Shown here: positions 1 through 64,000 of the stretch, one piece after another
Layout of the letters: every line of letters begins with the position of its first letter
Numbering within the stretch: the stretch's first letter is position 1
Notes under the pieces: generated by a model
Database searches by the model: none
What the model was told of the DNA's origin: nothing
What the model saw: only the letters and a program-made list of their open reading frames with translations
Made by a program: the position numbers and the translations under genes
NCBI GenBank assembly: GCA_900638155.1
Contig: LR134495.1
Location: 1,364,001-1,428,000, forward strand
Direction of reading: 5' to 3'
Source: Mannheimia haemolytica
GTDB lineage: Bacteria > Pseudomonadota > Gammaproteobacteria > Enterobacterales > Pasteurellaceae
DNA length: 64,000 bases

Positions 1-1
1 G

Positions 2-3000
2 ACAAAACGCAGCGGTTTCCTGAACGGGGGTGAAATCGGCTTTACTATCGGCAGCCAAAAAACACGTCAAGAGAATACCTTAGACGGAGCAATCCAAAGC
101 ACCGCTCGCAATACGTTGGGCAGTGAAGGGGGCAATATTCGGATTCAAGCCGGTAATAAAGCGAACGTGAGCAATGTAGATGTGCTGATTTCCAACGAAA
201 AAACCGCCGTGATTTCAGGCAAAAACGGGGTAAGGGTTGAATCAGGGAAAGATGTTATCAACAGCACCGATAATTATGAATTTAGCCAGTCGGGCTTAAG
301 CATTGCGTTGAGTACACCGGTAACGGATGCGGTGCAATCGGCACGGCAATCGGTGCAAAAAGCGAAGGCAACACAAAACGAGAAACTCAAAGGGGTATAT
401 GCGGTAAAAGCGGCGGAGGATGCCGTGATTGCAGCACAAAATGCTCAGAAAGTGGCAGAAACGTTGGGCAATCTTGGCAATGCACTCACCGAAAACAGTG
501 CAGCGGCAGAAAATCCGGCGGTGAAGGTGTCGGTGAGTGTCGGTACACAAAAACAAGAGCGGGAAAGCCGCACCACCAGCGTGACTCACAGCAAAAGCAA
601 CCTGAATGGTGGCAATGTTGCTTTGATTTCGGAAAAAGGCAAAGTTGCGCTGGAAGGGGTGGATACCCGAGTGAAAGACACCCTGTTGCTTGACGGTAAG
701 CTGGGTATTGAATCCAAAGGTGTTGCGGATACTTATCAAAACAACACTAAGAATAAGAATCACAGTGCGAGTGTGGGCGTATTTATCGGTTTAGATAGAG
801 ATAGTTTTGGTATTGGTTTTGAGGCAGGAGTGAGTGGAGGTAAAGGCAAGGAGAATATCGAAACTGAAACGTGGCAGAACAACCAACTGCAAGCGGGTAA
901 AATTGTTACAAATTCTGCAAATGGTAAACTCATGCTGGATGCAACCAATGTCAAAGCAAATCATTGGGAAGGTGAGGTACAAGATTTTGAGGCAAGAAGT
1001 CGACAAGATATAAGCAAATATAAAAGCGAATACACAGAAGGCAGCGTACATGGCACATTGGCGGTAGGGACAACAGGAGTAAATGGTCATGTGGCATATA
1101 ATGGAGCGAAGTTGAACACGGCACAGGTAGAAAACCAAACCTCAATCGACATTGGCAAGGGCGGAATGGACGTTAAAGTGAAAAAGAATGCCCATTTTGA
1201 CGGTGCGGTAATGACCAGCCAAGCGGAGAAAGAAAACAACCGCTTCCAAGCCGGCACGCTGACCACCGGCGATATTGAAAACCACAGCGAATTGAAAACC
1301 CGAAGTGCAGCCATTAGCGGTGGCACAAGCGGAGTGAACCCGATGTCGGCATTGAGCTTACTGGGCAATAAAAACGAAAGCGAGCGAAGCACGACAAAGG
1401 CGGCGATTGGGGAAAATATCGCTATCACCCTCACCGAAGACCCAAATGCGGAAACTACGCTTAATCAGCTCAACCGAGATACGCAAAACGCCAATCAAAA
1501 AGTGACGAAACACGATATCAGTGAGGTGAAAGAAACACAAGAGCTGGTGAAAGGCATAGGTGAGATTGCAGAAAAGGCTTATCAGATTTACACGCATAGT
1601 GAGCGTGAAAAAGTGACGGAAGCGAAGCTGGCGTTGGGTAAAGCACAAGCTCAAAAAGCGAGCAAGGAAGAGATTGGTAAATTAGAAGCCAATTTAGACC
1701 GCTTGCAAAAAGAGTTTGATAAAAACTACGGCACGGGCAGTAAAACCAAACGAGCGTTGGATGTGGTGGCGGGCGCTTTACAAGGTTTAGCGGCGAAAGA
1801 CGTGGGACAAGCGGCAGTGGGTTTAGCCTCGCCATACTTAAATGCAGAAATCAAAAAGTACACCGAAGGCGACCCCCAAGCCAACCTGATTGCTCACGCC
1901 TTGCTAGGTGCGGTGGAAGCGGCTGCGACAGGGAACAATGTACTGGCAGGGGCTGCGGCAGGCGCAGGGAGCGAAGCGGCGGCGGACTTTATCGTTAAAA
2001 CCCTCTACAAGGGCAAATCCACGCAAGACTTAACCGAAGCCGAGAAACAGAATGTGGCGTTGCTCAGCCAGCTTGCAAGCGGACTGGCTTCGGGCTTGAT
2101 AGGGGATAGTACACAATCGGCAGCGGTTGGGGCGGATATTGGGAAAAGGGCGGTGGAGAATAATTTGTTACTGACAGATTATTCTAAGTTGAAAGGTTTA
2201 ACGAAATCAGAAACTGAGCAACATCGCAAAACAATCCAGCTATTAAAAGATAATGGAATTGAAAATATAGATGATTATGCTCAACTTTACGCAAATTGTT
2301 TATCTGAACAATGCCAAAAAAATTCATTAGATGAGTTAAATAAATCGTTTAATAGAGCTTACGACAAAATAGATGAATTAGCTAAATCAGGGCAATTAAC
2401 ATCTGATGATATTAACGCTATTGATGAATATGTGACAAGAGTTCGTAGTGCCTATGACTCTAAACGATTTAGTGATAAAAACTCTGGAGATGTTTATTTT
2501 AGTGGCTTAATAAATGTTCTTGGCAAGAATGAAGATCGCTTAAACCAAGCTAGATTATATGCCACAATTTCAGGCTGGGCACAACAAGGTTATAACTCTA
2601 ACGAAATTGAGAATAAACTTTCCACTGAAAATTTAGCAGTGATATTAAGTTCTGCTTCTGTATCTCTTAGTAAACAAGGGACTAGTTCTGCTAAAACCCC
2701 AGTTGTAACAAAACAACAGATTAGAGAAATTGTAAAAGGAACAATATCTATATCAAGAGCTAAATATCCTGAAACAGTCTCTCATATAGAAGACTCTATT
2801 AACCAAGGGAAGCCTTCGATTCTAACGATTGATCGAAAAGGTGCCGCTCAAAGACGAAAAGAGGCATTACAGGATATACCACCTAAAACAGGGTATGACC
2901 GAGATGAATATCCTCCAGCTATGTTTAAAGAAGGTGGTGAAGGTTCATCGGTTAGATACATATCCCCCAAAGATAATCGAGGCGCTGGAAGTTGTATTGG

Positions 3001-3058
3001 GCATCAGTGTAAACAGTATGTCGATGGAGATAAAGTTAAAATTGAAATTAAGGATTAG
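2..3058 (+). CDS. cdiA: CdiA/FhaB-type exoprotein, 3' part, with NucA/NucB-like DNase toxin C-terminus
   Basis: The reading frame is open from base 2, so the gene begins left of the window; 1,018 codons are visible. The first two thirds read as late filamentous-haemagglutinin repeats, then a charged coiled-coil-like stretch, then an Ala/Gly-rich pre-toxin region ending in VENN (bases 2153-2164, residue about 718). In CDI systems the variable toxin follows VENN. The last ~95 residues carry YDRDEYPPAMFKEGG and NRGAGSCIGHQC, which match the NucA/NucB deoxyribonuclease family (compare DEWP and NRGAGSWVGNQ in Bacillus enzymes). Inference: a two-partner-secreted surface protein that delivers a DNase into neighbouring cells. 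The cdiB transporter gene is not in the window. A SUKH-like immunity gene follows 2 nt downstream. The VENN boundary is clear; nuclease activity is inferred from motifs only. Confidence 0.9.
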   Translation, partial: TKRSGFLNGGEIGFTIGSQKTRQENTLDGAIQSTARNTLGSEGGNIRIQAGNKANVSNVDVLISNEKTAVISGKNGVRVESGKDVINSTDNYEFSQSGLSIALSTPVTDAVQSARQSVQKAKATQNEKLKGVYAVKAAEDAVIAAQNAQKVAETLGNLGNALTENSAAAENPAVKVSVSVGTQKQERESRTTSVTHSKSNLNGGNVALISEKGKVALEGVDTRVKDTLLLDGKLGIESKGVADTYQNNTKNKNHSASVGVFIGLDRDSFGIGFEAGVSGGKGKENIETETWQNNQLQAGKIVTNSANGKLMLDATNVKANHWEGEVQDFEARSRQDISKYKSEYTEGSVHGTLAVGTTGVNGHVAYNGAKLNTAQVENQTSIDIGKGGMDVKVKKNAHFDGAVMTSQAEKENNRFQAGTLTTGDIENHSELKTRSAAISGGTSGVNPMSALSLLGNKNESERSTTKAAIGENIAITLTEDPNAETTLNQLNRDTQNANQKVTKHDISEVKETQELVKGIGEIAEKAYQIYTHSEREKVTEAKLALGKAQAQKASKEEIGKLEANLDRLQKEFDKNYGTGSKTKRALDVVAGALQGLAAKDVGQAAVGLASPYLNAEIKKYTEGDPQANLIAHALLGAVEAAATGNNVLAGAAAGAGSEAAADFIVKTLYKGKSTQDLTEAEKQNVALLSQLASGLASGLIGDSTQSAAVGADIGKRAVENNLLLTDYSKLKGLTKSETEQHRKTIQLLKDNGIENIDDYAQLYANCLSEQCQKNSLDELNKSFNRAYDKIDELAKSGQLTSDDINAIDEYVTRVRSAYDSKRFSDKNSGDVYFSGLINVLGKNEDRLNQARLYATISGWAQQGYNSNEIENKLSTENLAVILSSASVSLSKQGTSSAKTPVVTKQQIREIVKGTISISRAKYPETVSHIEDSINQGKPSILTIDRKGAAQRRKEALQDIPPKTGYDRDEYPPAMFKEGGEGSSVRYISPKDNRGAGSCIGHQCKQYVDGDKVKIEIKD
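1960..2166 (+). repeat. Direct repeat, pre-VENN segment of cdiA (copy 1)
   Basis: About 205 bp that recur at 3777-3983 with only a few substitutions. It encodes the end of the pre-toxin region up to VENN. Such repeats allow homologous recombination to swap the expressed CDI toxin for the downstream orphan. Confidence 0.85.
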
Positions 3059-3060
3059 AA

Positions 3061-3645
3061 ATGAACTACCTAAATAAATTAATCAATATATCAAGTGAGT
3101 CTATCAAAAAAACAATAGATGTAAAGTTACCTCTTGAATTAAAAAAGCTTTATAGTATAAAAAATGGCTTTATTGCTTTTGAAAATACATTACGAATTTA
3201 TGATACAGATACCATGCTTAATATTAACAGATTAATTCAAGAAGAACTGTGTATAGAAGGGCTATTTTTTGGTGACAATTCCTTAGGTGATGGTTTTTGT
3301 ATCAAAGATGACGAGTTTTATAAATATGATTTCGAACTCGGAGAGTTAGAATTTATAGGAAAAGGAATAGAGGAATTTTCCTGTGTATTGTTATCGAAAT
3401 ATAATTATTATACTGGGTATAGCTTAGCCAAAGAGTGGATGGAAACCAATAAGAAATTGGAAGTAGATCATATTCTTATGCCTATAATTCCATTTTCTTT
3501 AGGTGGAGAGTACTCAGTAGAAAATTTAGTATCTTATTCAAGATATAAAGGGATAAAAATAAAGACAAACTTTTGCAAAAAAATAAGTAAATATGGTGAT
3601 GGAATGCAGATTAATCTGGAAGATGTATATAATTTAAGAGGCTGA
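3061..3645 (+). CDS. cdiI: SUKH/SMI1-KNR4-like immunity protein (CdiI)
   Basis: A 194-residue soluble protein beginning 2 nt after the toxin stop codon, with AAGGA just before its ATG. The N-terminal part (LPLELKKLYSIKNGF) and the middle (LGDGFCIKDDEFYKYDFELG, then a Gly-Ile-Glu-Glu-Phe segment) have the shape of the SMI1/KNR4 (SUKH) fold, one of the commonest immunity families paired with polymorphic nuclease toxins. Position and family both suggest that it binds and neutralises the upstream DNase domain. The cassette is AT-rich, unlike the GC-richer haemagglutinin stem, as expected for a horizontally exchanged toxin-immunity module. The SUKH assignment is by eye; the immunity role rests mainly on position. 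Confidence 0.75.
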   Translation: MNYLNKLINISSESIKKTIDVKLPLELKKLYSIKNGFIAFENTLRIYDTDTMLNINRLIQEELCIEGLFFGDNSLGDGFCIKDDEFYKYDFELGELEFIGKGIEEFSCVLLSKYNYYTGYSLAKEWMETNKKLEVDHILMPIIPFSLGGEYSVENLVSYSRYKGIKIKTNFCKKISKYGDGMQINLEDVYNLRG

Positions 3646-3667
3646 CATAAATTACAACAGCCTCCTG

Positions 3668-3695
3668 ATAGCACTAGCGCCCACGCTAGTGCTAT
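3668..3695. repeat. Hairpin after cdiI, dispersed AAGCGT-type palindrome
   Basis: An 11-bp perfect stem (TAGCACTAGCG / CGCTAGTGCTA) with loop CCCA, 23 bp after the immunity gene. It may act as a terminator although it lacks a long T run. It resembles the palindromes at 3746-3769 and 24960-24983. Confidence 0.6.
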
Positions 3696-3745
3696 TTAAT
3701 ATAAGTAAAAATCGGTTAATCTCATTCCAATATTTTGTAAATTTT

Positions 3746-3769
3746 GGTACGAGCGAGGACGCTCGCACC
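3746..3769. repeat. 24-bp dispersed palindrome at the edge of the orphan toxin module
   Basis: GGTACGAGCG-AGGA-CGCTCGCACC forms a stem with one mismatch. It lies 8 bp before the point where homology to the cdiA stem starts. The reverse complement of 24960-24983 is nearly the same sequence. Confidence 0.6.
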
Positions 3770-3776
3770 ATCGGAG

Positions 3777-3983
3777 GGGCGCAGGGAGCGAAGCCACAGC
3801 GGACTTTATCGTTAAAACCCTCTACAAGGGCAAATCCACGCAAGACTTAACCGAAGCCGAGAAACAGAATGTGGCGTTGCTCAGCCAGCTTGCAAGCGGA
3901 CTGGCTTCGGGCTTGATAGGGGATAGTACACAATCGGCAGCGGTTGGGGCGAATATTGGGAAAAGGGCGGTGGAGAATAATTT
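3777..3983 (+). repeat. Direct repeat, pre-VENN segment (copy 2, orphan toxin)
   Basis: Second copy of 1960-2166, offset by 1,817 bp. The frame stays open from GAGSEATADF to VENN and there is no ATG upstream, so this is a promoterless toxin fragment and not a full gene. Confidence 0.85.
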
Positions 3984-5169
3984 CCTTAGTGAACCTTCTC
4001 GTAAACGCTTTAATGAACTTGTTGCTAAAAAAGTAAGGGGCGAGCCATTAACCGAAAATGAGAAATTCGAAATTTTAGAGTTAGCGTATTTTGACCAAGA
4101 AAGCGATGTATTAAATAAAAAACATCAGCGTGGTGAAACCTTATCTCCATTAGAACAGCAGAATTTAGATCGATTTATTGACCGTTTTATTACAGAAACA
4201 ATAAGTGGTCGTTCTGATTATGGGCAAGGTCAAAAATATACATCTGGTACTATTCGGGAGATTGCGAATGTATTATTAGGAGAACAGTATCTAAATAATG
4301 TCGGTTATCACCGCAATTATAGTTATCCTTATGTATTGGGTCATACGGGAGAATGGCGAGAGAAATCGGCATGGAAAGCAGATGAAACTGTTTATCGAGA
4401 TGTTTTCACGGAATTAAATAATCGTCCAAACCTTCCGCAAACTTGGCAAGAATTGATGCAAGAAATGCAAAATGCGGTGGTAGCCAAGGGGAGAGGTCGA
4501 GTTCCAAATGCGACTAATTTCTCAATAAGAGTACCGAAAAAGGTTGCTGAAAAAGAGCAAGTTACGGTTATCCCTCCGAAAGGATATGAAAAACAGACCG
4601 CTAATTTAAGGGTATCGACAGGAGCGGAGAATATAGCGTTGTACCCTAAATTAAAAGACGATTTAAGAGAACAACAACAGGCTGGCTTTGATAAAGTCGT
4701 TAAAGATCTTAGTGTTAAACCGCAAGGCAGTGTTTTGATGTTACCTGATTATCGGCAAAAATTAGCGGAGGCGAAATCTAGTTTACCGCCTAATCTACAA
4801 GGAAGAGGAAATTCGGCAATTGCTCAAATTAATATTGAGGGGTTAGAGGCTAAATTTTTGGCTGGGCATAGTCAAATAGATAAAGCTCAAGGTAATTTTG
4901 TTGGAACAGGTAGAACAGAATTTTATTCCTTAAAACTACCTAATAAAGAAGGCGTGTATATAGATAGAAAAACAGACTCAGAGTATAAAATTTTCTCCAA
5001 TTTAGCAGATCAATTAGGCTCTAACACTCAGGCAAAAGGGCAGGTAACTATTTTTACGGAAAGACCAGCTTGTGCAAGTTGTTTAGGTGTCAAAGAGCAG
5101 TTTAATAAACAGTATCCTAATATTAAAGTGGATATTTTTGATAATAATGGGAATTTAATTAAACCTTAA
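3871..5169 (+). CDS. Orphan CdiA-CT with deaminase-fold toxin domain
   Basis: The frame is listed from a GTG at 3871 but is homologous to the cdiA stem from 3778; no good start exists, as in typical orphan CDI modules. VENN is at residues 34-37. Everything beyond is unrelated to the first toxin. The C-terminal ~65 residues hold DSE (369-371) and TERPACASC (PACASC 399-404), followed by QYPNIKVDIFDNNG. This pattern, an acidic HxE-like motif plus PxCxxC, is typical of cytidine-deaminase-superfamily toxins, most like the BURPS668_1122 type. Inference: a nucleic-acid or nucleotide deaminase deployed after recombination with the upstream cdiA. The middle segment (roughly 40-330) I do not recognise; it may be a cytoplasm-entry domain. 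The first motif has Asp where many deaminases have His or Cys. Confidence 0.75.
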   Translation: MALLSQLASGLASGLIGDSTQSAAVGANIGKRAVENNFLSEPSRKRFNELVAKKVRGEPLTENEKFEILELAYFDQESDVLNKKHQRGETLSPLEQQNLDRFIDRFITETISGRSDYGQGQKYTSGTIREIANVLLGEQYLNNVGYHRNYSYPYVLGHTGEWREKSAWKADETVYRDVFTELNNRPNLPQTWQELMQEMQNAVVAKGRGRVPNATNFSIRVPKKVAEKEQVTVIPPKGYEKQTANLRVSTGAENIALYPKLKDDLREQQQAGFDKVVKDLSVKPQGSVLMLPDYRQKLAEAKSSLPPNLQGRGNSAIAQINIEGLEAKFLAGHSQIDKAQGNFVGTGRTEFYSLKLPNKEGVYIDRKTDSEYKIFSNLADQLGSNTQAKGQVTIFTERPACASCLGVKEQFNKQYPNIKVDIFDNNGNLIKP

Positions 5170-5183
5170 AGGATAATGTAATT

Positions 5184-5552
5184 ATGGAAAGAATTGATTA
5201 CAAAACATTAAAGCAATGGTTTTTGGACGATGCATATATTTGGTGTCAAAGACAGTTTGAAAAAGGAATGATTAAAAAACATCACCACAATTTCAATGAA
5301 TGGGGGGGAGCACTAGATAGCTTTAGTAGGAGTTTTGAATTACCAATAGAAAACCTAATGATAGATGTTATTTTTCTTATAACTAATGCTGGAAGACTCA
5401 GGCTAAGCCACCAAATTGTTTTTAATAGGGTAACTAATGTTTTATCAAAATATAATTTGAGTGATTTGATTTCTTGCTTAGAAGAAGAGGAAAAACAAGA
5501 GTTTCTCTATGATTTGAATTTGGTTTTAAATAATAGAGAAATAGAGGAATAA
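5184..5552 (+). CDS. Putative immunity protein for the orphan deaminase toxin
   Basis: A 122-residue acidic protein starting 14 nt after the toxin stop with AAGGA in front of its ATG. It is probably soluble, with a Trp/Phe-rich N-terminal half and a Glu-rich C-terminus (CLEEEEKQEF). I do not recognise the family. Its place directly behind an orphan CdiA-CT, its size and its AT-rich composition make it the expected cognate immunity protein. Because it stays with its toxin it would protect the cell from siblings that have recombined to the deaminase version. Confidence 0.6.
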   Translation: MERIDYKTLKQWFLDDAYIWCQRQFEKGMIKKHHHNFNEWGGALDSFSRSFELPIENLMIDVIFLITNAGRLRLSHQIVFNRVTNVLSKYNLSDLISCLEEEEKQEFLYDLNLVLNNREIEE

Positions 5553-5662
5553 TCCTCGATAGCAGTAGCCTCCAGACGGGTGATAAACATTTGCCTAATA
5601 TATGAAAATTAAAAATGAACAATAGATTTCACAAAATCATTTTCTAGGTTGGGTTGAGCTTG

Positions 5663-7105
5663 CACAAAACGAGAAACTCAAAGGCGTGTATGCGATGAAA
5701 GCGGCGGAAGATGCCGTGATTGCAGCGCAGAATGCTCAGAAAATGGCAGAAACGTTTGGCAATCTTGGCAATACACTCAGCGAAAACAGTGCAGCGGCAG
5801 AAAATCCGGCGGTGAAGGTGTCGGTGAGTGTCGGTACGCAAAAACAAGAGCGGGAAAGCCGCACCACCAGTGTGACTCACAGCAAAAGCAACCTGAATGC
5901 TGGCAATATTGCCTTGATTTCGGAAGAAGGCAAAGTTGAGCTGGAAGGGGTGGATACCCAAGTGAAAGATACCTTGTTGCTTGACGGCAAGCTAGGCATT
6001 GAATCCAAAGGGGTGGCAGACAGTTACCGCAACCAAACCAAAGAGAAAAACCACAGTGCGAGCGTGGGTGTGTTTGTGGGCTTTAATGGCGACAGCTACG
6101 GTATTGGGCTGGAAGCGTCGGGCAGTGTTGGCAAAGGTAAGGAGAACAGCGAAAGTGAGACGTGGCAGAACAACCAATTACAAGCGGGTAAATTAGTCAC
6201 CAATTCTGCAAACGGTAAACTCTTGCTGGATGCCACGACTGTCAAAGCCAATCGCTGGGAAGGCGAGGTACAAGATTTTGAGGCGAAAAGCCGACAAGAC
6301 ATCACCAAATACAGCAGTGAGCAAGTGCAAGCCGACGGCAGTGCCTCCGTCACTTACGGCTCGGGCGGTGGGGCGACCTTTAATGCGGCGTACAATTCAG
6401 CCAAGTTGAACACGGCTCAGGTGGAAAACCAAACCTCAATCGACATTGGCAAGGGCGGAATGGACGTTAAAGTGAAAAAGAATGCCCATTTTGACGGTGC
6501 GGTAATGACCAGCCAAGCGGAGAAAGAAAACAACCGCTTCCAAGCCGGCACGCTGACCACCGGCGATTGGGGAAAATATCGCTATCACCCTAATCCAAGA
6601 CCCAAATGCTGAAAGCACGCTCAATCAGCTTAACCGAGATACGCAAAACGCCAATCAAAAAGTGACGAAACACGATATTAGTGAGGTGAAAGAAACACAG
6701 GAGCTGGTGAAGGGCATAGGCGAGATTGCAGAAGGCTTATCAGATTTACACGCATAGTGAGCGTGAAAAGTGACGGAAGCGAAGCTGGAATTGGGCAAAG
6801 TGGAAACCCGTTTGAGAAATGAGGGAAAAACAAAAGAAGAAATCGCTCAACATCCTGAATATCTTCAATTAAAACGGGATTTAAACGATAAACAGCAGAC
6901 TTTTGATAACGCCTACGGCACGGGCAGCAAAACCAAGCGTGCGGTGGATGCGGTGACGGCAGCCTTACAAGGTTTAGCGGCGAAAGATTCAGGACAAGCA
7001 GCAGTAGGCTTAGCTTCGCCATATCTCAACGAACAAATTAAAAAGTAGATACCCAAGCCAACCTGCTTGCCCATACATTACTGGGTGCGGTGGAAGCGGC
7101 TGCGA
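5663..7105 (+). pseudogene. Decayed third copy of the cdiA stem
   Basis: Homologous to 372-1925 of the first gene, entering abruptly at CACAAAACGAGAAAC and leaving at GCGGCTGCGA. Intact reading runs to 6612. A 134-bp deletion between two GGCGAT copies (1268-1273 and 1402-1407 in the parent) then throws it out of frame at about 6563-6568. Two short A-run losses follow near 6733 and 6768, and another deletion near 7047 puts a stop after the KK. No start, VENN or toxin remains. It is still long and similar enough to recombine with the expressed gene. Confidence 0.9.
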
Positions 7106-7217
7106 TAGTCATATCCACCTTGAGCAATTTTCAGTTCAAGGTGATGACCGGGAGCAGCCATTATTGTTGCAACGGTGGTATATTATTTATACTGAAGGAA
7201 AAGAAGCTGCAGTATAG
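7104..7217 (+). pseudogene. 3' remnant of an unidentified gene
   Basis: Directly after the cdiA homology stops, one frame reads 37 protein-like residues (DSHIHLEQF...QRWYIIYTEGKEAAV) and ends in TAG at 7215, 3 bp before an uptake-signal terminator. It is in a different frame from the cdiA copy. It looks like the tail of a gene truncated by the rearrangement; I do not recognise it. Too short to be certain that it was coding. Confidence 0.35.
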
Positions 7218-7219
7218 AT

Positions 7220-7285
7220 ACAAGCGGTTAAACTTTCTACATTTTTTTGCAATTTGCAAAATTTCTAGGAATTTTAACCGCTTGT
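7220..7285. terminator. Inverted uptake-signal pair, bidirectional terminator
   Basis: ACAAGCGGTTAAA and, inverted, TTTAACCGCTTGT flank a TTTTTTTGCAA spacer. It separates the rightward CDI region from the leftward Slam gene. Confidence 0.75.
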
Positions 7286-7298
7286 TGTTTTTATGGAG

Positions 7299-8711
7299 CT
7301 AGAACCGACTTTCAATAATTAAATTGATGTTTTTATCGGTGTAAGCATAAAGGCTCGGTAGGTTGCTACGGTGTTTGGCGTAACTAAATTGCAGCTTCGG
7401 CATCAGGCCGAGCCAGTGCCAATCTCGTTTCCAAAGCGTGAGGTTAGCACTTTGCACACGGTCATGGCGGATTCTGCCAAGATTCAGTTTTCCACCCAAT
7501 ATAGCGGTGTCTTTGTAACGTCTGTCAGTATAGCCAAGCGTGAGGCGACAGGAAAGCTCGAGGGCTTGCCATTCTCGTTGCCAGCCAAAGCGTATGCCTT
7601 TAGTATCAGAGCTATATTGTTTTAACTGAGTTTTGTCTCGATTGAAATCAGTGCCGACAAAGAAAAATTGTTGTGGATTGCGTAACCAAAGCAATGTGGC
7701 AGAGGCAAGTTTGTAGCTGCCGTTATAAATCGGCAAATCAAAATAACGTTTTTTGCCGTATTCCAATGCGGTGGCGAGTTGCCAATGCGGTGAAAACCAT
7801 TGTGCGTGTTCAAGTCGAATTCCGTTTGTCCAGCGTTCCGAACGGTGATGTTTCCAGCGTTTTTCATAAAACGGTAACAAGCGGGTGGTTTGGTCGGATT
7901 TTTTGTAAGCGTAGCCAAGCAAGGTGCGATTAGTGATTTCATCATAATCGTGGTTATCCCAATAAAGTTCGCCTTGGGTTTGATTATCAAAACTCACATA
8001 GTGCGAGCCAAACAGGTTGAAATCTCTCTGTAATCCAAACGAGTACTGAACGCCATGTGCGGTTTGGGGCAGCAAATTAGGTTGTTTTACATAACCGGTT
8101 TGTTCAATGTTCGGTTGTTTCGAGGTTCGATTAATATTGCCGTCTCGTACATAATTGGCTGAGAAACTGAATTTCCATTCCTGTTTTTTAGCCAGATGTT
8201 GCTGATATTGCTCAATTAATGCGTGAACTTTAGGCGGTAGATGTTCGGCTTTTTTGGCTTGTTCAAATTGTGCTTTGGCTTGATTAAGTTGCTGATCGTA
8301 CAATAGAGCAATCGCTAGCTCAATGCGTACCGTGTTTAGGTTTGGCTGTTTAGCGAGAATGGTTTGAAAGTCATTAATGGCTTTCGGGTAATTACCTTTA
8401 AGTAGAGCAATTTTACCTTGTGCATAACGCAATAAAACCGGGTCAATGTGGGTAAAATCCCGATAAATCGCAGTTAATTTTTCCATGTTAGCAAGCCTAC
8501 GACTATAAATAGCTTGGATAAGTAGCTTTTCGGTCAATAATTGATTAGCACGTAATTCAGTTTCGTTAAAAATAGGCACTGATTTTTCGATCTTGATCCT
8601 TTGGGGGGTTGTAGTTGGCTGTGCTGTATGCTCAAGATGAGCAGGTGTCGTATTCGGATCTCGGGCAAAGAGTAGTGTTGGGAAAAATGCCAGTAATGCA
8701 ATTTTTTTCAT
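7299..8711 (-). CDS. Slam-family outer-membrane translocator for surface lipoproteins
   Basis: 470 residues: a cleavable signal (ends LLFA), an N-terminal helical region with tetratricopeptide-like repeats at about 90-175 (YAQGKIALLKGNYPKAINDF, then a second repeat), and from about 185 onward alternating aromatic strands of an outer-membrane barrel, ending in Phe. This is the layout of Slam (SPLAM, formerly DUF560), which moves TbpB-like lipoproteins to the cell surface. The neighbour upstream in the same orientation is such a lipoprotein, so the pairing is the expected one. ATG with AAGGA 5-9 nt upstream. A hairpin at 8729-8750 separates the two genes and may lower Slam expression relative to its client. 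Confidence 0.85.
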   Translation of the reverse strand: MKKIALLAFFPTLLFARDPNTTPAHLEHTAQPTTTPQRIKIEKSVPIFNETELRANQLLTEKLLIQAIYSRRLANMEKLTAIYRDFTHIDPVLLRYAQGKIALLKGNYPKAINDFQTILAKQPNLNTVRIELAIALLYDQQLNQAKAQFEQAKKAEHLPPKVHALIEQYQQHLAKKQEWKFSFSANYVRDGNINRTSKQPNIEQTGYVKQPNLLPQTAHGVQYSFGLQRDFNLFGSHYVSFDNQTQGELYWDNHDYDEITNRTLLGYAYKKSDQTTRLLPFYEKRWKHHRSERWTNGIRLEHAQWFSPHWQLATALEYGKKRYFDLPIYNGSYKLASATLLWLRNPQQFFFVGTDFNRDKTQLKQYSSDTKGIRFGWQREWQALELSCRLTLGYTDRRYKDTAILGGKLNLGRIRHDRVQSANLTLWKRDWHWLGLMPKLQFSYAKHRSNLPSLYAYTDKNINLIIESRF

Positions 8712-8728
8712 TTTTTGTCCTTAAAAAT

Positions 8729-8750
8729 AAAGGGCTGTTGCCAGCCCTTA
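8729..8750 (-). terminator. Hairpin between lipoprotein and slam genes
   Basis: AAGGGCTG-GCAA-CAGCCCTT on the minus strand followed by TATTTTT, just before the slam ribosome-binding site. Reads as a leaky terminator or processing hairpin. Confidence 0.6.
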
Positions 8751-8764
8751 TCAGAAATAAAAGA

Positions 8765-10189
8765 TTAGTTGGCAGATTTAGTCGCACCGAATACGGCGTT
8801 GTATTTCAGCTCTTCATTTTCTAACTCAACGCCACCGACTGCATCTTCTAAGTTTGGTCCGGTGAATTCCACGTGGTACTCGCCCTCAAAGCTATCATTA
8901 CCTTCTACAGTAGCTTCCTCACCAAAGCTAAGGTTACTGTTTACAGTAGAACTTGGGGTAATTTGCGTTTCATTTAAGGAAATTTTACCTAACGTTTTGC
9001 TGTTGATTTGACCGCTAAGTTTGCTGTCTTCCCAATTTTCAGCTAAATCTAAATTTAAGGTTACATCTCCGTCAAATTGCGGCAAACTTGCAACTTGTTT
9101 GCCTTCTTCGGTGCGAACCACTCTGGCAATAGTTTGTCCTTTATAAGTTGCATTACCGACTAAATTCTCATTCCATTTATCTTCATTGCTAAATACACCA
9201 TATTCTGCATAAGCATCACCTCTGGTATTCTCGCCTTTTTGCCCAGCCGCTAAATGCACGCTAAATAGATGGCTATCGTTTTCATTGGTAAATAATGCCC
9301 CATAGCTTGAATACGGTTGGTTCACATAAAGATAATTGATAGCTTGAGAATCACCTTCTATTTTCTCATCTTCATAAGTGCCACGATGAATACCTAAATG
9401 TTTATCCCCTTTTTGATTTAAGTTCTTAAAATAAGAATCTTTATCTCCGGCACCAAGCCCAAAAACAAGTGTATTATTGTATTCTTTTTCAGTATCGCTA
9501 CTGACAAATGGTGAATTTTCAACAGATTCATCCGTAAAAGAGTCGAAATCTACTTTTTGCATAGCACTTGCATTTACTACGCTTTTTCTCGGGTTTAGGT
9601 TTATTACTCGGTACGGGCTACCTTTACTATCTGTATCTATAGGCTTTGCCCCGTCAAAATTAATGTTAGGAGTATTATTGCTTGAGTCCTCTTTATTCTC
9701 CTTTTTACTTTTCTCAGCTTCTTTATCTTTATTTACTGTTTCTGTTGGGGCATTTGGTTTATTGCCTTCAGTGACTTTGTCATTATTATCGCTATCGCTT
9801 TCTTTGGGGTTAGGTTTATTACTGTCGTTTTCCTTATTCTCGATAGGATTAGGCACCATTTTATCCGGCTGTACTGATGAGTTATCGATTTTTTCAGTAG
9901 CAGGTGGTGTATATTCTTTATCTTTTTTACTTGGTTTATTTGTCTCCGTATCAGGTTTTACTGGGTCTTTTGCGTTAGCAGGTTTATCCGGTTGAGGATC
10001 GGATTTATTTGGTTGCGCAGACTTTTTCTCTTTGTTATCGGTTTTCTCTTTATCGTTGCCATCAGTAGCTGTTATTTCCTTAGGTGGAGGGCTGTCTGCA
10101 ACAATAGATGGACCTTGGCTAGATTTACAGCCACTTAAAACAATAGAAACAGCTAAAGCTGCAAGAGTAAGTTTGAATGTAGAACGCAT
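8765..10189 (-). CDS. TbpB-like surface lipoprotein, putative Slam client
   Basis: 474 residues with a lipoprotein signal (LSGC, Cys21). Residues ~30-180 are a very hydrophilic Lys/Asn/Pro/Asp/Glu-rich tether. The rest resembles a single TbpB-type C-terminal beta-barrel: GDVTLNLDL, SGQI, then near the end FEGEYHVEFTGPN, VGGVELE and AVFGATK, as in transferrin-binding and related lipoproteins. Transferrin-binding protein B itself is larger, with two lobes, so this is a small one-lobed relative whose ligand is unknown. Good ribosome site (GGAGACAAAAT-ATG). It shares a 160-bp divergent promoter region with a ZnuD-like receptor, which suggests a role as co-receptor for zinc, haem or a metal-carrying host protein. 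That link is inference. Confidence 0.8.
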   Translation of the reverse strand: MRSTFKLTLAALAVSIVLSGCKSSQGPSIVADSPPPKEITATDGNDKEKTDNKEKKSAQPNKSDPQPDKPANAKDPVKPDTETNKPSKKDKEYTPPATEKIDNSSVQPDKMVPNPIENKENDSNKPNPKESDSDNNDKVTEGNKPNAPTETVNKDKEAEKSKKENKEDSSNNTPNINFDGAKPIDTDSKGSPYRVINLNPRKSVVNASAMQKVDFDSFTDESVENSPFVSSDTEKEYNNTLVFGLGAGDKDSYFKNLNQKGDKHLGIHRGTYEDEKIEGDSQAINYLYVNQPYSSYGALFTNENDSHLFSVHLAAGQKGENTRGDAYAEYGVFSNEDKWNENLVGNATYKGQTIARVVRTEEGKQVASLPQFDGDVTLNLDLAENWEDSKLSGQINSKTLGKISLNETQITPSSTVNSNLSFGEEATVEGNDSFEGEYHVEFTGPNLEDAVGGVELENEELKYNAVFGATKSAN

Positions 10190-10211
10190 ATTTTGTCTCC
10201 GTTAGATTAAA

Positions 10212-10230
10212 TCCATAAAATTTTAATGGA
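10212..10230. promoter_or_regulatory. Near-palindrome in the lipoprotein/znuD divergent promoter
   Basis: TCCATAAAATTTTAATGGA, 22 bp upstream of the lipoprotein start. The ends (TCCAT / ATGGA) and centre are self-complementary. It could be an operator for a metal-responsive repressor; it does not match the usual Zur or Fur consensus. Confidence 0.3.
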
Positions 10231-10349
10231 TATATTTCCTGCTTGGCAATAGGAAAAATGCAAAAACTATAATTTTTTTATGGTTATTATTGTAAAGACT
10301 CATATTTTGCAGTACCTTATTATCCTTAATTTTTTTAAGGAGAAAGATT

Positions 10350-12722
10350 GTGTTTAAGAAAACAGGATTGGCATTGCTGATTTCGGCTCAATTTAGCCCG
10401 CTTGTTTGGGCGGAAAATAACGATGTAGCGGTGTTAGATGAAGTTTCGGTCGTTGGCAGCACCCCAAGTATATCGCAGGGGAGTGAAGTTACCTTGCTAA
10501 AAGTCAGTGATAAAATTATTGCAGGTAAGGAATTTAAAAAGCGTTCGGCAACGCTGGGTAATGCGTTGGCGTCAGAATTAGGCGTGCATAGTAACCCGTT
10601 TGGTGGCGGAGCGAGTAAGCCGATTATTCGTGGGCAGGAAGGGGCGAGAATTCGCATTTTGCAAAACGGTTCAGACGTGATTGATATGTCGAACCTATCT
10701 CCTGATCACGCCGTTGTTGCTGATTCACTGCTTGCCGATCAGGTCGAAATCTTGCGTGGTTCCAGCACCTTGCTTTATGCCAGCAGTTCGCCAGCAGGGA
10801 TTGTGAATGTGGTGGATAAACGTATTCCGACTGCCATTCCCGAAAAGGGATATGAGGTTGAACTCAACAGCCGTTTTGATACCGCCGCCAAAGAGAAAGT
10901 CGGCGCATTAGGGGCAACCTTTGGCATCGGTAAACACATTGCGGTGCGAGCCGAAGGGCTGACCCGCCATAGTGATAACTACCGTGTACCGGGGATCAAC
11001 TTAGGCGAGCGTTTAAACTATGTGCCAGATACTTACAATAAATCCAAAGTCGGCACGCTCGGTTTATCCTTTGTCGGTGAACGAGGCTATATTGGTGCCT
11101 CATACAGCAAACGGCGGGATAATTATGGCTTGCCGGGGCATAACCATAAATTTGATTTCTGTACCGGTCATATCTACGGTAATAAGCGGGATAAATATGC
11201 TTATACCTATCTCTATCCACATTTGCTTGGCGAGGAAAATATTGGGAGCAATCCACACTTCCACTGTGGAACTAACCACGCCGAAGACGGCACACACAGC
11301 CACGATAACCCGTTCGGACACGCCCACGATCACACACATAAAGGCCCTTGGGTGGATTTAGAATCGAAACGGATTGATGTGAAAGCCGAACTGCGCCAGC
11401 CGTTTAAAGGGGTGGACAAAATCCGAGCGAGCTATGCCGATGCCGATTACTATCACGATGAAAAAGATGCCGGCGTGTTAGCAACCCGTTACCATAAACA
11501 GCTGAAAAAAGATCAGGATTATGGTAAGCCGGTCAATATTTTCAAAAATCGAGGCAAAAATACCCGCTTGGAGATCTATCACGCACCGCTGGGGGGATTA
11601 ACCGGTATGTGGGGCGTGCAGTATCAAACACAAAAAAGCAGTATGAATGCGCCGAAAGATCGCGAAGTGAAATTCCCGCTGGTTGAAAATACCAATAAAC
11701 AGTTCAGCCTGTTTGGGGTTGAGCAGTATATGTGGGATAGTGTTGCCGTTGAGCTTGCCGGACGAATGGAAAAGCAGAAGATTGAGATTGAGTATGATCG
11801 CAATGAAATCAAACGGTTACAAGAACACTACCGTATCAGTGGCGGTAAACAGGGGGAGCCGGATCTCTCACCCTACGATCAAACTGCTTATGCCTATTCC
11901 GGCACGCTTAACTGGTTCTTCCACCCCGACTATCAGCTTTCGTTTACTGCCTCGCACAATGAACGCTTGCCAACACCAATGGAGCTGTATTATCACGGGC
12001 AGCATATTGCCACTAACTCGTTTGAATACGGCAATAAAGACTTGAAAAAAGAGCAGTCAAATAATGTGGAGTTGGGCTTGGGCTATCAAGCTGAACGTAT
12101 TGGCTATAAAGTGAGTGTTTATTACAATCACTTTAAAAACTACATCTACAATGAAAATCTTTTCCGTGAAAATCAGCTATTTATGCGCCGTTATAATCAG
12201 GCAAAAGCCCGTTTTTACGGGGTGGAAGCCGAAGCCAGTTACCGCTTTAACGACCAATACCAAGCTACGATTTTCGGCGATATGGTGCGAGGCTGGCTAA
12301 CAAATTTACCACCATTGAAGATAAATAGCGATTATAGTGTGTTCAAAGATTATCTGCCGGAAAATGTGGAAAAAGGGAAAGATTATCTTCTATATCGGGC
12401 TGACCAAAACACCCCTCGTACACCGCCAATGCGTTTAGGTTTTCGCTTTAATGCGGAATTTACCCCAAATTGGTCGGGGGATTTAGAGCTGATCCGCACC
12501 TTTACCCAACGCCGTACGAGCCAGTTGGAATATATTACCGAAGGTAATACGATGTTGAATGTCGGGTTGTCGTATAGCAATAAGTGGAAAGAGCTGGATT
12601 ACAAAATCAGTCTAAACGGCACAAACTTACTGAATCAGCCGGTGTATATCCACACTTCGTATCATCAATTTGTACCACAAATGGGACGAAATTTTATGTT
12701 GGGAATGGAGATAAAATTCTAA
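10350..12722 (+). CDS. znuD: ZnuD-like TonB-dependent receptor with His-rich loop
   Basis: 790 residues: signal peptide ending VWA, a TonB box region (DVAVLDEVSVVG), a plug domain (RGQEGARIRILQNG, LRGSSTLLYASSSPAGIVNVVDKR) and a 22-strand type barrel ending NFMLGMEIKF. Residues ~261-333 form a loop with a dense His cluster and two Cys (CTGH...HFHCGTNH, HSHDNPFGHAHDHTH), the hallmark of the Neisseria zinc receptor ZnuD/TdfJ. The start is a GTG with AAGGAG 7 nt before it. Function: TonB-powered uptake of zinc across the outer membrane; haem has also been reported for ZnuD. It is divergent from the lipoprotein-Slam pair. The gene ends in an uptake-signal terminator. Confidence 0.88.
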   Translation: MFKKTGLALLISAQFSPLVWAENNDVAVLDEVSVVGSTPSISQGSEVTLLKVSDKIIAGKEFKKRSATLGNALASELGVHSNPFGGGASKPIIRGQEGARIRILQNGSDVIDMSNLSPDHAVVADSLLADQVEILRGSSTLLYASSSPAGIVNVVDKRIPTAIPEKGYEVELNSRFDTAAKEKVGALGATFGIGKHIAVRAEGLTRHSDNYRVPGINLGERLNYVPDTYNKSKVGTLGLSFVGERGYIGASYSKRRDNYGLPGHNHKFDFCTGHIYGNKRDKYAYTYLYPHLLGEENIGSNPHFHCGTNHAEDGTHSHDNPFGHAHDHTHKGPWVDLESKRIDVKAELRQPFKGVDKIRASYADADYYHDEKDAGVLATRYHKQLKKDQDYGKPVNIFKNRGKNTRLEIYHAPLGGLTGMWGVQYQTQKSSMNAPKDREVKFPLVENTNKQFSLFGVEQYMWDSVAVELAGRMEKQKIEIEYDRNEIKRLQEHYRISGGKQGEPDLSPYDQTAYAYSGTLNWFFHPDYQLSFTASHNERLPTPMELYYHGQHIATNSFEYGNKDLKKEQSNNVELGLGYQAERIGYKVSVYYNHFKNYIYNENLFRENQLFMRRYNQAKARFYGVEAEASYRFNDQYQATIFGDMVRGWLTNLPPLKINSDYSVFKDYLPENVEKGKDYLLYRADQNTPRTPPMRLGFRFNAEFTPNWSGDLELIRTFTQRRTSQLEYITEGNTMLNVGLSYSNKWKELDYKISLNGTNLLNQPVYIHTSYHQFVPQMGRNFMLGMEIKF

Positions 12723-12739
12723 GTTCTCGACATAACAAG

Positions 12740-12797
12740 ACAAGCGGTTATTTTTTCTTCAAATTTTGCAAAAAAACGGCTAAAAATAACCGCTTGT
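12740..12797 (+). terminator. Inverted uptake-signal terminator after znuD
   Basis: ACAAGCGGTTATTTTT ... AAAAATAACCGCTTGT with an internal TTTTGCAAAAA. Downstream, 12798-12979 shows no gene. Confidence 0.75.
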
Positions 12798-12979
12798 TCA
12801 AAAACCAGAGGTATTGGTAATTTGGCTATAGGGTTGTTTTTCCTTTCTTGTTATTTTCTGAACTTACCAAAATTTCCTATTTGTTGTTAAATAAGACAAT
12901 TAACTTTATCCCTTTATAAAAATATGGTTATTTATAAATAACTTAGCATCTGTCAAGAGCAAAAGTAAAAATTTATTGG

Positions 12980-13008
12980 TTGATGTTTTGCTTTAAGCAC
13001 ACTATCTT
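12980..13008 (+). promoter_or_regulatory. nrdAB promoter
   Basis: TTGATG (12980-12985), 17-bp spacer, TATCTT (13003-13008). The -10 lies inside the first NrdR box, so repressor binding would block RNA polymerase. Confidence 0.6.
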
Positions 13009-13043
13009 GTGTTTACTTTAATGAAAAACACAAGATGTAGTGT
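12997..13043 (+). promoter_or_regulatory. Tandem NrdR boxes
   Basis: Box 1 GCACACTATCTTGTGT (12997-13012) and box 2 ACACAAGATGTAGTGT (13028-13043) start 31 bp apart, about three helical turns. This matches the paired-box layout of the NrdR ATP/dATP-sensing repressor of ribonucleotide reductase operons. Confidence 0.85.
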
Positions 13044-13076
13044 TTTACTAAGGTATTTTATAAAGGGTTAATAATT

Positions 13077-15347
13077 ATGAATAAAAGTTTAATGGTAACA
13101 AAGCGTGATGGCACGCGCGAGCAACTCAATCTAGATAAAATTCATCGTGTGATTACTTGGGCGGCAGAAGGGTTAGAGAATGTTTCTGTTTCACAAGTAG
13201 AACTCCGTTCTCACATTCAATTTTATGAAGGTATTCGCACTTCAGATATTCATGAAACTATTATCAAGGCTGCAGCTGATCTAATCACTAAGGATACGCC
13301 AGATTATCAATATTTGGCAGCACGCTTGGCGATTTTCCACTTACGCAAAAAAGCTTATGGACAGTTTGAGCCACCGCATTTATATAAGCACGTTAAAAAA
13401 TTAGTTGCGCTAGGTCAATATGATGCAGACTTGCTGAGCGACTATACGCCCGAAGAATGGGAGACAATGAATGGATTTATTGATCACTGGCGGGATATGA
13501 CGTTTTCCTATGCAGCAGTAAAACAGTTGGAAGGAAAATATTTAGTGCAGAATCGTGTTAGCGGAGAGATTTATGAATCGGCTCAATTCTTGTATTTACT
13601 CGTAGCTGCCTGTTTATTTTCTAAGTATCCAACAGCAAGCCGCTTAGATTATATTCGCCGTTTTTATGATGCGACTTCCACTTTCAAAATTTCTTTGCCA
13701 ACACCGATTATGGCAGGAGTGCGTACACCTACTCGGCAATTTAGTTCCTGTGTGTTAATTGAGTGTGATGATAGCTTAGATTCCATCAATGCAACCTCGG
13801 CTGCAATCGTTAAATATGTTTCACAGCGTGCTGGGATAGGTATTAATGCCGGCGCAATTCGGGCATTAGGTAGCCCCATTCGTGGTGGAGAAGCATTTCA
13901 TACCGGCTGTATTCCCTTTTATAAACATTTTCAAACTGCAGTAAAGTCTTGCTCTCAAGGTGGTGTTCGCGGTGGAGCTGCTACCGTGTATTTTCCGATT
14001 TGGCATTTGGAAGCAGAAAGCTTAATGGTATTAAAAAATAACCGTGGTGTGGAAGAAAACCGTGCTCGCCATATGGATTACGGGGTACAGATTAATAAAA
14101 TGATGTATCAACGTTTAATTAAAGGCGGTGAGATTAGTTTATTTAGTCCATCAGATGTGCCGGGGTTATATGAAGCGTTTTTTGCTGAACAAGCTAAATT
14201 TGAGCAACTTTATTTGCAATATGAGCAAGATCCGAGCATTCGGCAACGTAAAGTTAAGGCTGTGGAATTGTTTTCATTACTGATGCAAGAGCGGGCTTCA
14301 ACAGGGCGAATTTATATTCAGAATGTCGATCACTGTAATACTCATAGCCCATTTGATCCTCGTGTCGCACCGATACGCCAATCGAATCTCTGCTTAGAAA
14401 TTGCTTTGCCAACTAAGCCACTGGCACATTTTTATGATGAACAAGGGGAAATCGCATTATGTACATTATCGGCATTTAATTTAGGCACACTCAGCGATTT
14501 ATATGAGTTAGAAGAATTGGCTGATTTGGTTGTTCGTGCGCTAGATGCCCTATTAGATTACCAAGATTATCCGGTATTAGCTGCACGTAACAGCTCATTA
14601 AATCGTCGTGCCTTAGGTGTAGGCGTGATTAACTATGCTTACTATTTAGCTAAAAACCAAGTGCGTTATTCCGATGGCAGTGCTAATAATTTAACGCACC
14701 GTACCTTTGAAGCGATTCAGTATTATTTATTAAAAGCGTCGATGAATTTAGCCAAAGAACAAGGGGCGTGTGCTTATTTTGATCAAACCACTTATGCCAA
14801 AGGGTTACTTCCTATCGATACTTATAAAAAAGAAATTGATGAATTAACTCAAGAACCGCTTCATTATGATTGGGAACAACTACGTCAGGATATTCTGCAA
14901 TTTGGCTTGCGCAATTCCACTTTAACTGCCTTAATGCCATCGGAGACTTCGTCGCAAATTTCGAATGCCACCAACGGAATTGAACCTCCGCGTGGCTATA
15001 TTAGTGTTAAAGCGTCAAAAGACGGTATTTTAAAGCAGGTTGTGCCGGAGTATGAACGTTTAAAAGCATACTATGAACTGCTTTGGGATATTCCTAATAT
15101 GGACGGCTATTTGCATTTGGTTGGTATTATGCAGAAATTTGTTGACCAAGCGATTTCGGCGAATACAAATTACGACCCAAACCGCTTTGCAGAAGCTAAA
15201 GTACCGATGAAAGTATTATTAAAAGATCTATTAACGGCGTATAAATACGGGTTAAAAACCCTTTACTACCAAAATACCCGTGATGGAGCAGAAGATGCGC
15301 AAGACGACTTAGATGAAGGCTGTGCTGGTGGTGCTTGTAAAATTTAA
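13077..15347 (+). CDS. nrdA: Ribonucleoside-diphosphate reductase class Ia, alpha subunit
   Basis: 756 residues, close to the 761 of E. coli NrdA. An N-terminal ATP-cone ([20 protein letters not shown]) gives overall activity control. The active-site sequence NLCLEI, the [10 protein letters not shown] segment with the first redox cysteine, and a C-terminal CAGGACKI redox tail are present. It reduces NDPs to dNDPs with NrdB in the cytoplasm. AAAGGG precedes the ATG. It forms an operon with nrdB 26 bp downstream (to the preferred nrdB ATG), and NrdR boxes lie in its promoter. Confidence 0.97.
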
Positions 15348-15373
15348 TAAGAACAGAAATGAAGGAGAATAAC

Positions 15374-16504
15374 ATGGCATATACTACGTTTTCACAACAT
15401 AAAAATGATCAACTAAAAGAACCCATGTTTTTTGGACAAAATGTGAATGTGGCGCGTTATGATCAACAAAAATACGAAATTTTTGAAAAACTGATTGAAA
15501 AACAACTCTCATTTTTCTGGCGACCGGAAGAAGTGGATGTGTCGCAAGACCGCATTGATTATGCCCAACTGCCTGAGCATGAGAAGCACATTTTTATCAG
15601 CAATTTAAAATACCAAACCTTGTTAGATTCTATTCAAGGGCGTAGCCCGAATGTGGCGCTTTTGCCATTAGTGTCTATCCCCGAGCTTGAAACCTGGATT
15701 GAAACTTGGACATTTAGCGAAACAATTCACAGTCGTTCTTACACACATATCATCCGTAATATTGTCAATGATCCATCAATAGTATTTGATGATATTGTCA
15801 CAAACGAAGAGATTATTAAGCGTGCCAAAGATATTTCCGCCTATTATGATGATTTGATTCGTGACAGCCAACTCTATAGTTTGTATGGTGAAGGCAGTTA
15901 TCAGGTTGATGGAAAAACCTGTGAGGTCAGTTTGCGTAGTCTAAAAAGACAACTTTATCTCTGTATGATGAGTGTGAATGCGCTTGAAGCAATTCGTTTT
16001 TATGTCTCTTTTGCTTGCTCATTTGCCTTTGCAGAACGGCAGCTTATGGAAGGAAATGCCAAAATCATCAAATTTATTGCACGTGATGAAGCATTACATC
16101 TTACCGGCACTCAGCATATATTGAATATTATGACTTATGGCAATGATGATCCTGAAATGGTAGAAATTGCACGTGAATGTCGCCAAGAGGCCTACGAGCT
16201 TTTTTTAAGTGCAGCTGAACAAGAAAAAGCGTGGGCGGAATACCTGTTTAAAGACGGTTCGATGATAGGGCTGAATCGGGATATTTTGGTGCAATATATT
16301 GAATATATCACTAATATTCGGATGCAGGCTGTTGGGCTACCATTACCATTTAAGGCGCGTTCCAACCCCATTCCGTGGATCAATGCGTGGTTGGTTTCCG
16401 ATAATGTACAGGTAGCACCACAAGAAGTGGAAGTCAGTTCTTATTTGGTTGGCCAGATTGATGCTAAAGTAGATAGCCGTGATTTTGGCGATTTTGAACT
16501 CTAG
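15374..16504 (+). CDS. nrdB: Ribonucleoside-diphosphate reductase class Ia, beta subunit
   Basis: 376 residues from the ATG at 15374, exactly the E. coli length; this start has AAGGAG 6 nt before it and is preferred over the in-frame ATG at 15359. It carries the diiron ligands ([41 protein letters not shown]) and the radical tyrosine region. It generates the tyrosyl radical for NrdA. No yfaE-type ferredoxin gene follows; the operon ends at a terminator and ybgI is convergent. Confidence 0.97.
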
Positions 16505-16514
16505 ACTATGATAA

Positions 16515-16579
16515 ACAAGCGGTTGATTTTTAGTGATTTTTTGCAAATTGCAAAATTTTCAGGAAATTCAACCGCTTGT
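16515..16579. terminator. Inverted uptake-signal terminator, nrdB/ybgI
   Basis: ACAAGCGGTTGA ... TCAACCGCTTGT followed by a T run on the plus strand, between two convergent genes. Likely bidirectional. Confidence 0.8.
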
Positions 16580-16585
16580 ATTTTT

Positions 16586-17356
16586 TTATGCAGGGTTATC
16601 AATATCAATAAATTCAACATCTAAACCATATTCAACGGCTAACCATTCACCTAAGGCTTTTACGCCATCTCGTTCCGTGGCGTGATGACCGCAAGCAAAA
16701 TAATAGATTCCTTGTTCACGGGCAGAGTGGGTGGTCTGTTCGGAAATTTCGCCGCTAATAAAGGCATCACAGCCTTTTTCAAAGGCTAAATCAATATAGC
16801 CTTGTCCTCCGCCGGAGCAAATCCCGATTGTTTTAATCATTTTTTGTGGGCTATGCACAAATTCATCACATAAAATAACGGTGCGTTGTAACGTTTTTTC
16901 AAGTTTTTGTTTTAGTTCATTGGCGGAAATCGGATTTTCTAATTCACCGTACATTGGAATTGAATTAGGTCTGTCTTCTAAACCTTGTAGATTTTTTACG
17001 CCTAAATGCTTAGCAAGCTGGGCGTTGTTACCTAGTTCGGGGTGAATATCCAGTGGTAGGTGATAACCAAAGAGATTGATGTCATTCACTAAAAGCTGTT
17101 TAATGCGTTTACCTTTCATTCCTCGAATGCATGGGTTTTCACTTTTCCAAAAATAACCGTGGTGGACTAAAATTGCATCGGCGTTTCTCTCAATCGCTTT
17201 TTCAATCAGGGGAAGTGTGGCAGTCACACCGGTAATGATTTTTTTGATTTCTCTTTTCCCTTCAACTTGCAAGCCATTTGGGGCATAGTCGTTAATGGCG
17301 GAGCTGTTAAGTTTGGTGTTCAGAATTTGTTCTAGTTCAGTATTGGTTATTGCCAT
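16586..17356 (-). CDS. ybgI: NIF3/YbgI-family dinuclear metal protein
   Basis: 256 residues, with the family metal-binding motifs LVHHGYFWK, GYHLPLDIHPELGNNAQLA and CGHHATERDGVKALG. These proteins form toroidal hexamers with a two-metal site; the reaction is not settled (some are annotated GTP cyclohydrolase type 2). AAGGAG lies 5 nt before the ATG. A long perfect palindrome sits just upstream at 17388-17417. Confidence 0.92.
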   Translation of the reverse strand: MAITNTELEQILNTKLNSSAINDYAPNGLQVEGKREIKKIITGVTATLPLIEKAIERNADAILVHHGYFWKSENPCIRGMKGKRIKQLLVNDINLFGYHLPLDIHPELGNNAQLAKHLGVKNLQGLEDRPNSIPMYGELENPISANELKQKLEKTLQRTVILCDEFVHSPQKMIKTIGICSGGGQGYIDLAFEKGCDAFISGEISEQTTHSAREQGIYYFACGHHATERDGVKALGEWLAVEYGLDVEFIDIDNPA

Positions 17357-17387
17357 TTTATCTCCTTAAACTTGGCATAATAATGGA

Positions 17388-17417
17388 TGTAGGGGCAAAA
17401 AATTTTTTGCCCCTACA
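17388..17417. repeat. 30-bp perfect palindrome, GTAGGGGC family
   Basis: Each arm is TGTAGGGGCAAAAAA; the second is its exact inverse. It lies between the tail-facing ends of macB and the start of ybgI and can serve as a macB terminator. The same family occurs inside tmcA (27238-27265). Confidence 0.85.
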
Positions 17418-17439
17418 GTGTAGCAGATAGTTATCGCAT

Positions 17440-19362
17440 TTACTCTTGTGCCAGAGCAGTAATTGGGTTTAATTGGGAGGCGTTTCTTGCCGGAATGTAG
17501 CCAAATACCACACCGATAAGTGTAGAGCAGAGCACGGCAATAATCACCGATTCCGGTGAAAGCATCATTTTAAAATTCGTACCTAAGGTATTAAATGCCC
17601 AAATAATAGCGCTTGCCAGCAAAATGCCAATCACACCACCAATCAGGCAAATAACCACCGCTTCAATTAAAAATTGTTGCAAAATATTGCGTTGTTTTGC
17701 ACCAATCGCCATTCGGACACCAATTTCTCGGGTTCGCTCGGTGACGGAAACCAACATAATATTCATTACCCCGATACCGCCGACAATCAGCGAAATAAGG
17801 GCGATAGAGGAAATCAGCAAGGTCATTGTATTGGTGGTACTGGTAATGGTTTGTTTGATCGTATCACTATTCATAATAAAGAAATCTTTTTTGCCGTGTT
17901 TAGCTACCAACAATTCGGTAATGCTTTTTTCAGCAGTTTGGCTTTCAATATCATCTTTAATTTTAACCGTGAGTGAATCTATCTGTTTTGCACCTGAAAT
18001 GCGTTGCATAATAGTGGTATAAGGCGCCCACAAGGTAAGGCTACTTTGGTTCATATTATTTGACTGTTGTGCCACACCAATGATTTGTAACGGTTTTTTA
18101 TCCACTAGAATCGTTTTACCTTCAACAGGCTCTGTCAGCCCCAAATCTTTTTGAGTGTTAGGGTCAATGACAATAACCTGTGCCACATTTTTTACTTCCT
18201 CGGCACTGAAAAAACGCCCTGAGATCAGCTTTAACCCTTTCACATCAATAAATTGCTCTCCAACACCTCGTACTGAACCGGTTACTGCGGTATTACCATA
18301 AATCAATGTGGCACTGACATTGCTTGAAGGAGTAATGCTTTCCACATAGCTTTGCCGCCCCAACATTAAGGCATCACTGATGGTTAAATTCTTAGTCAGA
18401 TTGGCTCTTCTATCACCAAAGCCGGTTCCATTCATAATATCAATCGTATTTGTGCCTAGGTTGTTGATATTAGAAAGGATTTGTTGTTGCGAGCCTCTTC
18501 CAAGAGCAACCACAGAAATCACAGAGGTAATGCCAATAATAATGCCCAGCATCGTGAGGATTGCCCGCATTTTATGTGCCATAATTGCGCTGGTTGCCAT
18601 TTTAAAGGATTCAAACAGTTGATCCCAAAAGCGAGGTTTTTGTGTTGTCGTTTTATTGAGAGCCGTTTCCTGAACATCAGCACGTTGGCGTTCATCTCGA
18701 ATGATTTGCCCATCTTTAATTTCAACGACACGGCTGGCTTGGGCAGCAATGTTTGGGTCGTGTGTCACCATAATAATGGTATGACCTTCTTGGTGTAGTT
18801 CTCGTAAGATTTCTAGCACAGTTTCGCCACTTTTAGAATCTAATGCACCGGTAGGCTCGTCTGCAAGAATGATTTCACCGCCGTTCATTAAGGCTCGTGC
18901 AATGCTGACTCGTTGCTGTTGCCCTCCAGATAACTCATTCGGCTTATGTTGGGTTTTATCTGATAAACCTAACTTCGTTAATAACGTATTAGCTCGCTTT
19001 TTGCGTGATGAGCTATCCATTCCGGCATAAATGGCAGGTAGGGCAACATTTTCGTTTGCATTCAAAGCTGAGAGAAGATTATAGCGTTGGAAAATAAACC
19101 CAAGCTTGCGTTGGCGTAAATCAGACAGTTCATCTGCAGACATTGTTTGGGTCTCTTTGCCATCAATACGGCAAATACCTGAGCTGGCAGTATCTAAACA
19201 GCCAATAATATTCATTAAGGTAGATTTGCCAGAACCTGAAGCACCTATAATTGCGACAAAATCACCCTGTTCAATACTGAGATTGATATTTTTTAAAATA
19301 TGAGCTTGAGTTTGCCCCAAGCCAAAGTATTTATTGAGATTTTCTATTTCAATTAATTTCAT
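17440..19362 (-). CDS. macB: MacB-type ABC exporter (ATPase plus permease)
   Basis: 640 residues from the ATG at 19362. The frame extends to a TTG at 19425, but that part covers an uptake signal and the end of cpxA, so the MKLIEIENLNKYF start is preferred although no clear ribosome site is visible. ATPase motifs: GASGSGKST, LSGGQQQR, LADEPTGALD. A transmembrane helix near 270, a large periplasmic domain and three C-terminal helices (FtsX-like) complete the MacB fold, which works with a periplasmic MacA and TolC. No macA adjoins it; the gene instead follows cpxRA, which suggests envelope-stress control. Confidence 0.9.
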   Translation of the reverse strand: MKLIEIENLNKYFGLGQTQAHILKNINLSIEQGDFVAIIGASGSGKSTLMNIIGCLDTASSGICRIDGKETQTMSADELSDLRQRKLGFIFQRYNLLSALNANENVALPAIYAGMDSSSRKKRANTLLTKLGLSDKTQHKPNELSGGQQQRVSIARALMNGGEIILADEPTGALDSKSGETVLEILRELHQEGHTIIMVTHDPNIAAQASRVVEIKDGQIIRDERQRADVQETALNKTTTQKPRFWDQLFESFKMATSAIMAHKMRAILTMLGIIIGITSVISVVALGRGSQQQILSNINNLGTNTIDIMNGTGFGDRRANLTKNLTISDALMLGRQSYVESITPSSNVSATLIYGNTAVTGSVRGVGEQFIDVKGLKLISGRFFSAEEVKNVAQVIVIDPNTQKDLGLTEPVEGKTILVDKKPLQIIGVAQQSNNMNQSSLTLWAPYTTIMQRISGAKQIDSLTVKIKDDIESQTAEKSITELLVAKHGKKDFFIMNSDTIKQTITSTTNTMTLLISSIALISLIVGGIGVMNIMLVSVTERTREIGVRMAIGAKQRNILQQFLIEAVVICLIGGVIGILLASAIIWAFNTLGTNFKMMLSPESVIIAVLCSTLIGVVFGYIPARNASQLNPITALAQE

Positions 19363-19412
19363 ACAAGCGGTTATTTTTCGACTGTTTTTTACAAACGAAA
19401 TGATCTTTTTCC

Positions 19413-20801
19413 TTAGGAATGCCAAAGGGGAAGTTTCAGTTCGATTTTTAATCCTCCCATATTACTTTTATCTAAATGAATAGTACCTTGGTGCTGTTGA
19501 ACTACATTTTGTACAATCGCTAATCCTAGTCCGGTTCCTCCCGTTTCTCTTGCTCTTGCTTCATCTATGCGGTAAAAAGGTTTAAGAATATTTTCATATT
19601 CGTTTTCTGGAACCCCTTCGCCATCATCTTCAACTGTGAGAAATAAATGACCATCATCTACATTCATTGAGACCGAAAGCATTTTTTTTGCATATTTTTG
19701 GCCGTTTCGGATCAAATTTTCTAAAGCGCTGGCCAGTAAATCTACGGCTCCGTTAATAGAATAAGATTCTGGGTTTTTGATGTTTTGCTTGATGATAAAA
19801 ATGATATTATTTTGTGAGGTTTCAAATTTAGCATCTTCAATTACATTATTCCAAATTTCATCAATTGCAAAAATTTTTTTATGAATTTGATAATTTAATT
19901 GTTCACGTGATATGGTTAACAAGTCTTTTATCAATTGGTCTAATTTACCTACTTCTGCTTCAATGCGATCGATTTCTGCCAGACCACAGGTTTTACGGCG
20001 TAATATAGCAATAGCGAGTTGTAATCTGGCTAAAGGTGTTTTTAACTCATGAGATATATCCGAAATCATTCTTTGTTGCTGCTGAGTTAAATTTTTTAAG
20101 CTTATCACCATATGGTTAAAGCTTTTTCCAACTTCCCCAATTTCATAGATCCATTCTGATTCTAATTTAGGATTAGTTTCCAAATTACCAGAGGCTACCG
20201 CATTTGCCGAGATAGTTAATTCTTTAACCGGTTTGGTAATTTTAAAGGATAACCAGATTAATAAAGGAATTCCGGCAAACATAAGTAATACCGCCATAAT
20301 AAAAGGGGAGTCTAAAATCGTATTAATCCACTCTTTTTGAGCATCTACCGCTTTAATAAAATATTGGTTATAAGTATGGTTTTCGGATTTCACGACAAAT
20401 GGACCATAGATTTCACTATTTTCAAACCGTCTTTGTAACGGCTCTTCAGTCTGTTGTGATTGATAAATAAAAAACTGCAATGCTTTAATATTACTTTGGT
20501 TTACGCCACTTAAATTACCAGTTTTTTTATCTTCTAGGATTACATCAAATCCATTAGATGTTTCAACTGATAAATTTCTATCAAAAACTTCATCTAAATT
20601 TAAGCTTTTCTCTGTTTCAAAGCTTTCATTTTTAAAGAAAATTTGGTCTTTTGCAGAAAGGGGAGAAAATTTGCGAGCATCAAATTTATCTAAATTAAAT
20701 GCAATGGTAATAAATAATATAAGCAATAAACCATACGAGGTCACTAGCTTGTATGCTAAGCGTTTACGAAATTCTAAATATTTTTTAACAAGATTTGACA
20801 T
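19413..20801 (-). CDS. cpxA: Envelope-stress sensor kinase CpxA
   Basis: 462 residues: transmembrane helix 1 at ~17-34, a periplasmic sensor of about 130 residues, helix 2 at ~168-187, HAMP, then the dimerisation helix with the phospho-acceptor His (ISDISHELKTPLARLQLA), N-box (LIRNGQKYA) and G-boxes (DDGEGVP, GGTGLGLAIV). Paired with cpxR upstream in the same orientation. The short gap holds a hairpin that could reduce kinase expression. The sequence matches the CpxA class by domain order and the PLARLQLA motif. Confidence 0.9.
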   Translation of the reverse strand: MSNLVKKYLEFRKRLAYKLVTSYGLLLILFITIAFNLDKFDARKFSPLSAKDQIFFKNESFETEKSLNLDEVFDRNLSVETSNGFDVILEDKKTGNLSGVNQSNIKALQFFIYQSQQTEEPLQRRFENSEIYGPFVVKSENHTYNQYFIKAVDAQKEWINTILDSPFIMAVLLMFAGIPLLIWLSFKITKPVKELTISANAVASGNLETNPKLESEWIYEIGEVGKSFNHMVISLKNLTQQQQRMISDISHELKTPLARLQLAIAILRRKTCGLAEIDRIEAEVGKLDQLIKDLLTISREQLNYQIHKKIFAIDEIWNNVIEDAKFETSQNNIIFIIKQNIKNPESYSINGAVDLLASALENLIRNGQKYAKKMLSVSMNVDDGHLFLTVEDDGEGVPENEYENILKPFYRIDEARARETGGTGLGLAIVQNVVQQHQGTIHLDKSNMGGLKIELKLPLWHS

Positions 20802-20816
20802 AATAATAAAAATGCA

Positions 20817-20850
20817 AAAAATCCCTAAAATATTAACTATTTAGGGATTT
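20817..20850 (-). terminator. Hairpin between cpxR and cpxA
   Basis: On the minus strand AAATCCCTAAA-TAGTTAAT-ATTTTAGGGATTTTTT: a strong stem with a U tail, like an intrinsic terminator placed inside the two-component operon. Confidence 0.6.
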
Positions 20851-20861
20851 AATAAAAGACA

Positions 20862-21578
20862 TTATTCAGTTACTAACAAGTAACCCCGACCTCTTAAGGT
20901 TTTAAACCAAGGTAATCCATCTTCCCGTTCGGGTAATTTTTTACGAAGATTAGAAATATGCATATCAATTGCACGATCATAAGGCGTTAAATTTTTCCCT
21001 AAAATTTCTAAACTCAATAATTCTCTGGACAAAATCTCCCCTGGGTTTCGCATTAACATTTGTAATAATGCAAATTCAGTCCCCGTTAAATCAAGATCAC
21101 ATCCTTGATAATAAGCCTGCTGACGTCCTGAATGTAATTCAACTCCGGCAAATTGTAATGATTTAGAGATGTTTTCAGTATAATTCTGTTCAGAATGGTC
21201 TGTTGAAGCTGGGCGAGAGGTTGTTCTTCGAAGTATCGCTTTCATTCTAGCGACTAGTTCACGATCATTAAAAGGTTTCGGTAAATAATCGTCAGCCCCT
21301 AATTCTAAACCTAAGATTCTATCAATTTGATCATCTCTTGCACTTAACATTAAAACGGGTAATGAGTATTTTTGTCGTATACGTTTTAATGTTTCCACGC
21401 CATTTAATACCGGCATCATCACATCTAGTAATACTAAATCATATTGATTAGACTCTAACTCATTTAAGCCTTCTAAACCATTATGCACAACTTTCATTTT
21501 AAATCCTTCTAATGAAAGTAATTCAGTTAGTAGCTCAGTAAACTCAATATCATCATCTATTAATAAGATTTTTGACAT
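20862..21578 (-). CDS. cpxR: Response regulator CpxR
   Basis: 238 residues, OmpR type: receiver domain with acidic pocket (LIDDDIEF), phospho-acceptor Asp in LVLLDVMMP, Lys in YLPKPFND, then a winged-helix DNA-binding domain (LTGTEFALLQML, RAIDMHISNLRKKL, RGRGYLL). Partner of CpxA; it controls envelope-stress genes. First gene of a cpxR-cpxA-macB unit. Confidence 0.93.
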   Translation of the reverse strand: MSKILLIDDDIEFTELLTELLSLEGFKMKVVHNGLEGLNELESNQYDLVLLDVMMPVLNGVETLKRIRQKYSLPVLMLSARDDQIDRILGLELGADDYLPKPFNDRELVARMKAILRRTTSRPASTDHSEQNYTENISKSLQFAGVELHSGRQQAYYQGCDLDLTGTEFALLQMLMRNPGEILSRELLSLEILGKNLTPYDRAIDMHISNLRKKLPEREDGLPWFKTLRGRGYLLVTE

Positions 21579-21645
21579 AAAATATTTCCTATAAAATTAA
21601 AACTAACTTTACAAAGGTAAAAATTATTATAACAATTGATGTTTT

Positions 21646-22428
21646 TTATTCTACCACTTTTATTTTGTGCCAAATTACATCTAATTCTTCTAATTTACAT
21701 TCTTTTACAGTTCTTCCCGATTTTTTCACAAATTTTTCAACTTTTCGAAAGCGATGTTCAAATTTTAGATTTGCATTGCGTAAAATTTCCTCGGCATCGG
21801 TATGATAATGGCGGCATAAATTTACAATCGCAAACAAGAGATCACCTAATTCTTCAGCAAGTTCGGCAGAGCGAGCCGGATATTGTGCGATTTCTGCTTT
21901 GACTTCATCGAGTTCTTCTTCGACTTTTGCCAGCACATCGTGCGGATTATCCCAATCGAACCCGACTTTCGCACACCGTTTTTGTAGCTTATTCGCACGG
22001 GTGAGGGCAGGCAAGGCGAATGGCAAATCGTCTAAAATCGAGTCTTGATTGCGGTGTTTTTCATCATTCGCTTTTTGGGCTTCCCAACTTTGTAAGGCTT
22101 CGTCGCTGTTAGTGGCTTTCACCTCGCCAAAAACGTGAGGGTGGCGGTAAATCAGTTTATCGTGAATATCCGTTACTACATCATCAAAAGTGAAACTGCC
22201 TTCCTCTTTCGCTAATTGGCTTAAAAAGACCACTTGCAGTAATAAATCGCCTAACTCTTCACGCAAAGCGGTGCGGTCTTGGGTGTGAATGGCTTCCGCT
22301 ACTTCGTAGGTTTCTTCCAACAAGTGGGGCAACATCGTGTCAAAATTCTGTTTGAGATCCCACGGGCAGCCGTGTTCAGGGTGGCGAAGTTGGTTTACAA
22401 CATCAAGAAATTGTTCAATGGTTGCCAT
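21646..22428 (-). CDS. mazG: Nucleoside triphosphate pyrophosphohydrolase MazG
   Basis: 260 residues with two MazG repeats. The N-terminal copy has HPEHGCPWDLKQ, EETYEVAEAI and LREELGDLLLQV; the C-terminal copy has KVEEELDEVKAEI and ELGDLLFAIVNLCR. It hydrolyses non-canonical or excess NTPs to NMP and PPi in the cytoplasm. AAAGGAAA precedes the ATG. Its 3' end faces cpxR's upstream region, so the two are probably separate units. Confidence 0.95.
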   Translation of the reverse strand: MATIEQFLDVVNQLRHPEHGCPWDLKQNFDTMLPHLLEETYEVAEAIHTQDRTALREELGDLLLQVVFLSQLAKEEGSFTFDDVVTDIHDKLIYRHPHVFGEVKATNSDEALQSWEAQKANDEKHRNQDSILDDLPFALPALTRANKLQKRCAKVGFDWDNPHDVLAKVEEELDEVKAEIAQYPARSAELAEELGDLLFAIVNLCRHYHTDAEEILRNANLKFEHRFRKVEKFVKKSGRTVKECKLEELDVIWHKIKVVE

Positions 22429-22525
22429 AGTATTTCCTTTTTACAAGCGGTTATTTTTGATCAAAATTTTGCAAATTCTACCATAGCCCGTGCTTTTTCG
22501 CTTATAATGCGGAAATTTATTAAGT

Positions 22526-22639
22526 ATGAGCAGAGCAATGGCAGCAGAAAAATTAACTAAAAAACGCTTAATTCAAATTGTGGTGATGTTAATCATTCTT
22601 CTGATTGCGTTTTTTTATCGAACTTATACACATAGTTAG
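22526..22639 (+). CDS. Small single-pass membrane protein, 37 residues
   Basis: ATG AGC AGA ... TAG encodes a basic N-terminus (AEKLTKKRL), one hydrophobic helix (IQIVVMLIILLIAFF) and a short YRTYTHS tail. The layout resembles small proteins such as YfgG (DUF2633), but the match is too weak to name. An alternative start is the Met at 22538. Ribosome site poor. It lies alone between mazG and accD; the rest of the 309-bp gap holds a single uptake signal (about 22444) and the accD promoter region. Confidence 0.5.
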   Translation: MSRAMAAEKLTKKRLIQIVVMLIILLIAFFYRTYTHS

Positions 22640-22737
22640 TGATCTGATATGTCAATAAAACATATCAAAAACCGATAAATTATGCTTTAATAGCAACCAT
22701 TTACTAAACCCAACAACTCAATCCAAAAGGAAGAATA

Positions 22738-23634
22738 ATGAGCTGGTTAGACAGAATTTTAGGTAGAGACTCTTCATCATCAAGCAGTACAAAATCAAAA
22801 GTGCCTGAAGGGGTATGGACAAAATGTACCAGTTGTGAACAAGTTCTCTATAGCGAAGAATTACAACGCAATCAACAGGTTTGCCCCAAATGCGATCATC
22901 ATATGCGTATTGATGCCCGCACTCGTTTATTGAATTTATTAGATAAAGATTCTGCGGTCGAAATCGCTGCTGACTTAGAGCCGGAAGATGTGTTGAAATT
23001 TAAAGATTTAAAGAAATATAAAGATCGTTTAACTGCCGCACAAAAACAAACCGGCGAAAAAGATTCTTTTATCGTGCTTGCCGGTACATTGCATAATATG
23101 CCAGTGGTTACAGCCTCCTTTAACTTTGAGTTTATGGGCGGCTCAATGGGTTCTGTGGTGGGAGCAAAATTTGTGAAAGCCGCAGAAAAAGCCCTAGCTG
23201 AAAAAATTCCGTTTATCTGTTTCTCGGCATCGGGTGGGGCTCGTATGCAAGAGGCGTTATTCTCTTTAATGCAAATGGCAAAAACCAGTGCGATTTTAGC
23301 CAAAATGAAAGAGCAGGGTGTGCCGTTTATTTCGGTATTAACCGACCCGACTTTAGGTGGTGTTTCCGCAAGTTTGGCAATGCTGGGCGATGTGAATATT
23401 GCTGAACCAAAAGCTCTAATCGGCTTTGCCGGTCCACGAGTAATTGAGCAAACCGTGCGTGAAAAACTGCCTGAAGGTTTCCAACGTGCAGAGTTCTTAT
23501 TAGAACACGGGGCAGTTGATATGATCGTGCATCGTAAAGAGATGCGTGATACCCTTGCCCGCCTGTGTGCAAAATTAACCAATCAGCCAACACCGTTTAA
23601 AGTGGCGGAATTGATTGTAGAAAATGCAGAATAA
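22738..23634 (+). CDS. accD: Acetyl-CoA carboxylase carboxyltransferase beta subunit
   Basis: 298 residues. The N-terminal zinc ribbon (CTSC...CPKC, four cysteines) is followed by the crotonase-like carboxyltransferase domain ([48 protein letters not shown]). It makes malonyl-CoA for fatty-acid synthesis with AccA, AccB and AccC. AAGGAAG precedes the ATG. folC follows 15 bp downstream, as in many gammaproteobacteria. Confidence 0.97.
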
Positions 23635-23649
23635 TTTGATTTAATCTGA

Positions 23650-24951
23650 ATGAATACATTAAGCATACCTAAAGCCACGGATTCTTTGGAAACGTGGCTT
23701 TCCTATTTAGAACAAGCCCATTCTAAACCGATTGATATGGGCTTAGATCGTATTCGTAAGGTGGCAACAGAGCTGGATTTACTCAAACCTGCCCCTTATG
23801 TGATTACCGTTGCAGGTACCAACGGCAAGGGTTCGACCTGTCGTTTGTTAGAAGTCACTTTATTAAAAGCCGGTTTTCGGGTTGGGGTTTACTCTTCGCC
23901 CCATTTAATTCATTACAATGAACGGGTAAGAATTAATGGCGATGTTCTTCCGGATAGCGATCACGTTCTATCATTTGCAAAAATTAATGAAAAAAAGACC
24001 GCTTCACTCACTTATTTTGAGTTTAGTACGCTGTCTGCATTTGAGCTATTCAAACAAAATCAGCTCGATATTGTGATTTTAGAAGTCGGATTAGGTGGAC
24101 GATTAGATGCCACTAATATAATTGATCCAAACCTTGCTGTGATTACCTCGATTGACATCGACCACGTTGCATTTTTAGGCGATAACCGTGAAGACATCGG
24201 GCGTGAGAAAGCCGGTATTTTCCGTGAAAATATTCCGGTTGTCATCGGCGAGCCTGATTGCCCTAATTCGATGAAACAGATTGTGAATTCGTTAAATTGT
24301 CACGCTTTTTACCGAGGTAAAGACTGGCAGTTTGAAATTAAGAATAATCTGTTTCATTGGTATTCTGAAGAAAAATCCTTTATTGATTTACCAATGCCAC
24401 TTATTCCGATTCCAAACGCCGGCACCACATTGGCTGTGTTAATGCAACTGCCATTTGAAATTGATGAAGAAATTATTCGACAAGCCTTAAATGAAGCTCA
24501 AATGACAGGGCGTTTTCAAACACTGACGGATAGCGATTTTGCTCATTTTTCTCAACCTAAACCGGCTGCAAAAGTAATTATTGATGTAGGGCATAACCCA
24601 CACGCAGCACGTTATTTAGCAGATAAACTTGCAGAATTAAAGCAAGTAAATCAGAAAATCTATGCGGTGTTTAGTGCGTTAGAAGATAAGAATTTATCTG
24701 GCATTGTCGAGCCATTAGCGAATATTATTGATGAATGGCATTGTGCAGGGCTAGATTGTTGGCGTGGGCAAACAGGCGATGCGGTGTTAGCGAAATTGGT
24801 AAAAGTTTTGCCAAATTCAACCGCTTGTTGCTATGAAAATGTGGCACAAGCAAGCCGAGTATTGTTTGAAAAAGCCACTGAAAATGATATTGTGCTGGTG
24901 TTCGGCTCATTTCATACGGTGGCAGATTTTATGCTTTGGTTGGAAACGTAA
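23650..24951 (+). CDS. folC: Dihydrofolate/folylpolyglutamate synthase
   Basis: 433 residues of the Mur-ligase-like family: P-loop TVAGTNGKGSTCR near 55, ILEVGLGGRLDATN, DHVAFLGD and GREKAGIFR. It adds glutamate to dihydropteroate and folates using ATP. Expressed with accD. Two hairpins (24960-24983 and 24997-25024) end the unit. Confidence 0.96.
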   Translation: MNTLSIPKATDSLETWLSYLEQAHSKPIDMGLDRIRKVATELDLLKPAPYVITVAGTNGKGSTCRLLEVTLLKAGFRVGVYSSPHLIHYNERVRINGDVLPDSDHVLSFAKINEKKTASLTYFEFSTLSAFELFKQNQLDIVILEVGLGGRLDATNIIDPNLAVITSIDIDHVAFLGDNREDIGREKAGIFRENIPVVIGEPDCPNSMKQIVNSLNCHAFYRGKDWQFEIKNNLFHWYSEEKSFIDLPMPLIPIPNAGTTLAVLMQLPFEIDEEIIRQALNEAQMTGRFQTLTDSDFAHFSQPKPAAKVIIDVGHNPHAARYLADKLAELKQVNQKIYAVFSALEDKNLSGIVEPLANIIDEWHCAGLDCWRGQTGDAVLAKLVKVLPNSTACCYENVAQASRVLFEKATENDIVLVFGSFHTVADFMLWLET

Positions 24952-24959
24952 AAATTGAT

Positions 24960-24983
24960 GGTGCAAGCGTCCACGCTTGTACC
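24960..24983. repeat. 24-bp dispersed palindrome after folC
   Basis: GGTGCAAGCGTCCACGCTTGTACC; inverse form of the element at 3746-3769. Confidence 0.65.
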
Positions 24984-24996
24984 TAAAAGATAAAAA

Positions 24997-25024
24997 GAGG
25001 CACAAGCACTCAGGCTTATGCCTC
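24997..25024. terminator. Hairpin between convergent folC and aspC
   Basis: GAGGCA...AAGC...GCTTATGCCTC stem preceded by AAAAAG on one side and TATATATC on the other; likely terminator for both genes, possibly a diverged member of the same palindrome family. Confidence 0.6.
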
Positions 25025-25044
25025 TATATATCTTTAAGGTTTAA

Positions 25045-26241
25045 TTAAAGCACTTTCACAATCGCATCGGCAAGGGCGTCAATGTTTTTGCTGGTAATGC
25101 CTGCTACATTGATTCTGCCTGAACGTACAGCATAAATTGCAAACTCATCTTTTAACTTATCCACTTGCTCCGGTGTTAAGCCGCTGAATGAGAACATACC
25201 ATTTTGCTCGGTAATGAAAGAGAAGTCTTTGTTTGCCCCTTTTTCTTTTAATTTCTGCACTAATTGGCTACGCATTTCTTTAATGCGGTTACGCATTTCA
25301 TCTAATTCCGCAATCCATTGTGCTTTAAGGTCAGGATCAGCCAATGCAACTGCTACCGCACTCGCACCGTGGGCAGATGGGTTAGAGTAAAGCACACGAA
25401 TAATCGATTTGATTTGGGTGAATGCTCGGTTGGCATCATCTGCATTGTCTGCAATTAGGGTAAATGCACCGACACGCTCGTTATATAACCCAAAGTTTTT
25501 CGAGAATGAGCTTGCGACCAACAATTCACGGTTATTTTTCACAAAGGCTCGTAAACCGTAAGCATCTTCCTCTAAACCATTCGCAAAGCCTTGATAAGCA
25601 AAGTCAAATAACGGCAACCAGCCTTTTTCGGCAGATAATGCCGCTAACTGTTCCCATTGTGCAGGTGTTGGGTCAATTCCGGTCGGGTTGTGGCAGCAAC
25701 CGTGTAATAACACGACATCACCGGCTTCTGCTTGGCTTAAATCGGCAATTAAATTTTCCCAATCTAAACCGTTAGTCTCTTTATTGTAGTAGCGATAGCC
25801 TTTTACATTCACACCTACCGCATCAAAAATACCGTTATGGTTTGGCCAAGTTGGGGTGGAAATCCACACATTTTTCGCATTAGTATGACGTTTGATAAAT
25901 TCCGCCGCAATGCGTAATGCCCCTGTACCACCTAAACTCTGTGCGGTTTTGGCACGACCTGAGGTAATCACTTCAGCCCCTTCGCCAAATAATAACGCTT
26001 GCGTTGCCGCATTGAATGCTTGAACACCGTCAATGGTTAAATAATTTTTACTGTTTTCCGTCTCTAATAAACGTTTTTCGGCTTCTTTTACCGCTTTGAC
26101 AATCGGGGTTTTGCCTTCATCGGTCATATAAACACCGATACCAAGGTTGATTTTACCTTCACGGCTATCTGCTTTAAACGCTTCACCTAAGCCTAAAATT
26201 GGGTCTGCCGGAGCAGCTTGAATGTGACTAAACATTGACAT
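25045..26241 (-). CDS. aspC: Aspartate (aromatic) aminotransferase
   Basis: 398 residues, class I PLP enzyme: [11 protein letters not shown], the PLP lysine in [24 protein letters not shown], and the C-terminal substrate arginine in [11 protein letters not shown]. It transfers amino groups between aspartate or aromatic amino acids and 2-oxoglutarate. GAGGAA precedes the first ATG; the Met two codons on is a possible alternative. AspC and TyrB are hard to separate by eye. Confidence 0.93.
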
Positions 26242-26347
26242 TGGAGTTCCTCATCAAAATGAAAATAAACAGTGAATTTATACGATTAAATTGCAGATTT
26301 AGCAAGAGCAAAAACATAAAAAAATATAATAAAAACTATAAATTATT

Positions 26348-28219
26348 TTAATTTAAAACCTGAAGAACAAGTTTTCGATATTTTTCCATCTCCATTTTGG
26401 AGATTTTTTGCCCTTCTCGCTTAAAAATATCCAACCCTGAAAAACGTGCTTTATCTGATAAATAAAGCCGTTTTAAACTCACATATACCGCAGAAAATGC
26501 ACGTTTACCGTTAGCAAACGCGGTTAAATTTTTCCAATCACGTTCATCTAAATTGCGTGCAGCAAGCGGTTGAAATTGTTCGAAATTTTGCAATTCCTCA
26601 CAAATTTCCGTGAAAAATGGCTGAAGGGCGAAATCTCTGGCAAAGGCTTGGGTTGCCTGCTGTGCAAATAACTTTCCTTGCTCCGAAATCGGGTAAATCA
26701 TCATTGCACTTTGATAACCACTGCTTGCTTCTTTATTCGGCGTAATTTGCACAAGCCGGAAGCCGCAAGATTGCCAAAAGGTGTAGAGCGGAGTAGTTAA
26801 GCCAAAGCTAACAGATATAAAATCAAGCGGTCGTTTTTCTCTGGAATTTTGCAAAATAAACTGAGAAATCAACCGCTTGCCAACGCCTTGATTTTGCTTT
26901 TCAGGCAATACCGCAATCCGAGAAATACGAATGGAATGCAATTTGCAGGCCTGCGGTAAATTCCCTTGAAAGCAGAGATATTGAGCCACTAAACTGCCTT
27001 GCGGACGGCGTTCCCCCAGCCAAATAGCTTGGGTTAATTTTTCATCTAAGCTACCTTCTTGCATTGCCCAAATCCCGCCGATAAGTTGCTCGTTTTTCTG
27101 TTGTGAAAACAAAAGCTGATTTTCGCCATCAAATAAACGGCGTAAGTCAGTTGGGGTGGTTTTGTAATGGGCGTTGGCGAGTAAGTGGTAGAAAGCGATT
27201 TTATGGTGTATTCGCCTATTGGTTACGTCCGCAGATTGTAGGGGCAAATTGCAATTCGCCCTTACGTTATCGCCATTTAGCAGAAGTAAATCATTAATAA
27301 AATGTTCCAACGGATCATTTTCGCTCCACCGCAATGGTTGAGATAACGTCCAATGTTTAAACGGTTTATCCAACATTACCGGGAATTTCAGCTCAAATCC
27401 TCGCCCCGTGCCTTCGTAATTTTGGGTAGTTGTAGTTAAAACCACTTTTTCAAAATAGGTACAAAGTGTGTGGAGTATCGGCAAAGGCAGGCTGGCTGCT
27501 TCATCAATAAAGATCCACTGGTTAGACGAAATGTTTTTACTTTTAACTTGCTCGATTAAATTGTCAGGTGCGAAAAATGGGATTTTTTGCTCTGCCGAAC
27601 GCCAAAAACTGGGCAATGCAGAATAAGAGCGTGCGGTAATTAATACCTTATTTTGTTCGGATAACGCTGTTGCGAGTAGCCCAGCAAGGGTAGATTTGCC
27701 CCGCCCACGAGGGGCGGTAATCAAATGAATATCGGCAGGATCAAGCGGTAGATTTTGCAAAATATTTTGCTGTTCTTGCGTTAATTGGTAAATTTTTGAA
27801 GGAATTTGACCGCTTGCAGTCGGTAATTTAGGCAAATCAGCTCTGACTTCAAAATCAAATTTAGCGACTAATTGTTTAAAATGTAGATAGAAATTCGGGC
27901 AGGTAATAGCGTGATTTTCGTTCCAACGTAACGCATCGAAATCTAATTCATTTTCTAAATTATCCCACTGAGGACAAAGCAAAAATAAAGTACCGTTTTC
28001 TTGAATTGTGCCGGCAAGTATTGCAAAAGCATCTAAGTTAAAATTCACCCCATTTTCTGCTTGCATAGTATAAATAGCAAAAGGGTATTCTTGCCCTAAA
28101 ATCGTTTTGGCATTGGAAAAGGGGATAGCTTTAAGCTGATGATTTTCGGGAATGTAAAAACAGCCTTGTTGTGTAAGGCTAAAGGATTCCGGATTGGTGA
28201 TAATCGCTAATGAACGCAT
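26348..28219 (-). CDS. tmcA: tRNA(Met) cytidine acetyltransferase TmcA
   Basis: 623 residues from the ATG at 28219 (GAGAGGGG 5 nt upstream); a longer frame to 28276 has no such signal. Helicase module: TAPRGRGKSTLAGLL Walker A, IFIDEAASLPLP Walker B. GNAT module: ISRIAVLPEKQNQGVGKRLI with the acetyl-CoA loop. It makes N4-acetylcytidine at the wobble base of elongator tRNA(Met). Between the two modules, codons at 27238-27265 are contributed by a palindromic repeat of the GTAGGGGC family, read in frame. Confidence 0.93.
   Translation of the reverse strand: MRSLAIITNPESFSLTQQGCFYIPENHQLKAIPFSNAKTILGQEYPFAIYTMQAENGVNFNLDAFAILAGTIQENGTLFLLCPQWDNLENELDFDALRWNENHAITCPNFYLHFKQLVAKFDFEVRADLPKLPTASGQIPSKIYQLTQEQQNILQNLPLDPADIHLITAPRGRGKSTLAGLLATALSEQNKVLITARSYSALPSFWRSAEQKIPFFAPDNLIEQVKSKNISSNQWIFIDEAASLPLPILHTLCTYFEKVVLTTTTQNYEGTGRGFELKFPVMLDKPFKHWTLSQPLRWSENDPLEHFINDLLLLNGDNVRANCNLPLQSADVTNRRIHHKIAFYHLLANAHYKTTPTDLRRLFDGENQLLFSQQKNEQLIGGIWAMQEGSLDEKLTQAIWLGERRPQGSLVAQYLCFQGNLPQACKLHSIRISRIAVLPEKQNQGVGKRLISQFILQNSREKRPLDFISVSFGLTTPLYTFWQSCGFRLVQITPNKEASSGYQSAMMIYPISEQGKLFAQQATQAFARDFALQPFFTEICEELQNFEQFQPLAARNLDERDWKNLTAFANGKRAFSAVYVSLKRLYLSDKARFSGLDIFKREGQKISKMEMEKYRKLVLQVLN
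27238..27265. repeat. Palindromic GTAGGGGC repeat inside the tmcA coding region
   Basis: GTAGGGGCAAATT-GC-AATTCGCCCTTAC, an imperfect copy of the intergenic palindrome at 17388-17417, in frame in tmcA (encodes roughly VRANCNLPL). Confidence 0.7.
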
Positions 28220-28264
28220 ATTACCCCTCTCCGTAATTTTTCTTCTGCATAGAGAAAAATTGCT

Positions 28265-28285
28265 CCTCTCCCACAAGGGGAGAGG
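28265..28285. repeat. CCTCTCCC hairpin between tmcA and ybeY
   Basis: CCTCTCCC-ACAA-GGGGAGAGG, a compact GC-rich palindrome in the ybeY-tmcA gap; possible processing or attenuation hairpin, or another dispersed repeat type. Confidence 0.5.
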
Positions 28286-28299
28286 TTAGAGTGATTGGG

Positions 28300-28782
28300 T
28301 TATACTTTTTCGGATAGATATGGATCTTCATACCCTAAACTTTGCATAATTTCGGTTTCGAGGCTTTCCATTTCTTCCGCCTCTTCATCGGTTAAATGGT
28401 CGTAGCCAAGTAAATGCAGCGTGCCGTGAATGGCTAAATGTGCCCAATGCGATTCAAGAGAAATCCCTTGTTCTTCCGCCTCTTTTTCCATTACTTGACG
28501 ACAGATGACTAAATCACCCAATAGTGGCATTTCGATTCCTTCGGGGGCTTCAAACGGGAAAGATAGCACATTGGTTGGCTTGTCTTTACCACGATAAGTC
28601 AGATTTAGCTCGTGGCTTTCTGCTTCATCGACAATCCGAATGGTGATCTCACTTTCAGGGAAATCATCGGTTTTTGCCTCAACTGCAAGGGCTTTTTGTA
28701 CCCAAGTATAAAATTGTTGTTCGCTTGGTAAGTTTTCGGTATTTTCGCAGGCGATCTGCAAATCAATATATAAATTTTCCAT
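28300..28782 (-). CDS. ybeY: Endoribonuclease YbeY
   Basis: 160 residues with the zinc motif [15 protein letters not shown] (HxxxHxxxxxH) and [19 protein letters not shown]. Needed for 16S rRNA 3'-end maturation and ribosome quality control. It follows moaE by 17 bp with AAGG before the ATG, so it may be read through from moaCDE. Confidence 0.95.
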
Positions 28783-28799
28783 TCGTTACCTTTTGCAAA

Positions 28800-29255
28800 T
28801 TATTTCCATTTTTCGGCGGCTTGTTGGTCACTCTCACGCCCTTCAATCCAACGTTCACCGGCTTGGGTTTGTTCTCGTTTCCAGAATGGGGCTTTGGTTT
28901 TTAGGTAATCCATAATAAACTCGTTGGCGTGGTAGGCATCACCTCGATGAGCAGAACTCACACCGACTAATACGATTTCATCACCGGTATGCAGTTGCCC
29001 AATGCGGTGAATCACCGCAACGCGCTGTAAATCCCAACGGGAGCGAGCTTGATCCACAATTTCTTGCAATGCTTTTTTAGTCATTGCAGGGTAATGCTCA
29101 AGAAACAAACCGGAAACATTATCGCCTAAATTCATTTCACGCACTTTGCCGATAAACAGGGTAGTTGCCCCCACGCTATGTTGTTCACTAAGCCATTGGT
29201 AAATGCGGTTTTGGTCAAATTCGGCTTCTTGTACTTCAATCAGGGTTTCAAACAT
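28800..29255 (-). CDS. moaE: Molybdopterin synthase catalytic subunit
   Basis: 151 residues with VREMNLGDNVSGLFLEHYP, IHRIGQLHTGDEIVLVGVSSAHR and KTKAPFWKRE, which holds the active-site lysines. With thiocarboxylated MoaD it converts cyclic pyranopterin phosphate to molybdopterin. One base separates the moaD stop from its ATG. Confidence 0.96.
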   Translation of the reverse strand: MFETLIEVQEAEFDQNRIYQWLSEQHSVGATTLFIGKVREMNLGDNVSGLFLEHYPAMTKKALQEIVDQARSRWDLQRVAVIHRIGQLHTGDEIVLVGVSSAHRGDAYHANEFIMDYLKTKAPFWKREQTQAGERWIEGRESDQQAAEKWK

Positions 29256-29256
29256 T

Positions 29257-29502
29257 TTAGCCCCCGGTTACCGGTGGGAAGAATGCCACTTCATCGCCGT
29301 CTTTGATCTCCGTTTCAAGCGGACAGATCGTTTGATTAATTGCAACCAGCAGTTTGCCTTTTTCAAGGGCGAGTTGCCATTTTTTACCCTGTTGGCTTAA
29401 GTGTTCACGCAACTCCTCCGCAGTGGTAAAAGTCGGCTCAACATCTAATCTATCCGTTGCCACAAGCTCACGCACTTGGGCGAAAAAAAGTACCTTAATC
29501 AA
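29257..29502 (-). CDS. moaD: Molybdopterin synthase sulfur carrier subunit
   Basis: 81 residues, ubiquitin-like, ending PPVTGG; the C-terminal Gly-Gly receives the thiocarboxylate sulfur. Its start is a TTG that overlaps the last codons of moaC by 8 bases, with AGGAG upstream inside moaC, indicating translational coupling. Confidence 0.94.
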
Positions 29503-29971
29503 CCTTGAAATCTCCTGATTTTCCGCCGCTTTTACTGAGTAATCTTACATTTTCAATAATCATATCTTTTTGCACGGCTTTACACATATCGTAAATAGTC
29601 AGAGCAGCAACACTCGCTGCGGTTAATGCCTCCATTTCCACACCGGTTTTGCCGGTTAGTTTACAGAGTGACTCAATTCGCACTTGGTTGCTTTCTGGCA
29701 ACGCTTCCAGTTGAACTTCTACTTTAGAAAGCAATAACGGGTGGCAGAGTGGAATCAGCTCCCAAGTTCTCTTTGCCGCCTGAATGCCGGCAATTCGAGC
29801 AGTTGCGAATACATCGCCTTTGTGGTGATTACCACTGACGATCATTTGTAATGTTTCGGCATTCATTCGCACAAATGCCTCCGCTCGGGCAATGCGTACG
29901 GTTTCTTGTTTCATTGAAACATCAACCATATTGGCTTCGCCGTTTTGGTTGATGTGGGTGAAGGTTGTCAT
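29495..29971 (-). CDS. moaC: Cyclic pyranopterin monophosphate synthase
   Basis: 158 residues: [55 protein letters not shown], all standard MoaC motifs. With MoaA it makes cPMP from GTP. Separated from moaA by 488 bp of repeat sequence rather than adjoining it as in E. coli; moaB is absent. Confidence 0.97.
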
Positions 29972-30023
29972 TTGTTAGTCTCTTTAAATTTGATTGAAAA
30001 ATTAATATCGAGAGTTTTTTCTT

Positions 30024-30450
30024 GTTACTTTTCTTTGCTTCGCCAAAGAAAAGTAACCAAAAGAAAGGCGACCCCAGATTTTCCTTATTCCTTCGCTTGT
30101 TGCTAACTTTTGGGACGAACTTTTCAAACTCGCCAACCTTGTTGGCTCAAACACGAAAAGTTGTCCTCAAAAGTTGACGCAACCGCTACGGCGGAAAATA
30201 GGGGGAGCAGGTGCATTATTTAAGATTTTTTACAAGTTTTCAGTGAAAAATAACCGCTTGTAACGCTCCAATTACTCCCTTCTGAACCGCCTGAGCGACT
30301 TTGAATTTGTAGGAAAAATTTAGTGTTTGAGCCAACGAAGTTGGCGAGTTTTAAATTTTTTCGTTAAACAAATTCAAATAAAGCGAAGGTAGCGGTGAAG
30401 TAGGGTGTGCTTTCTTTGGTTACTTTCTTTGCACAAGCAAAGAAAGTAAC
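30024..30450. repeat. 427-bp composite inverted repeat between moaA and moaC
   Basis: Each end is itself a perfect 14-bp-stem hairpin: GTTACTTTTCTTTG...CAAAGAAAAGTAAC (30024-30057) and GTTACTTTCTTTGC-ACAA-GCAAAGAAAGTAAC (30419-30450). The flanking ~150-bp arms are inverted, diverged copies of each other; both include CTCGCCAAC-GTTGGCTCAAACAC. The core holds an uptake signal near 30250. No protein is encoded. Confidence 0.75.
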
Positions 30451-30459
30451 ATAAAACTC

Positions 30460-31485
30460 TTAACCACCGATACTCGCCAAATTATTCCTAACCCCACTAT
30501 CCCCGATATGCAAATAGTGGTGTTCTCGTTTGCCTTGTAAGGCAGATTTCAGGCGAGTTTCAAGCTGTAATTGTTGCTCATCACTTGCCAGTAAATCACG
30601 AATATCAATCCCTTCTTCACCAAATAAGCAAAGATGCAGTTTACCAAGTGCGGAAACACGCAAGCGGTTACAAGAGGCACAGAAATTTTTCTCGTAAGGC
30701 ATAATTAAGCCGATTTCGCCTTTAAAATCAGGGTGAGAAAGCACTTTTGCCGGGCCGTCAGACATCGCTTTGGGTTGTAGTTGCCAGCCCTCTTGTAATA
30801 AGCGGGTCATCACCGATTGACCAGAAAGATGTTGAGCTTGGAAGAAAGTACCCATTTCGCCGGTTTCCATCAGCTCAATAAAACGCATTTGAATCGGTTT
30901 GTCTTTGATCCAAGTGAGGAATTTATCCAATTCAGGGGCGGTATATTGCTTCATCAGCACCGCATTAACTTTAATTTTTCGGTAGCCAATTTCAAAGGCT
31001 TTATCGATACCCTTTAAAATAGATTGCAACTTGTTCTCGCCGGTAATCAGTTGGAATTGGCGTGGGTCAAGGCTATCAACACTCACATTAATATCGGTAA
31101 TACCGGCTTGCTGCCACAGTTCAACATCACGTTCTAGGCGATAGCCGTTGGTGGTTAAGGCAACTTTACGGATACCGGGTGTTTGTGAAATAGTGTGAGC
31201 GATTTCGAGGAAATCTTTGCGTAAAGTAGGCTCACCACCGGTGATACGGATTTTTTCCGTCCCTAAATTGGCAAAGGCTTTAGCCACTCGCTGGATTTCA
31301 TCAACGCTAAGAAAAGTTTGCTTATGTGAAGGCGGTTTATAGCCATCAGGCAAGCAATAATTACAACGGAAGTTACAAACATCAGTAATGGACAGTCGCA
31401 AATAAGTATATTGACGCTGAAAGCGATCAACTAAACCGGAAACGACATCATCACCCACGTTTTTAATTGGGATAATAGACTGCAT
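30460..31485 (-). CDS. moaA: GTP 3',8-cyclase
   Basis: 341 residues. Radical-SAM cluster CNFRCNYC (Cys37, 41, 44), GGEPTLRKDF, and a second C-terminal cluster (FCASCNRLRVSALGKLHLCLF). The C-terminus ends in the Gly-Gly needed for activity. It converts GTP to 3',8-cyclo-GTP, first step of molybdopterin synthesis. Its 5' leader folds as a Moco-type riboswitch whose 3' strand contains the ribosome site AAAGGTG. An FNR-like site lies farther upstream. Confidence 0.97.
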   Translation of the reverse strand: MQSIIPIKNVGDDVVSGLVDRFQRQYTYLRLSITDVCNFRCNYCLPDGYKPPSHKQTFLSVDEIQRVAKAFANLGTEKIRITGGEPTLRKDFLEIAHTISQTPGIRKVALTTNGYRLERDVELWQQAGITDINVSVDSLDPRQFQLITGENKLQSILKGIDKAFEIGYRKIKVNAVLMKQYTAPELDKFLTWIKDKPIQMRFIELMETGEMGTFFQAQHLSGQSVMTRLLQEGWQLQPKAMSDGPAKVLSHPDFKGEIGLIMPYEKNFCASCNRLRVSALGKLHLCLFGEEGIDIRDLLASDEQQLQLETRLKSALQGKREHHYLHIGDSGVRNNLASIGG

Positions 31486-31487
31486 TT

Positions 31488-31620
31488 GACACCTTTCTAA
31501 ACACGAGAGGACAACCCATTTCTAAGTTATCCTTTGAACAGCGTTATGCTGTTACTGGCATAAATTCCATATCAAAAATTTGTCTTTAATTTTTAGAGTT
31601 AGGAAATAATGCTCGGAGTC
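31488..31620 (-). promoter_or_regulatory. Moco-type riboswitch in the moaA leader
   Basis: On the minus strand: closing stem GACTCC / GGTGTC; arm GCAT..TTCC / GGAA..ATGC enclosing the hairpin AAAAATT / AATTTTT followed by GATATGG; hairpin AACAGC-ATAAC-GCTGTT; hairpin GGATAAC-TTAGAAATGG-GTTGTCC; then CTCG and TTTAGAAAGGTGTC. The last strand includes the moaA ribosome site. The same fold, with compensating changes, precedes the reductase gene at 34816. Moco RNAs are known upstream of moaA in gammaproteobacteria; the class assignment here is by fold and position. Confidence 0.7.
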
Positions 31621-31724
31621 TTCACTAAATTGGTTTTTATTTTATGGTGAGAAACCTAATTAGGCAAGAGGTATAATTTAAATTGTATGTTCTACCTATA
31701 AAAATCGGGCAACCGTTGCTTAGT

Positions 31725-31738
31725 TTGATTTATATCAT
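31725..31738. promoter_or_regulatory. FNR-like site between moaA and the LuxR-type gene
   Basis: TTGATTTATATCAT matches TTGAT-N4-ATCAA at 9 of 10 positions. It could activate moaA, the regulator, or both under anaerobiosis. Confidence 0.65.
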
Positions 31739-31793
31739 ATTAATGCCGAGATAATTTTGCTATGTTAGCTAACGTTTTTAGTTCGAGGTGGGA

Positions 31794-33545
31794 ATGGATA
31801 AACGTAGCCGATGGTCTTGTTTAGTGAATGAACAAGGTGAAATATCAGAATGGGAAGACAAAGCAGGGGCAGACTATTTTGCTGAATTACCGCAAATTTG
31901 CCACTATGCACAGGCATTGCTCTATTCAGATAAAAATAGCTTGCAGTTTTACTATAGTTCAAACCATCAATGGCTTAAGATCAGCCTAGAACGACACCAA
32001 TCGTTTGTATTGACTCAAGCAGAGCATACCGATTTGCCTTATGGGCTAAGCAAAAGGGAGATTGAACTTCTCACTCTAATCAGCAGTGGTTTAAGCAATG
32101 AGGAAATCGCCAATGAGCTTTGTATCAGCAAACGGACTGTTGATAAACATATCGAAAATATTTTTGCGAAAACACACACCGAAAGCCGAACCTTATTAGC
32201 TGTTTTTACCATTACCGAACATTTAATCTGTTTACCCACACCGGGAAAACTAAATCAATCCATTCTTGCCAGCTTTAACATTGAACAACTGGCATTGCAA
32301 ATTATTGCGAAAAAACAACCGCTTGTAACGGCTTCAGCTCGGCACGAACCACCGATTTTTACCATAAGCCACCATCATAGTCGTCCGATTATTATTGGCG
32401 TGCCTTATGTTGAACAGGGTATTGGGCAAATCGATACCCGAGAGCTACTTAACGGCACTCAACTTGCGGTTGAAACCATTAACCAACAAGGTGGGATTCA
32501 CGGTAGAGAAGTGCAGATTGCAACGGCAGGGTTTTGTGTTAAAGATAAAGCAAGTATTCTTCAGGCATACCATCATTTATTTGATCAAGAAGTTGATGCG
32601 ATTTCAACCGCTTATGCCTGCTACTTGCCGGAAGTACACGAATTAATTGCAACTAAAGGCATTCCTTATTTGCATATTGCAACCCATAGTGGCTCAAACA
32701 AACTTGCCCAAAATTTACCGAATCAACGAATTGAAAATATGTTTCAGGTTTGTGCCAGTGATGTAACCTATGGCTTAGGCATATCCCATTTTCTGCAATA
32801 TTACCGTTACCATTATGCCCCTTGGCTTCAGAATAAAACGGTGATGGTGGTAACGGTGAGTTGGCAAAAAGTTGATATCGGTATTGAAAGCTTAACCCTA
32901 AGTTTGCGGGAGCAAGGCTGGAATGTGGATTATCTGGAACTCACCCAAGAACAAGATAATTATGCCAAATTAATGACACAGGTGCATAATATCACGCCTT
33001 CCATTATTGTATTTGCCTCTTATTTTGCAGAAGATATTGTACAGTTTTATCAAACGTTCATTCGCAACCCAACAAATGCCATTATTTACAGTATTTATGC
33101 ACCTTCGGCGTTTTTGCCACACGAGAAACTTTGCGAAGGCGTTCTCTGGAGTACCAATAGTGGGTTAAGCGAAAATTATTTAGGCAGACAGTTTAGCCAA
33201 CATTACGAACGGTTTTTCGGCAAATCTCCCACTTATTCCCAAGCCAGTATTGCTTATGACCAAGCGAATATTCTGGCAAATGCATGGAAACAGAGTGTTT
33301 CACCACGGCATTTTAAAGCTGTCTCCAATGCGATCCGCTTACATCCACATTATGGGGTAAACGGCACTTACTATTTTAATACCGATAGCCAAATTGGGCT
33401 AACTTACGCAGAAACCCACGATTTGTCTATCAGCTTACCGCAGTTGGTTTACCAAATCCAACAAGGGCAGAGCCGTGTGATTGCACCGGAGTTGTTTGCC
33501 AATGCACAATTTATTTTACCGCCGTGGTTCTCTGAAAAAGCCTAA
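31794..33545 (+). CDS. LuxR-type HTH regulator fused to a periplasmic-binding-protein fold
   Basis: 583 residues from the ATG at 31794 (GAGG 5 nt before; a GTG at 31788 is possible). Residues ~1-78 form a small unrecognised domain. Residues ~80-140 are a LuxR/GerE helix-turn-helix (LSKREIELLTLISSGLSNEEIANELCISKRTVDKHI). After a linker, from ~200 on, comes a type I periplasmic-binding domain like UrtA/AmiC (IGVPYVEQGIGQIDTRELLNGT, INQQGGIHGREVQI). There is no signal peptide or membrane helix, so the sensor domain is predicted cytoplasmic. It precedes the cytochrome-reductase operon by 142 bp and may regulate it in response to a small nitrogenous or sulfoxide ligand; that is inference. Confidence 0.8.
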   Translation: MDKRSRWSCLVNEQGEISEWEDKAGADYFAELPQICHYAQALLYSDKNSLQFYYSSNHQWLKISLERHQSFVLTQAEHTDLPYGLSKREIELLTLISSGLSNEEIANELCISKRTVDKHIENIFAKTHTESRTLLAVFTITEHLICLPTPGKLNQSILASFNIEQLALQIIAKKQPLVTASARHEPPIFTISHHHSRPIIIGVPYVEQGIGQIDTRELLNGTQLAVETINQQGGIHGREVQIATAGFCVKDKASILQAYHHLFDQEVDAISTAYACYLPEVHELIATKGIPYLHIATHSGSNKLAQNLPNQRIENMFQVCASDVTYGLGISHFLQYYRYHYAPWLQNKTVMVVTVSWQKVDIGIESLTLSLREQGWNVDYLELTQEQDNYAKLMTQVHNITPSIIVFASYFAEDIVQFYQTFIRNPTNAIIYSIYAPSAFLPHEKLCEGVLWSTNSGLSENYLGRQFSQHYERFFGKSPTYSQASIAYDQANILANAWKQSVSPRHFKAVSNAIRLHPHYGVNGTYYFNTDSQIGLTYAETHDLSISLPQLVYQIQQGQSRVIAPELFANAQFILPPWFSEKA

Positions 33546-33562
33546 CATTTCACTACATATTT

Positions 33563-33576
33563 TTGCCTTAGATCAA
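33563..33576 (+). promoter_or_regulatory. FNR-like site before torY
   Basis: TTGCCTTAGATCAA, a 3+5 match to TTGAT-N4-ATCAA, 111 bp upstream of the cytochrome gene. Fits anaerobic induction. Confidence 0.5.
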
Positions 33577-33686
33577 ATTATTCTCACTCTTTTGAGGTAA
33601 TAGGTATTTTTACTTATTTTTATACCTCTTGGGAGTTAATACAATGCCTCTGTCTTTAATTTTTAGTGTATTAAGTGGGGTAATTT

Positions 33687-34802
33687 ATGGCTAAGATGAA
33701 AAAAATCGCTGTATTTGTCGGCATTATGGCATTAGGTGCTGTGGTGTTGGGCGGTACACAATATGCAATGAAAGCCACCAGCTCAACAGAATTTTGTGTG
33801 AGCTGCCATTCTATGACTCACCCACAGGCAGAGTGGGAAGGCAGTGTCCATTTTTCCAACCGTAAGGGGATTCGGGCTGAGTGTTCGGATTGCCACCTAC
33901 CACAAGACGGTTTGCATTATGTCAAAGCTAAAATCATCGCATTAAAAGATGTTTGGCACACCGTTGTAACCAATAAATTACCTGATCAAGAAGCTTATGA
34001 AGCTCATCGTCTAGAAATGGCACAACGTGTTTGGGCAGAAATGAAAGAAAACGATTCTATGACCTGTAAAAGCTGTCATAGTTTTGATGCGATGGTGCTT
34101 TCTGAACAAAAAGAAGCGGCACAGAAAATGCACAAACTAGCCCAAGAAACTAACCAAACCTGTATTGATTGCCATAAAGGTATTGCCCATTTTATGCCTG
34201 ATGTGCCGGTAGATAGTGCCGCAGCAATGGGCGAATTAGCTAAACACGGTGCGGAATTTAGCACAAACGATAAAACCCTTTATACGCTCGCAATAACGCC
34301 GGTGCAGCTCGCTCAAGGTGGAGAAATTCGCTTGTTACCTTATGCAGAATTACATCAATGGACAGCAGAAGGCGAGCAGGTTAAAGCAACGGTGAATGGC
34401 TGGCAACAAGAAGGTGCGGAATCTGTGGTGTATATGGATTTAGGCAAGCGTATTATGGTTGCTCTTCTGCCTGATGACGCCCAAAGCAAAGTGAATGTCA
34501 CAAAAACGGTTTTTGATAATGTCACCAACTCAAATTGGAAAGAAATCAATTTTGAAATTACTGCTCCTAAAAATGCAGTCACCGCCAATATTACTGCACT
34601 AAATCATTTTGGCGATAACTTAAACCAAACTCACTGTAGCGGTTGCCACGCACCGATTGGGGCAGAGCATTACACCGCAAATCAATGGATTGGGGTGGTA
34701 AATTCAATGAAAGACAGAACATCTATGTCGGCTGATGATGTGCGTGCGGTGACTATTTATCTGCAACGTAATGCAAAAGATGTAGCAGGCAGTTCCCATT
34801 AA
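33687..34802 (+). CDS. torY: Pentaheme c-type cytochrome, TorY/TorC family
   Basis: 371 residues with an uncleaved N-terminal membrane anchor (VFVGIMALGAVVLGG) and five CxxCH haem sites: CVSCH, CSDCH, CKSCH, CIDCH and, in a separate C-terminal domain, CSGCH. This is the NapC/NirT-type tetrahaem domain plus a monohaem domain of TorC/TorY. It passes electrons from menaquinol to a periplasmic molybdenum reductase. Its ATG is 142 bp after the LuxR-type gene. The reductase gene follows, with a riboswitch between them. Confidence 0.92.
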   Translation: MAKMKKIAVFVGIMALGAVVLGGTQYAMKATSSTEFCVSCHSMTHPQAEWEGSVHFSNRKGIRAECSDCHLPQDGLHYVKAKIIALKDVWHTVVTNKLPDQEAYEAHRLEMAQRVWAEMKENDSMTCKSCHSFDAMVLSEQKEAAQKMHKLAQETNQTCIDCHKGIAHFMPDVPVDSAAAMGELAKHGAEFSTNDKTLYTLAITPVQLAQGGEIRLLPYAELHQWTAEGEQVKATVNGWQQEGAESVVYMDLGKRIMVALLPDDAQSKVNVTKTVFDNVTNSNWKEINFEITAPKNAVTANITALNHFGDNLNQTHCSGCHAPIGAEHYTANQWIGVVNSMKDRTSMSADDVRAVTIYLQRNAKDVAGSSH

Positions 34803-34815
34803 TTGTAACTTAGAG

Positions 34816-34986
34816 GATACCGAGCTTGTGGGCCTAAGTGTCTGCTGATAGCAGAGATATGGTAGCAAGCCGTAAAGCACCTATTACAAGCGGTCATTTT
34901 TTCTAATATTTTGCAAAAATTACCGCCGGTGCTTTACCAATGGATACACGAGAAATGGTTTATCCACTCGACTTTAGAAAGGTGTC
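34816..34986 (+). promoter_or_regulatory. Intercistronic Moco-type riboswitch before torZ
   Basis: Closing stem GATACC / GGTGTC; CGAG / CTCG; arm GCTTG / CAAGC enclosing hairpin TCTGCT-GAT-AGCAGA then GATATGG; long hairpin GTAAAGCACC (34872-34881) / GGTGCTTTAC (34928-34937); hairpin GGATA...GAGAAATGG...TATCC; then CTCG and TTTAGAAAGGTGTC. The moaA leader shares all these parts in order, with different but complementary stem bases. The long hairpin loop contains an uptake signal (34886-34895). It begins 13 nt after the torY stop. Confidence 0.7.
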
Positions 34987-35018
34987 TATTTTTAACTTAA
35001 CTTCAAACGAGGTTTATT

Positions 35019-37505
35019 ATGAAAAAACAAGACAGTATTGACGTAAGTCGTCGCGGTTTTCTAAAAAATTCATCATTAAGCTTAGCTGCCGGTGCAGGTT
35101 TAGCTAGTGGTACTACCGGTGTAGTAGGGGCATTAGCTTCCACCAGTGCCAAAGCTGCCGAGATGAAAACAGTAGTAACTGCTGCCCACTGGGGGCCTTT
35201 GGGCGTAGTGGTAGAAAACGGCAAAGTGGTGAAATCTGATTCTGCGTTTGAGATTTCTGTACCAAATGAATTGCAACACGTGGTAGCAGACCAAGTACAC
35301 GGTGAAACACGAGTAAAATACCCAATGGTGCGTAAAGGTTACTTAGAGGGGAATAAAGACACCACATTGCGTGGACGTGATGAATGGGTGCGAGTTTCGT
35401 GGGACAAAGCATTTGAATTAGTAGCGAATGAAATGAAACGTGTTCGTGAGGCTCACGGGGCGAATGCTATTTTTGGTGGTTCTTACGGTTGGTATAGCTC
35501 TGGGGCGTTACACGCTTCCCGTACACTGTTACAACGCTATTTAAATGTCACCGGCGGATTTGTTGGTGTAAAAGGCGACTATTCTACCGGTGCTGCTCAA
35601 GTGATTATGCCACACGTCTTAGGTACAATCGAAGTGTACGAACAGCAGACCAGTTGGGAAGTGATTTTAGAAAGTTCAGATATTGTGGTGCTTTGGTCAG
35701 CTAACCCGTTAAATACGCTACGCATTGCCTGGACTTCAACCGATCAACAAGGTATCGAATACTTCAAAAAACTCAAAGAGAGTGGGAAACGCATTATCTG
35801 TATTGATCCGGTAAAAAGCGAATCTTGTGAATTTTTAGGTGCGGAATGGGTACCGGTAAATACCGGCACTGATGTTGCGTTAATGCTTGGTATGGCTCAT
35901 ACCTTAGTCGCTGAAGGCAAACACGATCAAGCATTCCTTAAAAAATACACCACCGGTTTTGAGAAGTTTGAAGAATATCTGCTCGGTAAAACCGACAATC
36001 AACCGAAAGATGCAAAATGGGCAAGCCAAATTTGTGGTGTGCCGGAAGAAACCATTAAAAAATTAGCGACCGATTTTCAATCTAAACGCACAATGTTAAT
36101 GGCAGGTTGGGGGATTCAACGCCAACGACACGGTGAACAAGGGCATTGGATGTTAGTCACCTTAGCTGCAATGTTAGGTCAAATCGGCTTACCGGGTGGT
36201 GGCTTTGGTTTAAGTTACCACTACTCAAACGGCGGTGTGCCGAGTGCAACAGGGGGCATTTTAGGCTCTATCACGGCAAATCCGGCAGTAGAAGCAGGAG
36301 CGAAAACTTGGTTGGATGAAACCTCAAAATCTTCATTCCCAGTGGCTCGTATTTCTGATGCACTCCTCAACCCGGGCAAAACCATTGATTATAATGGCAC
36401 ACAAATTACTTATCCGGATATCAAGATTGTCTATTGGGCAGGTGGTAATCCGTTTACTCACCACCAAGATACCAACACTTTAGTGAAAGCGTGGCAAAAA
36501 CCGGATACTATTATCGTCAATGAATGCCATTGGACACCAACGGCTCGTATGTCTGACATTGTGCTGCCGGCAACTACCAGCTATGAGCGTAATGACTTAA
36601 CCATGTCGGGCGATTATTCAATGATGAATATTTTCCCGATGAAACAGGTGGTCGAGCCGCAATTTGAGGCAAAAAACGACTACGATATTTTTGCCGAACT
36701 TGCCAAACGTGCAGGCAAAGAAGCGGAATTTACCGAAGGCAAATCTGAAATGGATTGGCTACAAAGTTTCTATCAAACTGCATTTGAGGCAGCACGCAAA
36801 AATCGTGTGATTATGCCGAAATTCGAGAAATTCTGGCAAGAGAATAAACCACTTTCTTTTAAAGCATCAGATAAAGCGAAAAAATGGGTTCGCTATGAAG
36901 AATTCCGTAATGATCCGCTCCTAAATCCATTAGGCACACCGTCCGGCAAAATTGAGATTTTCTCTGAAGTGATTGCCAAAATGAATTATGATGACTGTAA
37001 AGGCCACCCAACTTGGATGGAACACGAAGAATACTCGGGTAAAACCACCGCAGAAGAACCGTTGGCATTGGTGACTCCACATTCTAAATGGCGTTTACAT
37101 AGCCAGTTAGCTTACTCATCATTACGTAAACAATATGCGGTTAATGACCGTGAGCCGGTGTTAATCCATACTGAAGATGCTGCTGCTCGTGGCATTACAA
37201 GCGGTGATATTGTGCGTATTTTTAACAAACGTGGTCAAGTATTAGCCGGTGCAGTGGTGACAGATGGCATTATCAAAGGTACATTAGCCTTGCACGAAGG
37301 AGCTTGGTACGATCCGCTCGATCTCGGCACCAGCGAGCAACCGCTATGTAAAAACGGCAACCCTAACGTGCTAACCCGTGATGAAGGCACATCAAAATTA
37401 GCACAGGGTAACTCACCAAATACCGCTACGGTACAGGTTGAAAAATTCACCGGACAAGCACCAGAAGTAACAGTATTTAAAGAGCCTAAATACACACAAG
37501 GCTAA
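35019..37505 (+). CDS. torZ: Periplasmic molybdenum S-/N-oxide reductase, TorZ/MtsZ type
   Basis: 828 residues. A Tat signal (SRRGFLK, cleavage near AKA-AE) exports the folded enzyme. The DMSO-reductase-family domains follow, with the serine molybdenum ligand in KGDYSTGA and cofactor motifs GWGIQRQRHGEQGHW, GGNPFTHHQDTN, LPATTSYERND. The protein reduces trimethylamine N-oxide, biotin sulfoxide or methionine sulfoxide; the Haemophilus influenzae relative was renamed MtsZ for the last activity. Electrons come from the adjacent pentaheme cytochrome. GAGG is 7 nt before the ATG. A strong terminator follows. A signal-less paralogue lies at 47524. Confidence 0.93.
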   Translation: MKKQDSIDVSRRGFLKNSSLSLAAGAGLASGTTGVVGALASTSAKAAEMKTVVTAAHWGPLGVVVENGKVVKSDSAFEISVPNELQHVVADQVHGETRVKYPMVRKGYLEGNKDTTLRGRDEWVRVSWDKAFELVANEMKRVREAHGANAIFGGSYGWYSSGALHASRTLLQRYLNVTGGFVGVKGDYSTGAAQVIMPHVLGTIEVYEQQTSWEVILESSDIVVLWSANPLNTLRIAWTSTDQQGIEYFKKLKESGKRIICIDPVKSESCEFLGAEWVPVNTGTDVALMLGMAHTLVAEGKHDQAFLKKYTTGFEKFEEYLLGKTDNQPKDAKWASQICGVPEETIKKLATDFQSKRTMLMAGWGIQRQRHGEQGHWMLVTLAAMLGQIGLPGGGFGLSYHYSNGGVPSATGGILGSITANPAVEAGAKTWLDETSKSSFPVARISDALLNPGKTIDYNGTQITYPDIKIVYWAGGNPFTHHQDTNTLVKAWQKPDTIIVNECHWTPTARMSDIVLPATTSYERNDLTMSGDYSMMNIFPMKQVVEPQFEAKNDYDIFAELAKRAGKEAEFTEGKSEMDWLQSFYQTAFEAARKNRVIMPKFEKFWQENKPLSFKASDKAKKWVRYEEFRNDPLLNPLGTPSGKIEIFSEVIAKMNYDDCKGHPTWMEHEEYSGKTTAEEPLALVTPHSKWRLHSQLAYSSLRKQYAVNDREPVLIHTEDAAARGITSGDIVRIFNKRGQVLAGAVVTDGIIKGTLALHEGAWYDPLDLGTSEQPLCKNGNPNVLTRDEGTSKLAQGNSPNTATVQVEKFTGQAPEVTVFKEPKYTQG

Positions 37506-37517
37506 TTTCATATAACC

Positions 37518-37545
37518 AAAGGCACAGTATAAAACTGTGCCTTTT
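37518..37545 (+). terminator. Terminator after torZ
   Basis: AAAGGCACAGT-ATAAA-ACTGTGCCTTTT, a textbook intrinsic terminator. Confidence 0.9.
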
Positions 37546-37552
37546 CTATGTT

Positions 37553-37610
37553 GCAAGCGGTTAAATTTGCTTAATTTTTTGTAAAACTTTCTATTTTTTT
37601 GACCGCTTGT
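37553..37610. terminator. Inverted uptake-signal pair before mod
   Basis: GCAAGCGGTTAAA ... GACCGCTTGT, less symmetrical than others because the left copy starts with G and the inner bases differ. Confidence 0.5.
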
Positions 37611-37645
37611 TACAATAATCCACTTTTACTTTTCAGGTGCATTTT

Positions 37646-39294
37646 ATGACAACCCTTACTTGGTACGGCAAAGAAGAAGCCGTCAAAAAAGCAAAACAAA
37701 CCCCATATTACCTATTGCGTGAGTTGCCGGATTTCTCGCATAATATTGCCCGACAGCCGACAGCCGACAGCCGACAGCCGACAGCCGACAGCCGACAGCC
37801 GACAGCTCAGCTTCTGCTGAAACCTTATCTAAAATCAAGCAAAATTTAATTATTCAGGGTGATAATTTATCAGCCTTAAAATCTCTTTTGCCCTTTTATG
37901 CGGGGCAAGTCAAATGTATTTTTATTGATCCTCCCTATAACACAAAATCGGCCTTTACCCACTACGATGATAATTTAGAGCATTCCGTTTGGCTTTCAAT
38001 GATGTATCCACGCCTTGAAATTCTGCGAGAGTTACTTGCCGAAGATGGTTCAATTTGGATCACTCTTGATGATAACGAAAGTCACTATTTGAAAATTATG
38101 CTTGATGAAATTTTTGGGCGGAAGAATTTTGTAGCGAATGTGGTGTGGCAGAAGAAATCGTCTCCATCAAATGATGCAAGATGGATATCTGATAATCACG
38201 ACCATATTTTATGCTTCGCTAAGAATAAAGAAAAATGGAGACCAATCAAACTGGAAAGAACCGAGGAGCAGAATTCCATTTATAATAAATCAGATGAATT
38301 TGACGGCGTAGATAGTGATGGAAATATTTATGGTCGTGGAACGTGGTTTGCAGGAGATATGACTGTTAAAACGGTTAATGAAAATTCTTTATATGAGATT
38401 ACAACACCATCCGGTAAGAAAGTTAAACCAGCTGCTGGCAGAGCTTGGGTTTATTCGGAAGAAAAATTTTTAGAATTATTGGCTGATCATAGAATTACTT
38501 TTGGTAAAAGTGGCAGCAATAAACCTTGTATCAAACGATTTTTATGTGAAGTAGAGGAATCAAAAATTGTTCCAAAATCCGTTTGGTTATATGAAGAAGT
38601 AGGTGAAAACCGCAATGCTAGGCAAGAAGTGAAGAAATTTAATCTTGAAGATCCATTTTCTACTCCAAAACCTGAAACGCTGTTGCAAAGAATCTTACAT
38701 CTAGCTACTATCGAAAACGATCTCGTCCTCGATAGCTTTCTTGGCTCAGGTACAACTGCAGCAGTTGCTCATAAAATGAACCGTCGTTATATCGGTATTG
38801 AGATTGGCGAACATGCTAAAACCCATGTTGTCCCAAGGTTGAAAAAAGTAATTGAAGGTGAGCAAGGCGGTATTTCAAAAGCAGTAAATTGGCAAGGTGG
38901 CGGATCGTTTCGCTTTTGTGAGTTAGGCGAGGAAGTATTTGACGCATTCGGTTCACTTAATCCGAACATTCGTTTTGACGATTTAGCCGCCCATATTTGG
39001 TATTTAGAAAATCATTTCCCTTTGCAAAAAAACAGCGAAAAATCACCGCTTGTCGGCACTTTCAACGGCAAAGCCTACTATTTGTTATATAACGGAATTT
39101 TAGGTGATAAACGTCCGCAGAGTGGTAATGTTCTGACACGAAAATTAATGACGGAGTTACCATACTTTGCTGAATTTATTCAACAGGGAGTAGAGATTGT
39201 GATATATGGCGAAGCATGTCGTTTAGGAGAGGCACAGTTAGCTGAAAAGAAAATTACATTTAAACAGATTCCGTATGATGTAACAGCGCGTTAA
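37646..39294 (+). pseudogene. mod: Type III DNA methyltransferase Mod, phase-variable, out of frame here
   Basis: The ATG at 37646 (AGGTG 6 nt upstream) starts MTTLTWYGKEEAVKKAKQTPYYLL, a normal Mod N-terminus. Eight CGACAGC units follow (37751-37806), after which this frame stops at 37849. The rest of Mod is one frame over: NLIIQGDNLSALKSLL, IFIDPPYNT (catalytic DPPY), DSFLGSGTTAAVAHKMNRRYIGIE (SAM motif), so it is a beta-class N6-adenine methylase. Six or nine repeats would give a single frame (nine: 551 residues); eight is OFF. The shifted frame has a TAA at 37741 and no start between there and the repeat. Methylates the recognition site and confers specificity on Res. Confidence 0.88.
37751..37806 (+). 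repeat. Eight tandem CGACAGC heptanucleotides in mod
   Basis: 8 x 7 bp, perfect. Any frame encodes a rotating RQPTADS heptapeptide without stops, so only the downstream frame changes with copy number. Classic contingency-locus arrangement. Confidence 0.97.
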
Positions 39295-39308
39295 TAGTGG
39301 GAGAAAAA

Positions 39309-41942
39309 ATGAAATTAAAAAATTACCAAAATGAAGCATTAAACCGTGTCAGCCACTATTTTTCGGCTTGCTTGCAATCTGATGCAAAAACCGCTTTTAG
39401 CCAAATCCAACCTGAATATAGTTACAAGATCCCAAGTGAGCACAGTAATTTGCGTGATGTGCCTTATGTTTGTGTACGAATTCCAACGGGTGGCGGTAAA
39501 ACATTGTTAGCCTCGCATAGCATTGCCCGTATTGCAAAGCAATATTTGGATTGCGATTTCCCTGTTACTTTATGGCTAGTACCTTCTCGCACAATTAAAA
39601 CCCAAACTGCAGAAGCGTTGAAAAATCCACAACACCCTTACCGTGCGGCACTTGATAAAACTTTTAACCGAGAAGTAATAGTTATTGAGTCTGAAGATTT
39701 TGATTTACTTCGCCCACAAGATTTCGGTAATAAGGCGATTGTAATTGTTTCTACCATTCAAAATTTTCGGGTAGAAAATCAAGATGGGCGAAAAATCTAT
39801 GCTTTTAATGAAAAATTAACAGCTCATTTTGAGCGTTTACCACCCCATATTCAGGCAAATTTAGAAAAGATTTCCACTACTGATCTACAAGAGAACGGTT
39901 TAACCTCCAAACAAACGGGCAAAATTAAGTGTTCTTTTGCAAATTTGTTGCGAGCTTATCAGCCTTTGGTCATTGTTGATGAGGCGCATAATGCTCGGAC
40001 TTCACTCTCTTTTGATGTGCTATCTCAACTTTCCCCATCAGCTATTTTAGAATTTACTGCTACGCCAAACACAGATAGAAAAGCAGGAAGTAATGTGCTG
40101 TATCACGTTTCGGCAAGTCATCTAAAATCAGAAGAGATGATCAAATTACCGATTGTGCTGACCGAACATCACAACTGGCAACAAGCAATAGATGGGGCAG
40201 TAATCAATAGAGGAGTATTAGCACAAAAAGCACAGTATGAGAGCGAGTATGTTCGTCCGCTTGTGTTATTCCAAGCTGAGCCGAAAAACGGTAAAGTAAC
40301 AGTAGAAGTCTTAAAACAGTATTTAATTGATGAGTTAAAAATTGATGAAGAAGAGATTGCCATTGTGACAGGTAATCAACACGAATTAGATAATATCGAT
40401 TTATTTAATCCACAATGCAAGATCAATTACATCATCACGGTTGAGGCATTAAAAGAAGGATGGGATTGCCCGTTTGCTTATATTTTTTGCTCAGTACAAA
40501 ATGTTTCCTCTAGCAAGGAAGCGGAGCAGCTATTAGGGCGAGTATTGCGAATGCCTTATGCTAAACGCCGTCAAATTGAAGATTTAAATCGTGCTTATGC
40601 TCATCTTTCCTCTAAGTCGTTCGGCGAAACGGCCCGTAATTTACAAGATAAATTGATTGGCATGGGGTTTGAAGCATTAGAAGTAGCTGAAATGCTTCGT
40701 ATCCCACAACAAGAAAATTGGATTGGAAACGAAGGAGATTTATTCTATACACCGACAACAGTTTTAGCATTAACGCAACTCCCTGAAATGTCTGATTTAA
40801 GCGAAGCAGAACGTTCTCAACTTAAAATTACCGAGCAAGAAGGTCACATTTTAGTGCAAGTAAAAGGTAATTTAAGTGAAAAGTTAGAAAAAGCGTTGAT
40901 TCGAACTGCAACAGGTAAGAAAAAAGAGCAAATTGAGCAACAGTTACAAATTCACCAAAATAGAGTTGAAATATTATCTTCTCCTGCTGAAAAAGGGGAA
41001 ATATTTAAAGTAATACCTCAACTGTGTATGAATATTCAAGGCGAATTCGACTTAGCTGATTCACAAGTTCTATTAGATTACCAAAGTTGGAATTTATTGG
41101 ATTATCCAGCCAAACTTGATGGATTTAGATTACAAGAAAATAGCCAAAGTTTTGAAATTGATGTGGAAGATAAACGGGTTTCTTACCATTTTAATCAGCA
41201 GCAACTGAGTTTTTCTGATGATTGGTTAGAATTAACCGAACGCGATTTTATCCGTTGGTTAGATAAACAAGTGCGTTTAACGGATATTCCTCAACCTATA
41301 ATGTTACGGTTTTTGCAATTATTGATTTCAGATTTACTAAGAAATGTAGAAATAACGTTAACTCTGTTAGTTCAACATAAATTTGCATTGGCTCGGGCGA
41401 TTTCAGATTTGATTAATCGTTATCGGACGTTAGCTCAAAAAAATTGCTATCAACAAACGCTATTTGGCGATAATAAAGAAATAGAAATCTGCTTAAACGA
41501 GCAATATCAGTTTAGTTTTAATCTGGAAAAAGTTGTACCTCAACCTCCTTTTTATACAGGGCGTTACAAATTCAGCAAACACTATTTTGCTCGAATTGAA
41601 GAATTGAAAGCAAGCGGGGAAGAATTTGATTGTGCCGTTGCGATTGATTCATTGCCTCAAGTGAAATATTGGGTAAGAAATCCTGTAAAAAGAGGGTTTT
41701 CTTTACCATTAGCTCATCAGAATTTTTACCCTGATTTTATTGTAGAGCTGATTGATGGTCGAATTTTAATTGTGGAATATAAAGGGGAACAATTAAAAAG
41801 TAATGAAGATTCTAAAGAAAAAGCCTTAATTGGCAATCTTTGGGAGAAATTAAGTCAAGGAAAAGGCTTATTTATTATGGCTGTAAAAAGCGATGAAAAT
41901 GGTCAAGATGTTCGAACACAACTGCTAAATAAATTAGCCTGA
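39309..41942 (+). CDS. res: Type III restriction endonuclease subunit Res
   Basis: 877 residues from the ATG at 39309 (GGAG upstream; a GTG at 39297 is in frame). Superfamily-2 helicase motifs: RIPTGGGKTLLASHS (Walker A, near 60), VDEAHNAR (DEAH), EFTATPN, and the C-terminal helicase half with EGWDCPFAYIF and GRVLRMPYAKR. Near the C-terminus PDFIVELIDGRILIVEYKG is the PD-(D/E)xK nuclease. Needs Mod for DNA recognition, so when mod is OFF the system should neither methylate nor cut. Starts 14 bp after mod. Confidence 0.93.
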   Translation: MKLKNYQNEALNRVSHYFSACLQSDAKTAFSQIQPEYSYKIPSEHSNLRDVPYVCVRIPTGGGKTLLASHSIARIAKQYLDCDFPVTLWLVPSRTIKTQTAEALKNPQHPYRAALDKTFNREVIVIESEDFDLLRPQDFGNKAIVIVSTIQNFRVENQDGRKIYAFNEKLTAHFERLPPHIQANLEKISTTDLQENGLTSKQTGKIKCSFANLLRAYQPLVIVDEAHNARTSLSFDVLSQLSPSAILEFTATPNTDRKAGSNVLYHVSASHLKSEEMIKLPIVLTEHHNWQQAIDGAVINRGVLAQKAQYESEYVRPLVLFQAEPKNGKVTVEVLKQYLIDELKIDEEEIAIVTGNQHELDNIDLFNPQCKINYIITVEALKEGWDCPFAYIFCSVQNVSSSKEAEQLLGRVLRMPYAKRRQIEDLNRAYAHLSSKSFGETARNLQDKLIGMGFEALEVAEMLRIPQQENWIGNEGDLFYTPTTVLALTQLPEMSDLSEAERSQLKITEQEGHILVQVKGNLSEKLEKALIRTATGKKKEQIEQQLQIHQNRVEILSSPAEKGEIFKVIPQLCMNIQGEFDLADSQVLLDYQSWNLLDYPAKLDGFRLQENSQSFEIDVEDKRVSYHFNQQQLSFSDDWLELTERDFIRWLDKQVRLTDIPQPIMLRFLQLLISDLLRNVEITLTLLVQHKFALARAISDLINRYRTLAQKNCYQQTLFGDNKEIEICLNEQYQFSFNLEKVVPQPPFYTGRYKFSKHYFARIEELKASGEEFDCAVAIDSLPQVKYWVRNPVKRGFSLPLAHQNFYPDFIVELIDGRILIVEYKGEQLKSNEDSKEKALIGNLWEKLSQGKGLFIMAVKSDENGQDVRTQLLNKLA

Positions 41943-41964
41943 TTTGCAAATTTTATGCAAAATA

Positions 41965-41990
41965 TAACCGCTTGTGGAAACAAGCGGTTA
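41965..41990. terminator. Compact back-to-back uptake-signal hairpin
   Basis: TAACCGCTTG-TGGAAA-CAAGCGGTTA between convergent res and gltA. The two signals point outward with only a 6-base loop, the reverse of the usual arrangement in this window. T run on the plus side. Confidence 0.85.
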
Positions 41991-42014
41991 AAATTTTTCG
42001 ATTTTTTGCCAATC

Positions 42015-43295
42015 TTATGATTTATCCATTGGCTCAAAATCACGTTTAGTATGTCCGGTGTAGATTTGACGTGGACGAACGATTTTGATATTGCCTTGGA
42101 GATACATCTCTTTCCAGTGAGCAATCCAGCCAACGGTTCTGGCTAGGGCAAACATTACGGTAAACATTGAGGTTGGAATACCGATGGCTTTTAGCACGAT
42201 TCCGGAGTAGAAATCTACGTTTGGATAAAGTTTATGCTCAATGAAATAAGGGTCGCTTAACGCAATACGTTCTAATTCCAATGCCACTTCAAATAGTGGG
42301 TTATCAATGTTCAGTTCTTTTAACACTTCGTGGCAGGTTTCACGCATTACTTTCGCACGAGGGTCGTAGTTTTTATAGACACGATGCCCAAAGCCCATTA
42401 AGCGGAACGGGTCATTTTTATCTTTGGCTCGAGCAATAAATTCAGGAATACGATCCACAGTGCCGATTTCTTCCAACATATTGATACAGGCTTCATTTGC
42501 TCCTCCGTGTGCAGGTCCCCATAGAGAGGCAATACCGGCAGCAATGCAAGCAAATGGGTTTGCACCTGATGAAGCGGCGGTTCGCACGGTTGAGGTCGAA
42601 GCGTTTTGTTCGTGGTCTGCATGTAAAATGAAAATTCGGTCTAACGCACGCTCTAACACAGGGTTCACTTCGTACGGTTCACAAGGAGTGGCAAACATCA
42701 TATATAAGAAGTTGCCGGCGTAAGATAAGTGGTTTTGTGGGAACATAAACGGCTGACCGATAGAGTATTTATAACACATCGCCGCAAGGGTTGGGATTTT
42801 GGCTAACAAACGAATGGCGGTTAATTCACGGTGGGCTTGGTTGTTTACATCAATGGCGTCGTGGTAGAAGGCAGCCAAAGCTCCACTTACCCCACACATC
42901 ACCGCCATTGGGTGCGAATCTCGGCGGAAACCGGAGAAGAATTTGGTTAGTTGTTCGTGTACAAGAGTGTGTTTTTTGATGAGTTGAACGAAGTCTTTGT
43001 ATTCTTCTTTAGTAGGGCGTTCGCCGAATAACAGCATATACCCGACTTCTAAGTAATCAGAATGTTTGGCTAATTGGTCAATCGGGTAGCCTCGATAGAG
43101 TAAAACCCCTTCATCGCCATCAACATAAGTGATATTGGATTGGCATACAGCAGTTGAAACCAATCCGGGATCATAAGCAAACAACTTATGTTTTAAAAAA
43201 GGCTGAATATCAACAGTTTGGTAGCCTAAACTCCCTTTTTGCATATTGAGTTCCAGTGTTTCACCCGTTTCGAGTGTGAGTGTTGCTTTAGACAT
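42015..43295 (-). CDS. gltA: Citrate synthase
   Basis: 426 residues, as in the hexameric type II enzymes (E. coli 427). Catalytic motifs: [24 protein letters not shown] and [15 protein letters not shown]. Condenses oxaloacetate and acetyl-CoA. AGGAGTAACTT-ATG start. Divergent from icd, with a CRP-like site between them. Confidence 0.97.
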
Positions 43296-43384
43296 AAGTT
43301 ACTCCTGTTTATTTTGGATTTAGAAGATAAACTAGATGATTTCCAAGAAAACCACAACGATTTTTTACATTTTATTTACATAAA

Positions 43385-43400
43385 TGTGCGTTAGATCACA
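43385..43400. promoter_or_regulatory. CRP-like site between gltA and icd
   Basis: TGTGCGTTAGATCACA differs from TGTGA-N6-TCACA at one base. Could couple both TCA genes to cAMP. Confidence 0.7.
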
Positions 43401-43514
43401 AATATCCTTTTCGGCATAGTCTGTTTTATTTACATTTAGAAATTTACTGTTTATAGTTAATCCATTGTTCTCTTCTTGTCAACATTCATTTTTCGTCACT
43501 ACGAGGTAAACCAA

Positions 43515-44762
43515 ATGCAAACACAAGTCTCAATTCCACAAGGCGAAACTATTCAACTAAACCAAGACGGTTCTCTAAAAGTACCTGATAATCCGATTAT
43601 TCCTTTTATTGAAGGCGATGGCATTGGTGTTGATGTTACCCCAGCAATGAAAGCTGTTTTAGATGCGGCGGTGGAAAAAGCCTATCAAGGCAAGCGAAAA
43701 ATTGCGTGGATGGAAATTTACGCAGGCGAAAAAGCGAATAAATTATATGGCGAAAACACCTGGTTGCCGGACGAAACCTTAGATCTTATCCGTCAATATC
43801 ACGTTGCAATTAAAGGCCCGTTAATGACACCAGTGGGTGGCGGTATTCGTTCATTGAATGTGGCGATGCGTCAAGGGTTGGATTTGTACAACTGCTTACG
43901 CCCAATTCGTTATTATGACGGTACGCCAAGCCCGGTTAAACACCCTGAGCTGGTGGATATGGTTATTTTCCGTGAAAACTCAGAAGATATTTATGCCGGT
44001 GTAGAGTGGGTTGCCGGTTCGCCTGAAGCTAATAAAGTGATTCAATTCTTACAACAAGAGATGGGCGTGAAAAAAATCCGCTTTACCGAAGATTGCGGTA
44101 TCGGAATTAAGCCGGTTTCTAAGCAAGGCACACAACGTTTGGTGCGAGCAGCATTACAATATGTGATTGATAACAATCGTAAATCGCTGACTCTGGTGCA
44201 TAAAGGTAACATTATGAAATTTACCGAAGGGGCATTTAAAGAGTGGGGCTATCAAGTTGCCGAAGAATTTGGAGCAAAATTAATTGATAAAGGCCCTTGG
44301 ATGAGCTTAACCAATCCGAAAACCGGCGAAGAAATCATTATTAAAGACAGTATTGCTGATGCGTTTTTACAAGAAATTTTATTACACCCGGCCGAATATG
44401 ATGTAATTGCTACCCTGAATTTAAACGGTGACTATATTTCTGATGCTTTAGCCGCTCAAGTAGGAGGTATTGGTATTTCCCCGGGGGCGAATATTGGGTT
44501 TGAAGCAGCTATTTTTGAAGCGACACACGGCACAGCCCCTAAAATTGCAGGGCAAAATAAAGGCAATCCGGGGTCATTAATTTTAAGTGGGGAAATGATG
44601 TTACGCCATTTAGGCTGGGTTGAGGCAGCGGATTTAGTGGTAAAAGCGGTGTCTAAAACCATTGCAAATAAAACCGTAACCTTTGATTTTGCGGAGATGC
44701 TAGAGGGAGCAACTCTACGCTCAACCTCAGAATTTGCACAAGACATTATTGCCAATATGTAA
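43515..44762 (+). CDS. icd: Isocitrate dehydrogenase (NADP type)
   Basis: 415 residues from the ATG at 43515, which has GAGG upstream; the frame opens earlier, at 43476, without support. E. coli Icd has 416. Motifs: [26 protein letters not shown] (site of regulatory Ser), [12 protein letters not shown] metal-binding region, and [12 protein letters not shown]. Oxidises isocitrate to 2-oxoglutarate. acnB begins 13 bp after its stop, so the two are likely co-transcribed. Confidence 0.96.
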
Positions 44763-44775
44763 AGTTGGAGAGGGA

Positions 44776-47388
44776 ATGATGATGGAAAATTTTATAGAAA
44801 ATTATCAACAACAGGTTGATGAACGTACGGCATTGGGAGTCGTGCCTAAACCACTTTCGGCAGAGCAAACTGCCCAGTTGGTAGAATTATTGAAAAACCC
44901 ACCGGCTGAACAAGCGGTCTTTTTATTAGATCTTTTTACCAATCGTATTCCGGCCGGTGTTGATGAAGCAGCTTATGTTAAAGCCGCCTTTTTAGCCGAT
45001 ATTGCAAAAGGTGTTGCCACATCGCCACTGATTTCGCCTGCTCACGCAGTTAAATTACTCGGCACAATGCAAGGTGGGTATAACATTGAAACCTTATTGT
45101 CTGCATTGGATAACCCAGAGCTTGCACCGATTGCGGTGGAAGCTTTATCTAAAACATTGTTGATGTTTGATAATTTCCACGATGTAAAAGAACGGGCAGA
45201 GCAGGGCAATCCGTTTGCACAACAAGTATTGGAATCTTGGGCGAATGCCGATTGGTTTACCTCTCGCCCGAAACTTGCCGAAAAATTAACGGTAACGGTA
45301 TTTAAAGTCACAGGCGAAACCAATACCGATGATCTTTCCCCGGCTCAAGATGCTTGGTCTCGCCCTGATATTCCACTCCACGCTCAAGCAATGCTGAAAA
45401 ATGAACGTGACGGCATTTTCCCTGATGAAAACGGTCACACCGGCCCGATTAAGCAACTGGAAGCATTAAAAGAAAAAGGTTTTCCGTTAGCTTATGTGGG
45501 CGATGTCGTTGGCACCGGCTCTTCTCGTAAATCGGCAACCAACTCCGTGCTTTGGTTTATGGGGGAAGATATTCCTTACATTCCAAATAAACGTACCGGT
45601 GGTGTGGTGTTAGGTGGCAAAATTGCCCCGATTTTCTTTAATACATTAGAAGATGCAGGTTCTTTACCAATTGAAGTGGATGTGACCAACCTGAATATGG
45701 GTGATGTAATCGACATTTACCCTTATGCAGGCAAAATTTGCAAACACAATTCCGATGAAGTCTTAGCCGAATTTGAGCTAAAAACCGAAGTATTGCTTGA
45801 TGAAGTACGTGCAGGTGGGCGAATCCCGCTGATTATCGGGCGTGGCTTGACTCATAAAGCCAGAGTAGCATTAGGATTGCCTGAAAGTGACGTATTTATT
45901 AAACCTCAGTCGGTTTCAGAGAGTAACAAAGGTTACACCCTTGCCCAAAAAATGGTGGGGCGTGCTTGTGGCGTAGAAGGCGTTCGACCGGGGCAATATT
46001 GCGAACCAAGAATGACGTCTGTCGGTTCACAAGATACTACAGGACCAATGACAAGAGATGAGCTAAAAGATTTAGCCTGTTTAGGTTTCTCCGCAGATCT
46101 TGTGATGCAATCGTTCTGCCATACTGCCGCTTACCCGAAACCGGTGGACGTAATTACCCACCACACCTTGCCTGATTTTATTATGAACCGTGGCGGTGTA
46201 TCACTTCGCCCGGGTGATGGTGTGATTCACTCTTGGCTAAACCGTATGTTATTGCCGGATACTGTCGGTACAGGCGGCGACTCCCACACCCGTTTCCCAA
46301 TCGGGATTTCATTCCCTGCCGGTTCGGGCTTAGTTGCCTTTGCTGCGGCAACAGGGGTGATGCCGTTAGATATGCCGGAATCGGTTTTAGTCCGTTTTTC
46401 CGGCACAATGCAACCGGGCATTACCTTACGCGATCTGGTTCACGCTATTCCGTACTATGCCATTCAGCAAGGCTTATTGACAGTTGAGAAAAAAGGCAAG
46501 AAAAATATTTTCTCCGGTCGAATTTTAGAGATTGAAGGGTTGGAAGATCTGAAAATCGAACAAGCCTTTGAGCTTTCTGATGCTTCTGCCGAACGTTCTG
46601 CCGCAGCTTGTACTATTAAGCTGAACAAAGAGCCAATTATCGAGTATCTAAATTCTAATATCACCTTATTAAAATGGATGATTGCAGAAGGCTATGATGA
46701 TAAACGTACGCTGGAACGCCGTATCGCCAATATGCAAGCGTGGTTGGATAATCCGGAGCTTTTAGAAGCAGACGAAAATGCTGAATATGCTGCAGTGATT
46801 GAGATCAACTTAGATGAAATCAAAGAGCCGATTGTGTGTGTACCAAATGACCCTGATGATGCTCGTCTGCTTTCACAAGTGCAAGGCGATAAAATTGATG
46901 AGGTCTTTATCGGTTCTTGTATGACCAATATCGGGCATTTCCGTGCGGCAGGTAAACTATTAAGCCAAGCACAGGGCGAGTTGCCGACTAAATTATGGAT
47001 TGCACCGCCGACTAAAATGGACGCAGGCTTGCTGACCGAAGAAGGCTATTACAGCATTTACGGCAAAAGCGGGGCGAGGGTAGAGATGCCGGGCTGTTCG
47101 CTTTGTATGGGTAACCAAGCTCGAGTGGCAAATAATGCCAATGTGGTTTCTACTTCTACTCGAAACTTCCCGAACCGTTTGGGGCAAGGGGCAAATGTGT
47201 ATTTAGCCTCAGCGGAATTAGCTGCAGTGTCTGCATTATTAGGTAAATTGCCAACACCGCAAGAGTACCTAGACTATATGAATAACTTGCAGAAAGATAA
47301 GGACGATATTTACCGCTATATGAACTTTGACCAAATCAATAGTTATGTGAAAAAAGCGGATAATGTAATCGTTCAAGTTGCCGTTTAA
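44776..47388 (+). CDS. acnB: Aconitate hydratase B
   Basis: About 870 residues, like E. coli AcnB (865). HEAT-like N-terminal domain first, then the swivel domain ([22 protein letters not shown]) and catalytic domains with 4Fe-4S cysteines ([23 protein letters not shown]) and [23 protein letters not shown]. Three consecutive ATGs (44776, 44779, 44782) follow GGAGAGGG; the third has the best spacing. Isomerises citrate to isocitrate. Confidence 0.96.
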
Positions 47389-47397
47389 CTTCCTTGA

Positions 47398-47425
47398 AAC
47401 CCACCTTTTTAGGTGGGTTTTATTT
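47398..47425 (+). terminator. Terminator after acnB
   Basis: AAACCCACC-TTTTT-AGGTGGGTTTTATTTT, strong intrinsic terminator. Confidence 0.9.
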
Positions 47426-47523
47426 TGCAAATTTTTGGCTAAAAACAACCGCTTGTGGTTGCAACTTTTGGCTTAATCCAGTAAATTCCTCTCAATTTTG
47501 TAATAGAAAAGGCATTAATTTAA

Positions 47524-49881
47524 ATGAACACAGCATTAGAAAAAGGGAAGTTTGTCTTTTTGGATAAACTGGAAAATACCATTACCACTGCCGCCCACTG
47601 GGGTGCATTAAATGTAACAGTGGAAAACGGAAAAGTCGTGAAATCAGAGGGCAGCTTAGCAAAAAATCACCAAAACGAATTACAAGATGTGGTGGCGGAT
47701 CAGCTCTATAGCCCGGTTCGGGTGAAATATCCGATGGTACGGAAAGGCTATTTGGAAGGGAATAAAGACACCACTTTACGAGGGAGAGATGAGTGGGTAA
47801 GAGTCTCTTGGGACAAAGCCTTTGAGCTAGTTTCCAGCGAAATCCAACGAGTAAGAGAACAATACGGGAGTGAATCCATTTTCGGTGGTTCTTACGGTTG
47901 GTATAGCTGTGGTTCACTGCACGCCTCTCGCACGCTTTTACAACGTTATTTAAACCTAACAGGTGGTTTTACCAACACCAAAGGCGACTATTCCACCGGT
48001 GCGGTGCAAGTGATTATGCCTTATGTATTAGGCAATATTGAGGTGTATGCTCAACAAACCAGTTGGCATACGATTGTAGAAAGCACAGAATTATTGGTGA
48101 TTTGGTCTTCTAACCCGTTAAATACATTGCGGATTGCGTGGACCTCTGCCGAACCGGAGGGGATTGATTATCTGGCTAAAATCAAAGCCAGCGGTAAACG
48201 GATTATTTGTATCGACCCGGTGAAAAGCGAGACCTGTCAATTTTTAGAGGCAGAATGGTTGCCGATTAATACCGGCACGGATGTCGCCCTGATTTTAGGG
48301 ATCGCCCACACCCTTATTACTGAAAACAAGCATGATCACGACTTTTTAGCCAACTATACCGTCGGTTTCGAGCAATTTGCTGATTATGTGTTAGGAAAAA
48401 CCGATAATCAACCGAAAACGGCTGAATGGGCGAGCCAAATTTGTGGCATTCCGGAGGAGGTGATTAAAACCTTAGCCAATGATTTTGTTACTCACCGCAC
48501 AATGTTGATGTCCGGCTGGGGATTTCAACGCCTGCAACACGGGGAGCAAAGCCACTGGGCGTTAGTGACTCTTGCCGCTATGCTCGGGCAAATTGGCTTG
48601 CCAGGTGGCGGTTTCGGCTTAAATTATCGTTATTCTACCAATGGGCTAAATGCCAGTTCAGGTGTTCGTTTAGGAGCAATAAATGCAGGTAAACCTAACC
48701 CCGATATGCCGTTTTTCCCAGTGGCTCGAATTGCTGATGCCTTGCTTAAACCAAATCAGCCTTACGATTACAACGGACAGACCTTAGTTTACCCTGATGT
48801 GAAATTAGTCTATTGGGCAGGCGGCAATCCGTTTGCCCATCACCCGGATACCAACTATTTAGTCAAAGCGTGGCAGCAGCCGGAAACAGTCATCGTCAAT
48901 GAATGCTATTGGACACCAACCGCTCGAATGGCGGATATTGTATTACCGGCGACCACCAGCTACGAGCGAAACGATCTCACCGTTGCCGGTGATTATGTGG
49001 CAAAACATATTATCCCGATGAAACAGGTGGTCGAACCGCAATTTGAAGCGAAAAACGACTACGATATTTTTGCCGAATTAGCGAAACGAGCCGGTAAAGA
49101 ACAAGCATTTACCGAAGGCAAAAGCGAAATGGAATGGCTTAAAGAATTTTACCAAGTTGCCTTTGAAGCGGGGGAAAAAGCTAATACGCCATTGCCGGAT
49201 TTCGAGGTATTTTGGGCAGAAAATAAAGTGTTAAGTTTTGAGGCAGAACATCAAAATAATACTTTCGTTCGCTATCAAGATTATCGTGCTGATCCGATTA
49301 AACACAAATTGGCAACGCCATCAGGCAAAATTGAGATTTTCTCTGAAACCGTTGCCAAGATGAATTATGAAGATTGTAAAGGACACCCGACTTGGTTTGA
49401 ACATTACGAATATTCAGGCAAAACCAACGAAGCCGAGCCATTGGCATTAGTTACACCGCATATTAAATACCGTTTACACAGTCAGCTTGCGTACTCCTCA
49501 TTACGTCAATATTACGAGGTAAACGGCAGAGAACCCATGCTAATTCACACAAAAGACGCCGCTGACAGAGGCATTACAAGCGGTGATATTGTGCGAATTT
49601 TTAACAAGCGAGGGCAGGTGTTGGCAGGAGCAGTAGTGACTGATGGCATCATTCAAGGCACAGTAGCGTTATACGAAGGCGGTTGGTATGACCCGCAAGA
49701 TTTAGGCAAAACCGACACTCCACTATGCAAAAATGGCAACCCGAATGTGCTAACCCGTAATGAGGGTTCATCAAAACTCGGGCAGGGGAATGCACCTAAC
49801 ACTACCACGATTCAAGTGGAAAAATTCGTGGGAGATGCACCTGAAGTGACGGTGTTTAAAGCCCCTGTTTTTAGTGAATAG
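47524..49881 (+). CDS. bisC: Cytoplasmic molybdenum sulfoxide reductase, BisC type
   Basis: 785 residues, closely similar to the TorZ-type protein at 35019 from TTAAHWG onward, but lacking the Tat signal; the first ~20 residues (MNTALEKGKFVFLDKLENTI) are unrelated to an export signal. Mo ligand serine in KGDYSTGAVQ; LPATTSYERND kept. This matches cytoplasmic BisC, which reduces biotin sulfoxide and free methionine S-sulfoxide. No cytochrome gene adjoins and no Moco-type leader precedes it. Ends before a terminator. Confidence 0.88.
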   Translation: MNTALEKGKFVFLDKLENTITTAAHWGALNVTVENGKVVKSEGSLAKNHQNELQDVVADQLYSPVRVKYPMVRKGYLEGNKDTTLRGRDEWVRVSWDKAFELVSSEIQRVREQYGSESIFGGSYGWYSCGSLHASRTLLQRYLNLTGGFTNTKGDYSTGAVQVIMPYVLGNIEVYAQQTSWHTIVESTELLVIWSSNPLNTLRIAWTSAEPEGIDYLAKIKASGKRIICIDPVKSETCQFLEAEWLPINTGTDVALILGIAHTLITENKHDHDFLANYTVGFEQFADYVLGKTDNQPKTAEWASQICGIPEEVIKTLANDFVTHRTMLMSGWGFQRLQHGEQSHWALVTLAAMLGQIGLPGGGFGLNYRYSTNGLNASSGVRLGAINAGKPNPDMPFFPVARIADALLKPNQPYDYNGQTLVYPDVKLVYWAGGNPFAHHPDTNYLVKAWQQPETVIVNECYWTPTARMADIVLPATTSYERNDLTVAGDYVAKHIIPMKQVVEPQFEAKNDYDIFAELAKRAGKEQAFTEGKSEMEWLKEFYQVAFEAGEKANTPLPDFEVFWAENKVLSFEAEHQNNTFVRYQDYRADPIKHKLATPSGKIEIFSETVAKMNYEDCKGHPTWFEHYEYSGKTNEAEPLALVTPHIKYRLHSQLAYSSLRQYYEVNGREPMLIHTKDAADRGITSGDIVRIFNKRGQVLAGAVVTDGIIQGTVALYEGGWYDPQDLGKTDTPLCKNGNPNVLTRNEGSSKLGQGNAPNTTTIQVEKFVGDAPEVTVFKAPVFSE

Positions 49882-49890
49882 CAATTAATC

Positions 49891-49946
49891 CAAGCGGTTA
49901 TTTTTCTACTGTTTTTTGCAAAAAAGAAAGAAATAAGGCCGCTTGT
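49891..49946. terminator. Inverted uptake-signal pair after bisC
   Basis: CAAGCGGTTATTTTT ... GGCCGCTTGTTT; one arm degenerate (GGCC for AACC). Confidence 0.5.
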
Positions 49947-49993
49947 TTATTTGACGACTTTTCACTAATTTGCTACTCTCTCGCTTCATTTTT

Positions 49994-50020
49994 AGCCGAC
50001 TTTGCTCGGCTTTTCTTTTT
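49994..50020 (+). terminator. Terminator between bisC and the SulP gene
   Basis: AGCCGA-CTTTGC-TCGGCT followed by TTTTCTTTTT; ends 14 bp before the SulP ATG, so it may regulate that gene as a leader hairpin. Confidence 0.75.
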
Positions 50021-50034
50021 ATTTAAGGGTAATA

Positions 50035-51543
50035 ATGACAACTTTATTTCAGCAATTTTCGCCTACGGTAATTAAACAACAATGGTTTTCAAATGTACGA
50101 GGTGATGTTCTCTCTGGTTTAGTGGTGGCTTTGGCGTTAATTCCAGAAGCCATAGCATTTTCAATTATTGCAGGGGTTGATCCACAAATTGGTTTATATG
50201 CCTCATTTTGTATTGCAGTAATTATCAGTTTTGTGGGCGGCAGACCGGCGATGATTTCTGCAGCAACCGGTGCAATGGCTCTGGTATTAGCAGGCTTAGT
50301 GAGGGATCACGGTTTACAATATATGCTAGCGGCTACCTTATTAACAGGCGTGTTGCAAATTATTGCCGGTTGGTTAAAACTCGGCTCGCTTATGCGGTTT
50401 GTGGCACGAGCCGTAGTGATTGGTTTTGTTAATGCACTTGCCATTTTAATTTTTATGGCACAACTACCTGAGTTACAAAATACAACTTGGCATACTTATG
50501 CACTGGTGGTAGCAGGGCTTGCTATCATTTATCTTTTTCCTTATGTACCGGTGATTGGAAAAATCATTCCCTCACCATTAGTGACCATTATTGCTTTAAC
50601 ACTTTTCACATTATGGCAAGGCATTGATGTTCGTACCGTTGGGGATATGGGGCAATTACCCGATACCTTACCAGTGTTTTTATTACCCGATATTCCGCTT
50701 AATTTAGACACCTTATGGATTATTTTGCCTTATTCTTTCAGCTTGGCCGCAGTAGGGTTATTGGAATCTTTAATGACGGCAACGATTGTTGATGAAATGA
50801 CAGAGACAGACAGCGATAAAAACCGTGAATGTAAAGGGCAGGGCATTGCCAATATTATTAGTGGCTTATTTGGTGGTATGGCAGGTTGTGCGATGATTGG
50901 GCAGTCGGTCATTAATGTTAAATCCGGTGGACGTACAAGACTATCTACCTTTCTCGCCGGTTTTTTGTTACTGATTTTTGTGGTATTTTTGAGCGATATT
51001 CTAAAAGTGATTCCGATGGCAGCATTAGTTGCGGTGATGATTATGGTCTCTATCGGCACCTTTAATTGGCAATCCTTAAAAGAGCTAAAAACGCACCCAA
51101 TCGGTTTTAATGTAGTGATGTTAGTCACCGTTGCGATTGTGGTTTATACACATAACTTAGCCCTTGGCGTATTTTCCGGCGTGTTACTCTCAGCGTTATT
51201 CTTTGCGAATAAAATTGGGCATTATATGGTGGTAAAAACAAGTGCTATAGAGAAAAATGAATTGCGTTATGATGTTATCGGGCAAGTGTTTTTTGCCTCA
51301 TCTGATGATTTTATCGCACAATTTGATTTTACCCGTTCAGAACTGAAAAAAGTCCATATTGATTTAACCCACGCTCACTTTTGGGACGTAACGGCAGTTT
51401 CAGCGTTAGATAAAGTTGTGTTGAAATATCGAAAAAGTGATGTTGAGGTAGAAATTATCGGATTAAATGAGGCCAGCAAAACCTTAGTAGATAGATTTGG
51501 GGTTCACGATAAATCGGAAGATGTGGATATCTTGAACCATTAA
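50035..51543 (+). CDS. SulP-family anion transporter with STAS domain
   Basis: 502 residues from the ATG at 50035 (AAGGG 7 nt upstream). Multi-pass membrane part with the SulP signature ([33 protein letters not shown]) and [12 protein letters not shown]; a C-terminal STAS domain from about 410 ([37 protein letters not shown]). The family moves sulfate, bicarbonate or dicarboxylates; substrate cannot be read from sequence. Stands alone between terminators. Confidence 0.9.
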
Positions 51544-51547
51544 GCAT

Positions 51548-51594
51548 ACAAGCGGTGATTTTTTGTAATTTTTTTGCAAAATTTCACCGCTTGT
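51548..51594. terminator. Inverted uptake-signal terminator after the SulP gene
   Basis: ACAAGCGGTGATTTTT ... AAATTTCACCGCTTGT, with TTTTTTTGCAAA in the loop. Confidence 0.8.
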
Positions 51595-51648
51595 TGGTTT
51601 CGATAATATGATATAGTAAGCCATCTAACATCATACCTATCTTCAATT

Positions 51649-52041
51649 ATGAAAAACAAATTTGTAGCAATTGCCGCATTCAGCGGTTTATTTACCGTGG
51701 CATTTGGGGCGATAGCCAGCCACGCATTATCGACTCAATTATCGCCTAAAGCCTTAGACTGGATTGAGACGGGCATTCAATATCAAATGTTTCACACCCT
51801 TGCCATTTTAGCCTTAGGCTTATTCCAAATTGCAAATTTGGGGCAAAATCCGCCCGCTTGTAGAGCCAAAGCCTTTAACCTCATCGGAGGCAGTTGGGCA
51901 TTAGGCATTTTGCTTTTTAGTGGCAACCTGTACTTACTGGCGTTAAATGTGCCGACTATTCATTGGCTTACGCCTGTTGGTGGACTCAGCTTTATGCTTG
52001 GTTGGATTGCGTTAATTTACATCAGTGTGAGAAAAGCCTAA
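51649..52041 (+). CDS. ygdD: DUF423 inner-membrane protein YgdD
   Basis: 130 residues, four hydrophobic helices, opening [23 protein letters not shown] and including [14 protein letters not shown], both typical of DUF423. Function unknown. Its TAA overlaps the ATG of rlmM (TAATG), the same pairing as in E. coli (ygdD-rlmM), so translation is coupled. Confidence 0.92.
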
Positions 52042-53126
52042 TGTTCAATAAATTAGCCTTATATTGCCGAGCAGGGTTTGAAAAAGAGGTGGCAGGCGAA
52101 ATCACAGATAAAGCTGCACAACAGGGCATTTTCGGCTTTGCCAACCTTAAAGAAAATAGTGGTTATGTGATTTTTGAGTGCTATCAAGCAGGCGAGGCAG
52201 ACCGATTAGCCCAAGCGTTAAAGTTTGAACAGCTTATTTTTGTTCGCCAAATGTTGGTTGTTGGGGATTTGTTGCAAAATCTACCTGAGAATGATCGCAT
52301 TTCACCGATTTTAGCCCAATATGCCGAACTCAATCCTCGCAAAAGTTCCGATGTGTTTGTCGAAACACCGGATACCAACGACGCGAAAGAATTATTAACT
52401 TTCTGTCGTAAATTTACCGTACCGTTACGTTCTGCCTTGAAAAAACAAGGTTGGTTGGGGAAATCGGAAAATATGCAGGGTAGTATGAGCTTGCATATTT
52501 TATTTATTCGCCCGGGAGCTTGCTATGTAGGCTATGCGTATAACCATAATAAATCACCGTTTTTTATGGGGATTCCTCGTTTGAAATTTCCGGCTGAAGC
52601 TCCAAGCCGTTCAACGCTTAAATTAGAAGAGGCGATTTTAACTTTTATTCCGCACGCAGAGGAGAAAAAACGCTTTAATGATACGATGGTAGGGGTTGAT
52701 CTGGGGGCTTGTCCGGGTGGTTGGACTTATCAATTAGTCAAACGTGGTGTTTTTGTCTATGCAGTCGATCACGGCAAAATGGCAGCAAGTTTACACGAAA
52801 CCGGCAGAATTGAGCATTGCCCTGAAGACGGGTTTAAATTCCAACCGCCTAAGCGTAAACAAATCGATTGGCTGGTGTGTGATATGGTAGAGCAGCCGAT
52901 TCGCATTGCGAAACTCATTGCAAAATGGCTGACTAACGGTTGGTGTCGAGAAACGATTTTCAACCTAAAACTGCCGATGAAAAAACGTTATCAAGAAGTG
53001 CAATTGTGTCTCAATTTCTTGGAAGAAGAGCTAACCAAACACGGATTTTGGTTCAAAATGCAAGCTAAACACCTCTACCACGACCGTGAGGAAATTACGG
53101 TACATATTGCAGTAATGGGAAAATAA
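52041..53126 (+). CDS. rlmM: 23S rRNA 2'-O-methyltransferase (C2498) RlmM
   Basis: 361 residues starting at the ATG that overlaps the ygdD stop. N-terminal THUMP-like region ([17 protein letters not shown]), then an RrmJ-like SAM fold: [47 protein letters not shown] (catalytic Lys). Modifies C2498 of 23S rRNA. Confidence 0.95.
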
Positions 53127-53129
53127 TTC

Positions 53130-53187
53130 GCAAGCGGTAAAATTTTCACAAAATCTTGCTGATTTCTTGTAAAATCAGACCGCTTGT
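53130..53187. terminator. Inverted uptake-signal pair before dapB
   Basis: GCAAGCGGTAAAATTTT ... AAAATCAGACCGCTTGT. Imperfect, but in the terminator position of rlmM. Confidence 0.55.
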
Positions 53188-53202
53188 AAGAAACAAATAT
53201 AA

Positions 53203-54030
<828 letters not shown>

Positions 54031-54046
54031 TTGAAGGATAATAACA

Positions 54047-55180
54047 ATGACAAAATTCAATAATATTGAAACCACATTAGTGCAAATCGGTAACAGAACT
54101 GATCCTCGTACAGGGGCGGTGGCAATGCCGATTATCTTATCAACTGCTTACGGGCGTGATGGCTTAGGCGAATCTACCGGCTGGGATTACACCCGTACCA
54201 AAAACCCAACTCGAGCTGTATTAGAGCAGGGGATTGCGGATTTAGAAGGCGGTGATGCCGGTTTTGCGATGGCATCTGGAATGGCAGCGATTCAGCTAGT
54301 GATGTCATTATTTAAAGCCCCCGATGAATGGATTATTTCCAGCGATGTTTACGGTGGTTCTTACCGTTTGTTTGATTTTAGCCACAAAAATCACGGCACA
54401 TTAAAGCCGGTTTATGTTAATACGGCGGATTTAGCGGCAATTGAAGCAGCTATTACACCGAATACTAAGGCAATTTTCGTAGAAACACCGTCAAATCCAT
54501 TGATGGAGGAGTGTGACGTTGCTGCTATTGCTAAAATTGCGAAAAAGCATAATTTAATGTTGATCGTTGATAATACGTTCTTAACACCGGCGTTATTCCG
54601 TCCGATTGAGCACGGAGCTGATATTGTGATTCACAGTGCGACCAAGTATCTTTCAGGCCATAATGATGTGTTAGCCGGCTTAATTGTTGCGAAAGATTCT
54701 GATGCTACCAAAGTAAACGGGCAGAATTTAACCGAGCGTTTGTTCTATTTCCAAAACTGTGCCGGTGCAGTGCTATCGCCATTTGATTCTTACCTTGCCG
54801 TGCGTGGTATGAAAACCTTGGCATTACGAATGGAACGTCATCAGTCTAATGCCACCGAGCTGGCGAAATTCTTGGCCGAACAACCTGAAATTGACAGCGT
54901 GTTATATTCAGGCAAAAGCGGTATGTTATCTTTCCGTTTACAAAAAGAAGAGTGGGTACCGAAATTCCTCAAGGCAATTAAATTGATTACCTTTGCGGAA
55001 AGTTTAGGCGGTGCAGAAAGTTTTATTACTTATCCTGCAACACAAACCCATATGGATATTCCGGAAGCAGAACGTATCGCTCGAGGCATTACGAATAATT
55101 TACTGCGCTTTTCTGTTGGTTTAGAACACGTTGAAGATATTAAAGCTGATTTACTGCAAGCCTTTAAACAATTGAAGTAA
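54047..55180 (+). CDS. metB: Cystathionine gamma-synthase
   Basis: 377 residues of the trans-sulfuration PLP family: DYTRTKNPTRAVLE, GMAAIQLVMSL, and the PLP lysine in HSATKYLSGHNDVLAGL. Couples an activated homoserine to cysteine for methionine synthesis. The sequence could also be a dual cystathionine synthase/O-acylhomoserine thiolyase of the MetI type. Co-transcribed with dapB. Confidence 0.88.
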   Translation: MTKFNNIETTLVQIGNRTDPRTGAVAMPIILSTAYGRDGLGESTGWDYTRTKNPTRAVLEQGIADLEGGDAGFAMASGMAAIQLVMSLFKAPDEWIISSDVYGGSYRLFDFSHKNHGTLKPVYVNTADLAAIEAAITPNTKAIFVETPSNPLMEECDVAAIAKIAKKHNLMLIVDNTFLTPALFRPIEHGADIVIHSATKYLSGHNDVLAGLIVAKDSDATKVNGQNLTERLFYFQNCAGAVLSPFDSYLAVRGMKTLALRMERHQSNATELAKFLAEQPEIDSVLYSGKSGMLSFRLQKEEWVPKFLKAIKLITFAESLGGAESFITYPATQTHMDIPEAERIARGITNNLLRFSVGLEHVEDIKADLLQAFKQLK

Positions 55181-55203
55181 TTGTTAGCATTTCACAAGTT
55201 GCA

Positions 55204-55252
55204 AGCGGTCATATTAGGTATGAATTTTACCAATCTGACCGTTTTCTTTTTT
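55204..55252 (+). terminator. Terminator after metB
   Basis: CGGTCA ... TGACCG stem with a long T-rich tail; the left arm is a GCAAGCGGTC uptake-signal variant, the right arm lacks the rest of the signal. Confidence 0.65.
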
Positions 55253-55479
55253 AATAAAGGAAGGAAAAAGCACGCAAAGATTTAATTAAATGTATTATTT
55301 TAATAATCTATTTAACATAATATACGTTATGCGAAAATTTATGATATAAATCATTGATTTATAAGGATTTATTTATTTTTATCAATCGGAGGTATTATTG
55401 AAACGCCATCACATCTATGTAACGACATAATCTATAAGTTATTATGTAAACACACTTGTTTTGTAATAAATACTTTTCA

Positions 55480-55499
55480 TATCATAATGAATTATGATA
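55480..55499. promoter_or_regulatory. 20-bp perfect palindrome upstream of nadV
   Basis: TATCATAAT-GA-ATTATGATA, 38 bp before the nadV ATG; candidate operator. The rest of the 357-bp gap is AT-rich, with the metB terminator and a possible 10-codon leader (55398-55430, GGAGG before a TTG). Confidence 0.55.
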
Positions 55500-55537
55500 A
55501 TCTTTAGCCTTAAAAGTTAAATAAGGACTTTAAGAAA

Positions 55538-57016
55538 ATGGATAGTATTTTAGGTAAAAAAATTAATTCAACTGCAATACCATCACTATTATGTGATTTT
55601 TATAAAACTTCACATCGAGTTCAATATCCTGAAGGTTCTCAGTTTTTATATAGTACATTCACACCTCGTAGTAATATTTATGCTCCATTTGTTGCACGTG
55701 TTGTATCATTTGGCTTTCAGGCATTTATTTTAAAATACTTGATTCATTATTTTAACGATAATTTTTTTTCTCGCTCACAACATGACGTTGTTTCTGAATA
55801 TACCCAATTTATTTCTGACACATTGAATATTGAGGACTCTGGCGAACATATTGCACAATTGCATCAGCTCGGTTACTTACCTATCAGAATTAAAGCTATT
55901 CCAGAAGGAAAATCTGTTGCAGTGAAAGTTCCTTTAATGACAATTGAAAACACTCACTCAAGCTTTTTTTGGCTGACTAATTATTTGGAAACCCTGATTA
56001 ATGTGTCATTATGGCAGCCTATTACATCAGCTTCCATTGCATTTGCTTATCGTAAGGCTTTAGCCGAATTTTCAGAGCAAACCTGTGATGATAATAGCCA
56101 TCTACCCTTCCAGGCACACGATTTCTCTATGCGTGGAATGAGTTCCTTAGAATCAGCAGAAAGCTCCGGCGCTGGACATCTAACCTCATTTTTAGGCACA
56201 GATACTATTCCTGCAATTTCATTCGTGACAGCCTATTATGGTTCTCAACATTTAATCGGTACATCTATTCCGGCATCAGAACATTCGGTGATGAGTTCAC
56301 ACGGTGTTGATGAGCTGCCGACTTTCCGTTATTTAATGGCAAAATATCCAAACAATATGCTATCTATTGTGGCAGATACAACCGATTTCTGGCATAACAT
56401 CACCGTTAATTTACCATTATTAAAACAAGAAATTTTAGCTCGACCGGAATCAGCTAAACTGGTTATCCGCCCTGATAGCGGTGATTTTTTTGCAATTATT
56501 TGCGGTGACAGTTCTTCCCCCGTTGAACACGAGCGCAAAGGTCTAATTGAGTGTTTGTGGGATATTTTTGGTGGTAGTATCAACCAAAAAGGTTATAAAG
56601 TGCTTAATCCGCATATTGGGGCAATTTATGGTGACGGCGTCACTTATGATAAAATGATACGGATTTTAGAGGGCTTAACGGCAAAAGGTTTTGCTTCCAG
56701 CAATATTGTGTTTGGCGTTGGGGCTCAAACTTATCAACGCAATACTCGTGATACGCTGGGTTTTGCAATCAAAGCGACTTCAATTACAATTAACGGTGTC
56801 GAAAAGGCGATTTTCAAAGCCCCTAAAACCGATAACGGCTTAAAAAAATCGCAAAAAGGGCGAGTAAAAGTAATCTCTTATGATCATTATGTTGACGAGC
56901 TAACCGCACTGGATGATTTTTCAGATGATCTTTTAGAGGTGGTTTTTGAAAATGGTAAGTTAGTCAAATCGACCAATTTTGATGAAATTCGGCAAAATAT
57001 AGCACAACAATTTTAG
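55538..57016 (+). CDS. nadV: Nicotinamide phosphoribosyltransferase
   Basis: 492 residues of the NAMPT/NadV family: LLCDFYKTSHRVQYPEG near the N-terminus, the catalytic-loop HDFSMRGMSSLESAE, VIRPDSGDFFAI and GVGAQTYQRNTRDTLGFAIK. Makes NMN from nicotinamide and PRPP. In Pasteurellaceae, which cannot make NAD de novo, this enzyme frees the cell from the V-factor requirement. AAGGAC is upstream of the ATG. Ends in an uptake-signal terminator; cpdB is convergent. Confidence 0.95.
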   Translation: MDSILGKKINSTAIPSLLCDFYKTSHRVQYPEGSQFLYSTFTPRSNIYAPFVARVVSFGFQAFILKYLIHYFNDNFFSRSQHDVVSEYTQFISDTLNIEDSGEHIAQLHQLGYLPIRIKAIPEGKSVAVKVPLMTIENTHSSFFWLTNYLETLINVSLWQPITSASIAFAYRKALAEFSEQTCDDNSHLPFQAHDFSMRGMSSLESAESSGAGHLTSFLGTDTIPAISFVTAYYGSQHLIGTSIPASEHSVMSSHGVDELPTFRYLMAKYPNNMLSIVADTTDFWHNITVNLPLLKQEILARPESAKLVIRPDSGDFFAIICGDSSSPVEHERKGLIECLWDIFGGSINQKGYKVLNPHIGAIYGDGVTYDKMIRILEGLTAKGFASSNIVFGVGAQTYQRNTRDTLGFAIKATSITINGVEKAIFKAPKTDNGLKKSQKGRVKVISYDHYVDELTALDDFSDDLLEVVFENGKLVKSTNFDEIRQNIAQQF

Positions 57017-57030
57017 AAAAATGGAATGAA

Positions 57031-57076
57031 ACAAGCGGTCAAATTTGTTAATTTTTTTGCAAATTAGACCGCTTGT
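57031..57076. terminator. Inverted uptake-signal terminator, nadV/cpdB
   Basis: ACAAGCGGTCAAATTTG ... CAAATTAGACCGCTTGT, between convergent genes. Confidence 0.8.
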
Positions 57077-57088
57077 ATTTAGCTCTGA

Positions 57089-59065
57089 TTATTTGGTTAA
57101 ATCAATACGGTAAACCGCAAAGCCGGTTTCATCGTTTTCGATGTACTCCATCGGATATTGTGCATTTTCCTTAATGAAGGCTTTAGCTTTATCTGTTGGA
57201 GAGGTTTCAAAACGAATATCCAGTTTTGCATTTGAGCTAATTGGTGCAATACGCCAGTTGTTATCCGCTTTCGGACTTACCTGCCCGTGAGCTTTACTTT
57301 CGGTGGTAATATAATTCGCTAACACTTGGCGATTTTCGTCCGGTGCAGCAAATACAATGTGTTTATCGCCTGTTCCCGGGAATTTTGCTCCATAAGCGCG
57401 GTAATTGTTGGTGGCAATTAAGAATTCTTGTTTAGGATCAACCGGTTTACCTTCAAAAGTCAAATTCACAACACGGTGCGAATTAGGATTGATCAATTTG
57501 CATTCGCCGTCATAACGAGCCGGTTGGGTTAAATCAAACTGATAATTCACGCCATCGATCACATCGTAGTTATAGGTGCGGAAACCTGTCCAATCTAATA
57601 AATATTGAGGCTTATCCGAAGCGATATCAATTTGTTTGAACATTCCTGCACTACACTCTAACCACTCTTTTAATTCTGCTCCTGTTGCTTTAACCACCAC
57701 TAAGGTATTTGGGTAAAGGTATAAGTCCGCCGCATTGCGGAAAGTTAATTCGCCTTTATCTACTTCGGTATAGCCTGTTGGGTCATTTTTACGGCCTCCA
57801 ACTTTAAATGGCGCTCCAGCACTTAAAATAGGTAATCCAGCAAGTTCCGGTAAGCCTTTTACCACATTTTCTACATACGCTTTTTGAGCTTGGTTCACAA
57901 TTTGAATGGTTGGGTCATCTTGAACTAACGCAAGGTAACTATACATATTATCAGTTGCTTTACCGATAGGTTGAGACACAAATTGACGGGTTGCTTCATG
58001 GGTTTCTTTTAATAATGCAACGATTTCAGGGTGGTTCTCAACGGTTGCTTTTTTCTCTTCCGTATTATAAATTGGACGCAACTCTGCTCTACCGTCCACA
58101 ACGCCCCATTTACCATTGTTTTCGGCCAAGCTTAAATCAATCACACTGATGTTATTCCCCCAGTAGCCAGCCATACTTTCCGGTACGCCTTTCATTGTTC
58201 CTTTTGCAATATCGGCATTTGGTGAATTTGCAAATTCTTTATTTGGGAACAGGCGATGTGAATGCCCGAAAATAACAGCATCAATGCCTTTTACATCAGC
58301 AAGATAGAATGCACAGTTCTCTGCTCCTTCTTTATACGGTTCGTCAGACGGACCGGTATGTGCTAATGCAACGACAATATCTGCCCCTTCTTTTTTAACT
58401 ATAGGCACATATTTTTGTGCGGTTTTCACAATATCTCGGGCTTCAACTTTTCCCTCAAGATTAGCTTTATCCCAAATCATCACTTGTGGCGGTACAAAAC
58501 CGATATAACCAATCTTAAGTGTGTGTTTGTTACCTTTTTCATCAAAAATTTCTTTTTGTTGAATAACATAAGGTGTAAAGAATGGTTCATCTGTCTCCGG
58601 CTTCACAATATTTGCATTGATAATTGGAAATTTTGCTTGCTTAATAGCATTATCTAAATAGCTTAAACCGTAGTTAAACTCATGATTTCCCAGCGTTCCG
58701 ACTTCATATTGCATCGCATTTAATGCCATAATCGAAGGTTCAGGTCTGCCCTCTTTTGCACCTTTGGTTGACTGGTAGTCAGAAATAGGATTACCTTGAA
58801 TTAAGTCACCATTATCGACCAACACACTGTTTTTAACTTCTGCTCTAGCTTGTTTAATTAGGCTTGCTGTACGGGTAAAACCAAACTTTTCTGTTGGAGC
58901 ATCTTTGTAATAATCAAAATCAGTTAAGAAACCGTGAATATCCGTAGTCGCGATGACTCGCAGGGCCGCTTTATTTTTTGCCTTTTGTGCAAAAGCAGAA
59001 GGTTGTGTCCCCAATACAAGCATTGCAGTTGCACCAAGCTGGATAAATTTTCTTCTATTTAACAT
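57089..59065 (-). CDS. cpdB: 2',3'-cyclic-nucleotide 2'-phosphodiesterase/3'-nucleotidase
   Basis: 658 residues from the ATG at 59065 (AAGGAG 7 nt upstream); the frame opens farther upstream without support. Signal [11 protein letters not shown]... ending AFA, with the NRRKF pattern of Tat signals. Metallophosphatase motifs [51 protein letters not shown]; then the 5'-nucleotidase C-terminal domain. A periplasmic enzyme that degrades cyclic and 3'-nucleotides to nucleosides. Confidence 0.93.
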
Positions 59066-59222
59066 AAAATATCTCCTTAATGAAATGAAAGGGTAAATTG
59101 TAAAATATTTTAGAAAAATAACCGCTTGTTCGCCATATTTTTTCACATTTATAGCTTGTTATATCAAATTTTAAACACATTTTTATCTTTCTTTGAGTTC
59201 AAGCATTTATTTTAAGAGCTGA

Positions 59223-59243
59223 AAGGTGTATCCTTTACACCTT
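59223..59243. promoter_or_regulatory. Hairpin/palindrome upstream of ackA
   Basis: AAGGTGTA-TCCTT-TACACCTT, 63 bp before the ackA ATG in the cpdB-ackA divergent region. Operator or leader hairpin. Confidence 0.4.
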
Positions 59244-59305
59244 AAATACACCAATAAAAATAGTATTTTCTTCAAACTCATTTCATAAAATAAGGTAATT
59301 TGACC

Positions 59306-60514
59306 ATGTCTAAAAACTTAATCTTAATCCTTAACTGCGGTAGTTCATCTCTTAAATTTGCTATTTTAGATCCTAAAACAGGTGATGAAAAATTATCTGG
59401 ACTTGCTGAAGCTTTTCATTTAGAAGATGCACGTATCAAGTGGAAGTTAAACGGGGAGAAAGGTAATGCTGATTTAGGTGCAGGTGCCGCACATAGTGAA
59501 GCACTTACCTTTATTGCTGAAAAATTGTTATCTGACGAATTAAAAGCAGGTATCGGCGCAATTGGTCATCGTATTGTTCATGGCGGTGAAAAATTCACCT
59601 CATCAGTTGTAATTACCGATGATGTGATTAAAGGTATTGAAGATGCAACGCAATTTGCACCATTACACAACCCTGCGCATTTAATTGGTATTAAAGAAGC
59701 ATTCCGCATTTTCCCTGAATTAAAAGACAAAAACGTAGCTGTATTTGACACTGCATTCCACCAGACAATGCCGGAACACGCATTCTTATATGCACTTCCA
59801 TATAAATTCTATAAAGAAAATGGTATTCGTCGCTACGGTTTCCATGGCACAAGCCACTTCTATATTACCTCACAAGTTGCAGAATTAGCAGGTAAGTCTG
59901 TTGAGCAAACCAATGCCATTATTTGCCACTTAGGTAACGGTGGTTCTGTTTCTGTTGTACGCAATGGTAAATGTATTGATACCTCAATGGGTTTAACTCC
60001 ATTAGAAGGTTTAGTAATGGGTACTCGCTCTGGTGACTTAGACCCTGCGATTATCTCTTTCTTATACAATAACTTAGGTATGTCAATGGACGAAATTGAT
60101 ACTACTCTAGTAAAAAAATCTGGTCTTTTAGGTTTAACTGGCGTAACTAGTGACTGTCGTTATGCAGAAGATAATTACAATGATGTTTCAAAACCGGAAG
60201 CAAAACGCGCTTTAGATGTATATAGCTATCGTTTAGCTAAATACATTGGTTCATATATGGCAATTTTAGGCGATGACCACTTAGATGCTATCGCATTTAC
60301 CGGTGGTATCGGTGAAAATTCAGGCTTAGTACGTGAATTAACCTTAAATCACTTAAAATTATTTGGCGTTAAATTAGATCAAGAACGTAACCTTGCTGCC
60401 CGTTTTGGTAAAGATGGGGTCATTACAGCGGACGATTCAACATTTAAAGCTGTGGTTATCCCAACTAATGAAGAACTCGTGATTGCACAAGATACCGCTA
60501 AATTAGCATTATAA
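59306..60514 (+). CDS. ackA: Acetate kinase
   Basis: 402 residues from the ATG at 59306. ASKHA-fold motifs: [69 protein letters not shown]. Converts acetyl phosphate and ADP to acetate and ATP. First gene of the ackA-pta unit; 51 bp to pta with a hairpin in the gap. Confidence 0.97.
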
Positions 60515-60519
60515 CTACT

Positions 60520-60540
60520 AGGGCAGATATTCTGCCCTTT
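60520..60540 (+). terminator. Hairpin between ackA and pta
   Basis: AGGGCAG-ATATT-CTGCCCT followed by TTCACTTTCTTTT: an intrinsic-terminator-like stem inside the operon, expected to lower pta readthrough. Confidence 0.6.
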
Positions 60541-60565
60541 CACTTTCTTTTAATTTGGAAATATT

Positions 60566-62701
60566 ATGTCTAGAACGATCATTCTTATCCCTATTTCAAC
60601 TGGTGTTGGTTTAACCAGTGTTAGCTTAGGTTTAGTGCATGCTTTGGAGCAAAAAGGTTCTAAAGTAGGATTTTTAAAACCGATTTCTCAACCTATCAGC
60701 GGTGAAGATACGTTAGACCGCTCAACAACAATTATCAGAGCAGAACAAACAACAGAGGTTGGTGAGCCGTTTATGTTAAGCGAAGCTGAAACATTAATCG
60801 GTCAAAACCAAACGGATGTATTGTTAGAAAAAGTGGTGGAACGCCACCAAAAATTATCAAAAAATAATGAAATTGTCATTGTTGAAGGTTTAATTCCAAC
60901 GCGTAAAAACTCATACGCTAACAGCATTAACTATGAAATGGCTCAAGCCCTTGATGCTGAAATTGTATTAGTTGCAGCACCGGCCTCAGATACACCAGCT
61001 CAATTAAAAGAGCGAGTTGAAGCTGCCGCTTCACAATTTGGTGGACGTAACAACCCAAATTTACTGGGCGTTATTATCAATAAATTCAATGCACCAGTAG
61101 ATGATTCAGGTAGAACCCGTCCAGATTTGACTGAAATTTTTGATTCATTTCAGCACTCAAATAATAATGTTTCAGAAGTCGAGCATCTTTTTGCTAAAAG
61201 TCCAATTAAGCTGTTAGGCTGTATTAGCTGGAAAGCAGAACTTATTGCTACACGAGCAATTGACGTTGCAAAACATTTAGGCGCTTCAATTATTAATGAA
61301 GGCGAAATAAAGGCTCGTCGGATTCGTGGTGTGACATTCTGTGCGCGTAACTTACCAAATATGGTCGATCATTTTAAAGCCGGTAGTTTATTAGTTACCT
61401 CTGCGGATCGTCCTGAAGTGTTAGTTGCTGCATCATTGGCGGTAATGAATGGCATCGAAATTGGTGCTATTTTACTAACCGGTGGTTATAAAATTGATAG
61501 CTCAATTGCAAAACTTTGCCAACAAGCATTTGAAACCGGTGTGCCTGTATTCCGTATTGAAGGTAACACTTGGCAAACCGCATTAAGCCTACAAAGCTTC
61601 AGCTTAGAAGTGCCTGTAGATGATAAAGAGCGTATTGCTGCAATTAAAGAATATATGGCAAGCAAATTTAATGTAGGTTTCATTGATGAGGTTTCTAAAG
61701 CCGCTACTCGTGCAAGACGTTTATCACCTGCAGCATTCCGTTACCAATTAACCGAATATGCCCGTCAAGCGAAAAAACGCATTGTTTTACCTGAAGGAGA
61801 TGAGCCTCGTACTGTGAAAGCGGCTGCATTATGTGCTGAGCGTGGCATTGCAGAATGCGTGTTATTAGCTAATCCAACAGACGTACAACGTGTTGCTGAA
61901 GCACAAGGCGTGGTATTAGGTAAAGGCGTAACGATTATTGACCCTGCGAGCATTCGTGAAAATTATGTTGATCGCTTAGTTGAATTGCGTAAAGCAAAAG
62001 GAATGACTGAAGTTGTTGCTCGTGAGCAACTTTTAGATACAGTTGTATTAGGTACAATGATGCTTGAAGCTAATGAAGTGGACGGTTTAGTCTCAGGCGC
62101 AGTTCACACAACCGCTAACACTATTCGCCCACCAATGCAGATCATTAAAACTGCAGCGGGAAGCTCTATTGTATCTTCTATCTTCTTTATGCTACTACCT
62201 GATCAAGTATTGGTATACGGTGACTGTGCGGTAAACCCTGACCCAACTGCAGAACAGCTAGCGGAAATTGCTATTCAATCAGCAGAATCTGCCAAAGCCT
62301 TTGGTATCGACCCTCGTGTTGCAATGATCTCCTACTCTACCGGTACATCAGGTTCAGGTGCGGATGTAGAAAAAGTGAAAGAAGCAACTCGTATTGCCCA
62401 AGAAAAACGTCCAGATTTAATCATTGATGGCCCATTACAATATGATGCGGCAATTATGGAAGATGTTGCCCGCTCAAAAGCACCAAATTCACCTGTAGCA
62501 GGTAAAGCAACTGTATTTGTCTTCCCGGATTTAAATACTGGTAATACCACCTATAAAGCGGTACAACGTTCGGCAGATTTAGTCTCTATCGGCCCAATGT
62601 TACAAGGTATGCGTAAACCTGTAAATGACTTGTCCCGTGGGGCTTTAGTTGACGATATCGTTTATACTATTGCATTAACTGCGATTCAAGCAACGCAATA
62701 A
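60566..62701 (+). CDS. pta: Phosphate acetyltransferase
   Basis: 711 residues, the long enterobacterial form: N-terminal P-loop-like domain ([20 protein letters not shown]), central DRTGG domain, and C-terminal catalytic domain ([52 protein letters not shown]). Interconverts acetyl-CoA and acetyl phosphate. Ends before a strong terminator. Confidence 0.97.
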
Positions 62702-62721
62702 CTCCCTCCCAAAATGAAACC

Positions 62722-62756
62722 AAATGCCCTTAAAACTAAGGGCATTTTTATTTTTT
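62722..62756 (+). terminator. Terminator after pta
   Basis: AAATGCCCTTA-AAAC-TAAGGGCATTTTTATTTTTT. Confidence 0.92.
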
Positions 62757-62815
62757 ACCTACCCGACTTTTCAATTTAATCATATAATCAAGATTAGTGT
62801 TAAAAAGGAGAATTT

Positions 62816-63496
62816 ATGGAAAAAATTGAACGCTTATTTGCCAATAACCACGCCTGGGCAACTAAGATGAAAGATGAACAATCGGATTATTTTAAAGAAT
62901 TAGCGGAACATCAAAAGCCAACCTATTTATGGATTGGCTGTTCCGATAGTCGTGTGCCTGCTGAAAAACTCACAGGGTTAGGCCCCGGAGAATTATTTGT
63001 TCATCGAAATGTAGCAAATATGGTGATTCACACTGATCTTAATTGTCTGTCGGTTGTTCAATATGCGGTAGATGTATTAGAAATTGAGCATATTATTATC
63101 TGTGGTCACACTAATTGTGGTGGTATCAATGCGGCAATTGCACAAAAAGAACTTGGTTTAATTAATAACTGGTTGTTACATATTCGTGATATCTGGTTTA
63201 AACACAGCCATTTACTAGGCAAACTTCCCTATGAAGAGCGATCAAATGTCTTGACCCGATTAAATGTTGCAGAACAAGTTTATAATTTAGGTCAGTCCTC
63301 TATTATTAAAACCGCTTGGGAACAGGGTAAATCCCTCTCGCTACACGGTTGGGTATACGATGTTACAGATGGTTTCTTGATTGACCAAGGTGTTATGGCT
63401 ACTAGCCGAGAAACATTAGAAATTACCTATCGTAATGCAATAGCTAAAATAACAACCGAAGCAAACGAAAAAATAGTTTTAAACGATGAAAATTAG
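62816..63496 (+). CDS. can: Beta-class carbonic anhydrase
   Basis: 226 residues. Zinc ligands and catalytic Asp in [13 protein letters not shown] and CGHTNCGGI, plus [10 protein letters not shown]. Length and the WLLHIRDIW segment fit the Haemophilus influenzae type II enzyme, which is controlled by a bicarbonate site. Supplies bicarbonate for carboxylases such as acetyl-CoA carboxylase. AAGGAG before the ATG. Single-gene unit. Confidence 0.95.
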
Positions 63497-63541
63497 CCAT
63501 TGTAAGCGGTTAAATTTATCGATTTTTTTACAATCTTTTAT

Positions 63542-63575
63542 AAAAAACCATTGTTTGATGGTTTTTTATTTTCCT
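63542..63575 (+). terminator. Terminator after can
   Basis: AAAAAACCAT-TGTTTG-ATGGTTTTTTATTTT. The following ~240 bp to ilvI are AT-rich with no gene or clear leader peptide. Confidence 0.85.
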
Positions 63576-63817
63576 GATTCCTGTTATCGTCAAAAAAGTT
63601 TTAAATTTCAGCAAAAGTGTAAAATATAGATTTAAAAATCAAAAACATACAAATATATAGATTTATTTTTATAAAATCCCAACTTTTTAAGATAAAAAAG
63701 AATATAAATCTAGCAAATCTAGAATTTGATCCCTTAATAAGAACTAGACATCAATAAAATTTTACTGCAAAATCCAACCATCTTAGAGAAGAAAATACTA
63801 TTTTGTTGGAGGATTCA

Positions 63818-64000
63818 ATGAAAAAACTTTCTGGTGCAGAAATGATTGTACAGTCCTTAAAGGATGAAGGCGTAGAGTACGTTTTCGGCTATCCGGGTGG
63901 CTCTGTACTCGATATTTATGATGCAATTCATACACTTGGGTTGAATCACGTTTTAGTTCGACACGAGCAAGGTGCTGTACATATGGCTGATGGCTATGCC
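63818..64000 (+). CDS. ilvI: Acetolactate synthase large subunit, 5' part
   Basis: Sixty-one codons to the window edge: [49 protein letters not shown], the N-terminal thiamine-diphosphate domain with the catalytic Glu in RHEQGA. First step of branched-chain amino-acid synthesis. TTGGAGGA lies just upstream of the ATG at 63818. IlvI is chosen over IlvG/IlvB by similarity of the start; not certain from this fragment. Confidence 0.88.

Follow-up and report, generated by a model that had tools for sequence, protein, structure and literature searches.

The 64,000-nucleotide stretch of Mannheimia haemolytica DNA analyzed here (the window) carries, between torY and torZ, a structured element that by its sequence and predicted fold is a genuine Moco-class RNA. 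We tentatively propose that it is an ON-type riboswitch that controls translation of only torZ within the torYZ mRNA, with the enzyme made when the cofactor is present; we hold with much greater assurance that it acts at translation, in whichever direction. The features of the locus are as follows.

31474..31630, - strand: moaA leader element matching RF01055, used for comparison (81.3 bits, full-length)
33687..34802, + strand: torY, pentahaem c-type cytochrome (electron donor), the upstream gene of the operon (open reading frame; TorC/NapC-family models)
34816..34821, + strand: P1 5' strand, GATACC (sequence, RF01055 alignment, fold)
34824..34870, + strand: P2 arm, including CCTAAG (34833-34838) and TATGG (34858-34862), which we take to be the letters of the tetraloop receptor, and a tip hairpin (sequence, RF01055 alignment, fold)
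34824-34828 and 34866-34870, + strand: P2 stem, GCTTG/CAAGC
34841-34846 and 34850-34855, + strand: tip hairpin, TCTGCT/AGCAGA
34872..34937, + strand: P3 arm, a 10-bp stem GTAAAGCACC/GGTGCTTTAC with a long loop (sequence, fold)
34886..34895, + strand: DNA-uptake signal ACAAGCGGTC in the P3 loop (sequence; genome count)
34942..34965, + strand: P4 hairpin with GAAA tetraloop at 34952-34955 (sequence, RF01055 alignment; covariation)
34977..34986, + strand: conserved GAAAGG and the P1 3' strand GGTGTC (34981-34986) (sequence, RF01055 alignment)
34987..35018, + strand: predicted expression platform, with U-rich TATTTTTAACTTAACTTC and the hairpin AACTTC (34999-35004)/GAGGTT (35009-35014) (prediction; spacing)
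35019..37505, + strand: torZ, S-/N-oxide (TMAO-type) molybdoenzyme (open reading frame; TIGR00509, 1246 bits, over cut-off)

Both leaders were searched with the covariance model for Moco RNA (RF01055). The element between torY and torZ matched at 34806-35000 (+ strand) with 56.9 bits (E 5.6e-11; gathering score 36) over model positions 1-135 of 135, and the moaA leader matched as listed; the whole genome contains two matches, these two. Aligned to the model, the window sequence forms P1-P5 around the conserved junction, with a GNRA tetraloop capping P4 and a receptor in the bulge of P2, where Moco RNA is described as having it (PMC2408646). The 10-bp P3 stem marks the Moco rather than the tungsten-cofactor type, and the element lies upstream of a molybdoenzyme gene, as a family that adjoins genes for Moco synthesis, transport, or use should. 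Its predicted fold is unusually stable (z-score of -4.09; 0 of 200 shuffles equally stable). TorY scored 345 bits against TIGR02162, under the cut-off of that model, and TorZ differs at 3 of 828 residues from TorZ of M. haemolytica DSM 10531, which places the genome close to Mannheimia haemolytica. The preliminary description, made from the sequence, had recognized a closed multi-helix Moco-type RNA inside the torYZ operon. The full-length match bears this out, with P1, P2, the tip hairpin, and P4 lying where it had drawn them, and of the two things on which it had staked the assignment, a covariance-model match and covariation, the first was found at 56.9 bits and the second in P4. The position inside the operon was seen in the window and in 44 of 80 torZ leaders.

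Covariation was assessed in 42 distinct torZ aptamers, 39 of which could be parsed, against 1,000 shuffles of the 3' strands that ignore relatedness. In P4, 91.8% of cells were paired, compared with 68.1% after shuffling (maximum, 76.4%), and two-sided changes occurred at 8 of 10 positions. P1 was uninformative (88.0% paired versus 88.3% shuffled), and many torZ leaders contain a U-U mismatch there. The P2 signal was weak both in the outer part (96.4% versus a shuffle maximum of 95.2%, with the better of two registers chosen for each sequence) and in the inner part (59.1% versus a maximum of 59.9%). Pair counts were taken from parsed stems because the MAFFT alignment (A1; 41 of the 44 torZ aptamers, with L065 excluded and L055 and L056 identical to L049) puts the 3' strand of P2 in the wrong place wherever a row has an additional base. 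Since CCGAGC and GAAAGG served as the anchors for finding relatives, their invariance is no evidence; CTAAGT, outside both anchors, is invariant in the 41 aligned aptamers and differs in L065, which lies outside the alignment.

Across 140 genomes of the family Pasteurellaceae, an RF01055 match was present in 132, moaA (E of 1e-30 or better) in 137, and a TorZ relative (E of 1e-100 or better, distant paralogues counted) in 98. The aptamer anchors were found in 44 of 80 TorZ-group leaders and were missing in 36, and none of the 10 leaders read for a more distant paralogue had the full anchor set. TorZ fragments are present in G014, G119, and G071. A leader was called aptamer-less when the anchor words were missing over 1500-1600 nt (931 nt in L090), a call that agrees with the RF01055 matches per genome; weaker torZ matches were placed by their anchors. 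Forty-six genomes had two RF01055 matches: the 44 with a torZ aptamer, G008, and G138. In G008 (L203), the torZ match covers 136 residues before it stops and torY has a change of frame, yet the aptamer sequence is complete. G138 has a second moaA match (G138:C1:5558-6699), interrupted by five stop codons, next to its own RF01055 match. TorY is encoded upstream of the aptamer within the fetched stretch in 43 of the 44 leaders. In the 44th, that of G032, torY is farther away; because two genes (L204, 769-2845) intervene, the aptamer does not directly follow torY there. One of the two presumably resembles methionine synthase.

In 27 of the 36 aptamer-less leaders, no more than 50 nt lie between the end of the torY alignment and the torZ match. 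When the presence or absence of the aptamer is mapped on a torY tree (80 rows; one short row dropped), five changes are needed, and well-supported branches force three of them. G118 and G116, of the same genus, have similar flanks, and G116 differs by the near-exact absence of the aptamer, which in G118 is bordered by TATTTT on either side; the gap was read by eye, the aligner having misplaced it. We read the G116 state as probable loss of the aptamer, with a gain as the less likely alternative.

Several other genes deserve mention. A second S-/N-oxide reductase (47524-49881), 72% identical to TorZ over residues 50-826, has no Moco aptamer, and a third relative (43%) is encoded elsewhere in the genome. 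Between the divergent moaA and torY lies an open frame of 585 codons (31788-33545) showing weak helix-turn-helix matches; in G004, the gap between moaA and torZ is too small to hold it. Directly behind torZ, an open frame resembling adenine DNA methyltransferases (37888-39294) is preceded at a short distance by eight copies of CCGACAG (37750-37806) and may be a phase-variable methyltransferase gene.

The region between the aptamer and torZ differs from that of moaA leaders. The Shine-Dalgarno sequence of torZ in the window, GAGG (35009-35012), is predicted to be buried in the platform hairpin; it begins 23 nt past the end of P1 (34986), with 32 nt between P1 and the ATG, and thus lies outside P1 rather than within it as in a moaA-type platform. 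The preliminary description had given torZ a ribosome site of its own 25 bp beyond the element; the separate site stands, and the distance is corrected to 23 nt. Its further expectation, that the mechanism must differ from that of moaA, is upheld by the comparison across leaders: P1 and the ATG are at least 28 nt apart in all 43 torZ leaders measured (G001, in which torZ is broken, was omitted), whereas the ATG follows P1 by a few bases in all 25 distinct moaA leaders (taken from the window and the 30 loci with the best scores, one Mannheimia being included). None of the 43 torZ leaders is built in that way.

In 28 of the 43 torZ leaders, the P1-to-ATG distance is 28-37 nt. The remaining 15 have spacers of 58-231 nt, each with one predicted outer hairpin upstream of position -20. 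When this hairpin is looped out, the effective distance is 28-36 nt (mean, 33; standard deviation [SD], 1.8, versus 6-10 for shuffled spacers). The mean for shuffled spacers is about the same (31-36 nt), so that the spread alone differs; the effective length has a floor because the last 20 nt were kept out of folding, and several of the 15 are near copies. These leaders (L043, L044, L049-L053, L055-L058, L060, L063, L064, and L074) have large hairpins in the spacer, and the outer stem is TTTCACAA/TTGTGAA or a shortened version of it in 8 of 15 and a different paired stem in the other 7. In 36 of 43 torZ leaders, the word AACT lies no more than 16 nt from P1; it is also present between -34 and -10 in 6 of the 36 leaders that have no aptamer. 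With a predicted unpaired probability of 0.003, the torZ Shine-Dalgarno sequence is the most sequestered of the 30 window genes that could be scored out of 38 tried, with starts picked mechanically. A scan of the window found no intrinsic terminator between the aptamer and torZ, as a terminator-type platform would have, and promoter-like sites there are at chance level.

We used folding models to examine how closure of the aptamer affects the torZ start. Closure opens the Shine-Dalgarno sequence by more than 0.2 in 9 of 43 leaders and closes it in 1, and 33 shift by at most 0.2 either way; five of the nine (L096, L098, L100, L102, and L105) are close relatives. Predicted access in the window is 0.00 with the aptamer closed and 0.00 with it open; with the site buried in both states, no switch is visible by folding. 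An attempt to assign direction by folding (ViennaRNA; whole-leader and platform-only) yielded no common alternative pairing in the leaders inspected, and because the aptamer is frequently disrupted in the free-state folds, the ON/OFF tally is weak. For Mannheimia only, we considered that a GAGG 5' of the aptamer might compete for the anti-Shine-Dalgarno strand; the idea was dropped, as this GAGG is missing in G090 and in other genera.

The aptamer also contains a DNA-uptake signal, which the preliminary description had not mentioned. The genome has 492 copies of ACAAGCGGTC, compared with 7 of a reversed control word. Among the 42 distinct torZ aptamers, the uptake core (counted as AAGCGGT or AAGTGCGGT) is present in all 15 whose P3 region, measured to the start of P4, is 39-71 nt long and in none of the 27 in which it is 15-35 nt long. 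The exact nine-base ACAAGCGGT is missing from L035-L037 and L039, and the seven-base core is present there. Ten further torZ leaders carry the core in the spacer (that of G032 ends in C); no leader has it in both places, and 19 of 44 have it in neither. The core was absent from 25 moaA aptamers and, in the 60 nt searched, from 36 aptamer-less torZ leaders. We counted the uptake words in 18 genomes, and in all 12 core-bearing genomes the core is of the type that is the genome's own frequent word: the ACAAGCGGT type in G000, G090, G092, G004 (as the seven-base core alone), G055, and G032, and the AAGTGCGGT type in G010, G012, G089, G023, G083, and G027. The remaining six have leaders without the core. 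By these counts, uptake signals also have a place in a riboswitch arm, and their presence in P3 suggests that selection at the DNA level can be absorbed by the variable arm of a structured RNA.

How might such an element act? In the mechanism we propose, one mRNA would carry both torY and torZ; Moco or bis-MGD would bind the aptamer and close P1; and closure would alter ribosome access to the torZ start, leaving torY unaffected. We place control at translation because the torY and torZ mRNAs move together in Actinobacillus pleuropneumoniae, including under iron shortage, when Moco is presumably short as well. Over a course of infection, log2 values were 12.66, 12.13, 11.23, and 10.44 for torY and 12.73, 12.13, 11.31, and 10.54 for torZ (PMC3328466); under iron restriction, the respective changes were -6.27 and -5.23 (PMC1832192), -2.30 and -1.61 (PMC3091793), and -5.37 and -5.82 (log2 mRNA; PMC12507848). 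That the element is a riboswitch is supported by the family match, the architecture, the place between torY and torZ, the kept P1-to-ATG distance, and also the aptamer kept in the decayed operon of G008. Two observations were set aside. Iron-starvation proteomics in A. pleuropneumoniae, in which TorZ declines less than TorY (log2 protein, -2.19 for TorZ and -3.77 for TorY; PMC12507848) at comparable declines in mRNA, had been considered as support for an OFF switch and was dropped because DmsA, with no known aptamer, behaves like TorZ (mRNA, -6.27; protein, -3.09; PMC12507848). The unchanged torZ mRNA of a Haemophilus influenzae mobA mutant (PMC4633490) was not used, the Haemophilus torZ leaders covered here, those of H. 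parainfluenzae and H. quentini, having no aptamer.

The closest competitor is an OFF switch at translation with the sign of moaA, in which Moco closes P1, the AACUUC/GAGGUU hairpin is stabilized, and abundant cofactor thereby lowers torZ translation. We regard this as possible, somewhat below our own proposal in likelihood. The tested member of the family, the E. coli moaA element, is OFF (direct binding of Moco could not be shown; PMC2408646), and the predicted Shine-Dalgarno hairpin of the window adjoins P1 and could stack on it, an arrangement that fits OFF at least as well as ON. Counting against our proposal as well, access to the Shine-Dalgarno sequence is lower with the aptamer (median, 0.33; n = 43) than without it (0.54; n = 36; P = 0.029, kinship ignored). 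On the other side, a site predicted to be buried in both states leaves the ligand nothing to close, the simple layout with the start right after P1 is kept in none of the 43 torZ leaders, and stopping an enzyme while its cofactor abounds would be physiologically odd. We slightly favor ON because the torZ layout departs from that of moaA throughout, because in the folding models nine leaders open on closure of the aptamer versus one that closes, and because E. coli torCAD expression needs bis-MGD (PMC10845959).

Control could instead be exerted on transcription, with the aptamer deciding, with or without Rho, whether RNA polymerase passes from torY to torZ. Rho-dependent 3' ends occur in the leader of E. 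coli moaA, which has been described as modulating termination, Rho-dependent and other; this counts against a translational reading. An A. pleuropneumoniae RNA that probably corresponds to our element is listed with a terminator and no promoter (PMC4809551), and torY and torZ no longer lie close together when the aptamer is present. We nevertheless judge this account unlikely, given that no intrinsic terminator was found between the aptamer and torZ in the window and that the two mRNAs covary in the four A. pleuropneumoniae data sets above, three of them on iron restriction. Less probable still is an element without Moco control, a relic or a spacer that mainly bears uptake signals or stabilizes the mRNA. 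The aptamer is missing from 36 of 80 torZ leaders, at least three gains or losses are forced on the torY tree, and in G008 the aptamer is kept beside a truncated torZ, as such an element might be; positions other than the anchors (CTAAGT, for example) do not vary among the 41 aligned aptamers, P4 covaries, and the distance to the ATG is kept, all of which argue against this account. Returning to the ON-type reading, its fullest form would be an operon-internal riboswitch by which cofactor sets the output of the molybdoenzyme while the donor is made regardless, with a fixed P1-to-ATG distance and with P3 or a spacer hairpin repeatedly serving as the seat of an uptake signal. As a whole, this combination is possible but doubtful; if true, one RNA hairpin has been shaped by both gene control and natural transformation.

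The occurrence of a Moco RNA at such a gene is already in print. In Haemophilus somnus, H. ducreyi, and A. pleuropneumoniae serovar 1, Regulski et al. (2008) found the motif ahead of a gene for a molybdopterin oxidoreductase (PMC2408646). Those motifs share with ours the RNA family, the bacterial family, a second copy beside the moaA one, and a molybdoenzyme gene downstream, and the two are probably orthologous; the association drawn in the preliminary description is not new. The passages concerned make no mention of torZ, of a location between torY and torZ, of the spacing, or of the uptake signals. RNA sequencing of A. pleuropneumoniae JL03 revealed two Moco RNAs approximately 1.3 kb apart, and one of them, APP-S19, is a 195-nt RNA between two same-strand genes, listed as a small RNA with its flanking genes given by locus tag (PMC4809551); we infer that it is probably the torY-torZ element. 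In the passages concerned, a survey of small RNAs in A. pleuropneumoniae names the moaA copy alone (PMC4986893), and a survey of M. haemolytica lists one Moco RNA (PMC3439734). Our literature search found no paper joining a Moco riboswitch and torZ and, in the passages retrieved, no description of an uptake signal sequence inside a riboswitch. The additions that we did not find in print, all read from sequence, are the shared geometry, the patchy presence, and the uptake signals within.

Uptake signals are known to form terminator hairpins in Pasteurellaceae (PMC1852404). Those terminators and the torZ leaders have in common that uptake signals sit in RNA hairpins between genes, but the torZ signal lies in a riboswitch arm or a spacer hairpin, and the word riboswitch does not occur in the main text of that paper. 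E. coli torCAD likewise ties expression of a TMAO reductase to cofactor supply; according to the authors, the torC leader is not conserved with the moaA leader, and the effect there is seen with a transcriptional fusion (PMC10845959). Expression of the TMAO reductase of E. coli depends on bis-MGD, and here a recognized cofactor RNA stands on the same kind of enzyme. With the E. coli moaA RNA, the torZ element shares the P1-P5 fold, the GNRA tetraloop and its receptor, and the conserved junction, but the moaA ribosome site lies in P1, whereas P1 of the torZ leaders ends an effective 28-37 nt before the ATG and the window site has a hairpin of its own (PMC2408646). The Moco RNA that has been tested restrains cofactor synthesis by feedback; the torZ copy, placed on an enzyme that uses the cofactor and with the start away from P1 in all 43 leaders measured, provides a natural case in which to ask whether the same aptamer can be wired the other way round.
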